Assembly: GCF_036864975.1 (NCBI RefSeq)
Contig: NZ_CP104311.1
Span: 1,280,001-1,344,000 of the forward strand
Direction of reading: 5' to 3'
Length of the DNA: 64,000 bases
Source: Methylococcus capsulatus
GTDB taxonomy: Bacteria; Pseudomonadota; Gammaproteobacteria; Methylococcales; Methylococcaceae
A program made the position numbers and the translations under genes. Each line of letters opens with the position of its first letter. The first letter of the stretch is position 1. Shown here piece after piece: positions 1 through 64,000 of the stretch. Below the pieces are notes generated by a model that saw only the letters and a program-made list of their open reading frames with translations, was not told the DNA's origin and did no database searches.

Positions 1-247
1 AGCGCGGAGCAAAGGCATTAGTCTCTTCGCATCGAGGGCTTTGGCGCAAGTTTGGCCGTCGATGGCAATGGTTCCGGTAATTTAACTTTATTATCATACC
101 CCGGCGTACGTGAAGTGTCTCGCCAGCGCTGGGGTGGCCCCTTTTTCCGTATCGACGGGGCCTGGCCATGAGGGCGCCCGTCGCGATTTCGGCCGTGCGC
201 TTTTTCGCTCGAATGGACGGTCTTCTTTCCAAAGGACATTTCCGTAA
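1..247. other. Leader region upstream of the exopolysaccharide locus
   Basis: No convincing gene lies here; the open frames on the minus strand have no good ribosome binding site and no recognisable product. The AT-rich stretch at about 79-98 contains TATCAT and could hold the promoter of the exopolysaccharide locus, but I see no clear -35 partner. AAAGGA at 231-236 is the likely ribosome binding site of the gene that starts at 248. Confidence 0.4.
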
Positions 248-1492
248 ATGGTTCCCGTCCCGGCTAGCGCCTTCCCGCTGCTCCTGCGATGCTTGCTCGC
301 TTGCGTGACAGGGCCGGCCTGGGCATTGGCGGACAAGACCGATTGGTTCCAACCGTTCGTATCCAATACCTTTGCCTACGACACCAACGTGTTCCGCCTT
401 CCTTCGAGTCTCACCGCCGCCGAAGCGAACACGTTGATCGATAACGTGGCCAAAGGCGGCAGCAAATCCGATTTCATCAACCGCATTTCGGCAGGCGCCA
501 AGGTGAACTGGTATTCCGGGCCTCATCGAGTGAACATGAATCTTGGCGTTGATGACAATATTTTCGTCCGGAACACGGCGCTGCAGAATCTATCCACCCT
601 CAATGACGTGTCCTGGATATGGGATGTTTCCATGGCTTGGTCGACCCAGGTCGGCGCCGAATATCAGCAGTATCTGAACGCATTCGGAAACTACGTCATC
701 CCGCGCAAGGACATGTTGACCAACATGGCTTATTTCGGAAAGGCGAAATATCAGTTTTCCCCGGACTGGCGGGCCGGAGTCGGGGTGCGGTGGGACGAAA
801 TCAGCCACAGCGTGCGCAACCGGAGGCAGAACGACGTCCAGGAACTGAGCGAGACGGTGGAGGTCGTCTACCAGAACGCCGCCGGGAATTCGGCAGGAAT
901 CGAGTATCGTCATGGAGCAGGGTTTTATCCACAGAGAAGCCCGGCTAAATTCAGCTTCGACGAGTATGATCTCAACGCTGTGAAGTTTGTTGGCGGTTAT
1001 GTGTTTTCCGCCAAGACCCGTTTCGATGGATATATAGGGTATCTCGCCCAGACCTTCGCTCAGGCGCCTTGGTTTGACTACTCCGGTTGTATTTGGCGCA
1101 TGGGCGTGGAGTGGTTGCCGACGGACAAAACGAGCGTAAAGATTTCTGGCTGGCAAAATCTCGAAGCTTACCAGGATGTCGCGTCGAGCTATTTCGTCGG
1201 CAACGGCGTCAAGTTGTCGTCGAAATGGGGGGCGAGCCGAAAAGTCGAAGTTGCAAGCGAATTTTCCTGGGAAAGCCGGGATTACGTCGGGGATAGCAGT
1301 GCTAATTCTTCCGATGCTCTGGTATCGCGCCGCGTCGACGATTTTTTTGCGGCTCAGGCCGGTATCACCTACAGGCCGGTGGAGTATATTGATGTTTTTC
1401 TGACGTACCGGTATGAAAAAAGAAAGGTGAACCGGGTGTTTTTCAACTACGAGTACGACGGTGTCGCTCTGGGTGTCGCGTTAAGGTTTTAA
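248..1492 (+). CDS. epsL: Outer-membrane beta-barrel protein of the exopolysaccharide locus (EpsL-like)
   Basis: A 414-residue protein with an N-terminal signal peptide (hydrophobic residues about 8-27, ending near AWALA). The mature part has many alternating aromatic and polar strands and ends in ALRF, a C-terminal phenylalanine typical of outer-membrane barrels. Proteins of this kind accompany the EpsB/E/F/G genes in methylotroph exopolysaccharide operons and are thought to help polymer cross or leave the outer membrane. It is the first gene of the locus and is followed 21 bases later by an ATP-grasp gene. The start has AAAGGA about 11 bases upstream. The exact transport role is inferred from context; sequence conservation in this family is low. 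Confidence 0.7.
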   Translation: MVPVPASAFPLLLRCLLACVTGPAWALADKTDWFQPFVSNTFAYDTNVFRLPSSLTAAEANTLIDNVAKGGSKSDFINRISAGAKVNWYSGPHRVNMNLGVDDNIFVRNTALQNLSTLNDVSWIWDVSMAWSTQVGAEYQQYLNAFGNYVIPRKDMLTNMAYFGKAKYQFSPDWRAGVGVRWDEISHSVRNRRQNDVQELSETVEVVYQNAAGNSAGIEYRHGAGFYPQRSPAKFSFDEYDLNAVKFVGGYVFSAKTRFDGYIGYLAQTFAQAPWFDYSGCIWRMGVEWLPTDKTSVKISGWQNLEAYQDVASSYFVGNGVKLSSKWGASRKVEVASEFSWESRDYVGDSSANSSDALVSRRVDDFFAAQAGITYRPVEYIDVFLTYRYEKRKVNRVFFNYEYDGVALGVALRF

Positions 1493-1513
1493 TCCTGACA
1501 GGAGCCGCTGATT

Positions 1514-2707
1514 ATGTGTATCGAGTCCGGAGTCGTTGGAAGTCCGTCGAGCATCAAGAAACCTTCGTTACTGCTGATGGCGTCTAACACGCCATTTCAG
1601 TACCGTGTGCTGCGGTGCGCCGCCCAGGCTGGCGCATCCGTTTTCATCCTTGGAAGTGGGCGGGCGAAATTCTTGGCCTGGTCCCGATATTGTAAAGACT
1701 TCGTCTTGTATCCTCGCGACTTCGGGGAGGAAAATTCTTCGGAGTTGGTTGATATAATCAATAGCCTGAGTTCCATTTTGGACATAGATTATGTCATTCC
1801 AGGTTGTGGTGATACTACCAGGCTGCTTGGGCAGATTAGAGATCGTCTGCATTCTAAATGCTTCCCTGTTCCACCCCCTTCAGTTTTTGATACCCTGAAC
1901 GACAAAGGTAAGTTCGTTGACCTTTGTCTGGATTTGGGTATGCCTCATCCGTCCAGTGTGCTGCTTGCCGATCCTGCTGAGCTGAGATCGATGTATGATT
2001 CCGGCCAGCTTCATTTTCCATTGATCGCGAAGCCTGTCGACGGTTATGGCAGTGAGGGTGTCGTAAAGCTTGAAGGCCTGTCGGCCGATATGGATCTGGG
2101 TAAAATCGACTACAGTCCCATTCTTCTCCAGGAGTTTGTGGAAGGAGAGGACGTTTGTATCAGTTTGTTTTGTGTCGAAGGGGTATGCAAACACCAGGTT
2201 GTGTATAAGCGAAAGCGTGGTATCTGTTTTATTGAGCACGATTTCCTTTCCGAACTGGCGCAAACGGTGGCGCGTCACCTCAATTTTGACGGAGTGATTT
2301 GTTTCGATGCCAGGCTGGCGGTGAATGGGAAAAGAGTTTATCTGATTGAGTGCAATCCAAGATTCTGGTACAACATGGATTTTGCCATGGTGGCAGGGGT
2401 CAATTTTGTTGGGCTCGGGATCGATCAAGCCGGTAATGAATGCCCCGTGGCGGCAATGAAAACATTCAGCTCCCCTTATTCCTTTTTACTGAAAGTGTTT
2501 ACTCCATGGCAGATGAATGCTCAGGACGTGGCCATGCTGAGGTATTGGTTGGCCGATCCAATCCCATTTTTATGGATCGAGATAGGCCTTAACCTGCCCG
2601 GTTTGATTGTTGGCAAGGCAAAGCGCGCCGCCAGGAAAATCAAGGGTTGCTTGGGGCTCCTTTGGCGCTGGCGCCACGGCCATAAAATCACATCTACAAG
2701 GGAGTAA
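1514..2707 (+). CDS. ATP-grasp domain enzyme
   Basis: A 397-residue soluble protein with the ATP-grasp fold. Visible motifs are a central lysine with glycine-rich loop (IAKPVDGYGSEGVVKL), the hinge ILLQEFVEGED, and the metal-binding end of the fold, IECNPRFWYNM. The N-terminal part looks like a pre-ATP-grasp nucleotide-fold domain (SLLLMASNTPFQYRVLRCA). Such enzymes join a carboxylate to an amine through an acyl-phosphate. In a polysaccharide locus this could add an amino acid or other acyl group to a sugar, but the substrate cannot be read from the sequence. AGGAG upstream supports the start. Its base composition is visibly more AT-rich than the neighbouring eps genes, which suggests separate acquisition. 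Confidence 0.75.
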   Translation: MCIESGVVGSPSSIKKPSLLLMASNTPFQYRVLRCAAQAGASVFILGSGRAKFLAWSRYCKDFVLYPRDFGEENSSELVDIINSLSSILDIDYVIPGCGDTTRLLGQIRDRLHSKCFPVPPPSVFDTLNDKGKFVDLCLDLGMPHPSSVLLADPAELRSMYDSGQLHFPLIAKPVDGYGSEGVVKLEGLSADMDLGKIDYSPILLQEFVEGEDVCISLFCVEGVCKHQVVYKRKRGICFIEHDFLSELAQTVARHLNFDGVICFDARLAVNGKRVYLIECNPRFWYNMDFAMVAGVNFVGLGIDQAGNECPVAAMKTFSSPYSFLLKVFTPWQMNAQDVAMLRYWLADPIPFLWIEIGLNLPGLIVGKAKRAARKIKGCLGLLWRWRHGHKITSTRE

Positions 2708-2860
2708 GGCGGGTGACAGGTGGCCAGAGGGTTTGTCAGGTTCGTGTTTTGCGGTTCCAATAGGTTGCACTCTGGAGCATAAATGGATTTTATGGGTGCC
2801 GCATGAGCACCGGCGAAGCTATTTCTGTTGTAGTAAAATGCGATATGGGGGTAATAACTT

Positions 2861-4264
2861 ATGAATCAGACCGGTGCTCCTTCGGTATTTGAAAGCCCTC
2901 TGGTTTTTCTGCTCAAGACGCTGTTCGCGCCAGTGGTCGCTTCCGGGGTATTCCTGGCAAGCTTGAGATTCGAAGAGTATCCGCTGGAGGGAGCGAACAT
3001 CCTAATGTTTTTTCTGGTGTTCATCATCGTCTCCTACACCTTCAAGGTGACGCGGTTGAACGACAGGCTGACCGCACGCTCTTTTTTCGAGACGGCGTTC
3101 GACACCCTGGCCCGATGGCTTGTTACCCTGGCCTTGGTCGCGTTGCTGACTTATATTGCAGGTATCGAAGATTTCCTGGACGAGCCCGGCTTTTTGGCAT
3201 GGGCCGGCGCTACGCCATTCATCCTGCTGTTCGGGCAGCTTGCGGTCGGGCCGATGGTCAGGATCTATTTCCGTCGGTATGGTGCTCATCGCAAAGCGGT
3301 GATCGTCGGGGTGACGGAGATGGGAGTGAAACTGGCCGAGGCGATCCGGAACCACACTTTCCTGCGCACGGACGTCCTCGGGTTTTTCGAGGACCGGCCG
3401 GCGGACCGCACCGCGGACCCCGGTGACCTGCCGGTGCTGGGGCGTACCGCCGATTTGCCCGCGTTTCTCCGGCAACATGAGGTGCATGCGGTCTACATCA
3501 CCTTGCCCATCGCCCGCCAGCCGCGGATTCTCGAATTGCTGGACAACCTGAAGGATTCGACGGTCTCGGTGTATTTCGTTCCCGATCTGTTCATGACGGA
3601 CCTGCTTCAGGCGCGCTGGGACACGCTGGCCGGCATTCCGGTGATGGCGGTCTGCGAATCGCCTTTCATCGGGATACGGGGTTTGAGCAAGCGTCTGATG
3701 GACATCGTGGGAGCCACGGTGGCGCTGGTGTTGCTGGCGCCGGTCATGCTGGTGATCGCTCTGGCGATACGGCTGTCGTCGCCGGGGCCGGTGTTGTTCA
3801 AGCAGCGGCGTTACGGCGAGGACGGCGAGCCGATTTTCGTCTACAAGTTCCGCAGCATGACGGTTTGCGAGGATGGCGGCACCGTGATCCAGGCGAAACA
3901 GGGGGATGCCCGGGTGACGCCCTTGGGAGCGTTCCTGCGAAAGACTTCTTTGGACGAATTGCCCCAGTTCCTGAACGTGCTGCAGGGCACCATGAGTCTG
4001 GTGGGACCGCGCCCCCATGCGGTTGCGCACAACGAGCTTTACCGTGGGCTGATCAAGGGGTACATGGTGCGCCACAAAGTGAAGCCAGGCATCACCGGAT
4101 GGGCGCAGGTCAACGGCCTGCGGGGCGAGACCGAGACGGTCGAGAAGATGGCGGAGCGGATTCGCTACGATCTGGAGTACCTGCGCAACTGGTCGCTATG
4201 GCTGGACCTGTGGATTTTGTTGAAGACGGTGGGTGTGGTCTTGAAGCAAAAGAATGCCTATTGA
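2861..4264 (+). CDS. epsB: Undecaprenyl-phosphate sugar-1-phosphate transferase (EpsB/WcaJ type)
   Basis: A 467-residue polyprenol-phosphate glycosylphosphotransferase that should start repeat-unit synthesis by moving a sugar phosphate onto undecaprenyl phosphate in the inner membrane. It has several N-terminal membrane helices (about residues 10-130), a nucleotide-fold CoA-binding-like domain (VIVGVTEMGVKLAEAI), one more membrane hairpin, and the C-terminal catalytic domain with FKQRRYGEDG, YKFRSM, SLDELPQFLNVL, SLVGPRPH and KPGITGWAQVNGLRGE. Length and motifs are full. The gene is 153 bases after the ATP-grasp gene; GGGGG at about -10 precedes the start. The donor sugar is not determinable here. 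Confidence 0.9.
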   Translation: MNQTGAPSVFESPLVFLLKTLFAPVVASGVFLASLRFEEYPLEGANILMFFLVFIIVSYTFKVTRLNDRLTARSFFETAFDTLARWLVTLALVALLTYIAGIEDFLDEPGFLAWAGATPFILLFGQLAVGPMVRIYFRRYGAHRKAVIVGVTEMGVKLAEAIRNHTFLRTDVLGFFEDRPADRTADPGDLPVLGRTADLPAFLRQHEVHAVYITLPIARQPRILELLDNLKDSTVSVYFVPDLFMTDLLQARWDTLAGIPVMAVCESPFIGIRGLSKRLMDIVGATVALVLLAPVMLVIALAIRLSSPGPVLFKQRRYGEDGEPIFVYKFRSMTVCEDGGTVIQAKQGDARVTPLGAFLRKTSLDELPQFLNVLQGTMSLVGPRPHAVAHNELYRGLIKGYMVRHKVKPGITGWAQVNGLRGETETVEKMAERIRYDLEYLRNWSLWLDLWILLKTVGVVLKQKNAY

Positions 4265-4320
4265 CAGGCAGAGGCCGATCGATTCGCCGGACGTGCAATC
4301 TGACAGACAGGAGAATCGGG

Positions 4321-5154
4321 ATGTCCCGGAAGATTCGTTCCGCCGTGAACGCGGCTTTGTCCTGCATTGTCTTGGCCCTCGGACTGATGGCCGGCTGGGG
4401 GGGCGTGGCAGGCGATGCGCCTTTATCCGGGGCAGGGGACTACCGGCTCGGGCCGGGCGATGTGGTGAGGATCAGTGTGTTCAACTATCCCGAGCTGGCC
4501 ATGGAAACCCGGATCAGCCAGACGGGGAACATCACGTTTCCGCTCACCGGTCCCATTGCCATCGGCGATTTGACCGCCGCCGAAGCGGAAGGGCGCATCG
4601 CCGGCAAGTTGCGCGAGGGGGGGTACCTCAGTGATCCGCATGTCACCGTGGTGGTCTCCCAGTTCAAGGCCAGGGAGGTCGCGGTGATGGGGCAGGTCAA
4701 GAATCCCGGCAAGTACCCGATCGAGAAACAGAGCCGGGTGATGGACATGCTGGCCGCTGCCGGGGGTGTGACGACCGTCGATGCGGGCGATACCGCCACC
4801 TTGCTGCGTGCCAGCGGCGAGAAGCGGGTCATCGATCTCAAGGCTTTGTTCGACGGTGATCCCAGCCAGAATCCCGAGGTGGCGGCCGGCGATACCCTCT
4901 TCGTTCCAAAGGCGCCGCAGTTTTATGTCTACGGGGAGGTTCAGCGGCCTGGCGCCTATCGGCTCCAGCGCGGCATGACGGTCAGTCAGGCGATTTCCGC
5001 GGCCGGTGGACTGACGCCCCGGGGGACCGACACCTGGCCCGCGCCGATCGTCAAGCGGCGCGACGCCAACGGAGTGGAGCAAGAAACATCGGTGGACGGT
5101 TCTTATGTCCTGCAGCCGGATGACGTGCTGTATTTGCGCGAGCGGTGGTTCTGA
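4321..5154 (+). CDS. epsE: Polysaccharide export protein (Wza/EpsE family)
   Basis: A 277-residue periplasmic/outer-membrane polysaccharide export protein. After a signal sequence (about residues 10-28) comes the Poly_export domain (YRLGPGDVVRISVFNYPEL) and two SLBB-type segments (VAVMGQVKNPGKYPI and FYVYGEVQRPGAYRL). I placed the start at ATG 4321, behind a GACAGGAG ribosome site, because the longer open frame from 3865 runs through the end of the upstream transferase and lacks a signal sequence. I see no lipobox cysteine, so unlike classical Wza it is probably not lipidated. It ends 3 bases before the chain-length gene. Confidence 0.9.
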   Translation: MSRKIRSAVNAALSCIVLALGLMAGWGGVAGDAPLSGAGDYRLGPGDVVRISVFNYPELAMETRISQTGNITFPLTGPIAIGDLTAAEAEGRIAGKLREGGYLSDPHVTVVVSQFKAREVAVMGQVKNPGKYPIEKQSRVMDMLAAAGGVTTVDAGDTATLLRASGEKRVIDLKALFDGDPSQNPEVAAGDTLFVPKAPQFYVYGEVQRPGAYRLQRGMTVSQAISAAGGLTPRGTDTWPAPIVKRRDANGVEQETSVDGSYVLQPDDVLYLRERWF

Positions 5155-5157
5155 TCC

Positions 5158-6579
5158 ATGAGCGCCAACCGGCTCATCCTGATTTTTCTCGCGCGCTGGC
5201 GGGTTTTCGGTTGGACGCTGGCCGTGACCGTACTGACCACGCTGGTGGCCAGTGTCGCGATGTCAAAAACCTACACCGCATCGACCACCGTCGTGATCGA
5301 TTACAAGGGTGGCGATCCGCTGACCGGCTCGGCGTTTCCGTCCGATCTCATGGCCGGTTACCTCGCGACCCAGGTGGACATCATCGGCAGCCACGCCGTG
5401 GCGGCACGCGTCGCGGATGCGCTGAAGCTCTCGGAGGTTCCCGCTTACCGCGACCGCTTCGAACAAGTCGCTAGGAAGACGGGCGCTTGCGCGGTATTCC
5501 GGGATTGGGCGGCGGACAAGCTGCTGGAAGACCTGGATGTTTCGCCGTCGCGGGAAAGCGACGTCATCACGATTTCTTTCGCCGCGTCCGATCCCTCGTT
5601 CGCCACCGACGTGGCGAACGCCTTTGCCCAGACCAGCATCCGTGCCAATGTCGAACTCAAGCTGGAGCCGGTGAAGCGCCAAGCGGCCTGGTTCGACGAG
5701 CAGGTCCTGGCGTTGCGGAGCGCGCTGGAAAAAGCGCAGGCCGAACTGTCCAGCTACCAGGTCGCGCATGGCGTGCTCGCCGCCGGCGACAAGCTGGACG
5801 TGGAAACTGCTCACTTGTCCGATCTGTCCGCCCAGCTTGCGGCGGCGAAGGGCCAGATGTACGACGGTGAGGCGCGGGTCCGGCAGATGAGGGAGGCAAC
5901 GGCGCGTGGCGGGGTGGACGCACTTCCCGATCTGTTGCAGAACCCGGCCTTACAGGCGTTGAAGGCCGAGCTGACGCGCGCCGAGGCCCGGCTCGCCGAA
6001 GTCGGTTCGCGCTATGACTGGAACCATCCGCAGCGTCGCGCCGTGGCGGCCGAGGCCGCCAGTCTGCGGAAAAAGCTTGCCGCCGAGGTGGCAAACGCCA
6101 CGGGCGCCATCGAGCGCGCCGCCGAACTCGCCCGTCAGCGCGTGGCCGACCTTGAACGTGCCGTGGCCGAACAGCGGAAACGCATACTCGAACGGGGTGC
6201 CGAGCAGGACAAACTGAGCGTGCTCCAACGGGAGGTGGAGAATGCCCAGCGGGTCTATGATGCCGCGTTGCAGCGGGCGAGTCAGTTGCAGTTGGAGAGC
6301 CGGCTGGAGGGGACCAACATCGTCGTCCTGTCGCCGGCCGTGCCCCCGCTCAAGCCCAGCAAACCGAAGGTGGCACTGAATCTGGCGCTGTCAGTCATCC
6401 TGGGCAGCGGGCTGGGGCTGGCGTTCGTCCTGCTGTTCGAGTTCAAGGACAGGCGTATCCGTTCTGCGGAAGATGTCATCGACGAGCTGGGCCTCCCCCT
6501 CCTGGCCGAAATGCCTCCGGAAAGGACGGTGCGGCCGCGCTTCTTCCGGCTTGCCGTTCCGTCCGCCCTCCAGGGATGA
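5158..6579 (+). CDS. epsF: Chain-length determinant protein (EpsF, Wzz/PCP family)
   Basis: A 473-residue inner-membrane polysaccharide co-polymerase. It has a membrane helix near residues 17-37, a long periplasmic coiled-coil segment (about 160-370, rich in Ala, Glu and Arg heptads), and a second helix near 405-425 preceded by PAVPPLKPSKP, the proline-rich motif of the family. A short cytoplasmic tail follows. It should set polymer length together with the adjacent EpsG-like ATPase, which is a separate polypeptide here. It starts 3 bases after the export gene stop, so translation is probably coupled. Confidence 0.9.
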   Translation: MSANRLILIFLARWRVFGWTLAVTVLTTLVASVAMSKTYTASTTVVIDYKGGDPLTGSAFPSDLMAGYLATQVDIIGSHAVAARVADALKLSEVPAYRDRFEQVARKTGACAVFRDWAADKLLEDLDVSPSRESDVITISFAASDPSFATDVANAFAQTSIRANVELKLEPVKRQAAWFDEQVLALRSALEKAQAELSSYQVAHGVLAAGDKLDVETAHLSDLSAQLAAAKGQMYDGEARVRQMREATARGGVDALPDLLQNPALQALKAELTRAEARLAEVGSRYDWNHPQRRAVAAEAASLRKKLAAEVANATGAIERAAELARQRVADLERAVAEQRKRILERGAEQDKLSVLQREVENAQRVYDAALQRASQLQLESRLEGTNIVVLSPAVPPLKPSKPKVALNLALSVILGSGLGLAFVLLFEFKDRRIRSAEDVIDELGLPLLAEMPPERTVRPRFFRLAVPSALQG

Positions 6580-6603
6580 CAAGGACCTTCCGCGACGAAT
6601 GCC

Positions 6604-7473
6604 ATGAAAAATCCCCCTTCATCCGAAGGCCCGGCGTTGCCTCGCAGCGATGTCCAGTTGGGACAGCTCCTGCTGCATGCCGGGAAGCTCTCGGAAAAGG
6701 ACATCGAGGCCATCGGAGTAAAGCAGAGGGAGGATGGGCTGAGGTTTGGCGAAGCGGCGCTGCGTCTGGGACTGATCAGCGAGGACGATCTGCGTCAGGC
6801 TCTGGCGCGCCAGTTCGCGCATCCTTGCCTGCCCGACTCGGATACCAGCGTCGATGCGGAACTGATCGCGGCCTTCTGTCCGCCGGGGCCGGAAGGCGAG
6901 GCGCTGCGGGACCTTCGCAGCATCCTCATGCTGCGCTGGTTCGATGGCCACCGGCGGCTGCTCGCCCTGACGTCGGGGCGGCCGGGTGAAGGGTGCGGCC
7001 GGTTGGCGGCGAATCTCGCCGTGGCGTTTTCCCAGTTGGGGGAGCGGACCTTGCTGATTGATACGAACCTGCGGGAGCCGGAGCTGCACCGTCTGTTCAA
7101 GTTGCGCGGCGACCCTGGCTTGTCGGGTGTCCTGGCCGGGCGCCACAGTCCGGAGAAGGCGACCAGCGGCATTCCGGCCCTCGGCGATCTGAGCGTGCTG
7201 CCGGCCGGTGCGCCGCCACCCAATCCCCAGGAATTGCTGAGCCGGGCGTCTTTCATTCGACTTCTGGATGCCGCCGCGGAGCAATACGACATCGTGCTGC
7301 TGAATACGCCGCCGGCGCTGGAGAGCGCCGATGCCCGAATCGTGGCGACGCGCGCCGCGGGCTGCATCATCGTGGTCCGGCGCGATGCGACCCGCCTCGG
7401 CGATGCCGCGGCACTCACGGACCAGCTTTCCGGCGCGGGCGTCGAGGTGCTGGGCGCGGTCCTGACCTCATGA
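6604..7473 (+). CDS. epsG: EpsG-type chain-length ATPase/tyrosine-kinase homologue with degenerate ATP site
   Basis: A 289-residue protein. Residues about 17-75 resemble the N-terminal domain of type II secretion ATPases (GQLLLHAGKLSEKDIEAI, LRLGLISEDDL). Residues about 115-289 are a bacterial tyrosine-kinase/ParA-like ATPase domain. The Walker A segment reads SGRPGEGCGRLAANLA, so the expected lysine is Cys131 (codon 6994-6996) and the next serine/threonine is glycine. Walker A' keeps its aspartate (LLIDTNLREP, Asp153), but Walker B reads DIVLLNTPP with Asn234 where aspartate is usual. No C-terminal tyrosine cluster is present. It probably partners EpsF, but may not hydrolyse ATP or phosphorylate itself. 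It overlaps the next gene by 4 bases. Confidence 0.8.
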   Translation: MKNPPSSEGPALPRSDVQLGQLLLHAGKLSEKDIEAIGVKQREDGLRFGEAALRLGLISEDDLRQALARQFAHPCLPDSDTSVDAELIAAFCPPGPEGEALRDLRSILMLRWFDGHRRLLALTSGRPGEGCGRLAANLAVAFSQLGERTLLIDTNLREPELHRLFKLRGDPGLSGVLAGRHSPEKATSGIPALGDLSVLPAGAPPPNPQELLSRASFIRLLDAAAEQYDIVLLNTPPALESADARIVATRAAGCIIVVRRDATRLGDAAALTDQLSGAGVEVLGAVLTS

Positions 7474-9047
7474 CGCCGCCTGGCATGCGCTGGCGTTCCG
7501 GCGTACCCCAGGGCTTGCGGGAGACGATGCCCGGTTACCGGCCTTGGGAAATCGGTCTCGTGACGGCCGTTGCCGTTCTTGCGGGCTGGCTTGCCTCGAT
7601 CAGCCAGCCCATCGTTCTCGCCGTTTTCGTGGGCGGTCTGCTGAGCATCTTTCTTATGTCCCGGATCGATGTCGCGGTCTGGCTGTTGCTGGCCGGCACG
7701 CTGGTGGTCAACGGGGCTGTGCTCTTGATGTTTCCCCGCATGACCAAGATTTCCTGGGCCTTGTCCATGCTGGGCTTTTTTCTGCTGGCGGCCGGCCTGT
7801 TCCCGCTGTTGCTGGGGCGCTGGCGGGCACGGGTCCGGCTGCCCGGCTTCCTCGTGCTGTTCCTGGCGCTGGTGGCATTATCGGCAGGCACGTCGCTGCT
7901 GGGCCAAGGACCTATATTGGAAATTATGGCCGGCGTCAAGCGCTCCTACCAGATGCTGGGACTCGCCGTGGTGCTGGCGACGGCTCCGGTAACGCCGGTG
8001 TGGCGGCGCCATTTCCGCGCTTGGAGTGGGTTTCTTCTGTTCGCCGCAATCCTGCAATTGCCGGTCGCACTTTACGAAAGGATCGTTCTGGTGCCGCTTC
8101 GGGTGGGGCTGGGGGGCGGCATCGTTCCCATCGACATCGTGGCGGGGACTTTCGAGCCGAATTTCGAAGGCGGAGGAGAAAACGGAACCATGGTTATGTT
8201 CCTGGTCGTCTGCCTGGCCTATCTGCTGACCGCATGGCGGGAGCAGGTTTTGTCAGCCCTGTGGACATCGGTATTGGTGGTCGAGCTCGGCGTGCCGTTG
8301 TTCCTGGGAGAAACCAAGATTGCCTTGGTGCTGCTCCCTATGATGTTCCTCCTGGTGTTTTCGCGGGAAATCCGCCGCAATCCCGCGGTTGCCGCAGCGG
8401 CCTTGACGGCCGGGGCGCTTTTGACGGTCGCTCTGGCCTGGCTGTATTTCTCGGTGTTTACCATCCAGGGGAAGTCGCCGGAACAGATGGTACAGAACAC
8501 GATCGACTACAATTTCGGTTCGGCGGGCTACTACGGCAACAAGGCCAGCCTCAACCGCACCACCGTCCTCACCTTCTGGTTCCATGAACATGGGCTGCAC
8601 AATCCGGTCGAAACCCTGTTCGGGCATGGAATGGGTGCCTCCTATGCGGGGAGCGGCGCGCTGGTGGAAGGACACCTCAACCGGAAATACCCCGGCATGG
8701 CCATCAACCTGAATACGGCATCCACTCTGCTTTGGGACTCGGGCGTTGTCGGTACCGCTCTGTTTCTGGGCGTGCTCGCCACCGCCTGGCTCGCCGCGGG
8801 CAGGCTGCTTTCCCGCTGCGGGGACGGAGCTGAACGCGGCCGGCTGATCGCGTTGAGGGTCTGCCTTGCCGCCAACGCGTTTTCGCTATGGTATTCGAAC
8901 AGCCTCATGAACAGTCCGAGCCACGAGCTGTTGTTCGCCTTCACTTTGGGTTATCTCGCCTGGCTGGTTCGGGCGGACCGGACGAAACCGTCCCCCGAGA
9001 ACGCTTTGCCACGCCATGAACATCAGACTGCTCTATCTCACGCGTGA
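7470..9047 (+). CDS. O-antigen ligase/polymerase-like membrane protein (putative Wzy)
   Basis: A 525-residue polytopic membrane protein with about a dozen hydrophobic segments and one large hydrophilic loop (about residues 330-420) near the C-terminal side, the layout of Wzy polymerases and WaaL-type ligases. Position between the chain-length genes and a flippase makes it the best candidate for the repeat-unit polymerase. The ATG overlaps the stop of the EpsG-like gene as ATGA. Wzy proteins share little sequence, so the assignment rests on topology and context. Confidence 0.7.
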   Translation: MTPPGMRWRSGVPQGLRETMPGYRPWEIGLVTAVAVLAGWLASISQPIVLAVFVGGLLSIFLMSRIDVAVWLLLAGTLVVNGAVLLMFPRMTKISWALSMLGFFLLAAGLFPLLLGRWRARVRLPGFLVLFLALVALSAGTSLLGQGPILEIMAGVKRSYQMLGLAVVLATAPVTPVWRRHFRAWSGFLLFAAILQLPVALYERIVLVPLRVGLGGGIVPIDIVAGTFEPNFEGGGENGTMVMFLVVCLAYLLTAWREQVLSALWTSVLVVELGVPLFLGETKIALVLLPMMFLLVFSREIRRNPAVAAAALTAGALLTVALAWLYFSVFTIQGKSPEQMVQNTIDYNFGSAGYYGNKASLNRTTVLTFWFHEHGLHNPVETLFGHGMGASYAGSGALVEGHLNRKYPGMAINLNTASTLLWDSGVVGTALFLGVLATAWLAAGRLLSRCGDGAERGRLIALRVCLAANAFSLWYSNSLMNSPSHELLFAFTLGYLAWLVRADRTKPSPENALPRHEHQTALSHA

Positions 9048-10227
9048 GCCGTTTCCCACCTTCCGGGTCGACGTGGCGACCCTGTTCGGCCGCTATCTGC
9101 CCAAATTCGGTGTGTACTCGGACGTCGTCGCCTTACAGGAAGGCGAGGTCGGCGAACATGCCTGGGAGGCGGGCGGGGTGTTCACGCGGACCGCCCGCAG
9201 CCGATGGGGCCGGATCTGGGCGCGGCTGATGCTTGCACTGGACTTGTTCCGGCTGGCGCGTGCCGATTATGCCGCGGTTCAGGTCCGGGACCGGATCGTC
9301 GGAGCACTGATCGGTCTTTGGGCTGCCCGGCTGTGGCGAAAGCCGTTCTATTATTGGATGTCGTTTCCTTTTCCGGAATACTGGTCGGAGCGCGGGTCGC
9401 CCGATCCTTCCAGGCTGGTCGGAGCCGGCCGGCGCCTGCTGTTCCGGCTGCGCGGGCGTCTTTCCGCCTGGTTGTTGTATCGCCGAGTCCTGCCAGCGGC
9501 GGATCATATTTTCGTGCAGAGCGATGCGATGCGGACGCTGCTGGCGAGCCACGGTCTGCCGGCTGCGCGCATGACGCCGGTGCCAATGGGGGCTACGATT
9601 CCCGACCGGATCGAGGACATCCCTCCGGCGGACGACCCGCGCTTGGCGGGCCGGCGGGTCATCGTCTATTTAGGGGCGTTGGAACGGGCGCGGCGTTCGG
9701 AGGTCATGCTCGAAGCGATGGCCGCCGTGCGCGACGAGTTCCCCACAGCCTTGCTGGTATGCGTGGGGGATGCCGAGGAGGAGATCGAAAGGCTCTGGTT
9801 CGACGGTTTGGTGGGACAACTCGGCTTGCAGGACCACGTCCTGTTCACGGGCTGGTTGCCGGGAGAGAAGGCGCGCCGTTATTTGCGGAATGCCGAGATC
9901 GGACTGTCGCCTTGCGCGCGTACGCCTTCTCTGGAAGTGGCTTCGCCCACCAAGGTCATTGAATACATGGCCTGGGGCGTTCCCGTGGTTGCCAACGACC
10001 TTCCCGATCAGGCCTATCTGATCGGCGAAACCGGTGGGGGGATTTGCGTGCCGCTGACGCCTGAAGGCTTCGCTGCTGGCATATTGCAATTGCTGCGGGA
10101 CCCCGCGGCCGCGCGTCGCATGGGCGAGGCCGGACGGCGGGCGATACCGGCTTTGCGTAGTTACGAGGTGATCGCGCGGAACCTCGCCGGAAAATACCGG
10201 CAGTTGGCCGCAGGCGAAGCGCGATGA
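9016..10227 (+). CDS. Glycosyltransferase, family 4 type
   Basis: A 403-residue GT-B fold glycosyltransferase. The C-terminal half has the family 4 nucleotide-sugar signature ASPTKVIEYMAWGVPVVAND, preceded by VIVYLGALERARRSEVMLEA and HVLFTGWLPGE. It should add one sugar of the repeat unit on the cytoplasmic face of the inner membrane. The start at 9016 overlaps the polymerase gene by 32 bases, and the gene overlaps the following flippase gene by 4, so the run is tightly coupled. Donor and acceptor are unknown. Confidence 0.85.
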   Translation: MNIRLLYLTREPFPTFRVDVATLFGRYLPKFGVYSDVVALQEGEVGEHAWEAGGVFTRTARSRWGRIWARLMLALDLFRLARADYAAVQVRDRIVGALIGLWAARLWRKPFYYWMSFPFPEYWSERGSPDPSRLVGAGRRLLFRLRGRLSAWLLYRRVLPAADHIFVQSDAMRTLLASHGLPAARMTPVPMGATIPDRIEDIPPADDPRLAGRRVIVYLGALERARRSEVMLEAMAAVRDEFPTALLVCVGDAEEEIERLWFDGLVGQLGLQDHVLFTGWLPGEKARRYLRNAEIGLSPCARTPSLEVASPTKVIEYMAWGVPVVANDLPDQAYLIGETGGGICVPLTPEGFAAGILQLLRDPAAARRMGEAGRRAIPALRSYEVIARNLAGKYRQLAAGEAR

Positions 10228-11777
10228 GCGATTCCGGCAACCCTTACGGTGCCGCCGCGCTCCGGCGTAGCGCATTTGCTTACCTCTCGGGCCGGGCCGT
10301 TTCCGCGCTGCTCACATTTTCGGCGTTCGCGCTGGCGGCCCGGGTTCTGCCGCTAGAGTCCTACGGGACCTACATGGCCGCGCTGGCGACCATGGAAACG
10401 GGGCTTGCGCTCTCGACGCCGGGGTTGGATTGGGTGGCTGCCAGGATACTTCCCGAGTACCGTCTGCATGCCGAGGGGAGGGCGATCGTAGGCATCATCG
10501 GTCGGCTCGCCGGGCTGCAAATGGCCTTCTATTTCTGTGCGGGCGCCGTTTTGTTCTTCCATGCCGAATCAGTCGCGGCACTGCTGCGGATGGAGGCGGC
10601 GGCGCCGGTATTGTCCCTTGCCGGCGCCGTCCTGGCCGTGGAGGGATTCGGACGCCTCTATCGCGAGCAGATGCTCGGTACCTTGATGCGCCAGGGTGCC
10701 GCCCAGGCGGCTCAGGTGGTTCGTTCGGGAACGCTGGCCGCTCTGCTGGCATCCGACTGGTTTGCAGGGCGTGAGATCACCGCCTTGGATGCCGTGCACT
10801 ACGAACTGATGGCGTCCTCTGGGAGTACGGGATTGGGCGCCTTGCTCCTGCTGTATGAGATGTGGTCACTGCGTTACCGGGTGGCGTCTTCGGGGGATTG
10901 GACGCCGCCGGGCCGGAAGCAGCTTCTCAAGCTGGCGGTCAATACCTACATCAGTTACCTCCTCGCCTTCGCTTACGGCTCGCAGATGCTGACCCTCATC
11001 GTCGCCCGCATCCTTGGGGCTGAAGCGGCCGCGGTTTTCGGTTTCAGCACCAATTTTTCCGATCAGGTGCGCCGTTATCTGCCGACCGATCTCCTGCGCA
11101 GCGTCATTCAGCCCGCTTTGATCGCCTTTTTCAGCCGGCGCCGGGACTTCGGCGGTTTCATGGTGCGGGTAGGGGGCTGGTTCAAATCGTCCATGGTCCT
11201 GCTCATGCCGGTCATCCTTTATTTCATCGCCTTCGGCGGGATGGGAGCCGCGCTCCTGGGCGGAGAGCGTTTCCGGGAGGCGGGTCCCGTCATTGCGCTG
11301 ATGCTGGTCGGCACTGCTCTGACGATACTGCGCAGGGTGGTCGAGTTGTCCTGCAATGCGGTGCTGGCCACCGACCTGTATGTCCGCTGGGGGGTGTGGC
11401 TGCTCGCAGTGCCGGTCATGGCGGTGCTCCTCTTGACCTCGGGCGGAAACTTGACCGAACTGATCATGCTCGTCATAGCCTCGGAAACTTTTTTCAATTT
11501 CGGCATCATCCTTGCCCTGCGGCGGCGGGGATACCCATTCAAATTGGCTTGGGGTGGGATGCTTCGTCTGGCTGCCTGGTATGGTGTGGGGGCCGGCGTA
11601 CTGGTCTGGTCAGGCCCGCTGGTCCGCTTCGATATGCCGACGAGCGTTGCGGTCTGTCTGCTCCTCGGCGCGGTGGTGACGCTCGTGGCGAAGCCTTTGA
11701 GCGCCGACGAAGCGGCACTCATGTCGAACTGGAGTCCGCGCGGTGCAAGGTTGTTGTCACGTTTTCTGGCCGCATGA
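10224..11777 (+). CDS. Polysaccharide flippase (Wzx/MATE-like)
   Basis: A 517-residue polytopic membrane protein of the oligosaccharide flippase superfamily, with about 12-14 hydrophobic segments. The N-terminal region (RRSAFAYLSGRAVSALLTF, then ALAARVLPLESYGTYMAAL) is typical of Wzx-type proteins. It should move lipid-linked repeat units across the inner membrane for the polymerase encoded just upstream. It begins inside the stop region of the preceding glycosyltransferase gene (ATGA overlap). Confidence 0.85.
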   Translation: MSDSGNPYGAAALRRSAFAYLSGRAVSALLTFSAFALAARVLPLESYGTYMAALATMETGLALSTPGLDWVAARILPEYRLHAEGRAIVGIIGRLAGLQMAFYFCAGAVLFFHAESVAALLRMEAAAPVLSLAGAVLAVEGFGRLYREQMLGTLMRQGAAQAAQVVRSGTLAALLASDWFAGREITALDAVHYELMASSGSTGLGALLLLYEMWSLRYRVASSGDWTPPGRKQLLKLAVNTYISYLLAFAYGSQMLTLIVARILGAEAAAVFGFSTNFSDQVRRYLPTDLLRSVIQPALIAFFSRRRDFGGFMVRVGGWFKSSMVLLMPVILYFIAFGGMGAALLGGERFREAGPVIALMLVGTALTILRRVVELSCNAVLATDLYVRWGVWLLAVPVMAVLLLTSGGNLTELIMLVIASETFFNFGIILALRRRGYPFKLAWGGMLRLAAWYGVGAGVLVWSGPLVRFDMPTSVAVCLLLGAVVTLVAKPLSADEAALMSNWSPRGARLLSRFLAA

Positions 11778-11802
11778 AGGGGTCCTCGAGGAAAGACGAA
11801 CC

Positions 11803-12879
11803 ATGCGCAAAGTTTTGGTGATCGGGCCGGGGACGACTGGCGGCATTGCTGCGGTGATCGAGGACTGTCTCCAACCGGATTTCGTCTCCCGCTGGAAAAT
11901 CGAGCGTCTGTGCTCGTATGAGGGGCCCGGCCTTCTAACCCAGCTTCGTGTCATGGCGGTGGCGGGAGGGCGGTTGCTGGGCTGGCTCTTGGCGCGCCGT
12001 CTGGTCATCGTGCATGCCCATAGCGCTTCGCGCGGCAGTTTTTGGCGAAAGTCGGTGCTTTGCGCGTTGGCGGACCTGTTCGGCATCCCCTATGTTTTCC
12101 ACGTCCACAGCGGCGAATTCGGCGTGTTCTATGACAGCGAGTGCGGCCCCGCGGCGAAATGGTGGGTACGGAGGACGCTGCGACGTGCCGCCTCCGTGAT
12201 CGCCCTCACCGAAGCCTGGTCCAAGGTGCTGCTGGTTATCGAGCCGCGGGCGAGCATTCGGGTCATAGGCAATCCGGTGGCCGTTCACGATGCCCTGCCG
12301 GAGGAACGCGAGTCGGGGCGGCCGGAGGTGCTGTTCCTGGGGCGTTTGCGCGAGAAGAAAGGCGTCTTCGATCTGGTTCGGGCCATTCCCGTCGTGCTGA
12401 AACGTGTCCCGGACACCGTGTTCACGCTTGCCGGCGACGGCGAAATGGAGGCCGTCAGGCGGCTTGCGGTGGACCTGGGAGTCTCCGATGCCATTAAGCT
12501 GCCGGGCTGGATCAAGGATGCCGAGAAGGACGCCGAATTGTCGGCGGCCCGGGTGCTGGCCCTTCCCTCCTACTTCGAAGGGCTGCCCGTTTGCATTTTG
12601 GAAGCGATGGCGGGCGGTGTCCCAGTCGTGGCCACTTCGGTCGGAGGCATTCCCGAACTCCTCGCCGACGGAGAATGCGGTCTGCTGGTGCCTCCGGGTG
12701 ACGTGGAAGCGTTGGCCGAGGCGCTGGTCCTGGTTCTGCAGGATGCCGCGCTACGCCGGAGGCTGCGCGAAAGTGCATTTCGCCGCGTGCTGAACTACTA
12801 TGCAATTCCGAGCGTGTTATGCCAGCTCGATGCCGTTTACCGGAGTATCCTTGCCAACCGGCCGGCGGCAGGCGGCTAG
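11803..12879 (+). CDS. Glycosyltransferase, family 4 type
   Basis: A 358-residue GT-B glycosyltransferase. Motifs are VLFLGRLREKKGVFDLVRAI, VFTLAGDGEM, IKLPGWIKD, EGLPVCILEAMAGGVPVVAT and VGGIPELLADGECGLLVPPG, which match the family 4 C-terminal domain including the E-x7-E element. I chose ATG 11803 (MRKVLVIGPGTTGG) rather than the in-frame ATG at 11743 because the nucleotide-fold start begins at once and the earlier frame lies inside the flippase gene. It is the second family 4 transferase of the locus. Confidence 0.88.
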   Translation: MRKVLVIGPGTTGGIAAVIEDCLQPDFVSRWKIERLCSYEGPGLLTQLRVMAVAGGRLLGWLLARRLVIVHAHSASRGSFWRKSVLCALADLFGIPYVFHVHSGEFGVFYDSECGPAAKWWVRRTLRRAASVIALTEAWSKVLLVIEPRASIRVIGNPVAVHDALPEERESGRPEVLFLGRLREKKGVFDLVRAIPVVLKRVPDTVFTLAGDGEMEAVRRLAVDLGVSDAIKLPGWIKDAEKDAELSAARVLALPSYFEGLPVCILEAMAGGVPVVATSVGGIPELLADGECGLLVPPGDVEALAEALVLVLQDAALRRRLRESAFRRVLNYYAIPSVLCQLDAVYRSILANRPAAGG

Positions 12880-13006
12880 GGACGGCCGGATTTTTGGCGG
12901 TTTAATTGCATCTAACTTGGAAAATACGGCGACTGGTCCGCCGATCGGGTCGCCGAGGCCCGTATATACGGGCGAAAGTCATCAGGACCTAAATAAGGGG
13001 GGTAGC

Positions 13007-14101
13007 ATGGGCGGGAATCCAGACTTGTTGTTATCGGGCAGTGTCTCATCGTCGCGTCGCCACGTTTTTCGGCGCGTCGCCGGTGTCTTCGTATTCATCG
13101 TGCTGGCTTCGTCGCTGCAAGCTGCCACGGCAGCGAAAGTCAAAGCTCAGAGATCCAAGGCTAAACCGACTCCGACTCCAACGGCGACGCCAACACCGAC
13201 TCCCACGCCGACCCCGGTTTCTTCGCCGACTCCGACACCCACACCGGAGGCGGGTGCCACCATCACCGGTTCGGTTTTTGTGGCTTCCGATCCGTACGAC
13301 ATCATCGTCGGCAGCCAGACCCAGCGCATCGACCTGAGCGGCAAGCCACGCACTTTCGACTTTGGCGGATCGGTCCCTTTCGTCAATCCGACCATAGGTA
13401 TCGCCGACTTCGATACGATCAATTATTGGGATGCCGCGGCGGGCCAAGCCAAGGTCATCAATGGCTGGACCGTCACCGATGCCGGTATCCCGGGACGGGT
13501 GTTCAAGATCGATGGCTACACGGCTGTCGGCTATAAAGCCGGTGATGGTGTGGTAGAGGGAGCTCTTAGATCCCAGATGAACAGCTACTATGTTCCCTCC
13601 AGGCAAAGGTTCGTCTGGGACCTGTGTGTACGATTCGGAGGGTCCGATTTGACCAAGCCCTGGACATTTATGCCTCGCGACAGCCATCCAGGGCTTATTT
13701 GGCAGATAAAGCCGGACGATTTCCCTCCATCGATTGGCATGGTAGTCGACACCGATCCGGCCAACAGCCAGCGATTGGCGATACATATCGACGGCAGTAT
13801 AGGGCCGGAGCTCAAGCACGAGCGGCTTGGGATAATAACAGGATTGCTGCCGCAGCAGGATATCAATATAGTTATCGATGCCTATCTTGATGACCGTCCC
13901 ATTGCGAAAGGTGGGCAAGGTTATTTCAAGGCGTGGATCAATGGGACACTAGTCGCCAATGCGGTTGGTGCCACCCTCGTTCCAAATGCCTCGTCTCCAC
14001 ACTATTGGTCGATGGCGATGTACCTTTATAACGATACCGCACCACTGCAGTTTGATTATTTCGGATATTGGAAGCGGGCGCGGATGATAGTGCCGAACTG
14101 A
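13007..14101 (+). CDS. Secreted protein with Pro-Thr linker and polysaccharide-lyase-like C-terminal domain
   Basis: A 364-residue protein. ATG 13007 has the strong ribosome site AAGGGGGGT 4-13 bases upstream; the in-frame upstream ATG at 12800 lies within the previous gene. An arginine-rich N-terminus precedes a hydrophobic signal segment (about residues 28-46), then a 27-residue Pro-Thr linker (residues 54-80), then a domain of about 280 residues. That domain has features of concanavalin-like/heparin-lyase folds, such as RQRFVWDLCVRFG and a Trp-rich C-terminus. It may bind or cleave the exported polymer. The domain call is tentative. Confidence 0.6.
   Translation: MGGNPDLLLSGSVSSSRRHVFRRVAGVFVFIVLASSLQAATAAKVKAQRSKAKPTPTPTATPTPTPTPTPVSSPTPTPTPEAGATITGSVFVASDPYDIIVGSQTQRIDLSGKPRTFDFGGSVPFVNPTIGIADFDTINYWDAAAGQAKVINGWTVTDAGIPGRVFKIDGYTAVGYKAGDGVVEGALRSQMNSYYVPSRQRFVWDLCVRFGGSDLTKPWTFMPRDSHPGLIWQIKPDDFPPSIGMVVDTDPANSQRLAIHIDGSIGPELKHERLGIITGLLPQQDINIVIDAYLDDRPIAKGGQGYFKAWINGTLVANAVGATLVPNASSPHYWSMAMYLYNDTAPLQFDYFGYWKRARMIVPN
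13166..13246 (+). repeat. Tandem Pro-Thr codon repeat
   Basis: Twenty-seven codons encode an almost pure alternation of proline and threonine, interrupted by one Ala and a Val-Ser-Ser. At DNA level it is an imperfect six-base repeat of the type CCGACT/CCAACA with variable third positions. It forms an extended linker between the signal sequence and the C-terminal domain of the surrounding gene. Confidence 0.9.
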
Positions 14102-14143
14102 TCTTTCCTTTTCATGGATTATCGAAGGAGCAACAGCCAATCG

Positions 14144-14614
14144 ATGGATAACCGAAGCAAGCGGCCGCGTATCCTTGCGGTTGCGTCCGGCGGCGGGCAC
14201 TGGATGCAGTTGATGCGGCTCCGGGATGCCCTCCTCGGGGGCGACATGGCGTTCGTAGCGACCCATTTTTCGGATTATCGGAAAAGTATCCCGCCGGGCG
14301 CGCGGTTTTATCTGGTAACGGATGCCAACAAGAAGGATTGGCTGCGGGGGACGCTGCTGATCTGCGAATTGTTCTGGATCATTCTCCGCGAGCGGCCCGA
14401 TGTCGTGATCTCGACCGGTGCCGCGCCAGGCTATTTCGCTTTGCGTTTCGGCAGGCTGCTGGGTGCGCGTACCGTCTGGGTCGACAGTATCGCCAACGTG
14501 GGCAGAATGTCGCTGTCCGGTCGCCTCGTGCGCCGCTATGCGGATTTGTGGCTGACCCAATGGGCACACCTCGCGCGCCCCGAAGGGCCGCATTACATCG
14601 GAGCGGTCCTTTGA
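14144..14614 (+). CDS. Alg14/PssD-like glycosyltransferase subunit
   Basis: A 156-residue protein homologous to Alg14/PssD, the membrane-bound acceptor subunit of a split GT-B glycosyltransferase. It shows ILAVASGGGHWMQLMRL near the N-terminus, a hydrophobic segment (LLICELFWIIL), and RPDVVISTGAAPGYFALRFG. I prefer ATG 14144, which has AAGGAG 14 bases upstream, over ATG 14114, which has none, though the extra ten residues cannot be excluded. Its stop overlaps the start of the Alg13/PssE-like partner. Confidence 0.82.
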   Translation: MDNRSKRPRILAVASGGGHWMQLMRLRDALLGGDMAFVATHFSDYRKSIPPGARFYLVTDANKKDWLRGTLLICELFWIILRERPDVVISTGAAPGYFALRFGRLLGARTVWVDSIANVGRMSLSGRLVRRYADLWLTQWAHLARPEGPHYIGAVL

Positions 14615-15105
14615 TTTTTCTGACGGTGGGTTCCCAGGTACCGTTCGATCGGCTGTCCCGCTCCGTCGACGCTTGGGCCGCAAGGAATCCTCAGACGGAA
14701 GTCTTCGGGCAGATTGGCCGTACCGCCTGGCGGCCGGCAGCGATGCAATGGGCCGAGGTGCTGAGTGCGGACGAGTACTTGGAGCTCTTGAAGCGGGCGA
14801 GAGTGATTGTCGCGCATGCCGGCATGGGAACCGTCATCAGTGCGGCCGAGCACGGCAAGCCCCTGATCGTCATGCCGCGGCGCGCCGATCTGGGGGAGCA
14901 TCGCAACGATCATCAGGAATTTACGGCGAAGTGGCTGATGACCCGTTCCGGCATCAGCGTCGTTCACGGGGAGGACGAACTTCAGCAATTGTTGGACAAG
15001 GCCGGTACGCTCGTGCTTCCGGACAGCCTGGGTTCGGAAGCCTGCGAGAGGATGGTCACGGTTCTACGCGAGTTCATTTTCGAGGGCGTAAAGCCTTTTC
15101 AATAG
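14611..15105 (+). CDS. Alg13/PssE-like glycosyltransferase catalytic subunit (TTG start)
   Basis: A 164-residue protein starting with TTG at 14611, which overlaps the upstream stop as TTGA. The resulting N-terminus MIFLTVGSQVPFDRL is the normal beginning of Alg13/PssE proteins, and no ATG lies near it. Further motifs are VIVAHAGMGTVISAAEHG and KPLIVMPRR, which form the nucleotide-sugar site. With the PssD-like subunit it should make one active glycosyltransferase for the exopolysaccharide repeat unit. It is the last gene of the locus. Confidence 0.85.
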   Translation: MIFLTVGSQVPFDRLSRSVDAWAARNPQTEVFGQIGRTAWRPAAMQWAEVLSADEYLELLKRARVIVAHAGMGTVISAAEHGKPLIVMPRRADLGEHRNDHQEFTAKWLMTRSGISVVHGEDELQQLLDKAGTLVLPDSLGSEACERMVTVLREFIFEGVKPFQ

Positions 15106-15195
15106 CCTCATTCAAACCTGCCATGGCTCATTCGAGCCTGTAGCATCAGCGGTACGCCGTGGTTCGGCGGCGGTTTCTCTTTTGGGGCTCTGCCG

Positions 15196-15889
15196 TCAGA
15201 GTCCTCCGGTGGCAAAGCATCCCCACCCCCAGCGCAGCCATTCGATCAGCGCGTAGGCCAGTCATAGGGCCCAGGCCAGCATGAGCAGCCGGTAGGCAAA
15301 CAGCGGAACCGAGATGACCCAAGGCTCGGGCAGCAGAGGGCCGCTCCGGTCCGTATACCAGTTGAGCCGATACGCGTTGGAGTCATAGCCCGTGATTCCC
15401 ATGTCGGACAGGCCGAGCAGCCCTTGATGCATGGCTGACAGCAGGATGCTCAGCGCTAGTTCGGAGTCGGTTGCACGGTTGCCCGGCCGGGTCTCAAGCG
15501 TGTTGCTTTCGATCGTCAGCGTGTTGCCCGGGAGGGGCGGTGGGCGGCTGATCTGCAGGGTCACCGTCTCCCCCAGCTAGGGGCGCCATTCGGGCAGCCA
15601 GACGTCGAGTTCGAGCCGGGAGCCGGGTCGAGATTTCCATCGGAATGGCGTCTCGCAGCAGGTGGACGACCTTGAGCCTGAGCGGCGAGGTTTCCGGTGC
15701 GGAGCCTTCAGGGGGCTTGCGCAGCCACACTTGAGCCTGTTCGCCGATGGACGAAAACGCTATCGCCCGACCGCCGACGCTGAACCCGACCAGGCCGGTT
15801 TCGCCGGAAAGGCGCAGGGTTTCGGGCAGGGTGGTCCATGCGGGGACGACGCAGGCCACTAGGACCCAGAATGCGATGTATCGAACCAT
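15196..15889 (-). pseudogene. Broken gene for a membrane-anchored protein
   Basis: From ATG 15889 (GGAG 7 bases upstream) a frame encodes MVRYIAFWVLVACVVPAW, a signal peptide or anchor, and continues to about 15630 (LLRDAIPMEI). A single-base shift then moves the sensible reading to another frame (LELDVWLPEWRP), which meets a TAG and continues as LGETVTLQISRPPP. Later a TGA at 15262-15264 sits where LAWAL continues in frame as LAYALIEWLRWGWG to a final stop at 15196. One frameshift and two nonsense codons, with coding-like sequence between them, indicate decay. The C-terminus looks like a membrane helix. I do not recognise the family. Confidence 0.7.
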
Positions 15890-15959
15890 TGGATCGCTCC
15901 TCGCCGATGTTGTCCCCGACTTTAGGCGTAGCAGAGGCGTCGGGCAAGAGCACCGTGCG

Positions 15960-17324
15960 TCAGTCTTCCCGCAGCGCGGCCTCGGTCTTCTCGTGGATAC
16001 CGCCGAAACTTCCATTGCTCATGAAGACCACGTGATCGCCCGCCCGGCATTCTTGCCGCAAGCGTTCCACGATGGCGCCGATGCTGTCGCAAGTGATGAT
16101 CCGGTTGGAGGCACCAGCAATTTTCGCGACATCCCATCCAAGGTCGGGAGACTGGTAAAGGACGGCGAGGTCGGCGGGCGCCAGGGATGCTGCGAGCGTG
16201 TCGGCATGTACGCCCATCCGCATGGTGTTGGAGCGCGGTTCCACGACCGCAATGACGCGTGCGCCATCGACCCGCGAGCGCAATCCTTCGAGTGTGGTCG
16301 CAATCGCCGTGGGATGATGGGCGAAATCGTCGTAAAGGGTGATGCCGCGGATCTCGGCGCGCACCTCGAGGCGGCGTTTGACGCTCTGGAACCGGCTCAA
16401 GGCGGAAATGGCCGCCACCGGTTCGATGCCGGCATGGTGGGCCGCGGCGATGGCGGACAGCGCGTTTAGCATGTTGTGGCGGCCGGAGAGCTGCCAATGG
16501 ATTGTGCCTAGCCGTTTTTCGCGGAACACCACGTCGAACCGGCTCCCGTCTTCGGCCAGCGGGTATGCCTGCCAGTCGGCGGCGGTGTCGGGTCCCAGGG
16601 CAGTTTTCTCAACCGGTGTCCAGCATCCCATCCTGAGCACTTCGGCCAGGTTTTCGTCCCGCTCCGGAACCACCAGTAGGCCATTGCCCGGCACACTGCG
16701 TACCAGGTGATGGAACTGCCGCTGGATCGCAGCGAGGTCGGGGAAGATGTCGGCGTGGTCGTATTCGAGGTTGTTCAAGATCGTGGTGCGCGGGCGGTAA
16801 TGGACGAACTTGGAGCGCTTGTCGAAGAACGCGGTATCGTATTCGTCTGCTTCCACCACGACAAACCGGCCTTCGCCGATGCGGGCGGAAACGCCGAAAT
16901 TGAGCGGCACGCCGCCGATCAGGAAGCCCGGCTTTTGCCCGTCGTGTTCGAGTATCCAGGCCAGCATGCTGGTAGTGGTTGTCTTGCCATGGGTGCCCGC
17001 GACCGCCAGCACCCAGCGCCCCTTGAGCACATAGTTGTAGAGCCACTGTGCGCCTGAAGTGTAGGCCAGCCCCATGTTCAGCACGGCCTCGACCTCCGGG
17101 TTACCGCGGGAGAGCGCATTGCCGATGATGACGAGGTCGGGGAGGGGATGGAGATTGTCCGGGCTGTAGCCGTTGCAGAGGTCGATGCCCTGCTGCTCCA
17201 GCAGAGTGCTCATGGGCGGATAGACGTTCTGGTCCGATCCCGTGACGGTGTGGCCGAGTTGGCGGGCCATGATGGCGAGTCCGCCCATGAAGGTGCCGCA
17301 GATACCTAGGATGTGAATACGCAC
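15960..17324 (-). CDS. mpl: UDP-N-acetylmuramate:L-alanyl-gamma-D-glutamyl-meso-diaminopimelate ligase
   Basis: A 454-residue Mur ligase family enzyme that recycles murein tripeptide onto UDP-MurNAc in the cytoplasm. The N-terminus IHILGICGTFMGGLAIMARQ is the Mpl form of the Rossmann motif, followed by the ATP-binding P-loop GTHGKTTTTSML, the central VVEADEYDTAFFDKR and the C-terminal domain containing YDDFAHHPTAI. Length matches the family. It is transcribed away from apaH, with about 290 bases between the two assigned starts. Confidence 0.95.
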   Translation of the reverse strand: MRIHILGICGTFMGGLAIMARQLGHTVTGSDQNVYPPMSTLLEQQGIDLCNGYSPDNLHPLPDLVIIGNALSRGNPEVEAVLNMGLAYTSGAQWLYNYVLKGRWVLAVAGTHGKTTTTSMLAWILEHDGQKPGFLIGGVPLNFGVSARIGEGRFVVVEADEYDTAFFDKRSKFVHYRPRTTILNNLEYDHADIFPDLAAIQRQFHHLVRSVPGNGLLVVPERDENLAEVLRMGCWTPVEKTALGPDTAADWQAYPLAEDGSRFDVVFREKRLGTIHWQLSGRHNMLNALSAIAAAHHAGIEPVAAISALSRFQSVKRRLEVRAEIRGITLYDDFAHHPTAIATTLEGLRSRVDGARVIAVVEPRSNTMRMGVHADTLAASLAPADLAVLYQSPDLGWDVAKIAGASNRIITCDSIGAIVERLRQECRAGDHVVFMSNGSFGGIHEKTEAALRED

Positions 17325-17611
17325 TTATCGATGCCTCGGTTCGTTCATCGGATTGGTGGGGAGAAAATCGCCTGCGGGTGGGCGTCATGCATCCGGCGAT
17401 TCGTATTGAGAAGTGACCGATTATATATCCGTCTTTTTGACCAGGGCACAAAGATGCCATCTTAATGACGCCAACGCAGCGCAGACGTACTAGAATAGCC
17501 GGCCCTGGTTATCGGGTATTTCCAGGATTCATGCTTGGAGGGTTCATCGGATGCCGTCGCATAGCGGTAAGGCAAGTGTCACTTCGATCTGTAGGCGAGG
17601 TTCCGGCTGAG

Positions 17612-18448
17612 GTGGCCGTCTATGCCATCGGCGACGTCCAAGGCTGCTATGTAGAGCTGATGCGTCTGCTGGATCTGATCCGCTTCGATCCGGCCGCGGA
17701 CCGCCTGCTGTTTACGGGTGATCTGGTCAATCGCGGGCCCCAGTCGCTGGAAACCCTCCGGTTTATCCGCTCGCTGGGAGCCGCGGCGGTCACGGTGCTC
17801 GGCAACCATGACCTGCACCTCTTGGCGGTGGCCTGTGAGGTCTCCCGGGTGAAGCACAAGGACACCTTCGGCGATGTGTTGGAAGCCGACGATCGGGACG
17901 AGTTGCTGGAGTGGCTGCGTACCCGCCCGCTGGTGCACCGGGAGGGCGGCTATTGCCTGGTCCACGCCGGTATCCCCCCTTGCTGGAGTGCGGAAACGGC
18001 TTTGGCCCGGGCCGGCGAGGTCGAGACGGTCCTCGCGGGCGGGGACATCGCCGGATTTTGCCGGCAGATGTACGGCGACCAGCCCGACCTCTGGTCTGAG
18101 GATCTGGCCGGATGGGACCGGCTCCGTTTCATCACCAATGCCTTGACCCGCATGCGCTATTGCGACCGGAGTGGCCGGCTAGATTTCAGGCAAAAGGGGG
18201 CGCCGGGGCGGCAACCGGCTTCCCTGGTTCCCTGGTTCGAAGTTCCGGGCCGAACGCCGCCGGGAGCTACGATCGTGTTCGGGCACTGGTCCACGCTCGG
18301 CTATTTCGCCGGTAGGGACTGTTACTGTCTGGACACGGGCTGCCTGTGGGGCGGCGAGCTTACTGCGCTGAAACTGGATGAGACTTTACAGCGATATGCC
18401 GTGCCATCGCTGCACGGGGGGTACCAGAAACCCACCTTGACGGAATAG
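17612..18448 (+). CDS. apaH: Diadenosine tetraphosphatase, symmetrical
   Basis: A 278-residue metallophosphatase that hydrolyses Ap4A to two ADP. Motifs are YAIGDVQGCYVEL, FTGDLVNRGPQS, VTVLGNHDLHLL and the late VFGHWSTLG. The frame is open from 17465, but GTG 17612 gives MAVYAIGDVQGC, which matches the usual family N-terminus and the family length of about 280. The ribosome site for GTG is weak, so the start is uncertain. Gln in GDVQGC instead of His occurs in other ApaH proteins. Confidence 0.9.
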   Translation: MAVYAIGDVQGCYVELMRLLDLIRFDPAADRLLFTGDLVNRGPQSLETLRFIRSLGAAAVTVLGNHDLHLLAVACEVSRVKHKDTFGDVLEADDRDELLEWLRTRPLVHREGGYCLVHAGIPPCWSAETALARAGEVETVLAGGDIAGFCRQMYGDQPDLWSEDLAGWDRLRFITNALTRMRYCDRSGRLDFRQKGAPGRQPASLVPWFEVPGRTPPGATIVFGHWSTLGYFAGRDCYCLDTGCLWGGELTALKLDETLQRYAVPSLHGGYQKPTLTE

Positions 18449-18585
18449 CCGGCTCGGGGCTGTGGAGCAGCCGATGTGGTAGGTAGTAGGCGACATCCCT
18501 GTCGATTACGGCTCGTGCTTGTCGCAAGGCGCTCCACGCGAAGGTACACATTCCGACGCGGAAGATGCGCGTCGGAGGACTTGGA

Positions 18586-18759
18586 TCAAGGAGCGTGTTT
18601 GTAGGCGGAGTTGGCTGCGTCTTCCTCAATGGCTTTGGCGGCAGTGACGTATTTGCCGTGTTCACTGCTCTTGACCATGGCGAGCGTCACGACGACTGCG
18701 ATGACCAGACCCGCGATGTAAAACCAGAAATAATCTTTCTCTTCTTTGGCGTCGTTCAT
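18586..18759 (-). CDS. Small single-span membrane protein (57 residues)
   Basis: ATG 18759 has a perfect GAGGAG five bases upstream. The product begins MNDAKEEKDYFWFYIAGL, with one membrane helix (about residues 10-31) and a charged C-terminal tail ending KHAP. I do not recognise a family. It resembles the 56-residue product at 48200: both have an acidic/lysine start, then aromatic (F)W-x-YI-x-GL, one helix, then a K-rich tail with A-IEED or EIDEQ. A TTGAC-N4-GTCAA box and -10 element upstream suggest control by an FNR/FixK-type regulator. It lies downstream of hydrogenase genes on the same strand but has its own promoter. Confidence 0.75.
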   Translation of the reverse strand: MNDAKEEKDYFWFYIAGLVIAVVVTLAMVKSSEHGKYVTAAKAIEEDAANSAYKHAP

Positions 18760-18808
18760 GGTTACTCCTCATATTGTTTTGGTGACGCTGTATTAAGCCA
18801 GCGTTGAC

Positions 18809-18850
18809 AATATATAGAGACTCTCTGGCTCCTTCTTTGACGGGGGTCAA
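18809..18850 (-). promoter_or_regulatory. FNR/FixK-type box with class II promoter layout
   Basis: A perfect 14-base palindrome TTGAC-CCCC-GTCAA lies at 18850-18837 (minus strand). A TATATT -10 element at 18814-18809 predicts a transcript start near 18802. The box centre (18843.5) is then 41.5 bases upstream, the exact class II activation distance of FNR-family regulators. The downstream gene is the 57-residue membrane protein at 18759. Which regulator binds is an inference. Confidence 0.6.
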
Positions 18851-18883
18851 GGTTTCGACGGATGCAAGCCGCCGAGCCTGGGC

Positions 18884-19720
18884 TCATGTCAACTGCGCTA
18901 GGGCTTCAGCGATCCGTTCCCGCGAGTTCTCGAGGTCTTCCGGCGCGGCCGGCACGATGGCAGGCAGCGCGGTGATTTCCAGCGTATTGAGGATCAGTTG
19001 GCCGGGGGAGTTGAAATACTGCACCCACCACACCTTTGGCAAGCGGGTCAGGCTCACGCGGCAATCGCCGTAGCCCCGGGACAGAATGGAAAGGCCTGCG
19101 GTTCCCAGCGTGTCGATCAGGAATTTTGAATCTTCCGGTGTCAGCGGCAGCAGCGACAGGTTGATGACATGAGGACGATCGGCCGAACAGTCTGCCGAAT
19201 GGTCGAAGATCTCCGTCAGCAACGCCGGGGCATTCATCAAACCTTCCGGAAAGACTTGAGGACACTGCGGCGGCTCATCGGCGGTCAGACGCTCGGCCCA
19301 TTCGTACACTGCCTCCGGCGCAGGCCCGGTTTCGACGTCGTCCCGCCGCAACCGACCGTCGACGTAATGCTGTATGCGCCAGACTCCTGCGAACACCGAT
19401 TCCCGGATCACCAGCCGATCACGCGGCCCGGCGATATTTATCAGCACCTCGCCTTCGCCGAGCACTTCGTCGACAAAGCGCCTGCTCGCAGGATCGCGGG
19501 CAGCGAGATTGACGCGGCCCGGGGCGCCGCCGAGCCGCTCGATCACTGTCCGCAGCACGGCGCGTCCGCCGCCGGTTTCCTCCCGGCTCAGCGCGTGCAA
19601 AAGTGGCGGCGTGAAGGTCGCCATGGCTTCCGGCATGGGTGGATAGGCGCATTCGGGGTCATCAGGCGGGCGGATGAGCGGTGTGTTTCCGGTCGCTATG
19701 AAAGCAAAATCGTCTTGCAT
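18884..19720 (-). CDS. hupH: Hydrogenase expression/formation protein (HupH/HyaF family)
   Basis: A 278-residue cytoplasmic protein of the HupH/HyaF family, which helps assemble or protect the hydrogenase small subunit before export. The C-terminal region carries the family segment SILSRGYGDCRVSLT and VWWVQYFNSPGQLILNTLE. I chose ATG 19720, which has AAGGA six bases upstream and begins MQDDFAFIATGNTPLI; the longer frame to 19810 runs back into hupD without a ribosome site. It overlaps hupD by 25 bases and ends the hup operon. Confidence 0.85.
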   Translation of the reverse strand: MQDDFAFIATGNTPLIRPPDDPECAYPPMPEAMATFTPPLLHALSREETGGGRAVLRTVIERLGGAPGRVNLAARDPASRRFVDEVLGEGEVLINIAGPRDRLVIRESVFAGVWRIQHYVDGRLRRDDVETGPAPEAVYEWAERLTADEPPQCPQVFPEGLMNAPALLTEIFDHSADCSADRPHVINLSLLPLTPEDSKFLIDTLGTAGLSILSRGYGDCRVSLTRLPKVWWVQYFNSPGQLILNTLEITALPAIVPAAPEDLENSRERIAEALAQLT

Positions 19721-20370
19721 GGAAGATCCTTGGAGATGTCGGAGTCCCGGGCGGGGTGGGTCGTCTTGCGTGGATCGCCTGGTAGAAAGCGGACATCGCC
19801 GATGCGGCAAGCGGCTTCGGCCGAAGGTCGCTGGCGTTCGTACTGCGTCATCTCCAGGGCATCGGCCGTGCAGTCCCCAGCGGGCCGGCGCCAGCCGGGC
19901 AGGCCGAGTTCTGCGCAGAAGGCGAGTATCCTGGCGATGGCGGGTTCGAGTTGCGCCTTGACGGGCGGCGTCAGGCTGCCGCCAAAGTCCTCCATGTCGA
20001 CCGGCTGCACGCCCACCAGGTAAAGTCGCTCAGGCCCTTGCCCCATCAGCTTGCACAAGGCCAGCACCTCTTGGAAGCTGACCTGGTGCAGGCTGGTCTT
20101 GCCTGAATGCAGGTAGGCGGGCACGTCCTCGTCCCGGGCTTCTAGCAGCGATGCCGGTGCCTGGCCGAAATCCACCGCGTCGGCGACGATGAGTACCTCG
20201 CTTTCCTGGACGTAAGGGATCAGCGCCAGCCCTTGGGTGCCGCCGTCCATCACGGTGACGTTCTCAGGGAAAACGTAATCCCGCTGCAATGCCTGGGCGA
20301 CGCGCACGCCAAAGCCCTCGTCCGCCCATAGCAGATTGCCGATGCCTAAGATCAGGACGCGGGGAAGCAT
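19696..20370 (-). CDS. hupD: Hydrogenase maturation endopeptidase
   Basis: A 224-residue HupD/HyaD/HybD family protease that removes the C-terminal tail of the hydrogenase large subunit after nickel insertion. It has the family start VLILGIGNLLWADEGFGVRV, VADAVDFG and SLHQVSFQEVL, supplying the expected Glu, Asp and His nickel-sensing ligands. The C-terminal extension after about residue 175 is Arg-rich and less typical. It begins four bases after hupC stops. Confidence 0.92.
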   Translation of the reverse strand: MLPRVLILGIGNLLWADEGFGVRVAQALQRDYVFPENVTVMDGGTQGLALIPYVQESEVLIVADAVDFGQAPASLLEARDEDVPAYLHSGKTSLHQVSFQEVLALCKLMGQGPERLYLVGVQPVDMEDFGGSLTPPVKAQLEPAIARILAFCAELGLPGWRRPAGDCTADALEMTQYERQRPSAEAACRIGDVRFLPGDPRKTTHPARDSDISKDLPCKTILLS

Positions 20371-20374
20371 CGGA

Positions 20375-21061
20375 TCACGGACGCTCGTCCTTCCATACCC
20401 GCCAGCCGTCGATCATGGTGGTGGTGACGGACTGGCGCGACAAGTGCTGTTCCCTCACCGCCACGTAGACGTGGACGAGCGTGAAGATCACCAGGTACCA
20501 CATGCCCAGATGATGCAGGCTGTGGACCTGCTGGCTACCGCCCAGGGCGGGCAGCACCCAGCCGAAGGCATTGGCGGCCCAACTTCCCGTGCCCAGCCCC
20601 TCGCCATATAGGGCGAAGCCGGTCGCGATCATGAAGAGGCTCCCGAGCACATAGAACAGGAACATGGCCAGCCCGGCAAGCGGGTTGTGGCCCGCGTGCT
20701 TGCGGGGCTCTTCGACCAGAAACAGGTACCAGCGGACCTCGTGCAGCAGCGCCTGCCACCAGTGGACGTCGTGGATGCGCGGCGCGAACAGCTCGCGGGC
20801 ATACCGGTTGCCCACCAGCGCCCAGTAGGCGCGGCCGATCAGGCCGACGGCCAGCACATAACCGGCGGAGAAGTGAGCGAAGCGGATGTAACCCATCAAG
20901 TAGTGGTCGCTGGCCTCGCCGGAAGTCACCACCGGCGGCCAGGCTATCAGGAAGCCCGTGACCACCAGCACGACGATGGCGAGGGCGTTAACCCAGTGCC
21001 ACAGCCGTACCGGCTTCTCGTAGACGTAGACCGGTTCGCTAAAACTATCGACGCTCGCCAT
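20375..21061 (-). CDS. hupC: Ni/Fe-hydrogenase b-type cytochrome
   Basis: A 228-residue inner-membrane dihaem cytochrome b that takes electrons from the HupSL dimer to the quinone pool. Four membrane helices and the expected haem-ligand histidines are visible in RLWHWVNAL, RFAHFSAGYV and HSLHHLGMWYL. The start is ATG 21061 (MASVDSFSEPVYVYEKPVR), with GAGG upstream. The longer open frame towards 21739 is an artefact that overlaps hupE. It follows hupE after 11 bases. Confidence 0.93.
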   Translation of the reverse strand: MASVDSFSEPVYVYEKPVRLWHWVNALAIVVLVVTGFLIAWPPVVTSGEASDHYLMGYIRFAHFSAGYVLAVGLIGRAYWALVGNRYARELFAPRIHDVHWWQALLHEVRWYLFLVEEPRKHAGHNPLAGLAMFLFYVLGSLFMIATGFALYGEGLGTGSWAANAFGWVLPALGGSQQVHSLHHLGMWYLVIFTLVHVYVAVREQHLSRQSVTTTMIDGWRVWKDERP

Positions 21062-21072
21062 GGCCGCAGACC

Positions 21073-21651
21073 TCACAATGTTTGCGTCAGCAGCGCCAGC
21101 CCCATGGCGCCCATCGCCGCGCCGCAGCTGCGGTACCAAGCCGGCTTTGCCAGCAGCCACACGCCCAGGATGACGCCGGTCAGGTGCAGCAGGCCGGTGG
21201 CGGTGATGAAGCCTACGGCATAAGTCCATCGTTTGGCATCCAGGCCGATCTCGGCCCCGTGTGCATAGCCGTGGAACAGTGCGAACAGGCCGACCAGGCT
21301 CAAGGCGGTGAACTGCGATAGGCGGACCTTGCCCGCCACTAGCAGTCCGAGCAGTACGACCGAGGCGGCGACGCCGGTCTCGGTGTGAGCCAGCGGAGTG
21401 CCGGCTGCGCCCAGCCATCCGCCCAGCCCCATGACCGCCATGAACGCCAGGGGCAGCAGCCACACCCGCCGCGGCGCAACGGTGACCGCCCACAGCCCCA
21501 CGGCGATCATGGCCAGGAGATGGTCGGTGCCGAGAAAGGGATGGATGAAGCCGGACACGAAGCCCTCGACGGGATGCGCGCCGGTATGGGCGAGCGCGAC
21601 GGGGCTCAGCGCCAACAGACTCGCCGTTCCGAACCAATAAATAGGACGCAT
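21073..21651 (-). CDS. hupE: HupE/UreJ family nickel permease
   Basis: A 192-residue membrane protein with a signal-like first segment (LLALSPVALAHTGAHP) and the family motif HPFLGTDHLLAMIAVGLWA; a second His-rich stretch is LFHGYAHGAEIG. About six membrane helices are present. It is expected to import nickel for the hydrogenase. ATG 21651 has AAGGAG six bases upstream. Its place between hupL and hupC follows the S-L-E-C-D order reported for Methylococcus. Confidence 0.92.
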   Translation of the reverse strand: MRPIYWFGTASLLALSPVALAHTGAHPVEGFVSGFIHPFLGTDHLLAMIAVGLWAVTVAPRRVWLLPLAFMAVMGLGGWLGAAGTPLAHTETGVAASVVLLGLLVAGKVRLSQFTALSLVGLFALFHGYAHGAEIGLDAKRWTYAVGFITATGLLHLTGVILGVWLLAKPAWYRSCGAAMGAMGLALLTQTL

Positions 21652-21689
21652 GGTTATCTCCTTGAATTTGTTCGGGTTTTCTAACGCGA

Positions 21690-23483
21690 TCAGCGCACCT
21701 TGACTCGCGTGACTTCCCGCCCGTCCTTGTCCATGACATGGGTCGAGCAGGCCAGGCAGGGATCGAAGCTGTGCAGAGTGCGCAGGATTTCCAGGGGTTG
21801 GTCCGGATTTTCCACCTTGGTGTTTATCAGGGATGCCTCGAACGCACCGATGTTGCCCTTGGGGTCGCGTGGCGAGCCGTTCCAGGTGGTGGGCACGATG
21901 CACTGGTAGTTGTCGATCTTGCCGTCCTTGATCTTGATCCAGTGCCCCAGCGCTCCGCGCGGCGCTTCCGTTGTGCCCGCGCCCATGGCTTCCTTGGGCC
22001 ACCTGTCCGGTTCCCACCGAGCCGTGTTGGCAGTGGCCAGATCGCCTGCCTTGATGTTGTTCATCAGTTTGTCCTGGAAATGCCGCATCAGATGCGCGCA
22101 ATACTGGGCTTCCAGGCCGCGGGCGGCGGTGCGGCCCAGCGTAGAGAACAGCGCGGTCAGCGGCAGGCCGAGATCGGTGAGCAGCTTGTCCACCGGCTCT
22201 TTGATTTCCGGGATGCCCTTGGCGTAGCCGACGACGTAGCGGGCCAGCGGGCCGACCTCCATGGCGTGTCCGCGCCAGCGCGGCGCCTTGATCCACGAGT
22301 ACTTGGCGCTTTCGTCGAGGTTCTCGATGTGGGTGCGGGTCCCCTTGGTGTTGCGTCCGAGCGCGAAGTTCGGCTGGGTGACGCCGTCGAAAGGATGCAG
22401 TCCGCGGTCCTCGTCGTCGTACTTGTACCAGGAATGGGTGACGAACTCCTGGATTTGCTCCGGGTCCTTCAGGTCGACCTCGTGGATTTCCTTCAGGTTG
22501 CCGTTGATGATGGCGCCGTGCGGCAGCAGTAGGTTGTTCACCGAGCGGTCGTTGGCTTTTTCCGGAATGTCGCCATAGGACAGCACATTGGTGGCCGACA
22601 GACCCCCGCCATACAGCCAGTCCTTGTAGAAGCTGGCGATCGCCTGGAGGTCGGGCAGGTAGACCTGTTCGATGAACTCGATGGTCTGGTCGATGATGGA
22701 GGACACCAGATTGAGGCGTTCCATGTTGACCGCGCCCACAGCGCCGACGCCGTCGACGTTGATGGCGCAGGTCACGCCGCCGACCAGCCAGTTCGGATGC
22801 GGGTTCTTGCCGCCGTAGACCGTGTGGATCTTGACAATTTCCTTCTGGAAATCCAGCGCCTCCAGGTAATGCGCCACTGCCATCAGATTGGCTTCCGGCG
22901 GCAAACGGTAGGCCGGGTTGCCCCAATAGCCGTTGCCGAACGGGCCAAGCTGGCCGCTCTCGACAAACTTCTTCAGCCGGCTGGCGATGTCGTGGAAATA
23001 GCCCGGTGACGACTTGGGCCAGGGCGAAATACTCTGCGCCAGTTCGGAGGTGGCTTTCGGATTGGCATTGAGCGCGCTGACCACGTCCACCCAGTCCAGC
23101 GCGTGCAGATGGTAGAAATGCACGAGATGGTCATGGGCCTGCAGGGTGAGCTGCATGATGTTGCGGATGGAGTTGGCGTTCTCCGGAATGTCGATCCCCA
23201 GCGCGTCCTCCACCGCCCGCACCGAAGTCAGGGCGTGGGTGCCGGTGCAGACACCGCAGATCCTTTCGGTGAAGGCCCAGGCATCGCGCGGGTCGCGGCC
23301 CTTCAGGATGACCTCCAGGCCGCGCCACATGGTGCCGCTGGAGACCGCGTTGCGGATGATGTTGTCGTCGTCCACATTCACTTCGCAGCGCATATGGCCC
23401 TCGATGCGGGTGACCGGATCGACCACGATCCGCTTGCCGGCGTCGTTGAGGGTGAAACCGTTGGGTGTTTGAATGGCGGTCAT
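21690..23483 (-). CDS. hupL: [NiFe] uptake hydrogenase large subunit
   Basis: A 597-residue group 1 [NiFe] hydrogenase catalytic subunit. The N-terminal nickel-binding motif [13 protein letters not shown] and the C-terminal DPCLACSTH supply the four cysteine ligands. The sequence continues 15 residues beyond that histidine, the tail expected to be removed by HupD. The product has no signal peptide and is exported with the Tat-tagged small subunit. It starts 15 bases after hupS. Confidence 0.97.
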
Positions 23484-23498
23484 GGTGCTCCCCGAGGC

Positions 23499-24587
23499 TT
23501 ATTCTTGAGTTTCTTTCTCGTGGTCTTTCTTCTTGGCGATCGAGATGGCCGCATGCGCGGCGATGCCGGCGCCCACAGCGCCGGCGGCGACCAGTCCGAC
23601 CTTGTCGGCATTGGCTTCGACGCCGAACACGTTGAGCCCGGTGACGCGGTCGTAGAACGAGCCCTTGTCCCAGAAATTCTCCTCGGAGCAGCCGATGCAG
23701 CCGTGGCCGGACTGGATCGGGAAAGAGACGCCGTTGTTCCACCGCACCGTCGAGCAGGCGTTGTAGGTTGTGGGTCCCTTGCAGCCGACCTTGTACAAAC
23801 AGTGGCCCTTGCGCGCGGCTTCGTCGTCCCAGTGCTCGACGAACTGGCCGGCGTCGAAGTGGGAGCGGCGGTAGCATTTGTCATGGATGCGCTGGCCGTA
23901 GAACATCTTGGGCCGGCCCTGGGCATCGAGTTCGGGAATCTTGTCGAAGGCCAGCATATAGGTCACGACGCCCGTCATGACCTCGGCGATGGGCGGGCAG
24001 CCGGGCACCTTGATGATGGGCTTGTCGGTGATGACCTTATGGATCGGTGTGGCCTGGGTCGGATTGGGGCGGGCCGCTTGCACGCAGCCGTTGGATGCGC
24101 AGGAACCCCAAGCAATAATGGCGGCAGCGTCCTTGGCGGCATAGCGCAGCCGCTCGACGAAGGGTTTGCCGCCGACGATGCAGAACATGCCGTCCTCGTT
24201 CAGCGGAGGGTTACCCTCCACGGCCAGGATGTAGCGGCCCTTGTACTTCTGCATGGTGTCTTCCAGCATGGCTTCCGCCTGGAAGCCGGCGGCCGCCATG
24301 AGGGTGTCGTCATAGTCCAGCGAGAGCATGGACAGCACCACGTCCTTGGCCAGCGGGTGGGCGGAGCGGATGAAGGACTCGGAACAGCAGGTGCATTCCA
24401 GGCCATGCAGCCATAGCACCGGCGTGCGCGGCTTGGTCTCCATGGCGTGGGCGATTGTGCCGATGAATTCCGGCCCCAGTGCGAGGGCCGATGCGGTCAA
24501 GCCGCAGAACTTGAGAAAACTGCGCCGGGTCACCCCTTGGCGGCGCATCACTTCGTAGAACGTGTCCGGGCGTGCGGTCGTAGCCAT
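23499..24587 (-). CDS. hupS: [NiFe] uptake hydrogenase small subunit
   Basis: A 362-residue Fe-S subunit. The N-terminus carries the Tat signal [12 protein letters not shown], followed after cleavage by [13 protein letters not shown], which holds the proximal cluster cysteines. Further cysteines for the medial and distal clusters lie in the C-terminal half (about residues 260-300). A C-terminal membrane anchor of about 20 residues precedes a KKKDHEKE tail. It is first in the hup operon and has GAGGAGG upstream. No hyp maturation genes lie in this window. Confidence 0.97.
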
Positions 24588-24706
24588 GCGTCCTCCTCGA
24601 AGCCTGAGTCAGCCTTTGGATCCGACGCGCCAGCCCTGCTATGGCTCACTCGCCGGTCTTATTGTTGTCGATGACGGTTAAACCTTACTGGAAACATGGG
24701 AAATGC

Positions 24707-24735
24707 TTTCTACGAGGTTTGAGCGACAATGTCAA
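24707..24735 (-). promoter_or_regulatory. Putative sigma-70 promoter of the hup operon
   Basis: On the minus strand TTGACA (24735-24730) is followed after exactly 17 bases by TAGAAA (24712-24707). This is a perfect -35 with a four-of-six -10, about 115 bases before the hupS start. I see no -24/-12 element in the 177-base gap, so the operon does not look sigma-54 dependent. Confidence 0.5.
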
Positions 24736-24764
24736 TCGTGGAGGAGAGGAAAAAGATGCCCGGC

Positions 24765-25352
24765 CTACCGGAGTTCGGCCGCCTCGTCCGGCCTGGGCAT
24801 GTCCACCCCCAGGCTGATCACGAAGCTCGAGGCTTCCTCGATCGTCATGCGGGATCGCCTGATCTTCGATTCGTGGAGAATCACGGTGAAGCCGGAGGTG
24901 GGGTTGGGAGAGGTCGGTACGTAGATCACGTACTGGTCCCCGATCCGGTTGGTCACGAAGGCCGGGACCCACAGACCCTCCTTCGGATATTCGATGTAGA
25001 CGACTTCCCGCAGCTTGGTCGATCCATCGCCGCGGAAGATGTTCACCAGTTTCTGAGTCACCCGGTAAAGGGTGCCTAGGAGCGGGATGCGGATGACCAG
25101 TTTTTCCACGAAATAGAGCAGGTGGGCCTTGCCGTGCTGCAGCAGGTAGCCGAAATAGGTGAGGAACAGCACGGCTACGGTGAACATGACACTGGGGATG
25201 AACAGGTTCCGGTAACTGCTAAAAAAACTCACCACGAAGTCTCTCAGCAGGTTTTCCACGTAGATCACGACCTGCAGGACGATGACGATGGGCAGGACGC
25301 CCAGCACGCCGATCAGAAAGTAATGCAGAATGCGCTGTGCCGACTGTTTCAT
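24765..25352 (-). CDS. DUF502 family membrane protein
   Basis: A 195-residue protein with two N-terminal membrane helices (about residues 10-32 and 50-72) and a C-terminal hydrophilic domain. Family-type segments are IPLLGTLYRVTQKLVNIF, VVYIEYPKEGLWVPAFVTN and VYVPTSPNPTSGFTVIL. The start at ATG 25352 has AGGAG seven bases upstream; the longer frame towards 25655 runs into the opposite gene's promoter region and lacks a ribosome site. Function is unknown. It lies upstream of hup on the same strand, but the gap holds a separate hup promoter. Confidence 0.85.
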   Translation of the reverse strand: MKQSAQRILHYFLIGVLGVLPIVIVLQVVIYVENLLRDFVVSFFSSYRNLFIPSVMFTVAVLFLTYFGYLLQHGKAHLLYFVEKLVIRIPLLGTLYRVTQKLVNIFRGDGSTKLREVVYIEYPKEGLWVPAFVTNRIGDQYVIYVPTSPNPTSGFTVILHESKIRRSRMTIEEASSFVISLGVDMPRPDEAAELR

Positions 25353-25553
25353 GAACGGATCTCCTGAGGACGGTGGCGACTGAGGATACCAGCCGTCCCC
25401 CTTTGCCGCGAGACGTCCTGCCGAAGTGTTGAGGGCTTTCGGGTTCTTGCGCTGGTCGAACGTTATAATCCCGCCGCGATTGCCGCCTGCGGCCGCGATC
25501 TTCGGGCGGTCCCCGGCATCCGTCCGGCGAAGCCGAAAATAACGGGAGTATCG

Positions 25554-25592
25554 ATGGTTTTTGAACAAAGGCTGGCAGAGGTGCGCCGATGA
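25554..25592 (+). CDS. Possible 12-residue leader peptide coupled to fetA
   Basis: ATG 25554 has GGGAG six bases upstream and encodes MVFEQRLAEVRR, ending in a TGA that overlaps the ATG of the next gene as ATGA. Length and placement suit a short upstream frame that couples translation to the ABC transporter gene. Nothing else supports it, and a chance frame is possible. Confidence 0.3.
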   Translation: MVFEQRLAEVRR

Positions 25593-26236
25593 CCGGACTG
25601 GTCCGGTTCGACCGCGTGTCGGTGGCTGTGGAAGGGCGCACGATTCTCCGCGCACTGAGCTTCGACATCCGCGAAGGCGAGAAGGCGGTGTTCAAGGGCA
25701 AATCGGGCTCGGGCAAGAGCTCGGTGCTCAAGACCCTGCTGGGGGTCTACCCAGTGGCGCAGGGTGAGGTCCGCTTCGCAGGTAGGACTCTCGACCGGGA
25801 CACCATCGGCGCGATTCGCGCTTGCGCCGCCTATATCGGCCAGGAACCTGTGTTGGGCGCGGACACGGTGCGGGAGGCGCTGCTGCTGCCGTTTGGGTTC
25901 AAGGCCCATCGCGGCAAGGCGCCTTCCGACGGCAGGCTGGCCGAGACCCTGGTCCGGCTCGGTCTCGCGCCATCGATCTTGGACCAGCACTGCAGCCGGG
26001 TTTCCGGCGGCGAGAAGCAGCGCATCGCCGTGGCCCGCGCCCAGCTCCTCGGCAAGCGGCTCTATCTGCTGGACGAGGTGACTTCCGCGCTGGACCCGGA
26101 AAGTAAGCGGGCGGTACAGGATTTTTTCACCGATCCGGCCCTCACCGTACTGTCGGTGGCGCACGATCCGGACTGGATCGCCCATTGCGATACCGTGTTC
26201 GAACTGGAGGACGGCCGTTTGGCCGCAGCGGGATGA
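25589..26236 (+). CDS. fetA: ABC transporter ATP-binding protein (FetA/YbbL-like)
   Basis: A 215-residue ABC ATPase with Walker A FKGKSGSGKSSVLK, a Q-loop region (AYIGQEPVLG), signature VSGGEKQRIAVARAQLL and Walker B LYLLDEVTSALD. It is translationally coupled (ATGA) to a permease of the FetB/YbbM family. In Escherichia coli the FetAB pair exports iron and helps resist peroxide; that role here is transferred by homology. A TATAAT sequence at 25464-25469 could be the promoter -10, but the -35 is poor. Confidence 0.85.
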   Translation: MTGLVRFDRVSVAVEGRTILRALSFDIREGEKAVFKGKSGSGKSSVLKTLLGVYPVAQGEVRFAGRTLDRDTIGAIRACAAYIGQEPVLGADTVREALLLPFGFKAHRGKAPSDGRLAETLVRLGLAPSILDQHCSRVSGGEKQRIAVARAQLLGKRLYLLDEVTSALDPESKRAVQDFFTDPALTVLSVAHDPDWIAHCDTVFELEDGRLAAAG

Positions 26237-27021
26237 TGGACACCGTCGACATATCCCAAACGAGAATGATGCTGCTCTATGGCATCGCCGTATTGCCCTG
26301 GCTGCTGCTGCGGGCCGCGGGGTTGCGCCTCTCGCGCGAACTATGGCTGAGCATCGTCCGGATGAGCGTGCAACTGGCACTGGTCGGCATCTATCTCAAA
26401 TACCTGTTCGCGATCAATGCGCCAGCTCTCAACGTCCTGTGGATCATGGTCATGCTCGTAGCGGCCGATTTCACCATTCTCCGCCGGGCCGGTCTCCGCA
26501 TCGGGCACTTTTTCCTTTCGACGCTTGCGGCCATCGCGGCCGGAACGGCGTTCTCGGTGGCTTATCTCCTGCTTTTGGTGATCCAGCCGGAGCCGATCTA
26601 CGACGCGCGTTATCTGGTGCCGCTGGCCGGCATGATCCTGGGCAACTGTCTGCAGGGCAATGTGATCGGCCTGGAACGGTTCTATTCCGCGATCCGGAAA
26701 AATGAGAACGAATACCTCACCTATCTGCTGCTGGGTGCGACCCGCCGCGAAGCGGTGCGGCCGTATTTCCGCGAGGCGCTCAAGGCATCCGTCAACCCGA
26801 CCTTAGCCAGCATGGCGACCCTCGGACTGGTGTCCCTGCCGGGCATGATGACTGGCCAGATTCTCGGCGGCAGTGAACCCTGGGTGGCGGTGAAATACCA
26901 GATCGCCATCATGCTCTGCATCTTTGCCAGTATGAGCCTGGCCGCTGTGCTCAACCTCTCCCTCAGCCTGCGCTTCGCTTTCGACGAGTTCGACGTGCTG
27001 CGGGAGGCGACTTTCAGATGA
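26233..27021 (+). CDS. fetB: ABC transporter permease (FetB/YbbM-like)
   Basis: A 262-residue polytopic membrane protein of the UPF0014 family. The core shows GMILGNCLQGNVIGLERFY and LLLGATRREAVRPYFREAL, followed by SLPGMMTGQILGG, all typical of FetB. ATG 26233 overlaps the ATPase stop. The frame is open from 26185, but that would overlap the ATPase by 52 bases. It forms a two-gene exporter with the upstream ATPase. Confidence 0.87.
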   Translation: MMDTVDISQTRMMLLYGIAVLPWLLLRAAGLRLSRELWLSIVRMSVQLALVGIYLKYLFAINAPALNVLWIMVMLVAADFTILRRAGLRIGHFFLSTLAAIAAGTAFSVAYLLLLVIQPEPIYDARYLVPLAGMILGNCLQGNVIGLERFYSAIRKNENEYLTYLLLGATRREAVRPYFREALKASVNPTLASMATLGLVSLPGMMTGQILGGSEPWVAVKYQIAIMLCIFASMSLAAVLNLSLSLRFAFDEFDVLREATFR

Positions 27022-27065
27022 CATTTAAGGTGGCGGTGCCCCCCCGGCTTTTCTCGTGGATGGAG

Positions 27066-28244
27066 TCAATGGGCAGGTTGCAGGCGGTAACCGCTCAAGG
27101 TGTCGGCGAAATGCTGCAACCAGGGAAGGTCGCTTTGTTTCGCCTGGAGGCACCAGGCGCGCAGGCGTTCCAGGCGCTCCTCGTGGCTCGCGAACGAATC
27201 GGTCCATACGGCCTTGAGCTGCTGCTTGAACTGGAAGATCGTCGCCAAAGTTTGGCTATTTTCCAGCATCCGGCTGAAATTCTGCCAGGCGGCCGGGTCC
27301 ACCTTGATGTATTCGCGCAGCAGCAAGGGACGCGTTCGCCGGAGTAGGCGTCGATCGGCTCTCGGCGATTTCGCCTGCTCCGACCGCAATACGGGGACGA
27401 TGACGCAGCGGCCGTACAGGCTCAGGATGTGTGCGCGGTTGCGCAACACGGCTTTGACGGTGTCTATGTCGACGGACGGTTCTGCCTTACGGATGATGGT
27501 CTTGGGGGGCATATTTCTGATCTTGGCCAGCTTCAAGAGGGTCATCAGCCGGATATACAGCCAGCCGATATCGATTTCCCATCGCTGGGTCGAAAACTTT
27601 GCCGACGCTGGGTAGGCATGGTGGTTGTTGTGCAACTCCTCGCCGCCGATGATGAGGCCAGTGGGCCACAGATTGGTGGACGCATCGGGGGTTTCGAAAT
27701 TGCGGTAGCCCAAGTAATGGCCGAGACCGTTGACGACGCCGGCCGCCCAGAACGGGATCCATAGCATCTGCACTGCCCACACCGCCAAGCCCGTGACGCC
27801 GAACAGGAGCAGATCCAAGGCCAGCATCAGCGCTATTCCCAGGTCGGGAAAGCGGCTGTACAGCTTGCGTTCCAGCCAGTCGTCCGGCGTGCCGTTGCCG
27901 AACTGGGCCAGGGTCGCGGTGTTCCTCGCTTCCTTGCGATACAGCATCCAACCCCGCAGCAGGACGGCAAATATGCCGAGGACTTGGGGGCTATGCGGGT
28001 CATCCGGGGTCTCGCAGCGCGCGTGATGCTTGCGATGGATGGACACCCATTCCTTGGTCACCGTCGCCGTGGTCAGCCAGAGCCAGAACCGGAAAAAATG
28101 GCTGGCCAGGGGATGCAGAGACAGTGCCCGGTGGGCTTGGTGACGGTGCAGGAAGATGGTGACGCTGACGATGGTGACATGTGTCAAAGCCAAGGTCGCG
28201 AACAACAGCGGCCAAAAGGAAAGATGCATCAAACCATGTGACAT
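27066..28244 (-). CDS. Acyl-CoA/acyl-lipid delta-9 type fatty acid desaturase
   Basis: A 392-residue integral-membrane desaturase of the stearoyl-CoA desaturase class. All three histidine boxes are present: HRHQAHR near residue 35, HRKHHA near residue 70, and HNNHHA near residue 210. Membrane helices lie between the boxes. The C-terminal 130 residues are a charged helical extension not needed for catalysis. I used the ATG at 28244 (MSHGLMHL); an in-frame ATG at 28298 would add 18 charged residues. It should introduce cis double bonds into membrane acyl chains. It converges with the fetAB pair. Confidence 0.9.
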   Translation of the reverse strand: MSHGLMHLSFWPLLFATLALTHVTIVSVTIFLHRHQAHRALSLHPLASHFFRFWLWLTTATVTKEWVSIHRKHHARCETPDDPHSPQVLGIFAVLLRGWMLYRKEARNTATLAQFGNGTPDDWLERKLYSRFPDLGIALMLALDLLLFGVTGLAVWAVQMLWIPFWAAGVVNGLGHYLGYRNFETPDASTNLWPTGLIIGGEELHNNHHAYPASAKFSTQRWEIDIGWLYIRLMTLLKLAKIRNMPPKTIIRKAEPSVDIDTVKAVLRNRAHILSLYGRCVIVPVLRSEQAKSPRADRRLLRRTRPLLLREYIKVDPAAWQNFSRMLENSQTLATIFQFKQQLKAVWTDSFASHEERLERLRAWCLQAKQSDLPWLQHFADTLSGYRLQPAH

Positions 28245-28431
28245 AGAGTACTGGACCTGTGCGGATCGGTCGCGCTTCCGGACCCAGGGCGCCGGCAATG
28301 CGAGGTGGATGGGAGGTACTTTTGCTGCGGCGTACCGGACGCTTCGCGCCGAACGGGGGAGGACGGGGGCGTATCTGATCAGACTGGCTGTGGCGGGAAA
28401 GGTTCCTCAAAGGAGGGAAACAGGCACTGCC

Positions 28432-28953
28432 TCAGTTCTTCGGCCGCCACGCCCGGAGCTGGTCGATGGCACGGCTGATCGTCTGCGCAAACGCCTGGAC
28501 TGCTCCGGCGGCATCCGGGCTGGCCGTGGGTTGCTCGAATTGGAATGTCTTGGCGGCCGCCGGCGTTTCGGCGCGGAGGCGGATCATGACATGAGATCTG
28601 CCGGGGCGATCGAACACCTGTTCGAATGCCTGGAGTTCGATGCGCAAACGGTAGCCATTGGCGCTGCGGCCGGCTTTCAGCCGTTGTTCCAGGAGCGCGG
28701 GCGGCGGAGCGATCCAGCGATCCAGGGTATAGGAGCGCAGTTCGGTCGGCTTGGCATAGAGCAAGCGGTACTGCAAGCGGTCGTTCTGAAGCCAGTCCGG
28801 GGCGTCGACGTCGACTGAAGACCAGGGTGCCGGTGCGGCGGCGCCGGCGGCACCGAAATCGTGCAGCGCCGGTTGGGGCGGGCGCTCCGGCAACAGGCTG
28901 CAGGCGGATACGGCGAGCGAGAGCATCAGTGTCCAGGAAAGGCATCGCATCAT
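28432..28953 (-). CDS. PqiC-like ABC-transport auxiliary lipoprotein
   Basis: A 173-residue lipoprotein with lipobox LAVSAC (Cys18), matching the auxiliary component (DUF330/PqiC type) found with MCE transport systems. The central part LQYRLLYAKPTELRSYTLDRW fits that family. It probably links the MCE complex to the outer membrane. The ATG overlaps the end of the MlaD-like gene by four bases, making it the last gene of a four-gene operon. Confidence 0.82.
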   Translation of the reverse strand: MMRCLSWTLMLSLAVSACSLLPERPPQPALHDFGAAGAAAPAPWSSVDVDAPDWLQNDRLQYRLLYAKPTELRSYTLDRWIAPPPALLEQRLKAGRSANGYRLRIELQAFEQVFDRPGRSHVMIRLRAETPAAAKTFQFEQPTASPDAAGAVQAFAQTISRAIDQLRAWRPKN

Positions 28954-29864
28954 TTCGGCTCCTGAAATCCCGGCTCCCCCGGGCCCGGGAGACCCGGCGC
29001 CGGTCCCAGCAGCAGGGTCTGCGGGTCTTGTTCCAGTGTTTTCGACAGCCGGCGCAGACTGGCCGCCGTGCGCGCCGCGTCGTCGATCAGCGCGTCCAGT
29101 TCCGGCAGCCGGCTGCGGACCAGGGTGTCGCCCGCGGCCGCTCCGATATCCACGACCCGTTGGGCGCTTTCGCTCAGTTCCCTGATCCGGCGGGAGGTTT
29201 CGCGGACATCGCGGGCCATGGCGGAATGGTCCGCCAGCGCCTGCTTCAGTCTGTCGTCCAGGGAGGGGATGCGTTCCATTGCTTCTTCCATGCGCCGTTC
29301 CAGGCCCGCCAGTTCGGCCGTCGCCGTATCCAGGTTTGCCAGGGTATGGGCGATTCGCTGGCGGTTGCCGTCGTCGAGAAAGGTGTTCAGCCGGTTGATG
29401 AGCTGAGCGACCTGGGTGAGGATATCCGACCCCGAGCCGGTCAGTTTGTCCAGAAGGGAGGGGCGCAGCGGGATATTGGCCGGGTTCTTAGGGTCGGTCC
29501 GCAGGGGTTCCGGGTCGTTGCCTTCGTCACTGAGGTCGATCTGGGCCAGTCCGGTGAGGGGCTGTACCCGTAGGGTGGCGTAGGTGCCGCGGGTGATTGG
29601 AAGTCCTTTGTCGACTTCGATCCGAACCAGGATGGTGCGGGGATCGTGGGGCGCGAAGCTGATCGAGGTCACCTTGCCGGCCCGTACGCCGCGGAAGATG
29701 ACCAGGGATTCCGGGTTGAGGCCGGATACCGCGCCCTGGGTGGAGACGACATAGACATCGCGCTCGCTGCCGTAGTCGCCGAGAAACAAGGCGATGCCAA
29801 TCAGCGCGCTGCCGAGGATGACCACGAACAGGCCGGTCAGCAGGGCGTAGGTCTCCCTCACCAT
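28950..29864 (-). CDS. mlaD: MCE/MlaD-family substrate-binding protein
   Basis: A 304-residue protein with one N-terminal membrane helix (about residues 9-30) and an MCE domain (VYVVSTQGAVSGLNPESLV, RVQPLTGLAQIDLSDEG). A long C-terminal helical segment follows, ending in a Pro/Gly-rich tail. It should form the periplasmic lipid-carrying ring of the Mla-like importer or exporter. ATG 29864 follows the ATPase stop by one base; the longer open frame upstream lies in the ATPase gene. Confidence 0.88.
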   Translation of the reverse strand: MVRETYALLTGLFVVILGSALIGIALFLGDYGSERDVYVVSTQGAVSGLNPESLVIFRGVRAGKVTSISFAPHDPRTILVRIEVDKGLPITRGTYATLRVQPLTGLAQIDLSDEGNDPEPLRTDPKNPANIPLRPSLLDKLTGSGSDILTQVAQLINRLNTFLDDGNRQRIAHTLANLDTATAELAGLERRMEEAMERIPSLDDRLKQALADHSAMARDVRETSRRIRELSESAQRVVDIGAAAGDTLVRSRLPELDALIDDAARTAASLRRLSKTLEQDPQTLLLGPAPGLPGPGEPGFQEPK

Positions 29865-29865
29865 T

Positions 29866-30636
29866 TCAGTCGGACCTTCCCAGGATTCTCTGGGCGCGTT
29901 TGCCGTGGAAGAAGTCGCGGGCGAAAGGATGCGTGCAGGCGATCGCATCGTCCAGCGAGCCGTAGGATACCAACTGCTGCTCGGCGAGCACGGCCACGCA
30001 AGTGCACAGGTCGCTGAGAGTATCCAGGTCATGGGTTACCATGACGACGGTGAAGCCCAGCTCACGGTGCAGCTGCCCCAGCAAGTTGACGAACTCCTCA
30101 CCCAGCACCGGGTCGAGGCCGGAGGTGGGTTCGTCCAGGAATACCACTTCGGGCTCCATGATCAGGGCCCGGGCCAGGGCGGCGCGCTTGACCATCCCGC
30201 CGGACAATTCCGCCGGCATCAGCAGGGCATCGGTCGCCCCCAGACCGACCATGGCCAGCTTCATGCAGACCAGTCGGGCGATCAGCTCTTCGTCCAAAGC
30301 CTTGAGTTCGCGCAGGGGGAACGCGATGTTGTCGAACACGCTCAGCGCGCTGAACAGGGCGCCGCCCTGGAATAGCACACCGCAGCGGTTGCGAAGCTGC
30401 TGCTTGCGGCGTGCGTCGGCTTCCGCCAGTGACTCGCCGAGCAGCCAGACCTGCCCTTGGCTCGGCGTCTGCAGACCGATCATTTCGCGCATCAAGACGG
30501 TCTTGCCGCAGCCGGAGGCGCCGACCACACCCAGGATCTGCCCGCGCGCAAGACTCAAGCTGATGTCGCGATGCACGAGATTCTCGCCGAAACGGGTCCA
30601 CACATGCGCCATCCGTATGACTTCGCCGTCCGTCAT
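29866..30636 (-). CDS. mlaF: ABC transporter ATP-binding protein (MlaF-like)
   Basis: A 256-residue ATPase with Walker A GVVGASGCGKTVLMREM, Q-loop CGVLFQGGALFSALSVFDN, signature ELSGGMVKRAALARAL and Walker B VVFLDEPTSGLDP followed by an H-loop VTHDLD. The Q-loop GGALF and SGGM signatures are typical of MlaF/Ttg2A. It overlaps the permease gene by four bases and powers the lipid transporter encoded with it. Confidence 0.93.
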   Translation of the reverse strand: MTDGEVIRMAHVWTRFGENLVHRDISLSLARGQILGVVGASGCGKTVLMREMIGLQTPSQGQVWLLGESLAEADARRKQQLRNRCGVLFQGGALFSALSVFDNIAFPLRELKALDEELIARLVCMKLAMVGLGATDALLMPAELSGGMVKRAALARALIMEPEVVFLDEPTSGLDPVLGEEFVNLLGQLHRELGFTVVMVTHDLDTLSDLCTCVAVLAEQQLVSYGSLDDAIACTHPFARDFFHGKRAQRILGRSD

Positions 30637-31781
30637 CGTATCCCCACACCCCGGAACAGGATGGCGAACACCGCGTCGATCAGGATCACCAGAGTAATGG
30701 AAACCACCACCGAATTGGTCGTTTCATTGCCGAGACTTTCGGTGTTGGGTTCGATGCGCAGTCCGTAATGGCAAGCGATCAGTGCGACGAACAGCCCGAA
30801 CACGGCAGCTTTGCCTAGGCCGATGGCAAAGTTGGCGACCGGGACTGCTGCGGGCAGTTTCTGGAAGAACTGGTGGTAGCCGATTTCCAGTTCCAGATGG
30901 GCCGAGACGGCACCGCCCGCCAGGGCGACCACGTCGGTCCAGACCACCAGCAGCGGCAAGGCCACCACCAGGGCGACGACCTTCGGCAGAATCAGCCGCA
31001 GTGACTGGGAAATGCCCATGGCGGCAAGGGCATCCAGCTCTTGGGTTACGCGCATCACGCCGATCCGCGCCGTCATCGAAGAACCGGAGCGGCCCGCGAC
31101 CAGGATGGCCGCCAGCAGGGGCCCCAGTTCGCGGATGATGCTCAGTCCCAGGATGTTGACGATGTAGACCTGTGCGCCAAAGGTCTTGAGCTGCAGCGAG
31201 GACAGGTAGCTGACCACTACGCCGATCAGAAAGCCCACCAGTGCCGTGATGCCGAGGGCGCGGCCGCCGGTTTCGTGGATGGTGGCGGAAATTTCCCGCC
31301 AAGGAATGGCTGCCGGATGGCGGGCTAGATGGGCCAGGTCCAGTAGCAGCTGGCCGAGCAGGGCCAGGACCGCCAGCAGGTGGTCGCCCAGCCCCGCGAT
31401 CGCGGCGACGATTCGCCGGCGCATCGGCACCGGCGGCCGCCGGCCGTCCCGCACTGAAGGAATTCCACCCGCCTGCCAGCGGCGGAATGCGGATTGCTGT
31501 TCGCGGCGCAGCAATACCCGTTCGGGCAGCCGCTCTCCCCAGGACTGCCACAGGACGAAGGCTCCGGCACTGTCGAGCAGGCTCACTTCACGCAGATCCC
31601 ATGCCAGGTCCGGTCGCCCCGCCGCGCTGCGCAGCCGCTCCCGCAGATCCGGCGGGGCCGCTATCAGCCCGCGCAGGTTCCAGTGACCGCGGACCACGGC
31701 CGTGCCGCCGTCCACCGTGAACTCGGGTGGCGAGAGCGGGGGCGGGGAGGGATCTTCTGCTGAGCTTTTCGAAGAGAACAT
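30633..31781 (-). CDS. mlaE: MlaE-family permease with N-terminal STAS-like domain
   Basis: A 382-residue protein. Residues about 20-110 resemble an MlaB-type STAS domain (VDGGTAVVRGHWNL, REVSLLDSAGAFVL), fused to an MlaE permease domain (residues about 150-382; ILGLSIIRELGPLLAAILVAGRSG, ELDALAAMGISQSL). In Escherichia coli MlaB and MlaE are separate, so this is a fusion. I chose ATG 31781; the open frame extends to 31976 through sequence that overlaps a small plus-strand gene and lacks a ribosome site. It heads the mla-like operon. Confidence 0.87.
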   Translation of the reverse strand: MFSSKSSAEDPSPPPLSPPEFTVDGGTAVVRGHWNLRGLIAAPPDLRERLRSAAGRPDLAWDLREVSLLDSAGAFVLWQSWGERLPERVLLRREQQSAFRRWQAGGIPSVRDGRRPPVPMRRRIVAAIAGLGDHLLAVLALLGQLLLDLAHLARHPAAIPWREISATIHETGGRALGITALVGFLIGVVVSYLSSLQLKTFGAQVYIVNILGLSIIRELGPLLAAILVAGRSGSSMTARIGVMRVTQELDALAAMGISQSLRLILPKVVALVVALPLLVVWTDVVALAGGAVSAHLELEIGYHQFFQKLPAAVPVANFAIGLGKAAVFGLFVALIACHYGLRIEPNTESLGNETTNSVVVSITLVILIDAVFAILFRGVGIR

Positions 31782-31884
31782 GTATTTCGATCCGCATGAC
31801 GAAATGGACCGGGGCGCTTTTCCGGATGCCGATCTTGCACGATCATGAACCGTATCACTCAACAGGCAAGCCGAGGTTTGAATC

Positions 31885-32040
31885 ATGAACGCTTCCCGCT
31901 GGAAATGCATCTTCGTGTTGCTCCTCCTCACCCTGCTGGGCGTGGGACCCATGCCCATCACCAGCATCATCGGCATCTATGTCGTGATCGCCCGTCCGCA
32001 ATGGTTCCGGGAGCTGGTCAAGCGGGTCTATGACGAGTGA
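31885..32040 (+). CDS. Small hydrophobic membrane protein (51 residues)
   Basis: ATG 31885 has GAGG nine bases upstream. The product begins MNASRWKCIFVLLLLTLLGV and contains two short hydrophobic segments separated by a GPMPITS turn, ending in RELVKRVYDE. It is divergent from the mlaE operon and convergent with the efflux operon. The length and helix-turn-helix hydrophobic pattern look real, but I recognise no family. Confidence 0.6.
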   Translation: MNASRWKCIFVLLLLTLLGVGPMPITSIIGIYVVIARPQWFRELVKRVYDE

Positions 32041-32049
32041 GACAGTCTC

Positions 32050-32067
32050 TACCCTGTGGGCAGGGTA
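32050..32067. other. Hairpin between convergent genes
   Basis: TACCCTG-TGGG-CAGGGTA forms a perfect seven-pair stem ten bases after the small gene stop. No T-run follows on either strand, so it may act as a processing or weak termination structure between convergent transcripts rather than a classic terminator. Confidence 0.4.
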
Positions 32068-32099
32068 CGGTCGCAGCACCGGAGAAGCTTCCCGGCATC

Positions 32100-33719
32100 C
32101 TATTGCCTGAACGGTCGGGTCAAGTCGTTATGCAGGTTGTTGTTCTCCGCCGGAACATCGATGCCACCGGCAGGCTTGGGTTTCCCGGCGCTGCCGTATT
32201 CTTCGAAAACGCCGAAAGGCTGAATCTGATCGTCGGCGGGCAATTGCTTGCGATTCCAGCCGCCACCGAGCGCACGGATGAGGGCGACCGTGTTTTTCAG
32301 CCGTTCGGTCTTGAGCACCACGGCGTCGATGCGCGCCGTCAGTGTGTTGATCTGGGCGTAGATGAGGTCGAGACTGCTGATCAAACCGCCCAGATAAAGC
32401 TCCATGGTCAGATTTTGCGTCTTTAGCGCGGCTTTGACGGCTTCGTCCTGCCGGTCGGCCGCCACGCTCAGCCGATTGGTCAGGCTCAGGCCATTTTCGA
32501 CTTCGCGAAAGGCGTTGAGCACAGTCGCACGGTATTTGTCCTCGGTTTCGCGATAGGCCGCCCAGGACTGCTGCAGTTGGGCGCGGCGTAGACCGCCCTG
32601 AAACAGCGGGATTGCAATGGAAGCGCCATAAGACCAGTAACTGTTGGCGAGCGCGATCAGATTCATGCTGTCGTTTTCGTATCCTCCGCCGGCCTTGAAT
32701 ACTACATTCGGGAAGAACGCGGCGCGGGCGATGCCGATGGCGCGGTTCGCCTGCGCCATCTGGCGTTCGATCTGGGCGATGTCTGGCCGGCGTTCGAGCA
32801 GCGTGGCCGGAATGCTCTGCGGAATCCTGAAGTCTGGCGAGGGGAGCTCGTCGAGCGGCGCGATACTGAAAGCGGCCGGCGCCTTGTTGACGAGAATGGC
32901 GATCGCGTGTTCGGTCACCTGACGTCTGCTCTGGATATCGAGTTCTTTCGCTTCGGTGCTGTGCAGCAGGTATTCGGCGCGCGCGACATCGAGTTGCGGC
33001 ACGATGGCACCTTTGTATTGGGCATCGACGATCTCCAGCGATTTTTTGTAGTAGGCGATCGACTGTTTATAGACGGAATCCTGTGCGTCGTAGCCGCGCA
33101 GGGTGAAATAATTCGCCGCGATTTCCGCCTGCAGGCTGAGGCGCGCGAGTCCATACTCGGCAGCGCGCTGTTCGGCCTGGTATATCTCTGCCCGCACTCG
33201 GTTGCGGATCGCCGACCAGAAGTCGGGTTCCCAGGAGGCGAGTCCGCCGCTGTAGAAATCCGACTGTTCGATCGGCGCATTGGGAGCGCGAAACAGGGTA
33301 TTGATGGATTGCCGATTGTCCGAGGCGCCGAACTCGAGACCGAACTGCGGGATCAGGCGCGAGCGCACCTTCATCATCATGTCCCGGGCCTGGACGAAGC
33401 GCTCCGCGGCGGCCTGCAGATCGGGGTTGGCCGCCATGGCTTGTTCTTCCAGCCGGTTCAGGACCGGGTCGTTGAAAAGCTTCCACCAGTCCGGGCGCAG
33501 TTCGCCATCGGATGGCTTCGCTTCGACGAAGGGGCTCGACCCATGCCACGAGTCGGGGACGACGAACCGGGCGGGTTCGTAAGGGGGGGCCAGATCCACG
33601 GCAGGGCCGTCGACACACGCCGACAAATGGAGCATCAGCGGTATCAGACCGCCGCGCCGCAGGCGCATACGGAAAATATGTGATATGGCCGGTTTCACCC
33701 GCAAGCGCATGTCCGTCAT
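32100..33719 (-). CDS. Outer-membrane efflux lipoprotein (NodT/OprM family)
   Basis: A 539-residue TolC-like channel with a lipobox LHLSAC (Cys35) after a hydrophobic segment, then two repeats of the OEP domain. Typical segments are WWKLFNDPVLNRLEEQA, GLASWEPDFWSAIRNRVRAE and LLERRPDIAQIERQMAQANRAIG. It is the outer-membrane part of a tripartite RND pump and is last in the operon. Its ATG overlaps the adaptor gene stop by four bases. Confidence 0.93.
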   Translation of the reverse strand: MTDMRLRVKPAISHIFRMRLRRGGLIPLMLHLSACVDGPAVDLAPPYEPARFVVPDSWHGSSPFVEAKPSDGELRPDWWKLFNDPVLNRLEEQAMAANPDLQAAAERFVQARDMMMKVRSRLIPQFGLEFGASDNRQSINTLFRAPNAPIEQSDFYSGGLASWEPDFWSAIRNRVRAEIYQAEQRAAEYGLARLSLQAEIAANYFTLRGYDAQDSVYKQSIAYYKKSLEIVDAQYKGAIVPQLDVARAEYLLHSTEAKELDIQSRRQVTEHAIAILVNKAPAAFSIAPLDELPSPDFRIPQSIPATLLERRPDIAQIERQMAQANRAIGIARAAFFPNVVFKAGGGYENDSMNLIALANSYWSYGASIAIPLFQGGLRRAQLQQSWAAYRETEDKYRATVLNAFREVENGLSLTNRLSVAADRQDEAVKAALKTQNLTMELYLGGLISSLDLIYAQINTLTARIDAVVLKTERLKNTVALIRALGGGWNRKQLPADDQIQPFGVFEEYGSAGKPKPAGGIDVPAENNNLHNDLTRPFRQ

Positions 33720-34939
33720 TTGGCCGGCGCCGGGGATGCGGCTTCCCGGGTACTCGGAAGCCCTTCCTCGCCGGAAAGATCGTAGCCCGGCGCCGGTGTG
33801 ACGATGCGCACCTTGTCGCCCTCGAGGAGGGCGGCGCTGGGGTTGTTCACGATGCGTTCATCCGGAGAGACACCTTCGGTCAACTCCACCGTTCCGTCGA
33901 GAATCTTGCTCACCTGGATCGGTTTGAAGTGAATGCGGTCGTCATCTGTCACCACGGCGACTTGCGTGTTGGCTTCCTGAAATACCAGAGCACTGGCGGG
34001 AATGCTGAGAATATGGGTATCGTTCGGCACCGTTAGGGTGACCGTGGCGTACGATCCAGGCCATAAGGCACCGTCTTCATTGTTGATCGTGAATTCGGTG
34101 ACGATGGTACGGGTGTTCGGATCGATGCCATTGGCGGCGGTCAGGAAATTGGCAGTGAAGTGGCGGTTGGTATACTGCGGTACGACGACGTCGGCGGTGA
34201 GGCCGGGTTTGAGTATTTCCGCCAGAGTGCTCGGCACGGAAATGAAAAGGCGCATCTTGTGTATGTCGGCCACGGAAAACAGATTGCTGACCGTATTGCC
34301 GTTGGTGCTGCTGATATAACCGTCTTTGTTGATGTAATCGCCGACGTTGACGTTACGTTGCGTCACCACGCCGTCATAAGGGGCGACGATGGTTTTAAAG
34401 CGCATCTTCGCCAGGAAATTATTGACGTTGTTTTCCGCTGCCTTGACCTGGGCGGCTTCGGACCGTTCATTGGCTTCTTGCACCGAAATCGATTGCTCCG
34501 ACACCGCATGCGATTCGCGCAGCGCCCGCCAGCGTTTCAGTGAAACCAGGGCGAGATTGTATTTGGCGCGTTGCGACTCCAGATCCGCCTTGGCCTGTGA
34601 AAACTCGGCATCGAGCGTCGGCTGGCTGATTTCTGCAAGTACATCTCCTTGCTTTACACGCGCGCCATAATCCTTGTACCACATCTTCACATAGCCCGGG
34701 ATCTGGGCGTAGATCGGCGCCTCATACCAGGCATCGATGTTGCCGGGAAGCGAGATGGTTGCAGTCGGCGCGATCGGCCGGGCATGCGTGACGGCGACGG
34801 TCGGCACGGCCTCCCGGAGTGTTTCTTCGCGTAGGGCATCGGCGTCTCGTTTGCGTTCATAAAACTGATAGCCGACATAAACGACGCTAAGCAGGATCGC
34901 CAGTGCTACGCGCGGTTCGTGCAGAATCTTGGGCATCAA
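33716..34939 (-). CDS. RND efflux periplasmic adaptor (HlyD/MFP family)
   Basis: A 407-residue membrane-fusion protein with an N-terminal anchor (VALAILLSVVYVGYQFY) instead of a lipobox, a biotinyl-lipoyl-like domain (DYGARVKQGDVLAEI), an alpha-helical hairpin (about residues 115-180) and a beta-barrel domain (VGDYINKDGYIS). It links the inner-membrane pump to the outer-membrane channel. It overlaps both neighbours by four bases. Confidence 0.93.
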   Translation of the reverse strand: MMPKILHEPRVALAILLSVVYVGYQFYERKRDADALREETLREAVPTVAVTHARPIAPTATISLPGNIDAWYEAPIYAQIPGYVKMWYKDYGARVKQGDVLAEISQPTLDAEFSQAKADLESQRAKYNLALVSLKRWRALRESHAVSEQSISVQEANERSEAAQVKAAENNVNNFLAKMRFKTIVAPYDGVVTQRNVNVGDYINKDGYISSTNGNTVSNLFSVADIHKMRLFISVPSTLAEILKPGLTADVVVPQYTNRHFTANFLTAANGIDPNTRTIVTEFTINNEDGALWPGSYATVTLTVPNDTHILSIPASALVFQEANTQVAVVTDDDRIHFKPIQVSKILDGTVELTEGVSPDERIVNNPSAALLEGDKVRIVTPAPGYDLSGEEGLPSTREAASPAPAK

Positions 34940-37900
34940 CTTTTCTCCTTACGGCGGGCGGATCGTTTGCTGTAAATCAAGGCATAGACGCAGGGCACGA
35001 AAAGCAGCGTCGCGAAGGTGGCGAGCAGCAGTCCGCCCATGACGGCGCGACCCAGTGGCGCATTCTGAGAGTTGCTCAGCGACATAGGCAGCATGCCGAT
35101 GATCATGGCCGAAGCGGTCATCAACACCGGTCGTATGCGCGCATAGCCTGCCTCGACGGCTGCTTTCAGCGCATCGCCATGCACTTCGAGCCGCTCGCGG
35201 GCGTAGGAAACGACCAGGATCGAATTGGCGGTCGCCGTACCCATCGACATAATGGCGCCGGTCAGTGCCGGTACCGAAATATTGGTGTGGGTGATGAACA
35301 GCGACCAGGCAATACCTGCCAGTGCGCCCGGCAAGGCGGTAATGATGATGAAGGGGTCGAGCCAGGACTGGAAGTTGATGACGAGCAACAGATAGACCAA
35401 CACGATCGCGGCGATGAGACCGGCCAGCAGTTCGAAATAAGCGCTGGCCATGGTTTCGGCCTGTCCCTTGATATCGACTTGCGTGCCGCGGGGCAGATCT
35501 TTTTCCATGTTTTTTACGGCTTTCTCGACGTCCGCCAGTACGCCGCCGAGGTCACGCCCCTCGGCTGACACATAGATATCGAACACCGGCATGATATCCA
35601 TGTGCGTGACGACTCCCGGCGTGCCGGTCACGGAAAGGGAGGCGACATTGCCGAGCAGCTGCATGTCATTTCCGGTCGGGTTCATATCGCCCTTGTCGAC
35701 CGGGATGGTCAGGAGATCGTTGATGCTGGCGAGTTGCGGCTGCGGCAGGTAGATATTGACCTGGTAGGACAGGCCAGTCTTGTGGTCGAGCCAAAACACC
35801 TGGTCGACCTGCTGGCTGCCGGAGGTCGACATCAGGAGGTTGTCGGTGATGTCTTTCAGGGTCAGGTCGATGCCCAGCCCGAGGCTGCGATTGCCGTTCA
35901 CGTTCAGCGTCGGCGTACGCATGGTCTGCTGTATCGTCACGTCGCTGGCGCCGCTGATCTTGCGCAACTCGCTCGCCAATTTGCGCGCGTATTCGTAATT
36001 GGCTTCCATCTCCGTGCCGTTGACACGGACGTCGATCGGCGAGGGCGAACCAAAGTTGAGGATTTTCGCGGTCAGATCGGCCGGTTGGAAAGTGAATTCG
36101 GTTCCCGGGTAGCGTTCTCTCAAGCCCTTGCGGAGTATGCGCCGGTAGTCCCAGACGGGCGAGGCTTCATTTTTCAGGCTGATGGTCAGATCGCAATCCT
36201 GGGAGCCGATGGTCGGGGTCGGAATGAAGGCCAGATTGTGCGGTCCGACCGGCAGACCGCAATTGCTGACCACGCCTTCGACCTGACCGGGCAAGAGCTT
36301 CGCGATATCGTTCGAGACCAGCGAGGCGATGCGTCCGGCTACCTCGATACGCGTGCCGAGCGGCGCCCGCATGTGCATCTGGATGGTTCCCGACTTGATC
36401 TCCGGGAAGAAATCGCGTCCGTTGAAGTCATAGAGGACGAGAGAGCCGACCGTGAACGCCAGGAAGGTTCTGATGAAAGCGCCGCGATGGGCTATCGCCT
36501 GTTCGAGCAGCGCCTTGTAGTTTTCCCGGAAGCGGTCGAAACCGCGCTCGAAGCTCTTCTGCAACCGGCCCAGGAAGCCTGGTGGCCGCTCCGCATGATG
36601 AGCGGAATGCGGCGCGTTGTGATCCACCAGCACATATTTCGCCATGGTCGGCACCAGGGTGCGCGACAGGATGAAGGAGGCGAGCATGGCGAAGATCACA
36701 GCCTCGGCCATCGGCGCGAAGAGATACCCCGATACGCCGCTCAGCTCAAACAGCGGGAACCATACCGTAACGATGCAAAGGGTGGCCACCAGCGTCGGGA
36801 CGACGATCTGGTTGGCGGCGTCGATGATAGCGGTTTCGAGCGGTTTGCCCAGTTCCAGGTGGGTATCGATGTTCTCGATCATCACCGTTGCGTCATCCAC
36901 CAGAATACCGACTGCCAGCGCCAGTCCACCCAGGGTCATGATGTTGATCGACTCCCCCAAGAGGTGCAGACAGATGAGGGAGGTCAGGATGGCCAGCGGG
37001 ATGGAGGTGGCGATGATGACCGTCGGGCGCCAGGAACCGAGAAACAGCAGCACGACCAGCCCGGTGAGCAAGGCGGCGGTTCCCATTTCGTGCAGAACGT
37101 CCTTGATCGAATCCTTCACGAAGATCGAGGCATCGTTCAGCAGTTTGATCTTCACGCCCTCCGGAACGATCTGCTCGATGCGCGGGATCATTTTTTTGAT
37201 GCCATCGACCACGTCCAGGGTCGATGCATCGCCGCTTTTCATCACCACGATCATGACGGCCTGCTTGCCGTCCACCAGCACGGCGTTGATCTGGGGGGGG
37301 CCGGCGATCTGCACATCGGCGACATCGCGCAGATAGATCGTGGAGTTGGTCGCGTCGACTCGCTTGATCGGGATGTTGTTGAAATCCTCGACCTGCATCG
37401 GAGTGGCGTTGGTCTGCACCATCCAGTCGGTCTGTTTGATCTTCATGTCGCCTGCGGGCAGCACGATGCTCTGATCGCCGAAGGCATTATGGACGTCGGT
37501 GGCGGTGATGTTGTGGGCGAGCAGTTTCTGCTTGTCGAGCGAGACCAGCAGTTGCTGAGGCTTGCCGCCGTAGGGCTGCGGTAGGATCGCGCCGGGGATC
37601 GTGACCAGCAGCGTCCGGATGCGCGCATAAGCGAGATTGTAGAGTTCCGACGGCGACAGCGTGTCGGAAGTCACCTGCAGCATGGCCACCGGCACCGAGG
37701 ACGCTTCCAGACGCATGATCAGCGGCGGCGAAATGTCGGGGGGCAACTGTTTCACGACTGTCTGTGAAACCGCGGTGATTTCAGCCTCGGCGCCGGCAAG
37801 ATTGGTATCGGGCTGAAGATAGATATTGATGATGCTGATGCCGTAGTAGGAGTTGCTTTCGATGCGGGCAATGCCCTCCACCGTCGAAGTCAAGGCACGT

Positions 37901-38106
37901 TCGTAATAGTACGTGATGCGTCCTGACACATCCTGAGGCAGCAGTCCGGCATACGACCAGACCACGGAAACGACGGGTATCTTGATGGGCGGAAAGACGT
38001 CGGTCGCCGTTTTGAGTACCGACAGGATCCCGAACAAAACGATCAGGATCGAAAGAACCACGAAGGTGTACGGTCTGCGCAGGGCAATGAGGACGATCTG
38101 GTTCAT
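34936..38106 (-). CDS. RND efflux transporter, AcrB/HAE-1 family
   Basis: A 1056-residue inner-membrane proton-driven pump with the full 12-helix architecture and two large periplasmic loops. The proton-relay aspartates are in GILVDDATVMIENID in the fourth helix. Other family segments are TDVFPPIKIPVVSVVW near the start and GTATANSILVVSYARERLE near the end. It is first in an operon with its adaptor and outer-membrane channel, forming a complete export system. Substrates cannot be read from the sequence. No local regulator gene is adjacent. Confidence 0.95.
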   Translation of the reverse strand: MNQIVLIALRRPYTFVVLSILIVLFGILSVLKTATDVFPPIKIPVVSVVWSYAGLLPQDVSGRITYYYERALTSTVEGIARIESNSYYGISIINIYLQPDTNLAGAEAEITAVSQTVVKQLPPDISPPLIMRLEASSVPVAMLQVTSDTLSPSELYNLAYARIRTLLVTIPGAILPQPYGGKPQQLLVSLDKQKLLAHNITATDVHNAFGDQSIVLPAGDMKIKQTDWMVQTNATPMQVEDFNNIPIKRVDATNSTIYLRDVADVQIAGPPQINAVLVDGKQAVMIVVMKSGDASTLDVVDGIKKMIPRIEQIVPEGVKIKLLNDASIFVKDSIKDVLHEMGTAALLTGLVVLLFLGSWRPTVIIATSIPLAILTSLICLHLLGESINIMTLGGLALAVGILVDDATVMIENIDTHLELGKPLETAIIDAANQIVVPTLVATLCIVTVWFPLFELSGVSGYLFAPMAEAVIFAMLASFILSRTLVPTMAKYVLVDHNAPHSAHHAERPPGFLGRLQKSFERGFDRFRENYKALLEQAIAHRGAFIRTFLAFTVGSLVLYDFNGRDFFPEIKSGTIQMHMRAPLGTRIEVAGRIASLVSNDIAKLLPGQVEGVVSNCGLPVGPHNLAFIPTPTIGSQDCDLTISLKNEASPVWDYRRILRKGLRERYPGTEFTFQPADLTAKILNFGSPSPIDVRVNGTEMEANYEYARKLASELRKISGASDVTIQQTMRTPTLNVNGNRSLGLGIDLTLKDITDNLLMSTSGSQQVDQVFWLDHKTGLSYQVNIYLPQPQLASINDLLTIPVDKGDMNPTGNDMQLLGNVASLSVTGTPGVVTHMDIMPVFDIYVSAEGRDLGGVLADVEKAVKNMEKDLPRGTQVDIKGQAETMASAYFELLAGLIAAIVLVYLLLVINFQSWLDPFIIITALPGALAGIAWSLFITHTNISVPALTGAIMSMGTATANSILVVSYARERLEVHGDALKAAVEAGYARIRPVLMTASAMIIGMLPMSLSNSQNAPLGRAVMGGLLLATFATLLFVPCVYALIYSKRSARRKEKS

Positions 38107-38848
38107 GCGGGAAGCCTGCCGAAAACGGTTTTTTTTTCAGTTGTTAAATGCAGGTTTCGAATGGGATGTCTTCCGGATCGAGCCTCATGAACAAAACTGT
38201 CGTCATGTCCATCAATCCGCGGCGGGCGTCATTCCGTCCCCCGGTTGAGAGCATGGCATTCGGCCTCAAGATTATGAATCGGGGCAGGTCATGGGACGCA
38301 GGTCACTCGTGGCACCGCTGATCGAACTGACTCTCCGTCGTGCACGGAGGGCGGCCCGAAGCCGGTGGCGTCGGCATGATCATGGCCGGTCTGCCGCTGG
38401 GGAGTTGAGGGATGACCGCCAGTGGCCGCCGTATACGCCAAACGGTTGGAGTTCACGGTCATGAATGATGCTTGCAGCTCAAAAAAGTACCGGAGGCCGC
38501 GGTGTCCGGCCCGTTGGACAAAGCCGTTGACTCGAGCCGTCGCGGCGATGGGCATCGCCAGTACACGGGGCAGGGGGACGGCAAAAAGCAGTTCGCCATC
38601 CCTGGCCTCTGGGTCCTGGCCGTCGCTCCCGGTGGACAAGTTTTTCCCGACTCAACGGTTTGGCTTCGGAGGGACCGATGCGCCCAGGGAGAGGCCGAAA
38701 GCCGCAGCACGAAACCGCTGTATCGTGCCACAACGGTCGCTGGGGTGCCAAGGCGGTTTGATGTCATCGGCTTTCGGAGCGGAAGACACCTTCTCGCACG
38801 GCATGGCTCATGGTGCACAGCCGGATCGCCAGACGGGGAGAGTCCCGC
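38107..38848. other. 742-base gap upstream of the efflux operon
   Basis: Open frames exist on both strands here (for example 38422-38937 plus and 38289-38639 minus), but they overlap one another, are rich in Arg, Pro, Ser and Gly as shadow frames are, and have no clear ribosome sites. I see no terminator, tRNA or repeat array. The 40 bases next to the RND start contain a run of nine T at about 38130. The rest could be a decayed gene, but no domain is recognisable. Confidence 0.4.
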
Positions 38849-39613
38849 TCATGGCCGGTCAGCGGATACCGGCTGTTCCGACGTCCAGTACTTCAGCCAT
38901 TGGGGCCGGGGCAGCCACATCTGCGCCAGTGAGGTGAGAATCATCACCGTCGAGGCTAGGCTGTAGCCGATGCCACCAATCATGGTCAGCCAGGCGAAGA
39001 TGGAGAAGAATTTGGTCAGCCACCACGAAAGGACGTCGATGATGAGGAAGGCGAAGGGCGTGGCGATGAGGATCAACTTCCATTTCCGCGGGAATTCGGC
39101 CAAGCCGAAGATCCAGCCCACGAACATGAAGATGAAGGCGATGCCGAACAAATGGATGTGCGATACCCGGGTCAGCGAGGTGATGGAGGCCCCGCGGTCG
39201 ATTTCGGCGGCCTTCTGCACGTTTTCCGGCTTGGTGAAATCCGGCAGGCCGGAGTCTGCGTTGTGGCAGCTCACGCAGTATTGATCCAGCCGCGGCTTGA
39301 TCTTGGACGACCATTCGGTCATTGGTGCACCGTCTTCCGCCCATTCGATCAACTCGAATCGCACATCGTCCGGCGCCATGGGTTTCATCTGGCCTTTGAG
39401 CATGGTTTCCAGTTTGGAGCCCGTGCGGTTGCCGTAATAGCTGTAAATGATGTCGTTGATGGAAAGGCCCGGTTTGCCGTCCGCCTTACCGTGGGTCAGC
39501 ATGATTTGCCCCCCGGCCATCAGCAGACCGATGCCGATGACCAGCAGAAAGCCGGTAAAAAGAACCTTGTAAGCCTCGGGCAGGCGTTCGAGCGTGGTGT
39601 GTTGATGGATCAT
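38849..39613 (-). CDS. Membrane protein with a single c-type haem motif
   Basis: A 254-residue protein. ATG 39613 has AAGGA upstream and gives MIHQHTTLERLPEAYKVLF. One membrane helix (residues 17-40) precedes a periplasmic-type segment with CVSCH (Cys113-His117), the c-haem binding motif. Four further membrane helices follow (about 150-245) with histidines in VSHIHLFGIAF. The haem domain is short and embedded in a membrane scaffold. I recognise no named family. It may be part of an electron-transfer or oxygen-handling complex; that is inference. Confidence 0.7.
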   Translation of the reverse strand: MIHQHTTLERLPEAYKVLFTGFLLVIGIGLLMAGGQIMLTHGKADGKPGLSINDIIYSYYGNRTGSKLETMLKGQMKPMAPDDVRFELIEWAEDGAPMTEWSSKIKPRLDQYCVSCHNADSGLPDFTKPENVQKAAEIDRGASITSLTRVSHIHLFGIAFIFMFVGWIFGLAEFPRKWKLILIATPFAFLIIDVLSWWLTKFFSIFAWLTMIGGIGYSLASTVMILTSLAQMWLPRPQWLKYWTSEQPVSADRP

Positions 39614-39843
39614 CGGGGTGTCCTTGAATGAAGACAAAAAACTGCGCCCATTAGATATGCGGACCCGGTGCCGGCGCAACCGGCCGGTGCCGGCAGGGTA
39701 TGAAATGCACCGTTGCCCTTTCCCGACCGATGCGGGCTGTTGGGAGGGGGCTGGCGGCGTCCGGTGCTAAGCTGTTATGTTGTCACCGGTCCGGCGCCGT
39801 TCGAGGCGATGCCGGAGGGCTGAATGGACGAGGAGTATGCACG

Positions 39844-40104
39844 ATGAATCTGAAAGAAGAGATGGAAAAGTTCCGCGATGGACTGCTGCAGCAGCGCGAC
39901 GAGATCGTCGTGCAACTGGATCTGGCGCGCATGAACGTCCGCGATGAGTGGGAAAAGGCCGAACAACAGCTCGAGGAGCTGAAGGCCAGGGTGGCCAGCG
40001 CGGTGGACGAGGCCAAGGACGCTTCGGAAGACGTCTGGGCCGGCGTTCAGGTACTGGGCGAGGAGATCAAGAACGCTTACGAGCGGATCAAGAACAAGCT
40101 TTGA
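39844..40104 (+). CDS. Small coiled-coil protein (86 residues)
   Basis: ATG 39844 begins MNLKEEMEKFRDGLLQQRDE. The whole product is a charged amphipathic helix with heptad spacing, resembling apolipoprotein-like helical proteins. No signal or membrane segment is present. The open frame extends to 39700, but that stretch has non-coding character. It converges with the oxidase/YbdD pair, nine bases away. The function is unknown. Confidence 0.65.
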   Translation: MNLKEEMEKFRDGLLQQRDEIVVQLDLARMNVRDEWEKAEQQLEELKARVASAVDEAKDASEDVWAGVQVLGEEIKNAYERIKNKL

Positions 40105-40112
40105 CCCGGTAT

Positions 40113-40307
40113 TCAGCAACAGCGCCGCACGCCGCTCCAGCGGCGCTGCTGCTCGGCCCGGAAGAAGGCTTTGCGGCTCAGCGGCTGGCCTTCGCCGTCG
40201 TGGTGGCGGCACCAGTGTTCGAGATAACGCTCGTAGGCATCGTCCCCGGTGGCCGTCCGGAGGGTGCGCCACAAGGCGCCGAACTTGCCGGCCAGCTTCG
40301 TCGTCAT
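40113..40307 (-). CDS. YbdD/YjiX (DUF466) family small protein
   Basis: A 64-residue protein starting at ATG 40307, overlapping the oxidase stop as ATGA. It shows the family pattern: an N-terminal amphipathic helix, then GDDAYERYLEHWCRHH, KAFFRAEQQRRWSG and the terminal RRCC. These features match YbdD of Escherichia coli, which normally partners the CstA/BtsT peptide or pyruvate transporters. No such transporter is adjacent here. Confidence 0.8.
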   Translation of the reverse strand: MTTKLAGKFGALWRTLRTATGDDAYERYLEHWCRHHDGEGQPLSRKAFFRAEQQRRWSGVRRCC

Positions 40308-41707
40308 GCCGGTGGCGACGGCTCTTCCGCCGGAATGGACTTGCCGGGATTGAGGATGCCGTTCGGATCGAACTGGCGCTTGATGGCATGCATCAGGGCT
40401 AGCGAGGTGCGGTCCAGCTCCTTGCTGACATAATCCCGCTTTTCGATCCCGACCCCATGCTCGCCTGAAAGGGTGCCGCGCAGTTTCAGCACCAGGGCGA
40501 ACATCTCGTGGAGACAGGCATGGGCGCGCTGGTTCTCGTCGGCCCGGTCCGGGTCGAACAGCAGATTGACGTGGATATTGCCATTGCCGGCATGACCGAA
40601 ATTGACGATGGGAATGGCGTGCTTCTTCGACAGGTCGTCGAGGCCGGCGATCAGGGCCGGCAGTTCGGTCACCGGCACCACCACATCCTCGTTGAGTTTC
40701 TTCGGCGCGACCTTCCGCAGCGAGGGCGACAGCGCTTTGCGGATGCTCCACAGCGCGTCGACTTCGGCGGCGGTGCGGGCCGCGCGGAATTCGACGAGAC
40801 CCTCCAGGGTGGCGGCCGCGCGCAGAGATTTGACGGCGGCGTCCAGGCTTTCGGGCGAACCGTCCACTTCGATCATCAACAGGGCGGCGGCGTCTTCCGG
40901 CAGGTCCACGGCGGCATGGCGGCGCACCAGGGCAATGGCATTGCCGTCGATGAATTCCAGCACGCAGGGAATCACGGGCTGGGCCATGATCCGGGCGATG
41001 GCGCGGGCGGCGGACGCGACGTCCATGTAGATCGCCCGCAGGGTGCGTTTGGCGGAAGGCAGCGGAGTGAGTTTGAGGGTCGCCTCGGTGATGATGGCCA
41101 GGGTGCCCTCGGAACCGATGATCAGGCGGGTGAGGTCGTAACCCACCACGCCCTTGGTGGTGTAGACACCGCAGCGCAGCTCCTCGCCGGCCCCGGTCAC
41201 GGCCCGCAGTCCCAGGGTGTTCTCCCGCGGCGTGCCGTATTTCACCGCGCGGGGGCCGGCCGAGTTGTAGGCGAGATTGCCGCCAATGCTGCAGAATTCG
41301 GCGGAAGTCGGATCGGGCGGCCAGAAGAAACCATGCGGCTTGACGGCGTCCTGCAGCGCCTGGTTGGTGACACCGGGCTCGACCACGGCGAAGCGGTTGT
41401 CGGGCGAAATCTCGATGATCCGGGTCATGCGTTCCAGCGAAGCGACCACGCCGCCCGCGATGGGTACGGTGGCGCCGGTGGTGCCGGTGCCGCGGCCACG
41501 GGCGGTGAGCGGGACGCGGTAGCGGTTGCACAGCTTCACCAGCTGCACGACGTCCTGGTGCGAGCGGGGGAACACTACGGCATCGGGCAGTGCCTGCCGC
41601 TTGCTGTTGTCGTACCCGTACGCCCAGCACTCGGCCGGGTCGGTATGCCGGCTGCCGGTCGGGAACAGCTTTTCCAGCCCGCGCAAGAATTCTTCGGGGA
41701 CGGTCAT
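40304..41707 (-). CDS. FAD-linked oxidase (GlcD/D-lactate dehydrogenase type)
   Basis: A 467-residue flavoprotein with a PCMH-type FAD domain (PLTARGRGTGTTGATVPIAGGV, IGGNLAYNSAGPRAVKYG) and the GlcD C-terminal domain (IVNFGHAGNGNIHVNLLFD, GTLSGEHGVGIEKRDYV). The two histidine-containing motifs are typical for 2-hydroxyacid oxidation. I chose ATG 41707 because GGGGAG lies seven bases upstream; the ATG at 41713 sits directly against it. It probably oxidises D-lactate or glycolate and is translationally coupled to the YbdD-type gene. Confidence 0.87.
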   Translation of the reverse strand: MTVPEEFLRGLEKLFPTGSRHTDPAECWAYGYDNSKRQALPDAVVFPRSHQDVVQLVKLCNRYRVPLTARGRGTGTTGATVPIAGGVVASLERMTRIIEISPDNRFAVVEPGVTNQALQDAVKPHGFFWPPDPTSAEFCSIGGNLAYNSAGPRAVKYGTPRENTLGLRAVTGAGEELRCGVYTTKGVVGYDLTRLIIGSEGTLAIITEATLKLTPLPSAKRTLRAIYMDVASAARAIARIMAQPVIPCVLEFIDGNAIALVRRHAAVDLPEDAAALLMIEVDGSPESLDAAVKSLRAAATLEGLVEFRAARTAAEVDALWSIRKALSPSLRKVAPKKLNEDVVVPVTELPALIAGLDDLSKKHAIPIVNFGHAGNGNIHVNLLFDPDRADENQRAHACLHEMFALVLKLRGTLSGEHGVGIEKRDYVSKELDRTSLALMHAIKRQFDPNGILNPGKSIPAEEPSPPA

Positions 41708-41724
41708 CGTCATTCTCCCCACCG

Positions 41725-44548
<2,824 letters not shown>

Positions 44549-44575
44549 GTCGAACCCTTTGATTCCATTTAGAAA

Positions 44576-45451
44576 ATGCAGGCGTCTGAGCGGATAAACG
44601 GAGTACTATACCTAGTTGCCACGCCAATCGGCAATCTAGGCGACATCAGCTTCCGGGCCGTGGAAATCCTCAGGTCGGTCGATCTGATCGCCGCGGAGGA
44701 TACCCGCCACAGCCGGCCTTTGCTGGATCGCTATGGCATCGACCGGCCGCTGTTCGCCCTGCACGAGCACAACGAGCAGCAGGCATCCGATCGCCTGATC
44801 GACAGACTCAAAGGCGGCCAGCGCATCGCCTTGATCAGCGACGCCGGTACGCCGCTGATCAACGATCCGGGATTTCCGCTGGTGACCCGCGCCCGTGCCG
44901 CCGGGATCATCGTAACACCGGTGCCCGGTGCTTGCGCCCTCGTGGCCGCCCTGTCCGCCTCGGGGCTGGCCACGGCGCGGTTTGCATTCGAGGGATTTGC
45001 GCCACGCACCGGCGCCGCCAGGCGGCGGTGGTTCGAATCGCTGGTCGCCGATGAGCGCACCCTGGTGTTCTACGAAGCCAGTCACCGCATCCGCGATTGC
45101 ATCGCCGACATCGCAACGGTTTTTCCCGTGGACCGGCGGGTGGTGGTGGCGCGCGAGCTGACCAAACTGCACGAGAGTTTCCTGTGCGGCGCAGCGGCGG
45201 AAATGCCGGCGCTCATGGAGCGGGCGACGGAAAACCGCAGGGGCGAATTCGTGGTGGTGATCGAGGGAGCCAAGCCCGAACCGGCCGAAACCGGGCCGTC
45301 GCCGGAGGCTTTGCGGGTGTTGAAGCTATTGCTGGAAGAATGCTCGGTCAAGAGCGCCGCCGGACTGGCTGCCCGAATCACCGGCGTGCGCCGGGAGGAC
45401 CTCTACCGGTTGGCTTTGGAGCTCAAGCGGGCCGGAAGCGATGGGGGCTGA
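44576..45451 (+). CDS. rsmI: 16S rRNA 2'-O-ribose C1402 methyltransferase
   Basis: A 291-residue tetrapyrrole-methylase-fold enzyme that methylates C1402 in the 16S rRNA decoding centre. Clear motifs are LYLVATPIGNLGDISFRAVE, LIAAEDTRHSRPLL, LISDAGTPLINDPGFPLV and VPGACALVAALSASGL. Full length. Its position divergent from lpoA-yraN-diaA is the standard gammaproteobacterial arrangement. Confidence 0.96.
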   Translation: MQASERINGVLYLVATPIGNLGDISFRAVEILRSVDLIAAEDTRHSRPLLDRYGIDRPLFALHEHNEQQASDRLIDRLKGGQRIALISDAGTPLINDPGFPLVTRARAAGIIVTPVPGACALVAALSASGLATARFAFEGFAPRTGAARRRWFESLVADERTLVFYEASHRIRDCIADIATVFPVDRRVVVARELTKLHESFLCGAAAEMPALMERATENRRGEFVVVIEGAKPEPAETGPSPEALRVLKLLLEECSVKSAAGLAARITGVRREDLYRLALELKRAGSDGG

Positions 45452-45474
45452 AATCATCGCGGGGGGAGAAGACC

Positions 45475-46419
45475 ATGCTCAAGCGTATTTTGGCCTCGGG
45501 GCTTACCCTGGCCGGTGTCAATGCCATCGCACGGCAGATCAACCGCAAAGGTGTAACCGTGCTGATGTATCACGGTGTCATGGAGGACAGTGTCGTGCTG
45601 GCGGAAGGCGACTGGCTGCAGGTCCGGGCCTCCGAATTCAGAAGCCAGATGCAACACCTGTCCCAGTATTACCGAGTCGTTCCTCTGGAGCGTGCCTGGG
45701 AGGAGGAAGATGACGGCCGGCCCAGGGTCGCTCTGACCTTCGACGACGGCTATGCCAACAATTACCGCGTCGCTTTCCCCATCCTGCGGGAATTCGGATT
45801 CGCCGCCACCATCTTTCTCGTCACCGGGGCGATTGGCAGCCGTCGTCTGTTCTGGTTCGATCGTCTGCAGCTTGCATTGGGCGGCCGGGTCGCGCCTGCT
45901 GTACTCAAGCGCATCAAGGAAGATTTCAAGGTCAATACGCACCCGGACGGCATCGATGATGCGATGGACACCCTGCTGCGAGAGCATCCCCGGGCTGGCC
46001 TGATTCCGGGAGAAGCGATCGAAGCCTATCGGCCCTTGAGTGAGGAGGAAATCCGTGAGATGGCCGCGGGCGGTCTGGTTCGCTTCGGCTCTCATACTCA
46101 TCGCCACCAGATTCTCACCGGCCTGAGTCCGGCCGAAGCGGAGCGGACGCTGGTGCAGTCGCTGGAAGTCCTCCAAACCTTACCGGGCTATGGCGGCTAT
46201 TTCTGCTTTCCCAACGGAGGATGGAGGCCAGAACACATCCCGCTGTGCCGGCGCCTGGGTTTCCGAGGCGCCGTGCTCACCCGTTCCGGCGTATGGAAAG
46301 ACCCGGCGGACCGTTTCACCATCCCCCGGTTCGGCATTGGCCGGGGGACGGATGCCGTGAGCTTCGCGGCGACCGTTTCTGGCGTTCTGCCCTGGATTCA
46401 AGAGGGGCTGCGCCGATGA
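45475..46419 (+). CDS. Polysaccharide deacetylase family protein
   Basis: A 314-residue NodB-fold (CE4) protein. VTVLMYHGV is the conserved start, VALTFDDGYANNYRVAFPIL contains the catalytic base and metal aspartates, and FGSHTHRHQILTGL carries the metal histidines. ATG 45475 has a GGGGGGAG ribosome site and begins MLKRILASGLTLAG; the longer open frame overlaps rsmI. No signal peptide is evident beyond a mildly hydrophobic N-terminus. Substrate is unknown; it could modify an exported polysaccharide. Confidence 0.88.
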   Translation: MLKRILASGLTLAGVNAIARQINRKGVTVLMYHGVMEDSVVLAEGDWLQVRASEFRSQMQHLSQYYRVVPLERAWEEEDDGRPRVALTFDDGYANNYRVAFPILREFGFAATIFLVTGAIGSRRLFWFDRLQLALGGRVAPAVLKRIKEDFKVNTHPDGIDDAMDTLLREHPRAGLIPGEAIEAYRPLSEEEIREMAAGGLVRFGSHTHRHQILTGLSPAEAERTLVQSLEVLQTLPGYGGYFCFPNGGWRPEHIPLCRRLGFRGAVLTRSGVWKDPADRFTIPRFGIGRGTDAVSFAATVSGVLPWIQEGLRR

Positions 46420-46566
46420 ATCGACCGGATCATTTGTTTGTTCGTGGACAGCGGGTCGGCAAAGCGCAGCGGCTTTTCCCGGCATCTCGATTGGAAAACC
46501 CTGTTTGTAAAGGCTAAAATGCGCAGAAAGCTTTCGCCCAGGCGGAAGTCTGCTGCCAACTCATAT

Positions 46567-46643
46567 GCCCCGGTAGCTCAGTAGGATAGAGCGTCCCCCT
46601 CCTAAGGGGAAGGTCGTACGTTCGAATCGTATCCGGGGCGCCA
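46567..46643 (+). tRNA. tRNA-Arg (anticodon CCT)
   Basis: A 77-base cloverleaf: acceptor stem GCCCCGG (46567-46573) pairs with CCGGGGC (46633-46639), then discriminator G and encoded CCA. The D-arm is GCTC/GAGC, the anticodon stem TCCCC/GGGGA with loop CTCCTAA gives anticodon CCT, and the T-loop is TTCGAAT. It reads AGG codons. Confidence 0.95.
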
Positions 46644-47183
46644 CTTCCAGCCGGTCTATTTCGTCCATGGGACACTGGCGGGACACCATGCCAAAACAAA
46701 CTGCAACAATTCCGGCAATGTGACCGTGGAACCCGGGTGCTGCCTCGTTTTCAGTCGAGACGATGGGCGTCGATGAGGAGGAGGTTTCGGTGGGTGGAGT
46801 ACGAAGAGATCGGCGACCCGAGCCGTTCGATAGCGACGCCGCAGGATGAACTCCCCGAGATTGGCCAGCAGATACCATACCGCGACCGGTGGAACGGGCT
46901 GCGCAATCAGGTTTGCCTCCACCCCATTCTTGAGCGTTAGAAGGTCAGCCTGAAGGGCTATGGGTAGGTCAATGTTACCTATACAATTATATATATTATT
47001 TATAACAGTTCACGCCGGCTTTGCGTAATACGCACTTTATTCTTGCTGAGCTGAATCTTGACTTTCAACCGTCGTAGACGAATTATTTTTCTATAAGGCT
47101 CGCCGGAGAGTGGTTTCAATACACGGAACCATGGGGTGCAAGAGAATACCATGGCCGCAGCCGTGGTGAGCCGAATTCCGATT
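46644..47183. other. Gene-poor region after tRNA-Arg, possible island remnant
   Basis: No convincing gene is present. The minus-strand frames at 46561-46922 run through the tRNA and are artefacts. Just after the tRNA a frame starts MPKQTATIPAM and stops at once, in the position where integrase genes begin in tRNA-integrated elements; this is suggestive only. An AT-rich stretch lies at about 46975-47010. I found no second copy of the tRNA 3' end in the window. Confidence 0.35.
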
Positions 47184-47606
47184 TCAGTGGTCGGGTTGCC
47201 GGATTCTCCAGATATAGCTCGTCGTGAGGAGGTCCAGCAGATGAGCGGCTTCGCAATGAGGGGTATCGAATCTTCCTTCGACGATCTGCTTACCTCTGCC
47301 CGAGTGAACGGTCTCCACGGGGTAGGCCGCCCATCCATGAGGACCGCACTTGGATTCGACCGCCCATTCGAATTCCGTGCGGGTCAGATCTTTGACGGTG
47401 ATGTGCGCACGGCGCTTCTGCAGACTGAGTGATGCGGTCCGCCCCAATGCACGCAGTTCGCTGGAGAACGCCTCCAAGCTCGGGGTGACGACATCGGTGA
47501 AATAGGTCTGGCATTCCCGCTCATGCTCCGCCGTTGCGATTTCCGGGGAGGTCTGCTCGATCGCTCGGAGTTTGAAGAATCGGTGAAGTTTCTCGCGCCA
47601 GTCCAT
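47184..47606 (-). CDS. Hypothetical protein (140 residues)
   Basis: Begins MDWREKLHRFFKLRAIEQTS at ATG 47606. The sequence is soluble and mixed helix/strand with coding-like composition, including KRRAHITVKDLTRTEFEWAV and AAYPVETVHSGRGKQIVEG. It has no membrane segment or signal. The end (TSYIWRIRQPDH) lies where another frame continues with similar character, so a C-terminal frameshift is possible. I do not recognise a family. It sits in the gene-poor stretch next to tRNA-Arg. Confidence 0.55.
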   Translation of the reverse strand: MDWREKLHRFFKLRAIEQTSPEIATAEHERECQTYFTDVVTPSLEAFSSELRALGRTASLSLQKRRAHITVKDLTRTEFEWAVESKCGPHGWAAYPVETVHSGRGKQIVEGRFDTPHCEAAHLLDLLTTSYIWRIRQPDH

Positions 47607-47860
47607 TTATGGGGGGCCTCTTCCGGCAACCAGTCGCCTTCCGCTGGTCGGCCGGCCGCTTCTCAAAGATTCGCCATCGCTTTGTAGCGACGAGAGCTGC
47701 GATCGGTGGCAAGAAAAGGGAAAGCCACCAGCCGCCGCCCGTGGTTTTTGGGACATTAAACTTGGGATTTCCTATGAGCCGGGAACCACTCCGGCTCACG
47801 TGCTGATTTAACGCCTTCCCGACAAGAAATGCAATGCACTCGCATTAGGAGATGTGAGCC
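47607..47860. other. Stretch without an assigned gene
   Basis: Two overlapping opposite-strand frames (47609-47806 plus and 47521-47799 minus) cannot be separated by ribosome site or composition. The minus frame has a hydrophobic segment (WWLSLFLPPIAALVA) and could be a small membrane protein of about 60 residues, but support is weak. Nothing else is seen. Confidence 0.3.
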
Positions 47861-47864
47861 GAAG

Positions 47865-48025
47865 TGGCGGGGGTGTCCTTGCAGCCTTACTCTGGCGGCC
47901 CACGCAAGATTCCGCCGCTTAACCCTGCTCGATTTGGAGCGGGTGCGTTGCCAAGGATAGGCAAGTCGCCTACGCCTGTAGTACGGAATGTCGGATGTTC
48001 AGCGAGGTGAGGGGCCCCCTTTTTG
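47865..48025 (+). ncRNA. Candidate structured RNA (unidentified)
   Basis: There is no coding frame, but hairpins follow one another: GGCGG/CCGCC at 47894-47916, ACCCTGCTC/GGAGCGGGT at 47922-47943, TTGCC/GGCAA at 47948-47964 and a short CTAC/GTAG at 47970-47981. It ends with AGGGGCCCCCT and five T at about 48009-48024. The pattern suggests a transcribed RNA ending in a terminator, but it matches no 6S, RNase P, tmRNA or SRP core motif that I can see. Confidence 0.3.
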
Positions 48026-48078
48026 CGTTGGATGCCCTGATAAGTAAGTGACACATGCGCTTGCCCGTCATCGGTTCG

Positions 48079-48174
48079 TCATGAGTTCTTATCATGACAG
48101 TCATGATGGTGTCATCATCGCATGGTTAGGATTACTTTGGCGCTCTGGTTATGAGTGAGTGCCAAAGTCATCCT
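48079..48174 (+). promoter_or_regulatory. Palindrome cluster and long inverted repeat before a small gene
   Basis: Three TCATGA palindromes occur at 48079, 48092 and 48101. They are followed by an inverted repeat with 14-base arms at 48128-48141 (AGGATTACTTTGGC) and 48161-48174 (GCCAAAGTCATCCT), 13 of 14 positions paired, with a 19-base loop. The repeat ends 25 bases before the ATG at 48200. It could be an operator or a 5' UTR hairpin. Confidence 0.5.
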
Positions 48175-48199
48175 AGAAAATGAACTTGAGGAGGTCGAC

Positions 48200-48370
48200 A
48201 TGGAACAAGAAAAAGATAACTTTTGGTTATATATTGGCGGCTTGATAGTTTTTGTGATCGCTCTCGTGTTCGTCTTCAAGAATACGCATAAGGAAGCGAT
48301 TCCGGAGAAGGCTTATCAGGAAACCTCCAAGGAAATCGACGAGCAGATTGCCAAGGCCAAACAGCAGTAA
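48200..48370 (+). CDS. Small single-span membrane protein (56 residues)
   Basis: ATG 48200 has GAGGAGG five bases upstream. The product begins MEQEKDNFWLYIGGLIVFV, with one membrane helix (about residues 8-27) and a charged tail rich in Lys and Glu. It resembles the 57-residue product at 18586-18759 in length, in the charged start followed by an aromatic W/F-x-YI-x-GL entry into the helix, and in the helical tail. A long inverted repeat lies just upstream. I do not recognise a family. Confidence 0.75.
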   Translation: MEQEKDNFWLYIGGLIVFVIALVFVFKNTHKEAIPEKAYQETSKEIDEQIAKAKQQ

Positions 48371-48438
48371 CATTCACAATCCCGTCTTTTGAGGTGCAGG
48401 GACGTACCTCATCTTCCGAAAATCGAGCCCCGGCCGGG

Positions 48439-49008
48439 TCAGTGCCAACCGCCGTAATTTTTGGTCGGATCTCCGCGGAAGCCCGAAGATGTTTTGTCCT
48501 CGTCCGGCATGGAGGTGCTGAGTACGGCCGCGGCCATCAGGTTTTTCCGTGTATAGCCGCCCAGGGATTTGGCTTTTTCGGCTATCGCCGTAGTCAGCGG
48601 GTTAATGTTGTAGTTGGTCATCGATGCATCGGCAATGGCCAGAGTGAGCGGTTTTCCATTTTCGACCCCGGCGTCGGGATGGACCTGCAGCAGGATGGGC
48701 AAAAGGGTACCGGCCGGGATCACGATGGAATACCGGCTGGTATTTTCCAGGGTACTTATGGAAATGACGTTGCCTTTTTCGTCAGTGGCCAGGATTTTGC
48801 CATTGGTGATGGCGCCGTTCTGGCCGGTTACAGTTCCGGCGAGCGTCGTATCTTTTTCGTATTTTTGCACTGGCTCGTTGACGGCAGTGCCGCTATTCGA
48901 CTCATCGCCGCAGCCGGTCAGAAGAGCGGCCGCACTCAGCAGCAGCACTAAAGTGCTCCCCAATCCTTTCCGGATAGGGCCTGATGGAAGCGCGTGAAAA
49001 ATCGTCAT
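48439..49008 (-). CDS. Lipoprotein (189 residues)
   Basis: ATG 49008 has GAGGAG eight bases upstream. A signal peptide ends in lipobox LLTGC (Cys33), followed by GDESNSGTAV. The mature part has a beta-rich segment (LAGTVTGQNGAITNGKILAT, YSIVIPAGTLLPILLQVHP) resembling carboxypeptidase-regulatory or Ig-like folds, then an alpha-helical stretch and a C-terminus ending NYGGWH. It is probably surface or periplasm exposed. No named family. Confidence 0.75.
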   Translation of the reverse strand: MTIFHALPSGPIRKGLGSTLVLLLSAAALLTGCGDESNSGTAVNEPVQKYEKDTTLAGTVTGQNGAITNGKILATDEKGNVISISTLENTSRYSIVIPAGTLLPILLQVHPDAGVENGKPLTLAIADASMTNYNINPLTTAIAEKAKSLGGYTRKNLMAAAVLSTSMPDEDKTSSGFRGDPTKNYGGWH

Positions 49009-49409
49009 AAGTGTCTCCTCATTTGATCTTATTTTTATCGGCTGGCGTTTTTCCGTATGCATTCCAGGGGGGATTCCGGCAGGGTTTTCGTGAGGCGGAC
49101 TCGGCAGTTTCGGTCATGCGCTGCAAGAACGGTACCGCGGCACCAAGACGTTGTTGCGTCTGGCTGTTCTGCAATACGAACGCCTGAGGAAAGACATCGG
49201 CGCCAGGAAACGCTGGAAGTGTGCGAGACGGTACGCCAGCGGAACGGTCCGACCCAGGGGGCGAGCCATGCGGAGCCGTGATAGCGGTTGAGATGGAGAT
49301 CCACATGGGCCGATACCCCTTCGGTCATCGGGACGGCGAAGCAGTATACCAATACGGAGTAAGACCCGGCTCGGGACTCGGCGCCGGATTGAGCGTAGGC
49401 GGCGTCTTT
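49009..49409. other. Intergenic stretch with one doubtful frame
   Basis: A minus frame at 49019-49306 (95 residues, middle part LQNSQTQQRLGAAVPFLQRM) ends inside the ribosome site of the lipoprotein gene and could be a short upstream gene, but it has no clear ribosome site and competes with a minus frame at 49035-49352 and a plus frame at 49057-49281. I cannot support any of the three. No terminator is seen. Confidence 0.3.
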
Positions 49410-49649
49410 TTAGACGACGCCGAAAATTTTGCTCGCAAGTTCCTTTTGGGCCAAGTGCTCGATCATCGTATCCACGAACGCCTCGATCCTGCGTTTTTCC
49501 TCCCGGCTAAGGGAAGGGTAGGCCCGCTTGTACGCCGCATTGAAGCCTTGGATGTCCTGGAGCGTATACGGTGCTCGGATACCGGCGATATAGCTCGAAA
49601 CGTCCTGAAATGCTTGTGAGAACAGAGGAATTGCCTGAACGGTATTCAT
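49410..49649 (-). CDS. Hypothetical protein (79 residues)
   Basis: Begins MNTVQAIPLFSQAFQDVSSY at ATG 49649. It is a soluble, mostly helical small protein (YKRAYPSLSREEKRRIEAFV, EHLAQKELASKIFG). The ribosome site is a weak AGGT. The composition looks coding, but no family is recognised. A Fur box lies 124 bases upstream and could influence it as well as the opposite-strand transcript. Confidence 0.5.
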   Translation of the reverse strand: MNTVQAIPLFSQAFQDVSSYIAGIRAPYTLQDIQGFNAAYKRAYPSLSREEKRRIEAFVDTMIEHLAQKELASKIFGVV

Positions 49650-49772
49650 ACGACGGACCTATCTACCCGGGACCAGCTTGAGGACGACAGGTTGGAAGTC
49701 TATACATCGCCCAGATAATGAACAATATGTAAAGATTCTAATCTATGTTTCCTGAAATTGAACAGTAGGGGT

Positions 49773-49791
49773 GTTGTTGATAATCATTCTC
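49773..49791. promoter_or_regulatory. Fur box
   Basis: GTTGTTGATAATCATTCTC matches the 19-base Fur consensus GATAATGATAATCATTATC at 15 of 19 positions, including the full central GATAATCATT core. It lies in a promoter-sized gap before a non-coding stretch that ends in a strong terminator. This implies repression under iron-replete conditions; the regulator assignment follows from the motif. Confidence 0.65.
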
Positions 49792-49796
49792 GTATT

Positions 49797-49989
49797 GTGA
49801 TAGCCTGTTCCAGGTATCGGGGCTCGTCCGGAAGTTGTCCGGTGAGGCCATTGTTGGCAGCCCCTGGTCGGCGGTTCCGGCGTTATTTCCTTGCCGGAAC
49901 CTTGTTTCTCTGTGGCGTGTGTCCGGGAAGGGAATGCCCCTCTTAGGACCCGGCTGGCGAATGTCGCCGCCAGGGTCTTTTTTTTTTTT
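49797..49989 (+). ncRNA. Candidate Fur-regulated small RNA
   Basis: About 190 bases lie between the Fur box and a strong intrinsic terminator, with no supportable coding frame. Centrally, GGTTCCGGC (49873-49881) and GCCGGAACC (49893-49901) form a perfect nine-pair stem. Its 11-base loop GTTATTTCCTT contains TTTCCTT, complementary to Shine-Dalgarno-like AAGGAAA. An iron-controlled promoter, stem with anti-SD loop and a terminator with a long U-tail are the hallmarks of a base-pairing sRNA such as RyhB or PrrF. The transcription start is not fixed: no convincing -10 is seen. Confidence 0.5.
49947..49989 (+). terminator. Strong intrinsic terminator
   Basis: GACCCGGCTGGCG and CGCCGCCAGGGTC (49947-49977) form a GC-rich hairpin closed by GACCC/GGGTC, followed by 12 consecutive T at 49978-49989. 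It ends the candidate sRNA on the plus strand. Confidence 0.8.
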
Positions 49990-50040
49990 CTGGCGATGCC
50001 GTGGGAGAGTCTTGATGAGGCTTCAAATCGCCGGCCCCTC

Positions 50041-51471
50041 TCATCCTTTGATGCACACGATCGGTTCCAGCCGGGCGACCAGCCGCGCCAGCCCGGCCCG
50101 GTCGGAGGCCCGTACTACGGCGTGAACGTCTTTGTAGGCGCCTGGGGCTTCCTCGGCGACGCCTCGGTACGAAGGGCTACGTATGAGGATGCCGCGTTCG
50201 GCGAGCTGGTCGATCACCTGCCTCCCCTGCCAGGTCCGGGTGGCCTGGTGGCGGCTCATGCTGCGGCCGGCGCCGTGGCAGGCGGAGGCGAAGGACAGCA
50301 TCTCGCTCCGCGACGTGCCGGCCAGGATGTAGGAAGCCGTGCCCATGGAGCCGCCGATGAGCACGGGCTGGCCGGTTTCCGCGAATACCGCTGGCAACTC
50401 TGGATGGCCAGGCCCGAAGGCGCGGGTCGCGCCCTTGCGGTGGACGTAGAGGCGGCGACGCTCGCCGGCCACGAGGTGCTCCTCAAATTTGCAGGTGTTG
50501 TGGGAAACGTCGTACAGCAGCTCCAGCCGGGCTGTGGGCAGCACGCGGGCGAACACTTGTCGGGTGAGGTGGGTGAGTATCTGCCGGTTGGCAAGGGCAC
50601 AGTTGATGGCGGCGCGCATGGCGCCGAGGTAGTCCTGCCCGACTTCGGACTCGATCGGCGCGCAGGCCAGTTCGCGGTCGGGCAGGGCGATGCCGTATTG
50701 CTTGGCCGCACCCTGCATCAGGCGCAGGTATTCGGTGCCGATCTGGTGGCCCAGACCGCGCGAGCCGCAATGGATGCTGACGACCAGATCGCCCGCCGCG
50801 ATGCCGAAGGACTGGGCAGTCCCGGGGTCGAAGATCTCGGCCACTTCCTGAACTTCCAAGTAGTGATTGCCTGAGCCGAGGGTACCCATTTCCGCGCGCT
50901 GGCGTTCTTTCGCGCGGGCCGAGACGTTGTCCGGCCGGGCGCCTTCCATGCGACCGTGTTCCTCGATGCGGGTCAGGTCATGGGACTCGCCCCAGCCCTG
51001 TTCCACCGCCCATTGCGCGCCGCCTTTCAGCATGGCATCGAGGTTCTGGAGGTCCAGCCGGATCTTGCCGTGGCTGCCGAGCCCGACCGGGATATCGGCA
51101 TAGAGGGCGTCGGCCAGCTTGGTTTTAACCGGTTCGACGGCGGAACGCTTCAGGCCCGTGAGCAGGGTGCGTACACCGCAGGAAACGTCGAAGCCGACGC
51201 CGCCGGCCGAAACCACGCCGCCCGCGCCGGCATCGAAAGCCGCCACGCCGCCGATGGGAAAGCCATAACCCCAGTGAGCATCGGGCATCGCATAGCTGGC
51301 CTGAACGATGCCAGGCAGTCTAGCGACGTTGGCGGCCTGTTCCAGCACCTTGTCGTCCATGGCGCGGACCAGCGCCTCGTCGCCATACAAAATGACGGGG
51401 ACGCGCATTCCGGCTTCCGGATTCAGGCGCCAGCTGCAGGCGTCGAGCTGTTCGAGACGGTCGATATTCAT
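50041..51471 (-). CDS. rtcB: RNA-splicing ligase RtcB
   Basis: A 476-residue GTP- and Mn-dependent ligase that joins 2',3'-cyclic phosphate (or 3'-phosphate) and 5'-OH RNA ends. Conserved segments are VGFDVSCGVRTLLTG (metal cysteine), EMGTLGSGNHYLEVQ, VVSIHCGSRGLGHQIG and ASACHGAGRSMSRHQA, which holds the guanylylated histidine. ATG 51471 has GAGG upstream; the longer frame overlaps archease. It lies 14 bases after the archease gene. The sigma-54 regulator RtcR is not in this window. Confidence 0.96.
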   Translation of the reverse strand: MNIDRLEQLDACSWRLNPEAGMRVPVILYGDEALVRAMDDKVLEQAANVARLPGIVQASYAMPDAHWGYGFPIGGVAAFDAGAGGVVSAGGVGFDVSCGVRTLLTGLKRSAVEPVKTKLADALYADIPVGLGSHGKIRLDLQNLDAMLKGGAQWAVEQGWGESHDLTRIEEHGRMEGARPDNVSARAKERQRAEMGTLGSGNHYLEVQEVAEIFDPGTAQSFGIAAGDLVVSIHCGSRGLGHQIGTEYLRLMQGAAKQYGIALPDRELACAPIESEVGQDYLGAMRAAINCALANRQILTHLTRQVFARVLPTARLELLYDVSHNTCKFEEHLVAGERRRLYVHRKGATRAFGPGHPELPAVFAETGQPVLIGGSMGTASYILAGTSRSEMLSFASACHGAGRSMSRHQATRTWQGRQVIDQLAERGILIRSPSYRGVAEEAPGAYKDVHAVVRASDRAGLARLVARLEPIVCIKG

Positions 51472-51485
51472 GGCAATCCTCCCGG

Positions 51486-51917
51486 TTACACGTCCACCAC
51501 GCACTGCGCGCGCCACCCGCCGTCCGCTTCGCGTTCCACCTTGAGTTCGGTGTAGGTGGCGCCCTTGATTTCCACCGCGGGCCGATGGCGCTGCGGGTCC
51601 AGCGGCTCGCCCCAGGCGACACCTTTGAGTCGGCCACCGGCGATGTCGACCCGGAACCGCCCGAACACCATGTGTCGCACCGCCATTTCGTAGATGAGGG
51701 CGTTGAGCCAGTCCACCAACGCCAATTCCAGGTCGGCGGCCTCGCATTCCACTTCGACTTTTTCCAATGCCCGGATCGAAGTCGGGTCACAGATCACCGC
51801 CGACAGCGCCAGTGCCGCCTGTGCGAAGGCTTCTTCCGGCGTGGCGCCGAAGCCCCGCACGCCGATGTCGGCCATGTGCTCGAAAAGCTCCCAATGGGGG
51901 GAATCGGAGTCGATCAT
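51486..51917 (-). CDS. Archease
   Basis: A 143-residue archease family protein that speeds RtcB turnover and guanylylation. Family features are HWELFEHMADIGVRGFGATPEEAFAQ near the start (split as HMADIGVRGFG and PEEAFAQAA), a central DWLNALIYEMAVRHMVF and terminal conserved Asp. It is upstream of and co-directional with rtcB, the usual pairing. Confidence 0.93.
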   Translation of the reverse strand: MIDSDSPHWELFEHMADIGVRGFGATPEEAFAQAALALSAVICDPTSIRALEKVEVECEAADLELALVDWLNALIYEMAVRHMVFGRFRVDIAGGRLKGVAWGEPLDPQRHRPAVEIKGATYTELKVEREADGGWRAQCVVDV

Positions 51918-51981
51918 TGGGATACGTCCCGGGTGGTTCGGATTATGATCGGCATCGTAGCGAATTTATGGAAGCAACGAC

Positions 51982-52479
51982 ATGGGCGCTGAAACCACGG
52001 GACTGACCGCTCGCCTGCTCATCCTGCTGATGGTGGCGAACGGCATGCCTATCTTGCTGCGTAAGCTGTTGGGTGAGCGCTTCGGCTGGCCGGTGGATGG
52101 CGGCTGCCGATTTCCGGACGGGCGGCCATGGTTCGGTCCGAGCAAGACCTGGCGAGGGCTGGTTTGCGGCATAGGCGCAGCGGCGGCAGCCGCGCCGCTG
52201 CTGGGGCAGCCATGGCAGCTCGGGGCGCTGGTCGGTGCGGCATCGCTGGCTGGAGACCTGTTATCCAGCTTTCTCAAGCGGCGGCTTGGAATCGTTCCCA
52301 GCGGCATGGCGCTGGGCCTCGACCAGATACCGGAATCGCTGTTGCCGCTGCTGGCCGTGCAGGGGCGCTTCGGACTGGAATGGAGCTACATTGCCTGGTT
52401 CGTCATCGTGTTCATCGTTCTTGAACTGACTTTGTCGGCCGTTCTTTACCGTTTTCGCATCCGCAACCGCCCTTATTGA
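51982..52479 (+). CDS. CDP-archaeol synthase family membrane protein (CarS-like)
   Basis: A 165-residue polytopic membrane protein with GWPVDGGCRFPDGRPWFG and SKTWRGLVCGI, the substrate-binding motifs of the CarS/CdsA-related DUF46 family, and KRRLGIVPSGMALGLDQIPE towards the C-terminus. Archaeal members transfer CTP to unsaturated archaetidic acid. Bacterial members probably act on a different lipid phosphate; the substrate here is unknown. It overlaps the convergent phosphoesterase by 7 bases. Confidence 0.8.
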   Translation: MGAETTGLTARLLILLMVANGMPILLRKLLGERFGWPVDGGCRFPDGRPWFGPSKTWRGLVCGIGAAAAAAPLLGQPWQLGALVGAASLAGDLLSSFLKRRLGIVPSGMALGLDQIPESLLPLLAVQGRFGLEWSYIAWFVIVFIVLELTLSAVLYRFRIRNRPY

Positions 52480-53456
52480 GCCGGCTGGCGCGACAGCCGG
52501 TGCAGCGTGATTTCCGGGGGACAGTTCAGGCGGACGTCCAGGATGGAAACTCCGGAGCCAGCCGAGGTGTAGCCTTGCATGCGGTGATAGCGCCAGTAGC
52601 CGCGGCCGAACGCGCGGGGACAGCGGGCGTTCAATGTCAGGGCAATGCCGCCGGGCAGGCAGATCTGGCCGCCATGGGTGTGGCCGCTGAGCATGATGTC
52701 GAAATCGGCGTAGGCGGCATGGCGGTATAGTTCGGGCGAGTGGGACAGCAGGATGGAGACGGCGCCTTTCGGGATCGGATCGGCGGCTTTTTCAATGTTG
52801 TCCGCCCGGTAATAATGCGGGTCATCGACGCCGGCGAGGAAGATGGAGGCGCCGTCCCGGCTGATCTCGCGTGCTTCGTTGAGGAGCATGCTCACACCCA
52901 AGTCTTCGATCTCCGGCGCCATGCGGATGGTGTCGTGGTTGCCCAAGATGGCGAACACCGGCTTCTCGATATGTGGGCGCACCCGCGCAAAGCCAGCGAT
53001 GGCGCTCCCGTAGGGCCCGAAGGTGCGGGCGCGAAAATCGCCGGTCAGTACGCAGGCGTCGTAATGCCCGGCCTGGTCGATGGCGCGGATCAGGGCGTCC
53101 GGCAGATCGAGGGCCATGTCCAGGTGCAGGTCGCTGATGTGCAGCAGGGTATAACCTTCGAAAGCTTCCGGCAGGTGCGGCAGTGTGAACTCGTTGCGGC
53201 GGATCTCGATGCGGCGGGCGGCGCGCTGGCCGGGCTGATAAAGGAGGCTCAGTTTGAGCATGCGCCGCAGCAGGGTATGCAGGCGGTTCCAGTTCTCGAT
53301 GTGGAAAAAATTGCGACCCTGTCCGAAGATGCGGGCCTCGAAATCTTGCTCGATGCCCAGTCGCTGGTTCAGATGGCAGCGACCGATCCGCCGTTCCAGG
53401 CGTGCGTACGTATCGGCCTGGATAGGCGGACATACAGGGTGGTGGCACCCTGTCAT
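52473..53456 (-). CDS. Metallophosphoesterase (YaeI-like)
   Basis: A 327-residue calcineurin-like phosphoesterase. The five motifs are LLHISDLHLD, CVLTGDFRA, AILGNHDT, LLSHSPE and LSGHTHGGQICLPGG, giving a full dimetal centre. ATG 53456 is coupled (ATGA) to the end of the preceding small gene. No signal peptide is apparent. E. coli YaeI is a phosphodiesterase of uncertain substrate. Confidence 0.87.
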   Translation of the reverse strand: MTGCHHPVCPPIQADTYARLERRIGRCHLNQRLGIEQDFEARIFGQGRNFFHIENWNRLHTLLRRMLKLSLLYQPGQRAARRIEIRRNEFTLPHLPEAFEGYTLLHISDLHLDMALDLPDALIRAIDQAGHYDACVLTGDFRARTFGPYGSAIAGFARVRPHIEKPVFAILGNHDTIRMAPEIEDLGVSMLLNEAREISRDGASIFLAGVDDPHYYRADNIEKAADPIPKGAVSILLSHSPELYRHAAYADFDIMLSGHTHGGQICLPGGIALTLNARCPRAFGRGYWRYHRMQGYTSAGSGVSILDVRLNCPPEITLHRLSRQPAQ

Positions 53457-53767
53457 GGTATGTGTACGACCTGATCGAGCAGACGCGCCAGCTTGGCGAT
53501 GGCGTTTTCTACGGACTTGAAGGTGTCCACGGCATCCGCCGGGTTCTTGGTTAGCTTTTCCACCTTGCCGGCCGCCGATGAAATGGCTTGTAATGCCTGC
53601 TGGTAGGAGGGGGCTTCGGAGTTGAGCGAGGCGGCCACCAGATCGATTTTCTGCTGGAACAACTGGTCCAGCAGCTCGTCGCTTTGTTCCGCGAGCGCCG
53701 GCATGGTGGTGCTGATGGTTTCGAGCGCCTGAATGGTTTTCTGCAGGTCGGCTATCAGTCGGTCCAT
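53453..53767 (-). CDS. Conserved-looking helical protein (104 residues)
   Basis: Begins MDRLIADLQKTIQALETIST; a soluble all-helical protein with repeated amphipathic heptads and no motif. It ends in an ATGA overlap with the phosphoesterase gene, so the two are likely co-translated. I recognise no family. Confidence 0.7.
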   Translation of the reverse strand: MDRLIADLQKTIQALETISTTMPALAEQSDELLDQLFQQKIDLVAASLNSEAPSYQQALQAISSAAGKVEKLTKNPADAVDTFKSVENAIAKLARLLDQVVHIP

Positions 53768-53910
53768 AGTCGGTAAGCTCCCGTGCCTTCATTCATTAAA
53801 TTGGCCCACATGATGCCATGACGAGGAGTGTCCTGGACGTGGCGGGTCGGAGTTATTTTGACGAGTTGAGCGGAATCAAGCAAAGGCATCGAAGAAGGAG
53901 AAAGCCGGTC

Positions 53911-54285
53911 ATGGACCTGCCCGAGATACAGCAACAGTTGCGCGAATTCGCCGCCGAGCGGCACTGGGACCCGTTCCATACGCCGAAGAATCTGGTTATG
54001 GCGCTGGCGGTGGAGAGCGCGGAGCTCATGGAGCATTTTCAGTGGCTGACGCCAGAACAGTCGCTGGTCGTGGGCGATGATCCCGACCTCCGGCAGGCTG
54101 TGGCCGAAGAGGTGGCGGACGTGGCGATCTATTTGATCCGCCTGGCCGACCAGCTGGGGATCGATCTGGAAACCGCCATTCGGGATAAGATGAAGCGCAA
54201 TGCAGAGAAGTATCCGGTGCATCTGGCCAAAGGCAACGCCGTCAAATACAACCGGCGCAAAATGCCTTGTCGGGAAGAGGATTAG
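53911..54285 (+). CDS. MazG-like nucleotide pyrophosphohydrolase
   Basis: A 124-residue all-alpha NTP pyrophosphatase of the MazG/dCTPase type. EVADVAIYLIRLADQLGIDL and ALAVESAELMEHFQWLTPEQ carry the E-x2-E and E-x-x-D metal-binding helices. ATG 53911 has AAGGAG upstream; the longer frame from 53818 has none. It probably cleanses the nucleotide pool. Confidence 0.85.
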   Translation: MDLPEIQQQLREFAAERHWDPFHTPKNLVMALAVESAELMEHFQWLTPEQSLVVGDDPDLRQAVAEEVADVAIYLIRLADQLGIDLETAIRDKMKRNAEKYPVHLAKGNAVKYNRRKMPCREED

Positions 54286-54296
54286 GAAATCGGGTT

Positions 54297-54923
54297 ATGA
54301 TCAAGACGCTCGCCAACCAGGTGATCGCGCTGGCCGGACTGGCCCAGGCCACCTACCTTGTCAAACAGATCGCCCAGCGGGGCACCGCGGATGCCGGCGA
54401 CCTGGACGCCGTCGTCCGCAGCGTGTTCGCGATCGATGCCGATGACGTGCCGGCCGTTTACGGCGGGATCGAACGGCTCAAGACGGGATTGCAGCTCCTG
54501 GATCGCCAGCTCGCGGGCTTCGAGCCCCCCGATGCGGAACTGGCGCGTTATGGCGCCACCCTGATCCTGCTGGAGCGCAAGCTCGTCAGCGACCGCCGCA
54601 TGCTCGAGACCCTCCGCACCGGGATCGAGCAGGTCAAGGAGCAGGCCGAGTATTTCGGCGAGCTCAACGACACCGTCTACGCCAACCTGGCCGACCTCTA
54701 TCAGCGCACGGTCAGCCAGCTGAGGCCTCGCGTCATGGTCAATGGCCAGCCGTCCTATCTCACCAACAGCGCCAACGCCAACCGTATCCGTGCGCTGCTC
54801 CTGGCCGGCATCCGTTCGGTGGTGTTGTGGCGCCAGTGTGGCGGCGCGCGTTGGAAGCTTCTGTTCCAGCGCAGCGCCATGCGCAAGGAGGCGCGGCGGC
54901 TGCTTCAGGCGTCGCAGCGATAA
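54297..54923 (+). CDS. hflD: High frequency lysogenization protein HflD homologue
   Basis: A 208-residue helical protein of the HflD family. Signature segments are LAGLAQATYLVKQIAQRG near the start, GATLILLERKLVSDRRM, and SANANRIRALLLAGIRSVVLWRQ near the end, followed by a basic tail. Length is close to the 213 residues of E. coli HflD. In E. coli it sits with mnmA and purB, which are absent here. The start at ATG 54297 is preceded by AGGAAAT. Confidence 0.9.
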   Translation: MIKTLANQVIALAGLAQATYLVKQIAQRGTADAGDLDAVVRSVFAIDADDVPAVYGGIERLKTGLQLLDRQLAGFEPPDAELARYGATLILLERKLVSDRRMLETLRTGIEQVKEQAEYFGELNDTVYANLADLYQRTVSQLRPRVMVNGQPSYLTNSANANRIRALLLAGIRSVVLWRQCGGARWKLLFQRSAMRKEARRLLQASQR

Positions 54924-54934
54924 GGCGGGGGCGC

Positions 54935-55267
54935 TTATCCTGCCGACGGTTTGGCGGGTGCCGCTGATGCGTCCGTATCCTGTGCCGGCCCTTCTTTTCG
55001 GTCGGCATGCCCCAGGCTCCTGCCGGGGGCAATCTCGTCCCGCACGAGCCGTTTCAGTTCGGTGATTTCCGGAAAGCGTCCCTGCTCCTTGCGCGACCAG
55101 ATCAGCGTGTCGTCAGCCCATACCTCGAAGATGCCGCCCGTCCCGGGTTTTAAGGTCAGTTCGCCAATCTCTTGATCGAAGGTCGTCAACAGCTCCTGCG
55201 CCATCCAGGCCGCACGTAGTAACCAGCGGCATTGGGTGCAGTAGCGGATTTCGACGCGGTTGTTCAT
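54935..55267 (-). CDS. SelW/Rdx family thioredoxin-like protein (Cys form)
   Basis: A 110-residue protein with the Rdx start VEIRYCTQCRWLLRAAWM, in which CTQC is the redox motif with cysteine in place of selenocysteine. Conserved later parts are GGIFEVWADDTLIWSRKEQG and FPEITELKRLVRDEI. The final 25 residues are a low-complexity Ala/Pro tail. A role in thiol redox is inferred from the fold. Confidence 0.85.
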   Translation of the reverse strand: MNNRVEIRYCTQCRWLLRAAWMAQELLTTFDQEIGELTLKPGTGGIFEVWADDTLIWSRKEQGRFPEITELKRLVRDEIAPGRSLGHADRKEGPAQDTDASAAPAKPSAG

Positions 55268-55568
55268 GGTGTCTCCCGAAGTGGTCAGTGCTTGGGTTGC
55301 GTGCCGGTGGCGGCGCTTCGTTCAAGGCCATCGCCGGGCGTGAATGCGCTGCTAGCGTGCCTGCGTCAGTGCAACGGCCGCGGAAGGGGAGCGGTTTCCC
55401 CCGCAGATTGCCGGTGGCTCAAGTCGATGGCAAGGATTTTATCGACATGAGCCGGCGCCGTGTCGCCATACCTCAGAGCTGCGCGTTCATGATCCACGCC
55501 CACTTTCCTAACCAACTCAGCGCCCCGTTTGTCGCATTCCGGACAAGGCCGGCCGCCTGCAGTGGATT

Positions 55569-55584
55569 TGTGCTCCACTAAACA
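55569..55584 (+). promoter_or_regulatory. NifA upstream activator site
   Basis: TGT-N10-ACA, the consensus NifA binding site, occurs exactly once in the gap, ending 56 bases before the sigma-54 promoter. The spacing suits activation from the same helix face with DNA bending. Confidence 0.7.
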
Positions 55585-55640
55585 CACTCAAATCGTGTGG
55601 TTATGCAATCAAAGGATTGTTTTTGCGAGATATCCATTTG

Positions 55641-55656
55641 TGGTACGCCGATTGCT
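55641..55656 (+). promoter_or_regulatory. Sigma-54 (-24/-12) promoter of nifB operon
   Basis: TGGTACGCCGATTGCT matches the TGG-Y-AC-N5-TTGCW consensus, with GG at 55642-55643 and GC at 55654-55655 separated by ten bases. It precedes the nifB start by about 127 bases. The NifA site lies upstream. Confidence 0.85.
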
Positions 55657-55782
55657 TGGGTCTGGTCGTGAGTGTCTACCAGTGTTCCGCACCGGGCGCT
55701 TCAAGCCGGTGGGTAGCGAACGAATTCAAGGGGCGTGGCGGGACGAAGCAGCGACGGGCAAACGAATTTAAGGAGTCTAGCA

Positions 55783-57351
55783 ATGCAAACAGTGCAGAAC
55801 CATACGGGGTCGGAGTCCGCTGGCATCAACGCCGCGGTGAATGTCGATGAGATCATGCAGAAGGTCGCAGAGCACAAGGGCTGCGGCACTTCGGGCGGTT
55901 CCGGCAAGGCGAGCTGCGGCTCGGGAGCGGGCGAGAATGATCTGCCGCCGGAAATCTGGGAGAAGGTGAAGAACCATCCCTGCTACAGCGAAGAGGCGCA
56001 CCACCACTATGCGCGCATGCATGTGGCGGTGGCACCGGCCTGCAACATCCAGTGCAACTATTGCAACCGCAAGTACGATTGTGCCAACGAGAGCCGGCCG
56101 GGCGTGGTGAGCGAAAAACTGACTCCGGAACAGGCGGCGAAGAAGGTACTGGCGGTGGCTTCCACCATCCCGCAGATGACGGTGCTCGGCATCGCCGGCC
56201 CCGGCGATCCGCTGGCCAATCCGGAAAAGACCTTCAAGACCTTCGAGTTGATCGCCAAGACCGCCCCGGACATCAAGCTGTGCGTGTCCACCAACGGTCT
56301 GGCCCTGCCCGATCACGTCGACCGGCTGTCTCAATACAACATCGATCATGTCACTATCACCATCAACATGGTCGATCCGGAGGTGGGCGCCAAGATTTAT
56401 CCCTGGATCTACTACAACAAGAAACGCTACACCGGCGTGGATGCGGCGAAGATTCTCAGCGAACGCCAGTTGCAGGGCCTGGAGATGCTGACCGAACGCG
56501 GGATTCTGTCGAAGATCAACTCGGTGATGATCCCCGGCATCAATGACGAGCATCTGGTCGAGGTCAACAAGGCGGTGAAGTCGCGTGGCGCCTTCCTGCA
56601 CAACATCATGCCGCTGATCTCGGCGCCGGAGCACGGCACCGTGTTCGGTTTGACCGGTCAGCGTGGCCCGACGGCGCAGGAGCTCAAGGCCTTGCAGGAC
56701 AAGTGCGAAGGCGAAATGAACATGATGCGCCACTGCCGCCAGTGCCGCGCCGATGCGGTGGGCCTGTTGGGCGAGGACCGTAGCGCGGAGTTCACCACGG
56801 ACAAGATCATGGCGATGGAAGTCAACTATGACCTTGACGCCCGCAAAGCATATCAGGAAGCCGTGGAAAAGGAACGCCAAGCGGTGGTGGCAGCCAAGCG
56901 GGAAGAACTGCAGACCCTAGCCGGGGCGCATTCCGACATTAAGATGCTGATCGCTGTAGCGACCAAGGGCGGCGGCAAAGTCAACGAGCACTTCGGCCAT
57001 GCCAGCGAGTTCCAGATCTACGAGCTGTCTACGGCAGGCGCCAAGTTCGTCGGGCACCGCCGGGTGGACCTGTACTGCCAGGGCGGCTACGGCGAGGAGG
57101 ATGCGCTGGGCACGGTGATCCGCGCCATCAACGACTGCCATGCAGTGTTCGTGGCCAAGATCGGTGGCTGTCCGAAGAGTGACCTCAAGGCGGCGGGTAT
57201 CGATCCGGTGGACCAATATGCCGGTCAGTTCATCGAGCAGTCGGCGATCGCCTACTTCAAGGAGTATCTCGACAAGGTCGCGTCCGGCGAAATCGAGCAC
57301 GTGGCCAAGGGCGATGCGGTGATCCGCCAGGGCGCTCTGATCGCGGCTTGA
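55783..57351 (+). CDS. nifB: Nitrogenase cofactor biosynthesis protein NifB
   Basis: A 522-residue radical SAM protein that fuses two Fe-S clusters and inserts carbide to make NifB-co, the precursor of FeMo-co. The radical SAM cysteines are in [10 protein letters not shown] (Cys87, 91, 94). [13 protein letters not shown] is the typical SAM/GGE-equivalent segment. A C-terminal NifX-like domain starts near residue 385 ([20 protein letters not shown]). AAGGAG eight bases upstream fixes the start at ATG 55783. It is first in a long operon. Confidence 0.98.
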
Positions 57352-57376
57352 GACGGCAGTTGAGAAAGGCGGGTTC

Positions 57377-57451
57377 CTTCACCCCAATTCCTCTCCCACA
57401 GAGGAGGGGCTCTAAGCTCCCTTCTCCCTGTGGGAGAAGGGGGGATGAGGG
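57377..57451. repeat. REP-like palindromic repeat
   Basis: CTTCACCCCAATTCCTCTCC and a complementary arm GAGAAGGGGGGATGAGGG flank a central ACAG...CTGTGG region, forming a long imperfect hairpin between nifB and the ferredoxin gene. It resembles the widespread CTCTCCC-rich intergenic palindromes of proteobacteria. It may stabilise the nifB message end. Confidence 0.6.
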
Positions 57452-57472
57452 TGCCCCCCAGGAGTTTGAAAC

Positions 57473-57697
57473 ATGGCTTACAAGATAGTCGAAGAAAACT
57501 GCACGGGTTGTTGCGCATGTGAGCCGGAGTGTCCGAACCAGGCCATTTCGGAAACGAGCAACGGGCTGTTCGTGATCGACCCGGCCAAGTGCACGGAATG
57601 CATCGGTCATTACGACGAACCGCAGTGTGTGGCGGTGTGTCCCATCGACCTCACCTGCATCATTGACGATAACTACCCGCGATACGAAGCGGCTTAA
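57473..57697 (+). CDS. fdxN: 2[4Fe-4S] ferredoxin of the nif cluster
   Basis: A 74-residue ferredoxin with cysteine motifs [12 protein letters not shown] and [18 protein letters not shown], enough for two [4Fe-4S] clusters. It directly follows nifB, the usual place of FdxN-type ferredoxins that supply electrons to NifB or nitrogenase. It begins [10 protein letters not shown]. The insertion between the second-cluster cysteines is characteristic of the nif-linked type. Confidence 0.92.
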
Positions 57698-57708
57698 GGG
57701 GAACATTC

Positions 57709-58092
57709 ATGGATCTGACCATCACTCCGAGTGCGGAAAAGTTCATTCAGCGCATGGTGCGTTTCGGCGGCGCCGGCCCCGACGCCGGTTTCAGGCTGGT
57801 TGTCAGTCCTGGGGGCTGTTCCGGCCTGGCTTCGGAGTTCAGCATCGAAGCCGCGCCCTTGCCGGGCGATGCCGTCGTCACCGTCCAGGGGCTGAAGCTG
57901 TTCCTGCCCGCGGAGAGTCGCTTGCTGCTGCAGGGTGTGACCATGGACTTCAAGGACACCCCGCTGCAGAGCGGTCTGGTATTCATCGACCCGAAAGCGA
58001 CGGGTTGCGGAAGCTGCGGCAGCAGCGCATCTGCACCGGTTCCGGGCGAGGGTTCCGTGGGAATCGCCAGCATTCCCATCAAGAGCGCCTGA
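57709..58092 (+). CDS. HesB/IscA-family Fe-S assembly protein (nif-associated)
   Basis: A 127-residue A-type carrier: SPGGCSGLASEF supplies the first conserved cysteine and ATGCGSCGSS the C-terminal C-G-x-C pair. It fits Nif-IscA proteins that carry clusters to nitrogenase parts. A Ser/Ala/Gly-rich tail follows the last cysteine. The ATG has AAGGGG upstream and is 12 bases after the ferredoxin gene. Confidence 0.9.
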   Translation: MDLTITPSAEKFIQRMVRFGGAGPDAGFRLVVSPGGCSGLASEFSIEAAPLPGDAVVTVQGLKLFLPAESRLLLQGVTMDFKDTPLQSGLVFIDPKATGCGSCGSSASAPVPGEGSVGIASIPIKSA

Positions 58093-58104
58093 GACCCGGC
58101 GGCA

Positions 58105-58644
58105 ATGGTTATGGCCCACAGCGCAGTACTGGAGGCAGAGCCGGTCTTGGGCGAGGCGGCTGCCGAGTGCCTGGGCGAGGGTCTGCCTGCCGAAGCGGAG
58201 CGGCATCTGCATCTGGCCGGACAGAACTACCACCGGGACGAGGTGGCGCTGGGGCATCTGCAGGCGGCCTGGGAGCTTGCGCCGGGGCATGCGGCGGTCT
58301 ACATCGGCAAGTACCGGTTCTACTTCTACAAGAATCGGCTGGCCGACGCTCTGGAAATCGCCAAAGAGTGCCTGGTGAAGGCGGCGCTCGACAATGGCAT
58401 GTCCCCCGATTGGCGGGAGGCTAAGCCGACGGATGCAAATTTCACCAGCTTCGAGGCCATCCTGCCGCGGTTTTTCCTGTTCACACTCAAAGGCTATGCC
58501 TATTTGCAGATGCGCTTAGGCAACCTGGAAGAAGGCCGGACCGCGGTCGAGAAACTGCTGGAGCTGGATCCTACGGACAAGCTCGGCGGCAAAGTATTGA
58601 TGGGCGTCCTGGAGAGGCAGGCCAATGGGGACGACGAGGAATGA
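58105..58644 (+). CDS. TPR-type protein of the nif cluster
   Basis: A 179-residue helical protein with two or three tetratricopeptide-like units, for example ALGHLQAAWELAPGHAAVYI and LEEGRTAVEKLLELDPTDK. Such proteins are found beside nifB in other diazotrophs, with unknown specific role; protein binding is likely. Two in-frame ATGs (58105, 58111) are close and either may be used. It overlaps the next gene by 20 bases. Confidence 0.75.
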   Translation: MVMAHSAVLEAEPVLGEAAAECLGEGLPAEAERHLHLAGQNYHRDEVALGHLQAAWELAPGHAAVYIGKYRFYFYKNRLADALEIAKECLVKAALDNGMSPDWREAKPTDANFTSFEAILPRFFLFTLKGYAYLQMRLGNLEEGRTAVEKLLELDPTDKLGGKVLMGVLERQANGDDEE

Positions 58645-59416
58645 GATCGAGGAGGCGCGCGACTGGCAGGGCAATCTGCTGGATTGTAGCCGCTGCGAGC
58701 AGCGGGAAGGGCTGACCGAAGGTCGCTGCCATCTCGGTCACGCCTGTGTGCACGATCGCTACGCCCGCCGTATCGACCGGTTCTTCAGGTGGAATCCGGA
58801 TCTGGCCAAGGTTTATCTGGATCACCCGTATTTCGAGACCCGGGCGGTGGCGGCCAAGCATGTGGAGCTGTTCTACCTGCCGCGGCTGGTCGGGGATCCG
58901 GACGAGACCGTCCGGCAGAGCGTGGCCCAACGCCTGCCCGTGCGCTCCAAGCAGTTCGAAATCCTCCGGCGCGATCCGCACCGGGACGTCCGGGTCAGAG
59001 TGGCCGAGCGGTTGGAGCCGGGCGATTTGGCTACGATGATCGCGGACGAGGATTATTTCGTCAGGCAGATCGTGGCACGGCGCCTGCCACCCGGTCTGCT
59101 GGTGAAGATGGTCCATGATCCCGACCCGGAGGTGCGTAAAGTGGTGGCGCAGCGCATTGCGCCGGAATGGCTGCCAACGCTGGCGGCGGATACGGAGATG
59201 CCGGTCCGGCTGGCGGCGGTCAGACGCATGGACAACAAGCAGTTGAGGCAGCTCGTCAAGGACCCCGACTGGCGTCTGCGTTACGAGGTCGCCAGCCGGC
59301 TTGAGCTCGCCGACCTGGAGCCCCTGCGCGCCGACCCCGACCAGGCGGTGCGGGAGCTGGTGGCGCAGCGGCTTAACGAACCACAGACCGGCGGCGTTTT
59401 GCCGGAGGCCTGCTAG
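58625..59416 (+). CDS. Leucine-rich variant (LRV) Fe-S protein of the nif cluster
   Basis: A 263-residue protein. The N-terminus has four cysteines (CSRCEQREG, then RCHLGHAC), the [4Fe-4S] site of the LRV_FeS family, followed by about seven LRV repeats of roughly 24 residues with the V-R-x-x-V-A-x-R pattern (VRVRVAERL, VRQIVARRL, VRKVVAQRI). Azotobacter has such a protein near nifB. It overlaps the TPR gene by 20 bases, which suggests coupled synthesis. Function in maturation is inferred. Confidence 0.88.
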   Translation: MGTTRNEIEEARDWQGNLLDCSRCEQREGLTEGRCHLGHACVHDRYARRIDRFFRWNPDLAKVYLDHPYFETRAVAAKHVELFYLPRLVGDPDETVRQSVAQRLPVRSKQFEILRRDPHRDVRVRVAERLEPGDLATMIADEDYFVRQIVARRLPPGLLVKMVHDPDPEVRKVVAQRIAPEWLPTLAADTEMPVRLAAVRRMDNKQLRQLVKDPDWRLRYEVASRLELADLEPLRADPDQAVRELVAQRLNEPQTGGVLPEAC

Positions 59417-59437
59417 AGATGAATCGAGGGGATAGCC

Positions 59438-59758
59438 ATGGGTGATATCAGTCGAGACAGCGATAGTATGGAATTGAACGACCCGCCGAAATTCAATTTC
59501 GGCGAAAAGGTCAAGTCCAAGAAGGTAGTGCGCAACGACGGCACTTTCACCGGTGCCGAAATCGGCGAAGTGCTGGTCAAGAAGGGCGAGGTCGGTTACG
59601 TCAAGAGCATCAATACCTTTCTCCAGCAGTTCTATATCTATGCGGTCGACTTCCCCGAACGGGGTTACGCGGTCGGTATGAAGGGGAGGGAACTGGAGTC
59701 AGTCGACAATCCGCCGCCGCCGAAGCAGACGGCCGAACCCAAAGAGGAAGCCGCATGA
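59438..59758 (+). CDS. nifZ: NifZ family protein (first copy)
   Basis: A 106-residue protein with the NifZ core FNFGEKVKSKKVVRNDGTF, EIGEVLVKKGEVGYVKSI and QFYIYAVDFPERGYAVGMKG. NifZ assists formation of the second P-cluster in NifDK. GAGGGG upstream supports ATG 59438. It overlaps the second NifZ gene by four bases. Confidence 0.9.
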   Translation: MGDISRDSDSMELNDPPKFNFGEKVKSKKVVRNDGTFTGAEIGEVLVKKGEVGYVKSINTFLQQFYIYAVDFPERGYAVGMKGRELESVDNPPPPKQTAEPKEEAA

Positions 59759-60024
59759 TCGACCAACGCGCTCCGATCTATCAGTGGGGACAGAAGGTTT
59801 CTACGGAAGTCGATATCTTCAACGACGGCAGCTATCCCGATCACGAGCCCGAGGCTCTGTTGGTCGCGGCCGGCACCGAGGGCGAAATCGTCCAGATCGG
59901 CCATCACGAGGAAGCCAACATCCCGGTGTATCTGGTCGAATTTCCTGGTGGTTATGTCGTTGGCTGTTTCGAGGAGGAACTGCGCTCGGAAAAGAAAACG
60001 GTCCAGGTGGCGGGACTGCTCTAG
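59755..60024 (+). CDS. nifZ: NifZ family protein (second copy)
   Basis: An 89-residue protein with the same core, YQWGQKVSTEVDIFNDGSYP, EGEIVQIGHHEEANIPVYLV and FPGGYVVGCFEEEL. It is shorter at both ends than the first copy. The ATG overlaps the first gene stop (ATGA). Two adjacent nifZ genes suggest duplication or a heteromeric partner. Confidence 0.85.
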   Translation: MIDQRAPIYQWGQKVSTEVDIFNDGSYPDHEPEALLVAAGTEGEIVQIGHHEEANIPVYLVEFPGGYVVGCFEEELRSEKKTVQVAGLL

Positions 60025-60069
60025 CGGATGGCGGCGGTGAGCCGGGTCAGCCAGTACGGAGGCGGCGTC

Positions 60070-60414
60070 ATGGGCAGCATTCAGGCGATAGCGAATCCTC
60101 AACCCAACGAGCTGGATCTGAAACGCATCGAGCGTGCCATCCAGGCCCGCAAGCGCTACCGCTACGTCACTCCCGAGGTGCATCCGACCGAGGACGGCTA
60201 TTTGATCCAGAGTTCCTGCTGTTCTCGCAACATCGATCCCAACGGCGGCGTCATCGACATCGCCCTGCTGGAGTTCAAGCCGAACCGTGGTTGCTGGTGG
60301 CTGTACCACAAGGATCACACGATCGGACATTGGATCATGCACGGCGAGTACCGCTCGCTGCAGCAGATCCTGGCGCTGCTGAACGAAGACCCGAACAGGC
60401 GGTTCTGGCAATGA
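60070..60414 (+). CDS. Nif-cluster conserved protein (DUF3024-like)
   Basis: A 114-residue protein. ATG 60070 has GGAGG six bases upstream; the in-frame ATG at 60028 has none. Features are RYVTPEVHPTEDGYLIQS, a CCSRN motif and GVIDIALLEF, then a Trp-rich part (GCWWLYHKDHTIGHWIMH). It resembles DUF3024 proteins found with nif genes. The vicinal cysteines could be redox or metal sites. Function unknown. It overlaps nifS by four bases. Confidence 0.75.
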   Translation: MGSIQAIANPQPNELDLKRIERAIQARKRYRYVTPEVHPTEDGYLIQSSCCSRNIDPNGGVIDIALLEFKPNRGCWWLYHKDHTIGHWIMHGEYRSLQQILALLNEDPNRRFWQ

Positions 60415-61559
60415 GCGAGACTTCGATTTACCTGGACAACAACGCCACGACACGGCCGGCTCCGGAATGCGTGGCGGCGATGACGGCCTGCCTCCAGATG
60501 CATTATGGCAACCCCTCCAGCAAGCATCATCTGGGCGATGCCGCAAAAATGGAGGTCACCGCTGCGCGGGCCAAGCTCGCCGCGCTGCTGGGCGCCTCTC
60601 CGGCAGAGATCGTGTTCACCAGCGGTGGTACCGAATCCATCCAGCAGGCCATCCTCGGCGCACTGGCCTTGGCGGCAGACAAGCGCCGGGTGGTGACCAG
60701 CGCAGTAGAGCATCCGGCAACCTTGCTTCTGCTAAAGCATCTGGAAGCGCAGGGGCTCGAAGTGATCCGTCTGCCGGTCGATCAGCAGGGGCGGCTCGAC
60801 CTCGCCATGCTGGATACCGCGCTCACCGCCGATACCGGCTTGTTGAGCCTGATGTGGGCCAACAACGAAACCGGCGTGCTGTTTCCCATCGCGGAAGCGG
60901 CGGCGCTGGCGGCGAGCCGGGGGGTGCTGTTCCATTGCGATGCGGTCCAGGCCGTAGGCAAGCTGCCCATCGATTTGAGCAAGGTGCCGCTGGATTTCCT
61001 CTCCCTGTCCGGACACAAACTGCATGGCCCCAAAGGCATTGGCGCGCTGTTCGTGCGGAAGGGCCGCAAACTGCCGCCGCTGCTGTTCGGCCACCAGGAG
61101 CGAGGGCGCCGTGGCAGCACAGAGAATGTACCGGCCATTGTGGGGCTGGGCGTGGCGGCGGAACTGGCGGCTGAACATTTGGCGAACGGTGTTGACGACA
61201 TCGCCCGGCTGCGTGACCGCCTGGAAAGCCGCCTGCTCGCTGCGTTGCCAGGGGCTTCGGTGAACGGTGCCGGTGCGCCTCGGGTGGACGGGACGTCCAG
61301 CCTGAATCTCGGGAATGTCGAAGCCGAGCTGGTGCTGGTCAAGCTGGACCGTGCCGGGGTCTGCGCATCTGCTGGAGCGGCCTGCAGCGCGGGTGGTACG
61401 GAACCTTCCCACGTGTTAATGGCGATGGGGCTGGGGACGGAGGGAGCTTTGGCCACCCTCCGTTTTTCATTGAGCCGTTACACCACAGTGGCTGAGGTGG
61501 ATGCCGTGTGCAGCTTGTTGCCGGAGATCGTACGCAGCCTGCTGGCTGAGGCGGCGTGA
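60411..61559 (+). CDS. nifS: Cysteine desulfurase NifS
   Basis: A 382-residue PLP enzyme that releases sulfur from cysteine for nitrogenase clusters. IYLDNNATTRPAPE is the family N-terminus, LSLSGHKLHGPKGIGAL carries the PLP lysine, and ASAGAACSAG the active-site cysteine in the NifS-type loop. ATG 60411 overlaps the upstream stop. The NifU scaffold gene is not in this window. Confidence 0.96.
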   Translation: MSETSIYLDNNATTRPAPECVAAMTACLQMHYGNPSSKHHLGDAAKMEVTAARAKLAALLGASPAEIVFTSGGTESIQQAILGALALAADKRRVVTSAVEHPATLLLLKHLEAQGLEVIRLPVDQQGRLDLAMLDTALTADTGLLSLMWANNETGVLFPIAEAAALAASRGVLFHCDAVQAVGKLPIDLSKVPLDFLSLSGHKLHGPKGIGALFVRKGRKLPPLLFGHQERGRRGSTENVPAIVGLGVAAELAAEHLANGVDDIARLRDRLESRLLAALPGASVNGAGAPRVDGTSSLNLGNVEAELVLVKLDRAGVCASAGAACSAGGTEPSHVLMAMGLGTEGALATLRFSLSRYTTVAEVDAVCSLLPEIVRSLLAEAA

Positions 61560-61617
61560 TCCCCGGCCGATATTGAAACGACCGATCGATTTTTTCAACC
61601 TCTGACCCGGAGTCTTC

Positions 61618-61836
61618 ATGAAGGTAATGATTCGTAGAAACGCCGCTGGCGAACTGTCCGCCTATGTCCCCAAGAAAGACCTGGAGGAGCCGATCGTGTC
61701 CCAGGAGAAACCGGAAATGTGGGGGGGCACGGTGACGCTGGCCAACGGCTGGCAGCTCGTCCTTCCGGAAATGGCCGAAGGCACGACGTTGCCGATCACG
61801 GTCGATGCCAGGAAGCTCGCGGGGAGCGACGACTGA
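61618..61836 (+). CDS. nifT: NifT/FixU family protein
   Basis: A 72-residue protein with the family pattern MKVMIRRNAAGELSAYVPKK, WGGTVTLANGWQLVLPEM and ITVDARKLAGS. Its role is not settled in other species. ATG 61618 follows a 58-base gap after nifS. Confidence 0.93.
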   Translation: MKVMIRRNAAGELSAYVPKKDLEEPIVSQEKPEMWGGTVTLANGWQLVLPEMAEGTTLPITVDARKLAGSDD

Positions 61837-61838
61837 CC

Positions 61839-62117
61839 ATGGCGCTCACGACGGAAACGCTCGAGCGGATTCGGAACCAGCTCGGCACCGAGGCCACGGC
61901 GGCGGAGCAGGTCTCCGCCTTGCGCCGGGCTTTTCCCGGTCTGTCCGTGACCCGTTGCGATGCCGCCGACATCGATACGGAGACGCCGGTGCTCGAAACG
62001 ACCCGGTTCAATCTGTATCTACTCGATGCCGCCGATCATTGTGCCCACGTGACTGCCGACCTGAACCGTGCCACCGGCCTGATTCTGGCCGAGAAATCCA
62101 AGGGAGCGGCGACATGA
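61839..62117 (+). CDS. Nif-cluster conserved small protein
   Basis: A 92-residue soluble protein, MALTTETLERIRNQLGTEAT at the start and FNLYLLDAADHCAHVTADL near the end. It lies between nifT and a DegT-family gene and overlaps the latter by four bases. It resembles small uncharacterised proteins of nif clusters (possibly the DUF6129 group); I cannot confirm the family. The open frame extends to 61719 within nifT. Confidence 0.65.
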   Translation: MALTTETLERIRNQLGTEATAAEQVSALRRAFPGLSVTRCDAADIDTETPVLETTRFNLYLLDAADHCAHVTADLNRATGLILAEKSKGAAT

Positions 62118-63268
62118 GCGTCCAGCCGAGCATCCTGTTTTCCGATCCGGACATGAGCCTCACCGAACTGGGGGCAGTCGAGGAAGTGTTGAAATCGCCT
62201 GGCCTTTCGGGCGGGCCGGTGGTCGAGGATTTCGAAGCCGCTTTCGCGGACTATCTGGGGCGGCAATACGCCGTGGCGGTGAGCAGCGCCACGATGGGGC
62301 TGCTGCTGGCGCTCAAGGCTTATGGAATCGGGCCGGGCGACGAAGTCATAGCTCCCCCTTTCGGCTTCCGCGAAACCGCTCACGCCATCGCGCTGGCCGG
62401 TGCGAAGCCGGTGTTCGTGGACATTGACTACTGGACCTGCACCCTCGTGCCGGACAAGGCGGCCGCCGCCGTCACACCGCAGACCAAGGCCATCCTCGCC
62501 AGCAACGTCAATGGCCACCCGGCACTGTGGGCGCAGCTCCGGGCGCTGGCCGACGAATGCGGCCTGATTCTGATCGAGGATTCCAGCGAGGCCATCGGCT
62601 CGCGCTACCAGGGCAAGCTGGTCGGCAGTTTCGGTGACTGTTCGATCTTCGACTTCACCCAGCCCAGCGCACTGACCAGCGGTGAGGGCGGGATGGTGGT
62701 GACCGACGACCGGAATCTGGCGCTCCGCTTGCGCGGCTACCGCAACCGCCGCCTGGACGAACGCAAGTCGGTGGTGTTGGGCGATTTGCCGCCATACCGG
62801 GCGGAAATGAGTGACATCAATGCGGCCCTCGGACTGGCTCAACTGGAGCGGCTGGACAGGATACTCGAGCGGCGCAAGGACGTCGAAGCCTATTACGACG
62901 CCTTCATGCAATCCTTCGAAGGCATCAAGCCGGCTTACCAGGCGCCGGAGGTCGATGAACTGCACTGGATGGTTTACCTGGTGCATCTGGGCACGCGCTT
63001 CACCCGCTCCAGCCGCGACGTGATCATCCAGGACCTGGCGACGGCGGAGGTGGAATCCGTGGCTTTCTGTTCGCCCCTGCATACCCAGCGCTATTACGTC
63101 GACCTGGGTTACCGCAAGGGCCAGTTCTTCGTGACGGAAAAGCTGGCGGACCGGGCCATCGCCCTGCCGTTCCATTGTCACCTCACCGAAGACCAGATCG
63201 GCTTCATCGTGCAGACCGCCAAGGATTCATCCATCAACGTGGGCGCCGGGGCCGCGATTTATCTGTGA
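62114..63268 (+). CDS. DegT/DnrJ/EryC1/StrS-family protein lacking the PLP lysine
   Basis: A 384-residue fold-type I aminotransferase homologue. The cofactor-binding aspartate region is LILIEDSSEAIGS (Asp156) and the Gly-rich SSATMGLLLALKAYGIGPGDEV. At the expected Schiff-base lysine the sequence reads FDFTQPSALTSGEGG, with Ser185 (codon 62666-62668) in place of lysine; typical members read FSFHxxKxLxxGEGG. It is co-transcribed with nif genes. It may be a non-catalytic PLP-fold protein or use unusual chemistry. Full length, no frame disruption. Confidence 0.85.
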   Translation: MSVQPSILFSDPDMSLTELGAVEEVLKSPGLSGGPVVEDFEAAFADYLGRQYAVAVSSATMGLLLALKAYGIGPGDEVIAPPFGFRETAHAIALAGAKPVFVDIDYWTCTLVPDKAAAAVTPQTKAILASNVNGHPALWAQLRALADECGLILIEDSSEAIGSRYQGKLVGSFGDCSIFDFTQPSALTSGEGGMVVTDDRNLALRLRGYRNRRLDERKSVVLGDLPPYRAEMSDINAALGLAQLERLDRILERRKDVEAYYDAFMQSFEGIKPAYQAPEVDELHWMVYLVHLGTRFTRSSRDVIIQDLATAEVESVAFCSPLHTQRYYVDLGYRKGQFFVTEKLADRAIALPFHCHLTEDQIGFIVQTAKDSSINVGAGAAIYL

Positions 63269-63278
63269 GCGGAAAACG

Positions 63279-63620
63279 ATGTCCGGTTATTTGCGCACCG
63301 GAATCCGGCGAAACGGGAAGGCCTGCGTGACCGTCCTGCCCTCCGGCAAGACAGTGGAAATCAGCAGCGGCAGCCGTCTGCTGGACGCGGTGCTGCTGAC
63401 GGGCGATGCGATCGTCCCCCGCTGCGGTGGCCATGCCCGCTGCGGCGAATGTCACGTGCTGGTGCTAAACGGCGGGCGCAGCTTGTCCAAGATCCGCTCC
63501 GACGAGCGGGAAAAGCTCGAAAACATGCGAGGTACGGAAACCCTGTCCAGGCTGTCCTGCCAGGCGGTCCTGGGCTCCCGTGAGATCACCATCGAACTGA
63601 AACCTAAAAACAGAGGATAA
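63279..63620 (+). CDS. 2Fe-2S ferredoxin
   Basis: A 113-residue protein with CGGHARCGEC plus a later LSCQA, giving the C-x5-C-x2-C-x(n)-C pattern of plant-type/adrenodoxin-like [2Fe-2S] ferredoxins. The N-terminal beta strands (KACVTVLPSGKTVEISSG) fit. It lies within the nif run, 10 bases after the DegT-family gene. It may supply electrons to a maturation step or to nitrogenase. Confidence 0.9.
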   Translation: MSGYLRTGIRRNGKACVTVLPSGKTVEISSGSRLLDAVLLTGDAIVPRCGGHARCGECHVLVLNGGRSLSKIRSDEREKLENMRGTETLSRLSCQAVLGSREITIELKPKNRG

Positions 63621-63626
63621 CCACCC

Positions 63627-63857
63627 ATGACGACTACAGAAAAGATCGAGTCCTTGATCCATGTCCGCTTCGCACCCAATGGTACGGTAATGGAAATCGG
63701 CGAGCGCCCGCCGGGTGTCGAGGCACAGACCTGGTTCAACTTTCTGAGCCAGAACACTTCCAACTGTTACCAGGCCTTGGCGGGCGGGCGGGGCATGTTC
63801 CGCCTGCCGCGTCCGCAAGTCGATGCGCTCAAGGCCGCCCTTTCATCAGCGGGGTAA
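63627..63857 (+). CDS. Nif-cluster small hypothetical protein
   Basis: A 76-residue soluble protein, MTTTEKIESLIHVRFAPNGT at the start with SQNTSNCYQALAGGRGMFRL towards the end. It is six bases after the ferredoxin gene and six before the next gene, so clearly in the operon. I do not recognise a defined family. Confidence 0.75.
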   Translation: MTTTEKIESLIHVRFAPNGTVMEIGERPPGVEAQTWFNFLSQNTSNCYQALAGGRGMFRLPRPQVDALKAALSSAG

Positions 63858-63862
63858 TTCTC

Positions 63863-64000
63863 ATGACGGCAACGATACCCACGGAGATTCAGGCTGGACT
63901 GGCCGGCGGCCAGGTCATTCCGTACTTAGGTCCCGGCGTGCTGGATCTGGACGGCGGCAGCGCCGTACCCAGTGCTCCGGAAACCCTGGTGGAGCTGATC
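63863..64000 (+). CDS. SIR2-like protein, truncated by the window edge
   Basis: Only the first 46 codons are present, from ATG 63863. The start MTATIPTEIQAGLAGGQVIP and YLGPGVLDL resemble SIR2-like NAD-binding proteins (G-x-G-x-S/P start) that occur in nif clusters. With so little sequence the call is tentative. Confidence 0.45.
   Translation, partial: MTATIPTEIQAGLAGGQVIPYLGPGVLDLDGGSAVPSAPETLVELI

Follow-up and report, generated by a model that had tools for sequence, protein, structure and literature searches.

RyhB, PrrF and NrrF are stand-alone small RNAs ending in an intrinsic terminator, and in the case of NrrF a Fur box lies directly at the promoter. The R1 region of GcvB, an RNA that is not known to be iron-regulated, is a G/U-rich single-stranded seed. 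In methanotrophs, haem cytochromes, nitrogenase and soluble methane monooxygenase all require iron. Our literature search, covering titles, abstracts and few subscription papers, returned no iron-responsive small RNA in Methylococcus; genome-wide small RNA predictions such as PMC2527527 lie outside the comparison. RyhB and PrrF have their Fur box directly at the promoter, and BrrF of Burkholderia lacks such a box and is presumed to be co-expressed with hemP (PMC7377471). IsrR of Staphylococcus is described as a Fur-regulated RNA of one genus with pyrimidine-rich conserved segments proposed to meet Shine-Dalgarno sequences (PMC9410917).

Here we describe a locus in a 64-kb stretch of a Methylococcus capsulatus genome (the window; its genome is referred to as G000 and five other Methylococcus genomes as G001 to G005, the G001 assembly being 87% complete). 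Judged from sequence, it very probably specifies a small RNA under Fur control. The wider explanation, namely a small RNA specific to Methylococcus that Fur represses and that acts in trans, we consider likely. With iron present, Fur bound to a box spanning the -35 hexamer and the spacer would block transcription. With iron absent, a structured RNA of about 175 nt would be made, ending at an intrinsic terminator. Its conserved pyrimidine and G/U-rich core, probably together with Hfq, would pair with ribosome-binding sites of iron-protein mRNAs and thereby lower their translation. Whether the RNA does act by such iron-sparing we put at even chances. A Fur-repressed RNA of about 175 nt is probable because the box sits in the promoter, the element is conserved and related boxes occur elsewhere in the genome, while no Rfam family matches.

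When 4227 Rfam families were compared, none reached its gathering score in the interval, and the sole match in the window was a tRNA elsewhere. Up to an E value of 10, the interval gave seven sub-threshold matches, to unrelated families only and none to RyhB, PrrF or NrrF; in the five relatives, searched up to an E value of 1, only a sub-threshold anti-hemB match was obtained, in one of them. The sequence-only reading had not recognised the sequence as a described small RNA, and this holds, membership in RyhB, PrrF or NrrF included. The RNA is probably a new family by sequence and known in kind. Like RyhB, PrrF and NrrF it has a Fur box at the promoter, a predicted terminator and an hfq gene in the genome; unlike them it has no Rfam match, and acnB, sdhC and sodB are unsupported as its targets in G000. 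It is presumably longer than RyhB and PrrF. The core resembles GcvB R1 in being the same G/U-rich type of seed, yet no GcvB match was found here in Rfam. With BrrF, which is iron-responsive, the RNA shares restriction to a lineage, a conserved neighbour and extensive predicted pairing; unlike BrrF, it has a box in its own promoter (PMC7377471). With IsrR it shares restriction to a genus, a conserved pyrimidine-rich segment and predicted Fur control, whereas its core is U/C-rich and then G/U-rich and IsrR has C-runs. To our knowledge there is no sequence relation between the two. On paper the RNA would work as RyhB, PrrF, NrrF and IsrR do, and IsrR is a precedent for an unrelated genus-specific RNA with the same job.

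The sequence-only reading had placed a Fur box matching 15 of 19 consensus positions just ahead of the transcript. Direct reading with rechecked coordinates bears this out: the box GTTGTTGATAATCATTCTC occupies 49773-49791 and contains GAKAATNATTMTC at 49779-49791. It is the only site in the window to reach 14/19; in 20 first-order Markov-shuffled versions, sites of at least 14/19 averaged 0.4 and none scored 15. As an exact 13-mer, GAKAATNATTMTC occurs once in the 3.43-Mb genome, at this box. All six genomes have the box at the same place, with scores of 15 (G000), 14 (G001), 13 (G003 and G004) and 12 (G002 and G005) out of 19; since 12/19 is modest by itself, the weight rests on the conserved position.

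The promoter-like hexamers, picked by eye on the alignment, are TTGATA at 49777-49782 and TAGCCT at 49801-49806 on the plus strand, separated by a spacer of 18 in the window's genome and 17 in the other five. Across the six genomes the -35 reads TTGATA, TTGAGA or TTGCGA and the -10 reads TAnnnT in five and CAATAT in the sixth (by eye on the alignment); the -10 is weak relative to the sigma-70 consensus and was not listed by the promoter scan. In all six sequences the Fur-like box covers the -35 and the spacer. Because the start signal is built into a Fur site, the RNA is probably switched on in iron shortage. Both Fur (152 bits) and Hfq (102.8 bits) are encoded in the genome, and another member of the Fur family scores more weakly, at 39.7 bits.

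Similar sites are found elsewhere in the genome. Allowing up to three mismatches, TGAKAATNATTMTCA has 117 genomic sites versus 27 for the reversed pattern, a contrast we take as indicative because the reversed control is not palindromic. Up to two mismatches leave twelve distinct sites, the box of the RNA included. Several of these closely precede feoA/feoB (feoA PF04023), bfd (PF04324) and iscS, and one precedes a di-haem enzyme gene (PF03150; the MbnH-family model stays below its cut-off). The remaining seven lie before a 77-aa ORF or a gene of the 2-hydroxyacid dehydrogenase family, between genes for multihaem cytochromes, or inside called ORFs. The layout of the RNA promoter recurs at bfd, whose promoter reads TTGAGA-17-TAGTCT and encloses the box TGAGAAACGTTCTCA.

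A box between two transcription units might belong to either of them. A divergent 79-aa gene (49410-49649, minus strand), to which neither Pfam nor NCBIfam assigns a family, adjoins the RNA locus in each of the six Methylococcus genomes. About 50 bases upstream of the box there is a conserved block resembling a promoter, AGTCTATAC..TGAACAAT in plus-strand reading. Both facts would fit a box that serves this gene, the RNA being incidental. We regard this as very improbable, since the box shares bases with the -35 of the RNA itself and the body of the RNA is conserved. Moreover, a paralogue of the gene in G002 (L016) has a similar block AGTCTATAC by eye and no RNA beside it, and none of the 14 non-Methylococcus loci with orthologues has a box of at least 14/19 in the stretch read. 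The gene occurs in 29 of the 38 family genomes searched (three copies in G002), and T-runs are absent from the ten loci outside the genus that were examined, the stretch of L042 being 211 bases long.

For the proposed Fur-controlled RNA itself, a transcript of about 175 nt is predicted at 49813-49989 on the plus strand, its start placed 7 nt past the -10, give or take some nucleotides. Stem-loop I (49873-49901) has nine pairs, GGTTCCGGC/GCCGGAACC at 49873-49881/49893-49901, and the loop GTTATTTCCTT at 49882-49892. It is followed by the most conserved core, GTTTCTCTGTGGCGTGTGTCCGGGA (49904-49928), which alignments and searches single out as the proposed pairing segment. GCCCC at 49936-49940 is the predicted partner of a 5'-proximal GGG(G), closing a multiloop in the fold of five rows. 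The intrinsic terminator consists of a GC-rich hairpin (49948-49976) and 12 T (49978-49989). The perfect nine-pair stem and the hairpin with its T-run at the RNA end had both been claimed beforehand and are present as claimed.

The RNA strand has a predicted folding energy of -87.8 kcal/mol, whereas shuffles average -70.3 (z -4.03; 0 of 200 as good). We scored the six-row alignment on 29 pairs written from G003, comprising the closing GGG/CCC, stem I, hairpin II and the terminator. Standard pairs fill 94.3% of the cells. Changes on both sides were seen in six pairs versus 2.5 in shuffles, a value reached by none of 500, while the number of further pair types is ordinary (91 of 500 shuffles as high). 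Five of these six pairs belong to the terminator and one to hairpin II. In stem I, 97.9% of cells over eight counted pairs are standard and changes are one-sided only. In the RNAalifold consensus of the six rows, stem I and the terminator persist, the core takes a different fold, and hairpin II and the closing pairs are missing. Covariation thus gives good support to the terminator, weak support to stem I and hardly any to hairpin II. The terminator was also found by a consensus scan and is evident in five of the six genomes; in G001 no T-run terminator is seen by reading. Single-sequence folds vary between species, and the core is partly paired in the predicted folds.

A strong predicted structure with a conserved GGA-containing segment would also suit an RNA under Fur control that lacks mRNA targets and works by titrating a protein or a second RNA. 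This we hold to be scarcely probable; no Rfam family reaches gathering score here, Rfam's protein-binding RNAs included.

In the genomes searched, conservation of the trans-acting candidate was seen within the genus. DNA search of 21 genomes detected the element in five of the six Methylococcus genomes (its own included) and in none of the 15 others. The sixth, G001, has a diverged copy next to its orthologue of the 79-aa gene, and a covariance model built from the other five finds this copy independently (35.1 bits, E 1e-5). The same model, run on 311 genomes of the order under strict filters by which some weak matches are lost, gave 20 genomes with a match at E of at most 0.05. E values ran from 1.5e-30 to 1e-5 for the six Methylococcus and from 2.7e-5 to 0.027 for the 14 others. 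These 14 were rejected. They agree with the core at no more than 13 of 21 positions, as compared with 18-21 in the five Methylococcus RNAs checked, and 320 bases upstream of them hold no box above 13/19; in the seven alignments examined, the resemblance is one of generic stems and terminators. Under these filters no convincing copy was therefore seen in the 305 non-Methylococcus genomes. As to the claim of a Fur-controlled small RNA, sequence evidence is favourable: all six genomes of the genus keep the promoter-like hexamers, the box and the core, five of them keep the terminator, and related boxes precede feoAB, bfd and iscS.

Scanning genome contigs with the core pattern retrieved three stretches, two from Methylococcus (among the six) and one from Undibacterium. 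The Undibacterium match (L019, 3794-3821) sits inside a reading frame reading GLCGVCPGP and probably reflects no more than coinciding codons for the same CGVC motif. In five genomes, the exact complement ACACACMACAGA is found, besides the RNA genes, only in two copies of one repetitive coding region, whose appearance by eye suggests a prophage-like origin.

That the core can be read as CGVC raises the question of coding. The interval had been called non-coding. Two plus-strand ORFs of the window lack a Pfam match, in line with this; on the other side, all six genomes have a frame that stays open over much of the RNA. It reads LAGTxFLCGVCxGKECPS in most of them (window 49835-49946) and runs through the core. 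The transcript might chiefly be an mRNA, controlled by Fur, that encodes a small peptide with Cys (..LAGTSFLCGVCLGKECPS), or serve as both mRNA and small RNA. In a BLOSUM pair test against G003 for the region from the GTG on, this frame reaches z of 3.0-3.6 and the others -0.97 to 0.06; over the whole transcript the three frames give 2.8, 1.5 and 0.4. We discarded this test, which gives fourfold weight to changes found in G003 alone. With each change counted once in five genomes, codon positions 1/2/3 of the core received 2, 5 and 7 changes (third positions 7 of 14, p 0.15) and those upstream 15, 8 and 7 of 30; with G001 added the figures are 8, 7 and 12 in the core and 21, 12 and 14 upstream. 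Start codons differ (GTG, TTG, ATG). So do the ends: the frame stops after FLCGVCLG in G002 and G004 and after CPS in G000, and has no stop before the terminator T-run in G003 and G005. The frame is open in six of six genomes, but its starts and stops are inconsistent; from the sequence we judge a conserved peptide unlikely, and the mRNA explanation as such is improbable.

The preferred reading, an RNA that pairs with mRNAs, requires a pairing segment. The sequence-only reading had assigned this role to the loop of stem I as an anti-Shine-Dalgarno element. Fur control, by sequence, survives from that proposal, and the loop as key element is not supported. The most conserved segment is GTTTCTCTGTGGYGTGTGTCYGGGA, located 3' of stem I rather than in its loop, although G005 differs within it. 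Stem I is kept in Methylococcus, but its changes are one-sided only and its loop varies: the window has TTTCCTT, three relatives have TCTCCTT, G005 has TTTCCTG, and G001, the most distant relative, has GTGCTTTG.

An anti-Shine-Dalgarno seed in this loop could act on iron-protein mRNAs such as that of sodB. For target comparisons, 392 gene starts were collected from the window plus twenty 20-kb stretches, and RNAs of G002-G005 were ranked against these G000 starts as a stand-in background. Before sodB, CAAGGAGAC is an exact loop complement over 9 nt in G003 and G004 and over 8 nt in G002; only 1, 1 and 3 of 392 background genes, respectively, equal this, and by loop duplex energy 5, 8 and 2 (G003, G004, G002). 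Against this, the exact match shrinks to 5 nt in G000, where 121 of 392 genes pair equally with the loop, and to 4 nt in G005, where 102 do, so that the match to sodB is ordinary in the window's own genome. With accessibility taken into account, sodB is equalled by 119 (G000), 22 (G003), 42 (G005), 112 (G002) and 75 (G004) of 392 genes. We consider the loop unlikely to be the seed.

For the core, the top accessibility-scored partner in G000 (windows of at most 30 nt, 392 starts) is the ribosome-binding site of a 123-aa c-type cytochrome (PF13442, PF00034), whose nearest solved chain is XoxG (E 1.4e-10), TIGR03874 remaining below its cut-off. With 20-nt windows it ranks second. Scored with accessibility, it outranks all 392 in G004, and in G005 it is equalled by 9 of 392. 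The leader, ACCCGAAAACAGATAACAGAGAAACGCA-ATG, is predicted to pair with the core over about -28 to -1, at -25.8 (G000), -24.9 (G005) and -28.1 kcal/mol (G004), and the proposed RNA segment would include GTTTCTCTGT. The longest exact run of the leader with its own core is 10 nt in G000, 10 in G005 and 11 in G004; in G005 the run has moved by two bases and retained its length. The leader is identical in these three genomes, as is one other of the 13 starts on the same stretch for which both comparisons exist (the cytochrome counted).

None of 1331 other gene starts in five genomes, each compared with its own core, has at least 10 exact bases. Among 200 shuffled cores compared with the same 392 genes, however, 69 reach at least 10 and 15 at least 11; for this reason the match is not significant by length alone and the target is a hypothesis. 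Plain duplex energy without accessibility is equalled by 46 (G000), 53 (G005) and 29 (G004) of 392 genes. No orthologue of the cytochrome was found in 25 stretches of G002 and 12 of G003. It is the leading candidate, and we still regard it as doubtful that it is a true target.

Weaker candidates are nifH and, in some species, sodB. GGAGAAACACC precedes the nifH start in G000, G003 and G005, and GGAGAAATACC in G002, giving a 7-8 bp match to the core segment; the match is weak, since 61 of 1331 gene starts have at least 7 exact bases. In the G004 stretches nifH was not found. The sodB product belongs to the Fe/Mn superoxide dismutase family, its best NCBIfam model being superoxide dismutase [Fe], below cut-off on a partial protein. 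The G005 leader of sodB reaches -29.6 kcal/mol with the core, matched by 1 of 392 starts, but with the accessibility cost included 42 of 392 do as well. In G000 with accessibility, acnB, sdhC and a second SOD are as unremarkable as sodB (54, 280 and 265 of 392 as good, next to its 119); the acnB start was not obtained in G004 and that of sdhC is apparently misplaced there. Another aconitase-family gene, which we take to be leuC, was dropped, its start being called in two of five genomes only, and badly.

The fullest version of the proposal would be a genus-specific iron-sparing RNA whose 28-nt core pairs with nearly all of the 28-nt cytochrome leader, perhaps also with nifH, on a transcript that may in addition encode a short Cys peptide. 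In this combined form we think it rather unlikely. If true, iron shortage would retune both electron transfer in methane oxidation and nitrogen fixation. A conserved, probably Fur-controlled RNA with one named candidate target would make post-transcriptional iron control in methanotrophs directly testable.

Further features were noted around the locus and elsewhere in the genome. Downstream of the RNA lies the convergent rtcB (50041-51555, minus strand; PF01139, 8.2e-172), and rtcB and archease genes together occupy 50041-51917 of the window on the minus strand. In four of six genomes (G000, G003, G004 and G005) the RNA has an RtcB match less than 1.5 kb away; in G002 the distance is about 9 kb, and none was seen on the short G001 contig. 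A Fur-like site with one mismatch, TGAGAATTGTTATCA, precedes a 77-aa ORF without Pfam family at position 301983 of G000 (L064). The Fur-like site TGATATGCATTCTCA is situated at 427919 (L066) between two cytochrome-domain genes, one of which has c7/c3 matches and both of which have MtrC-like matches, partly below cut-off.
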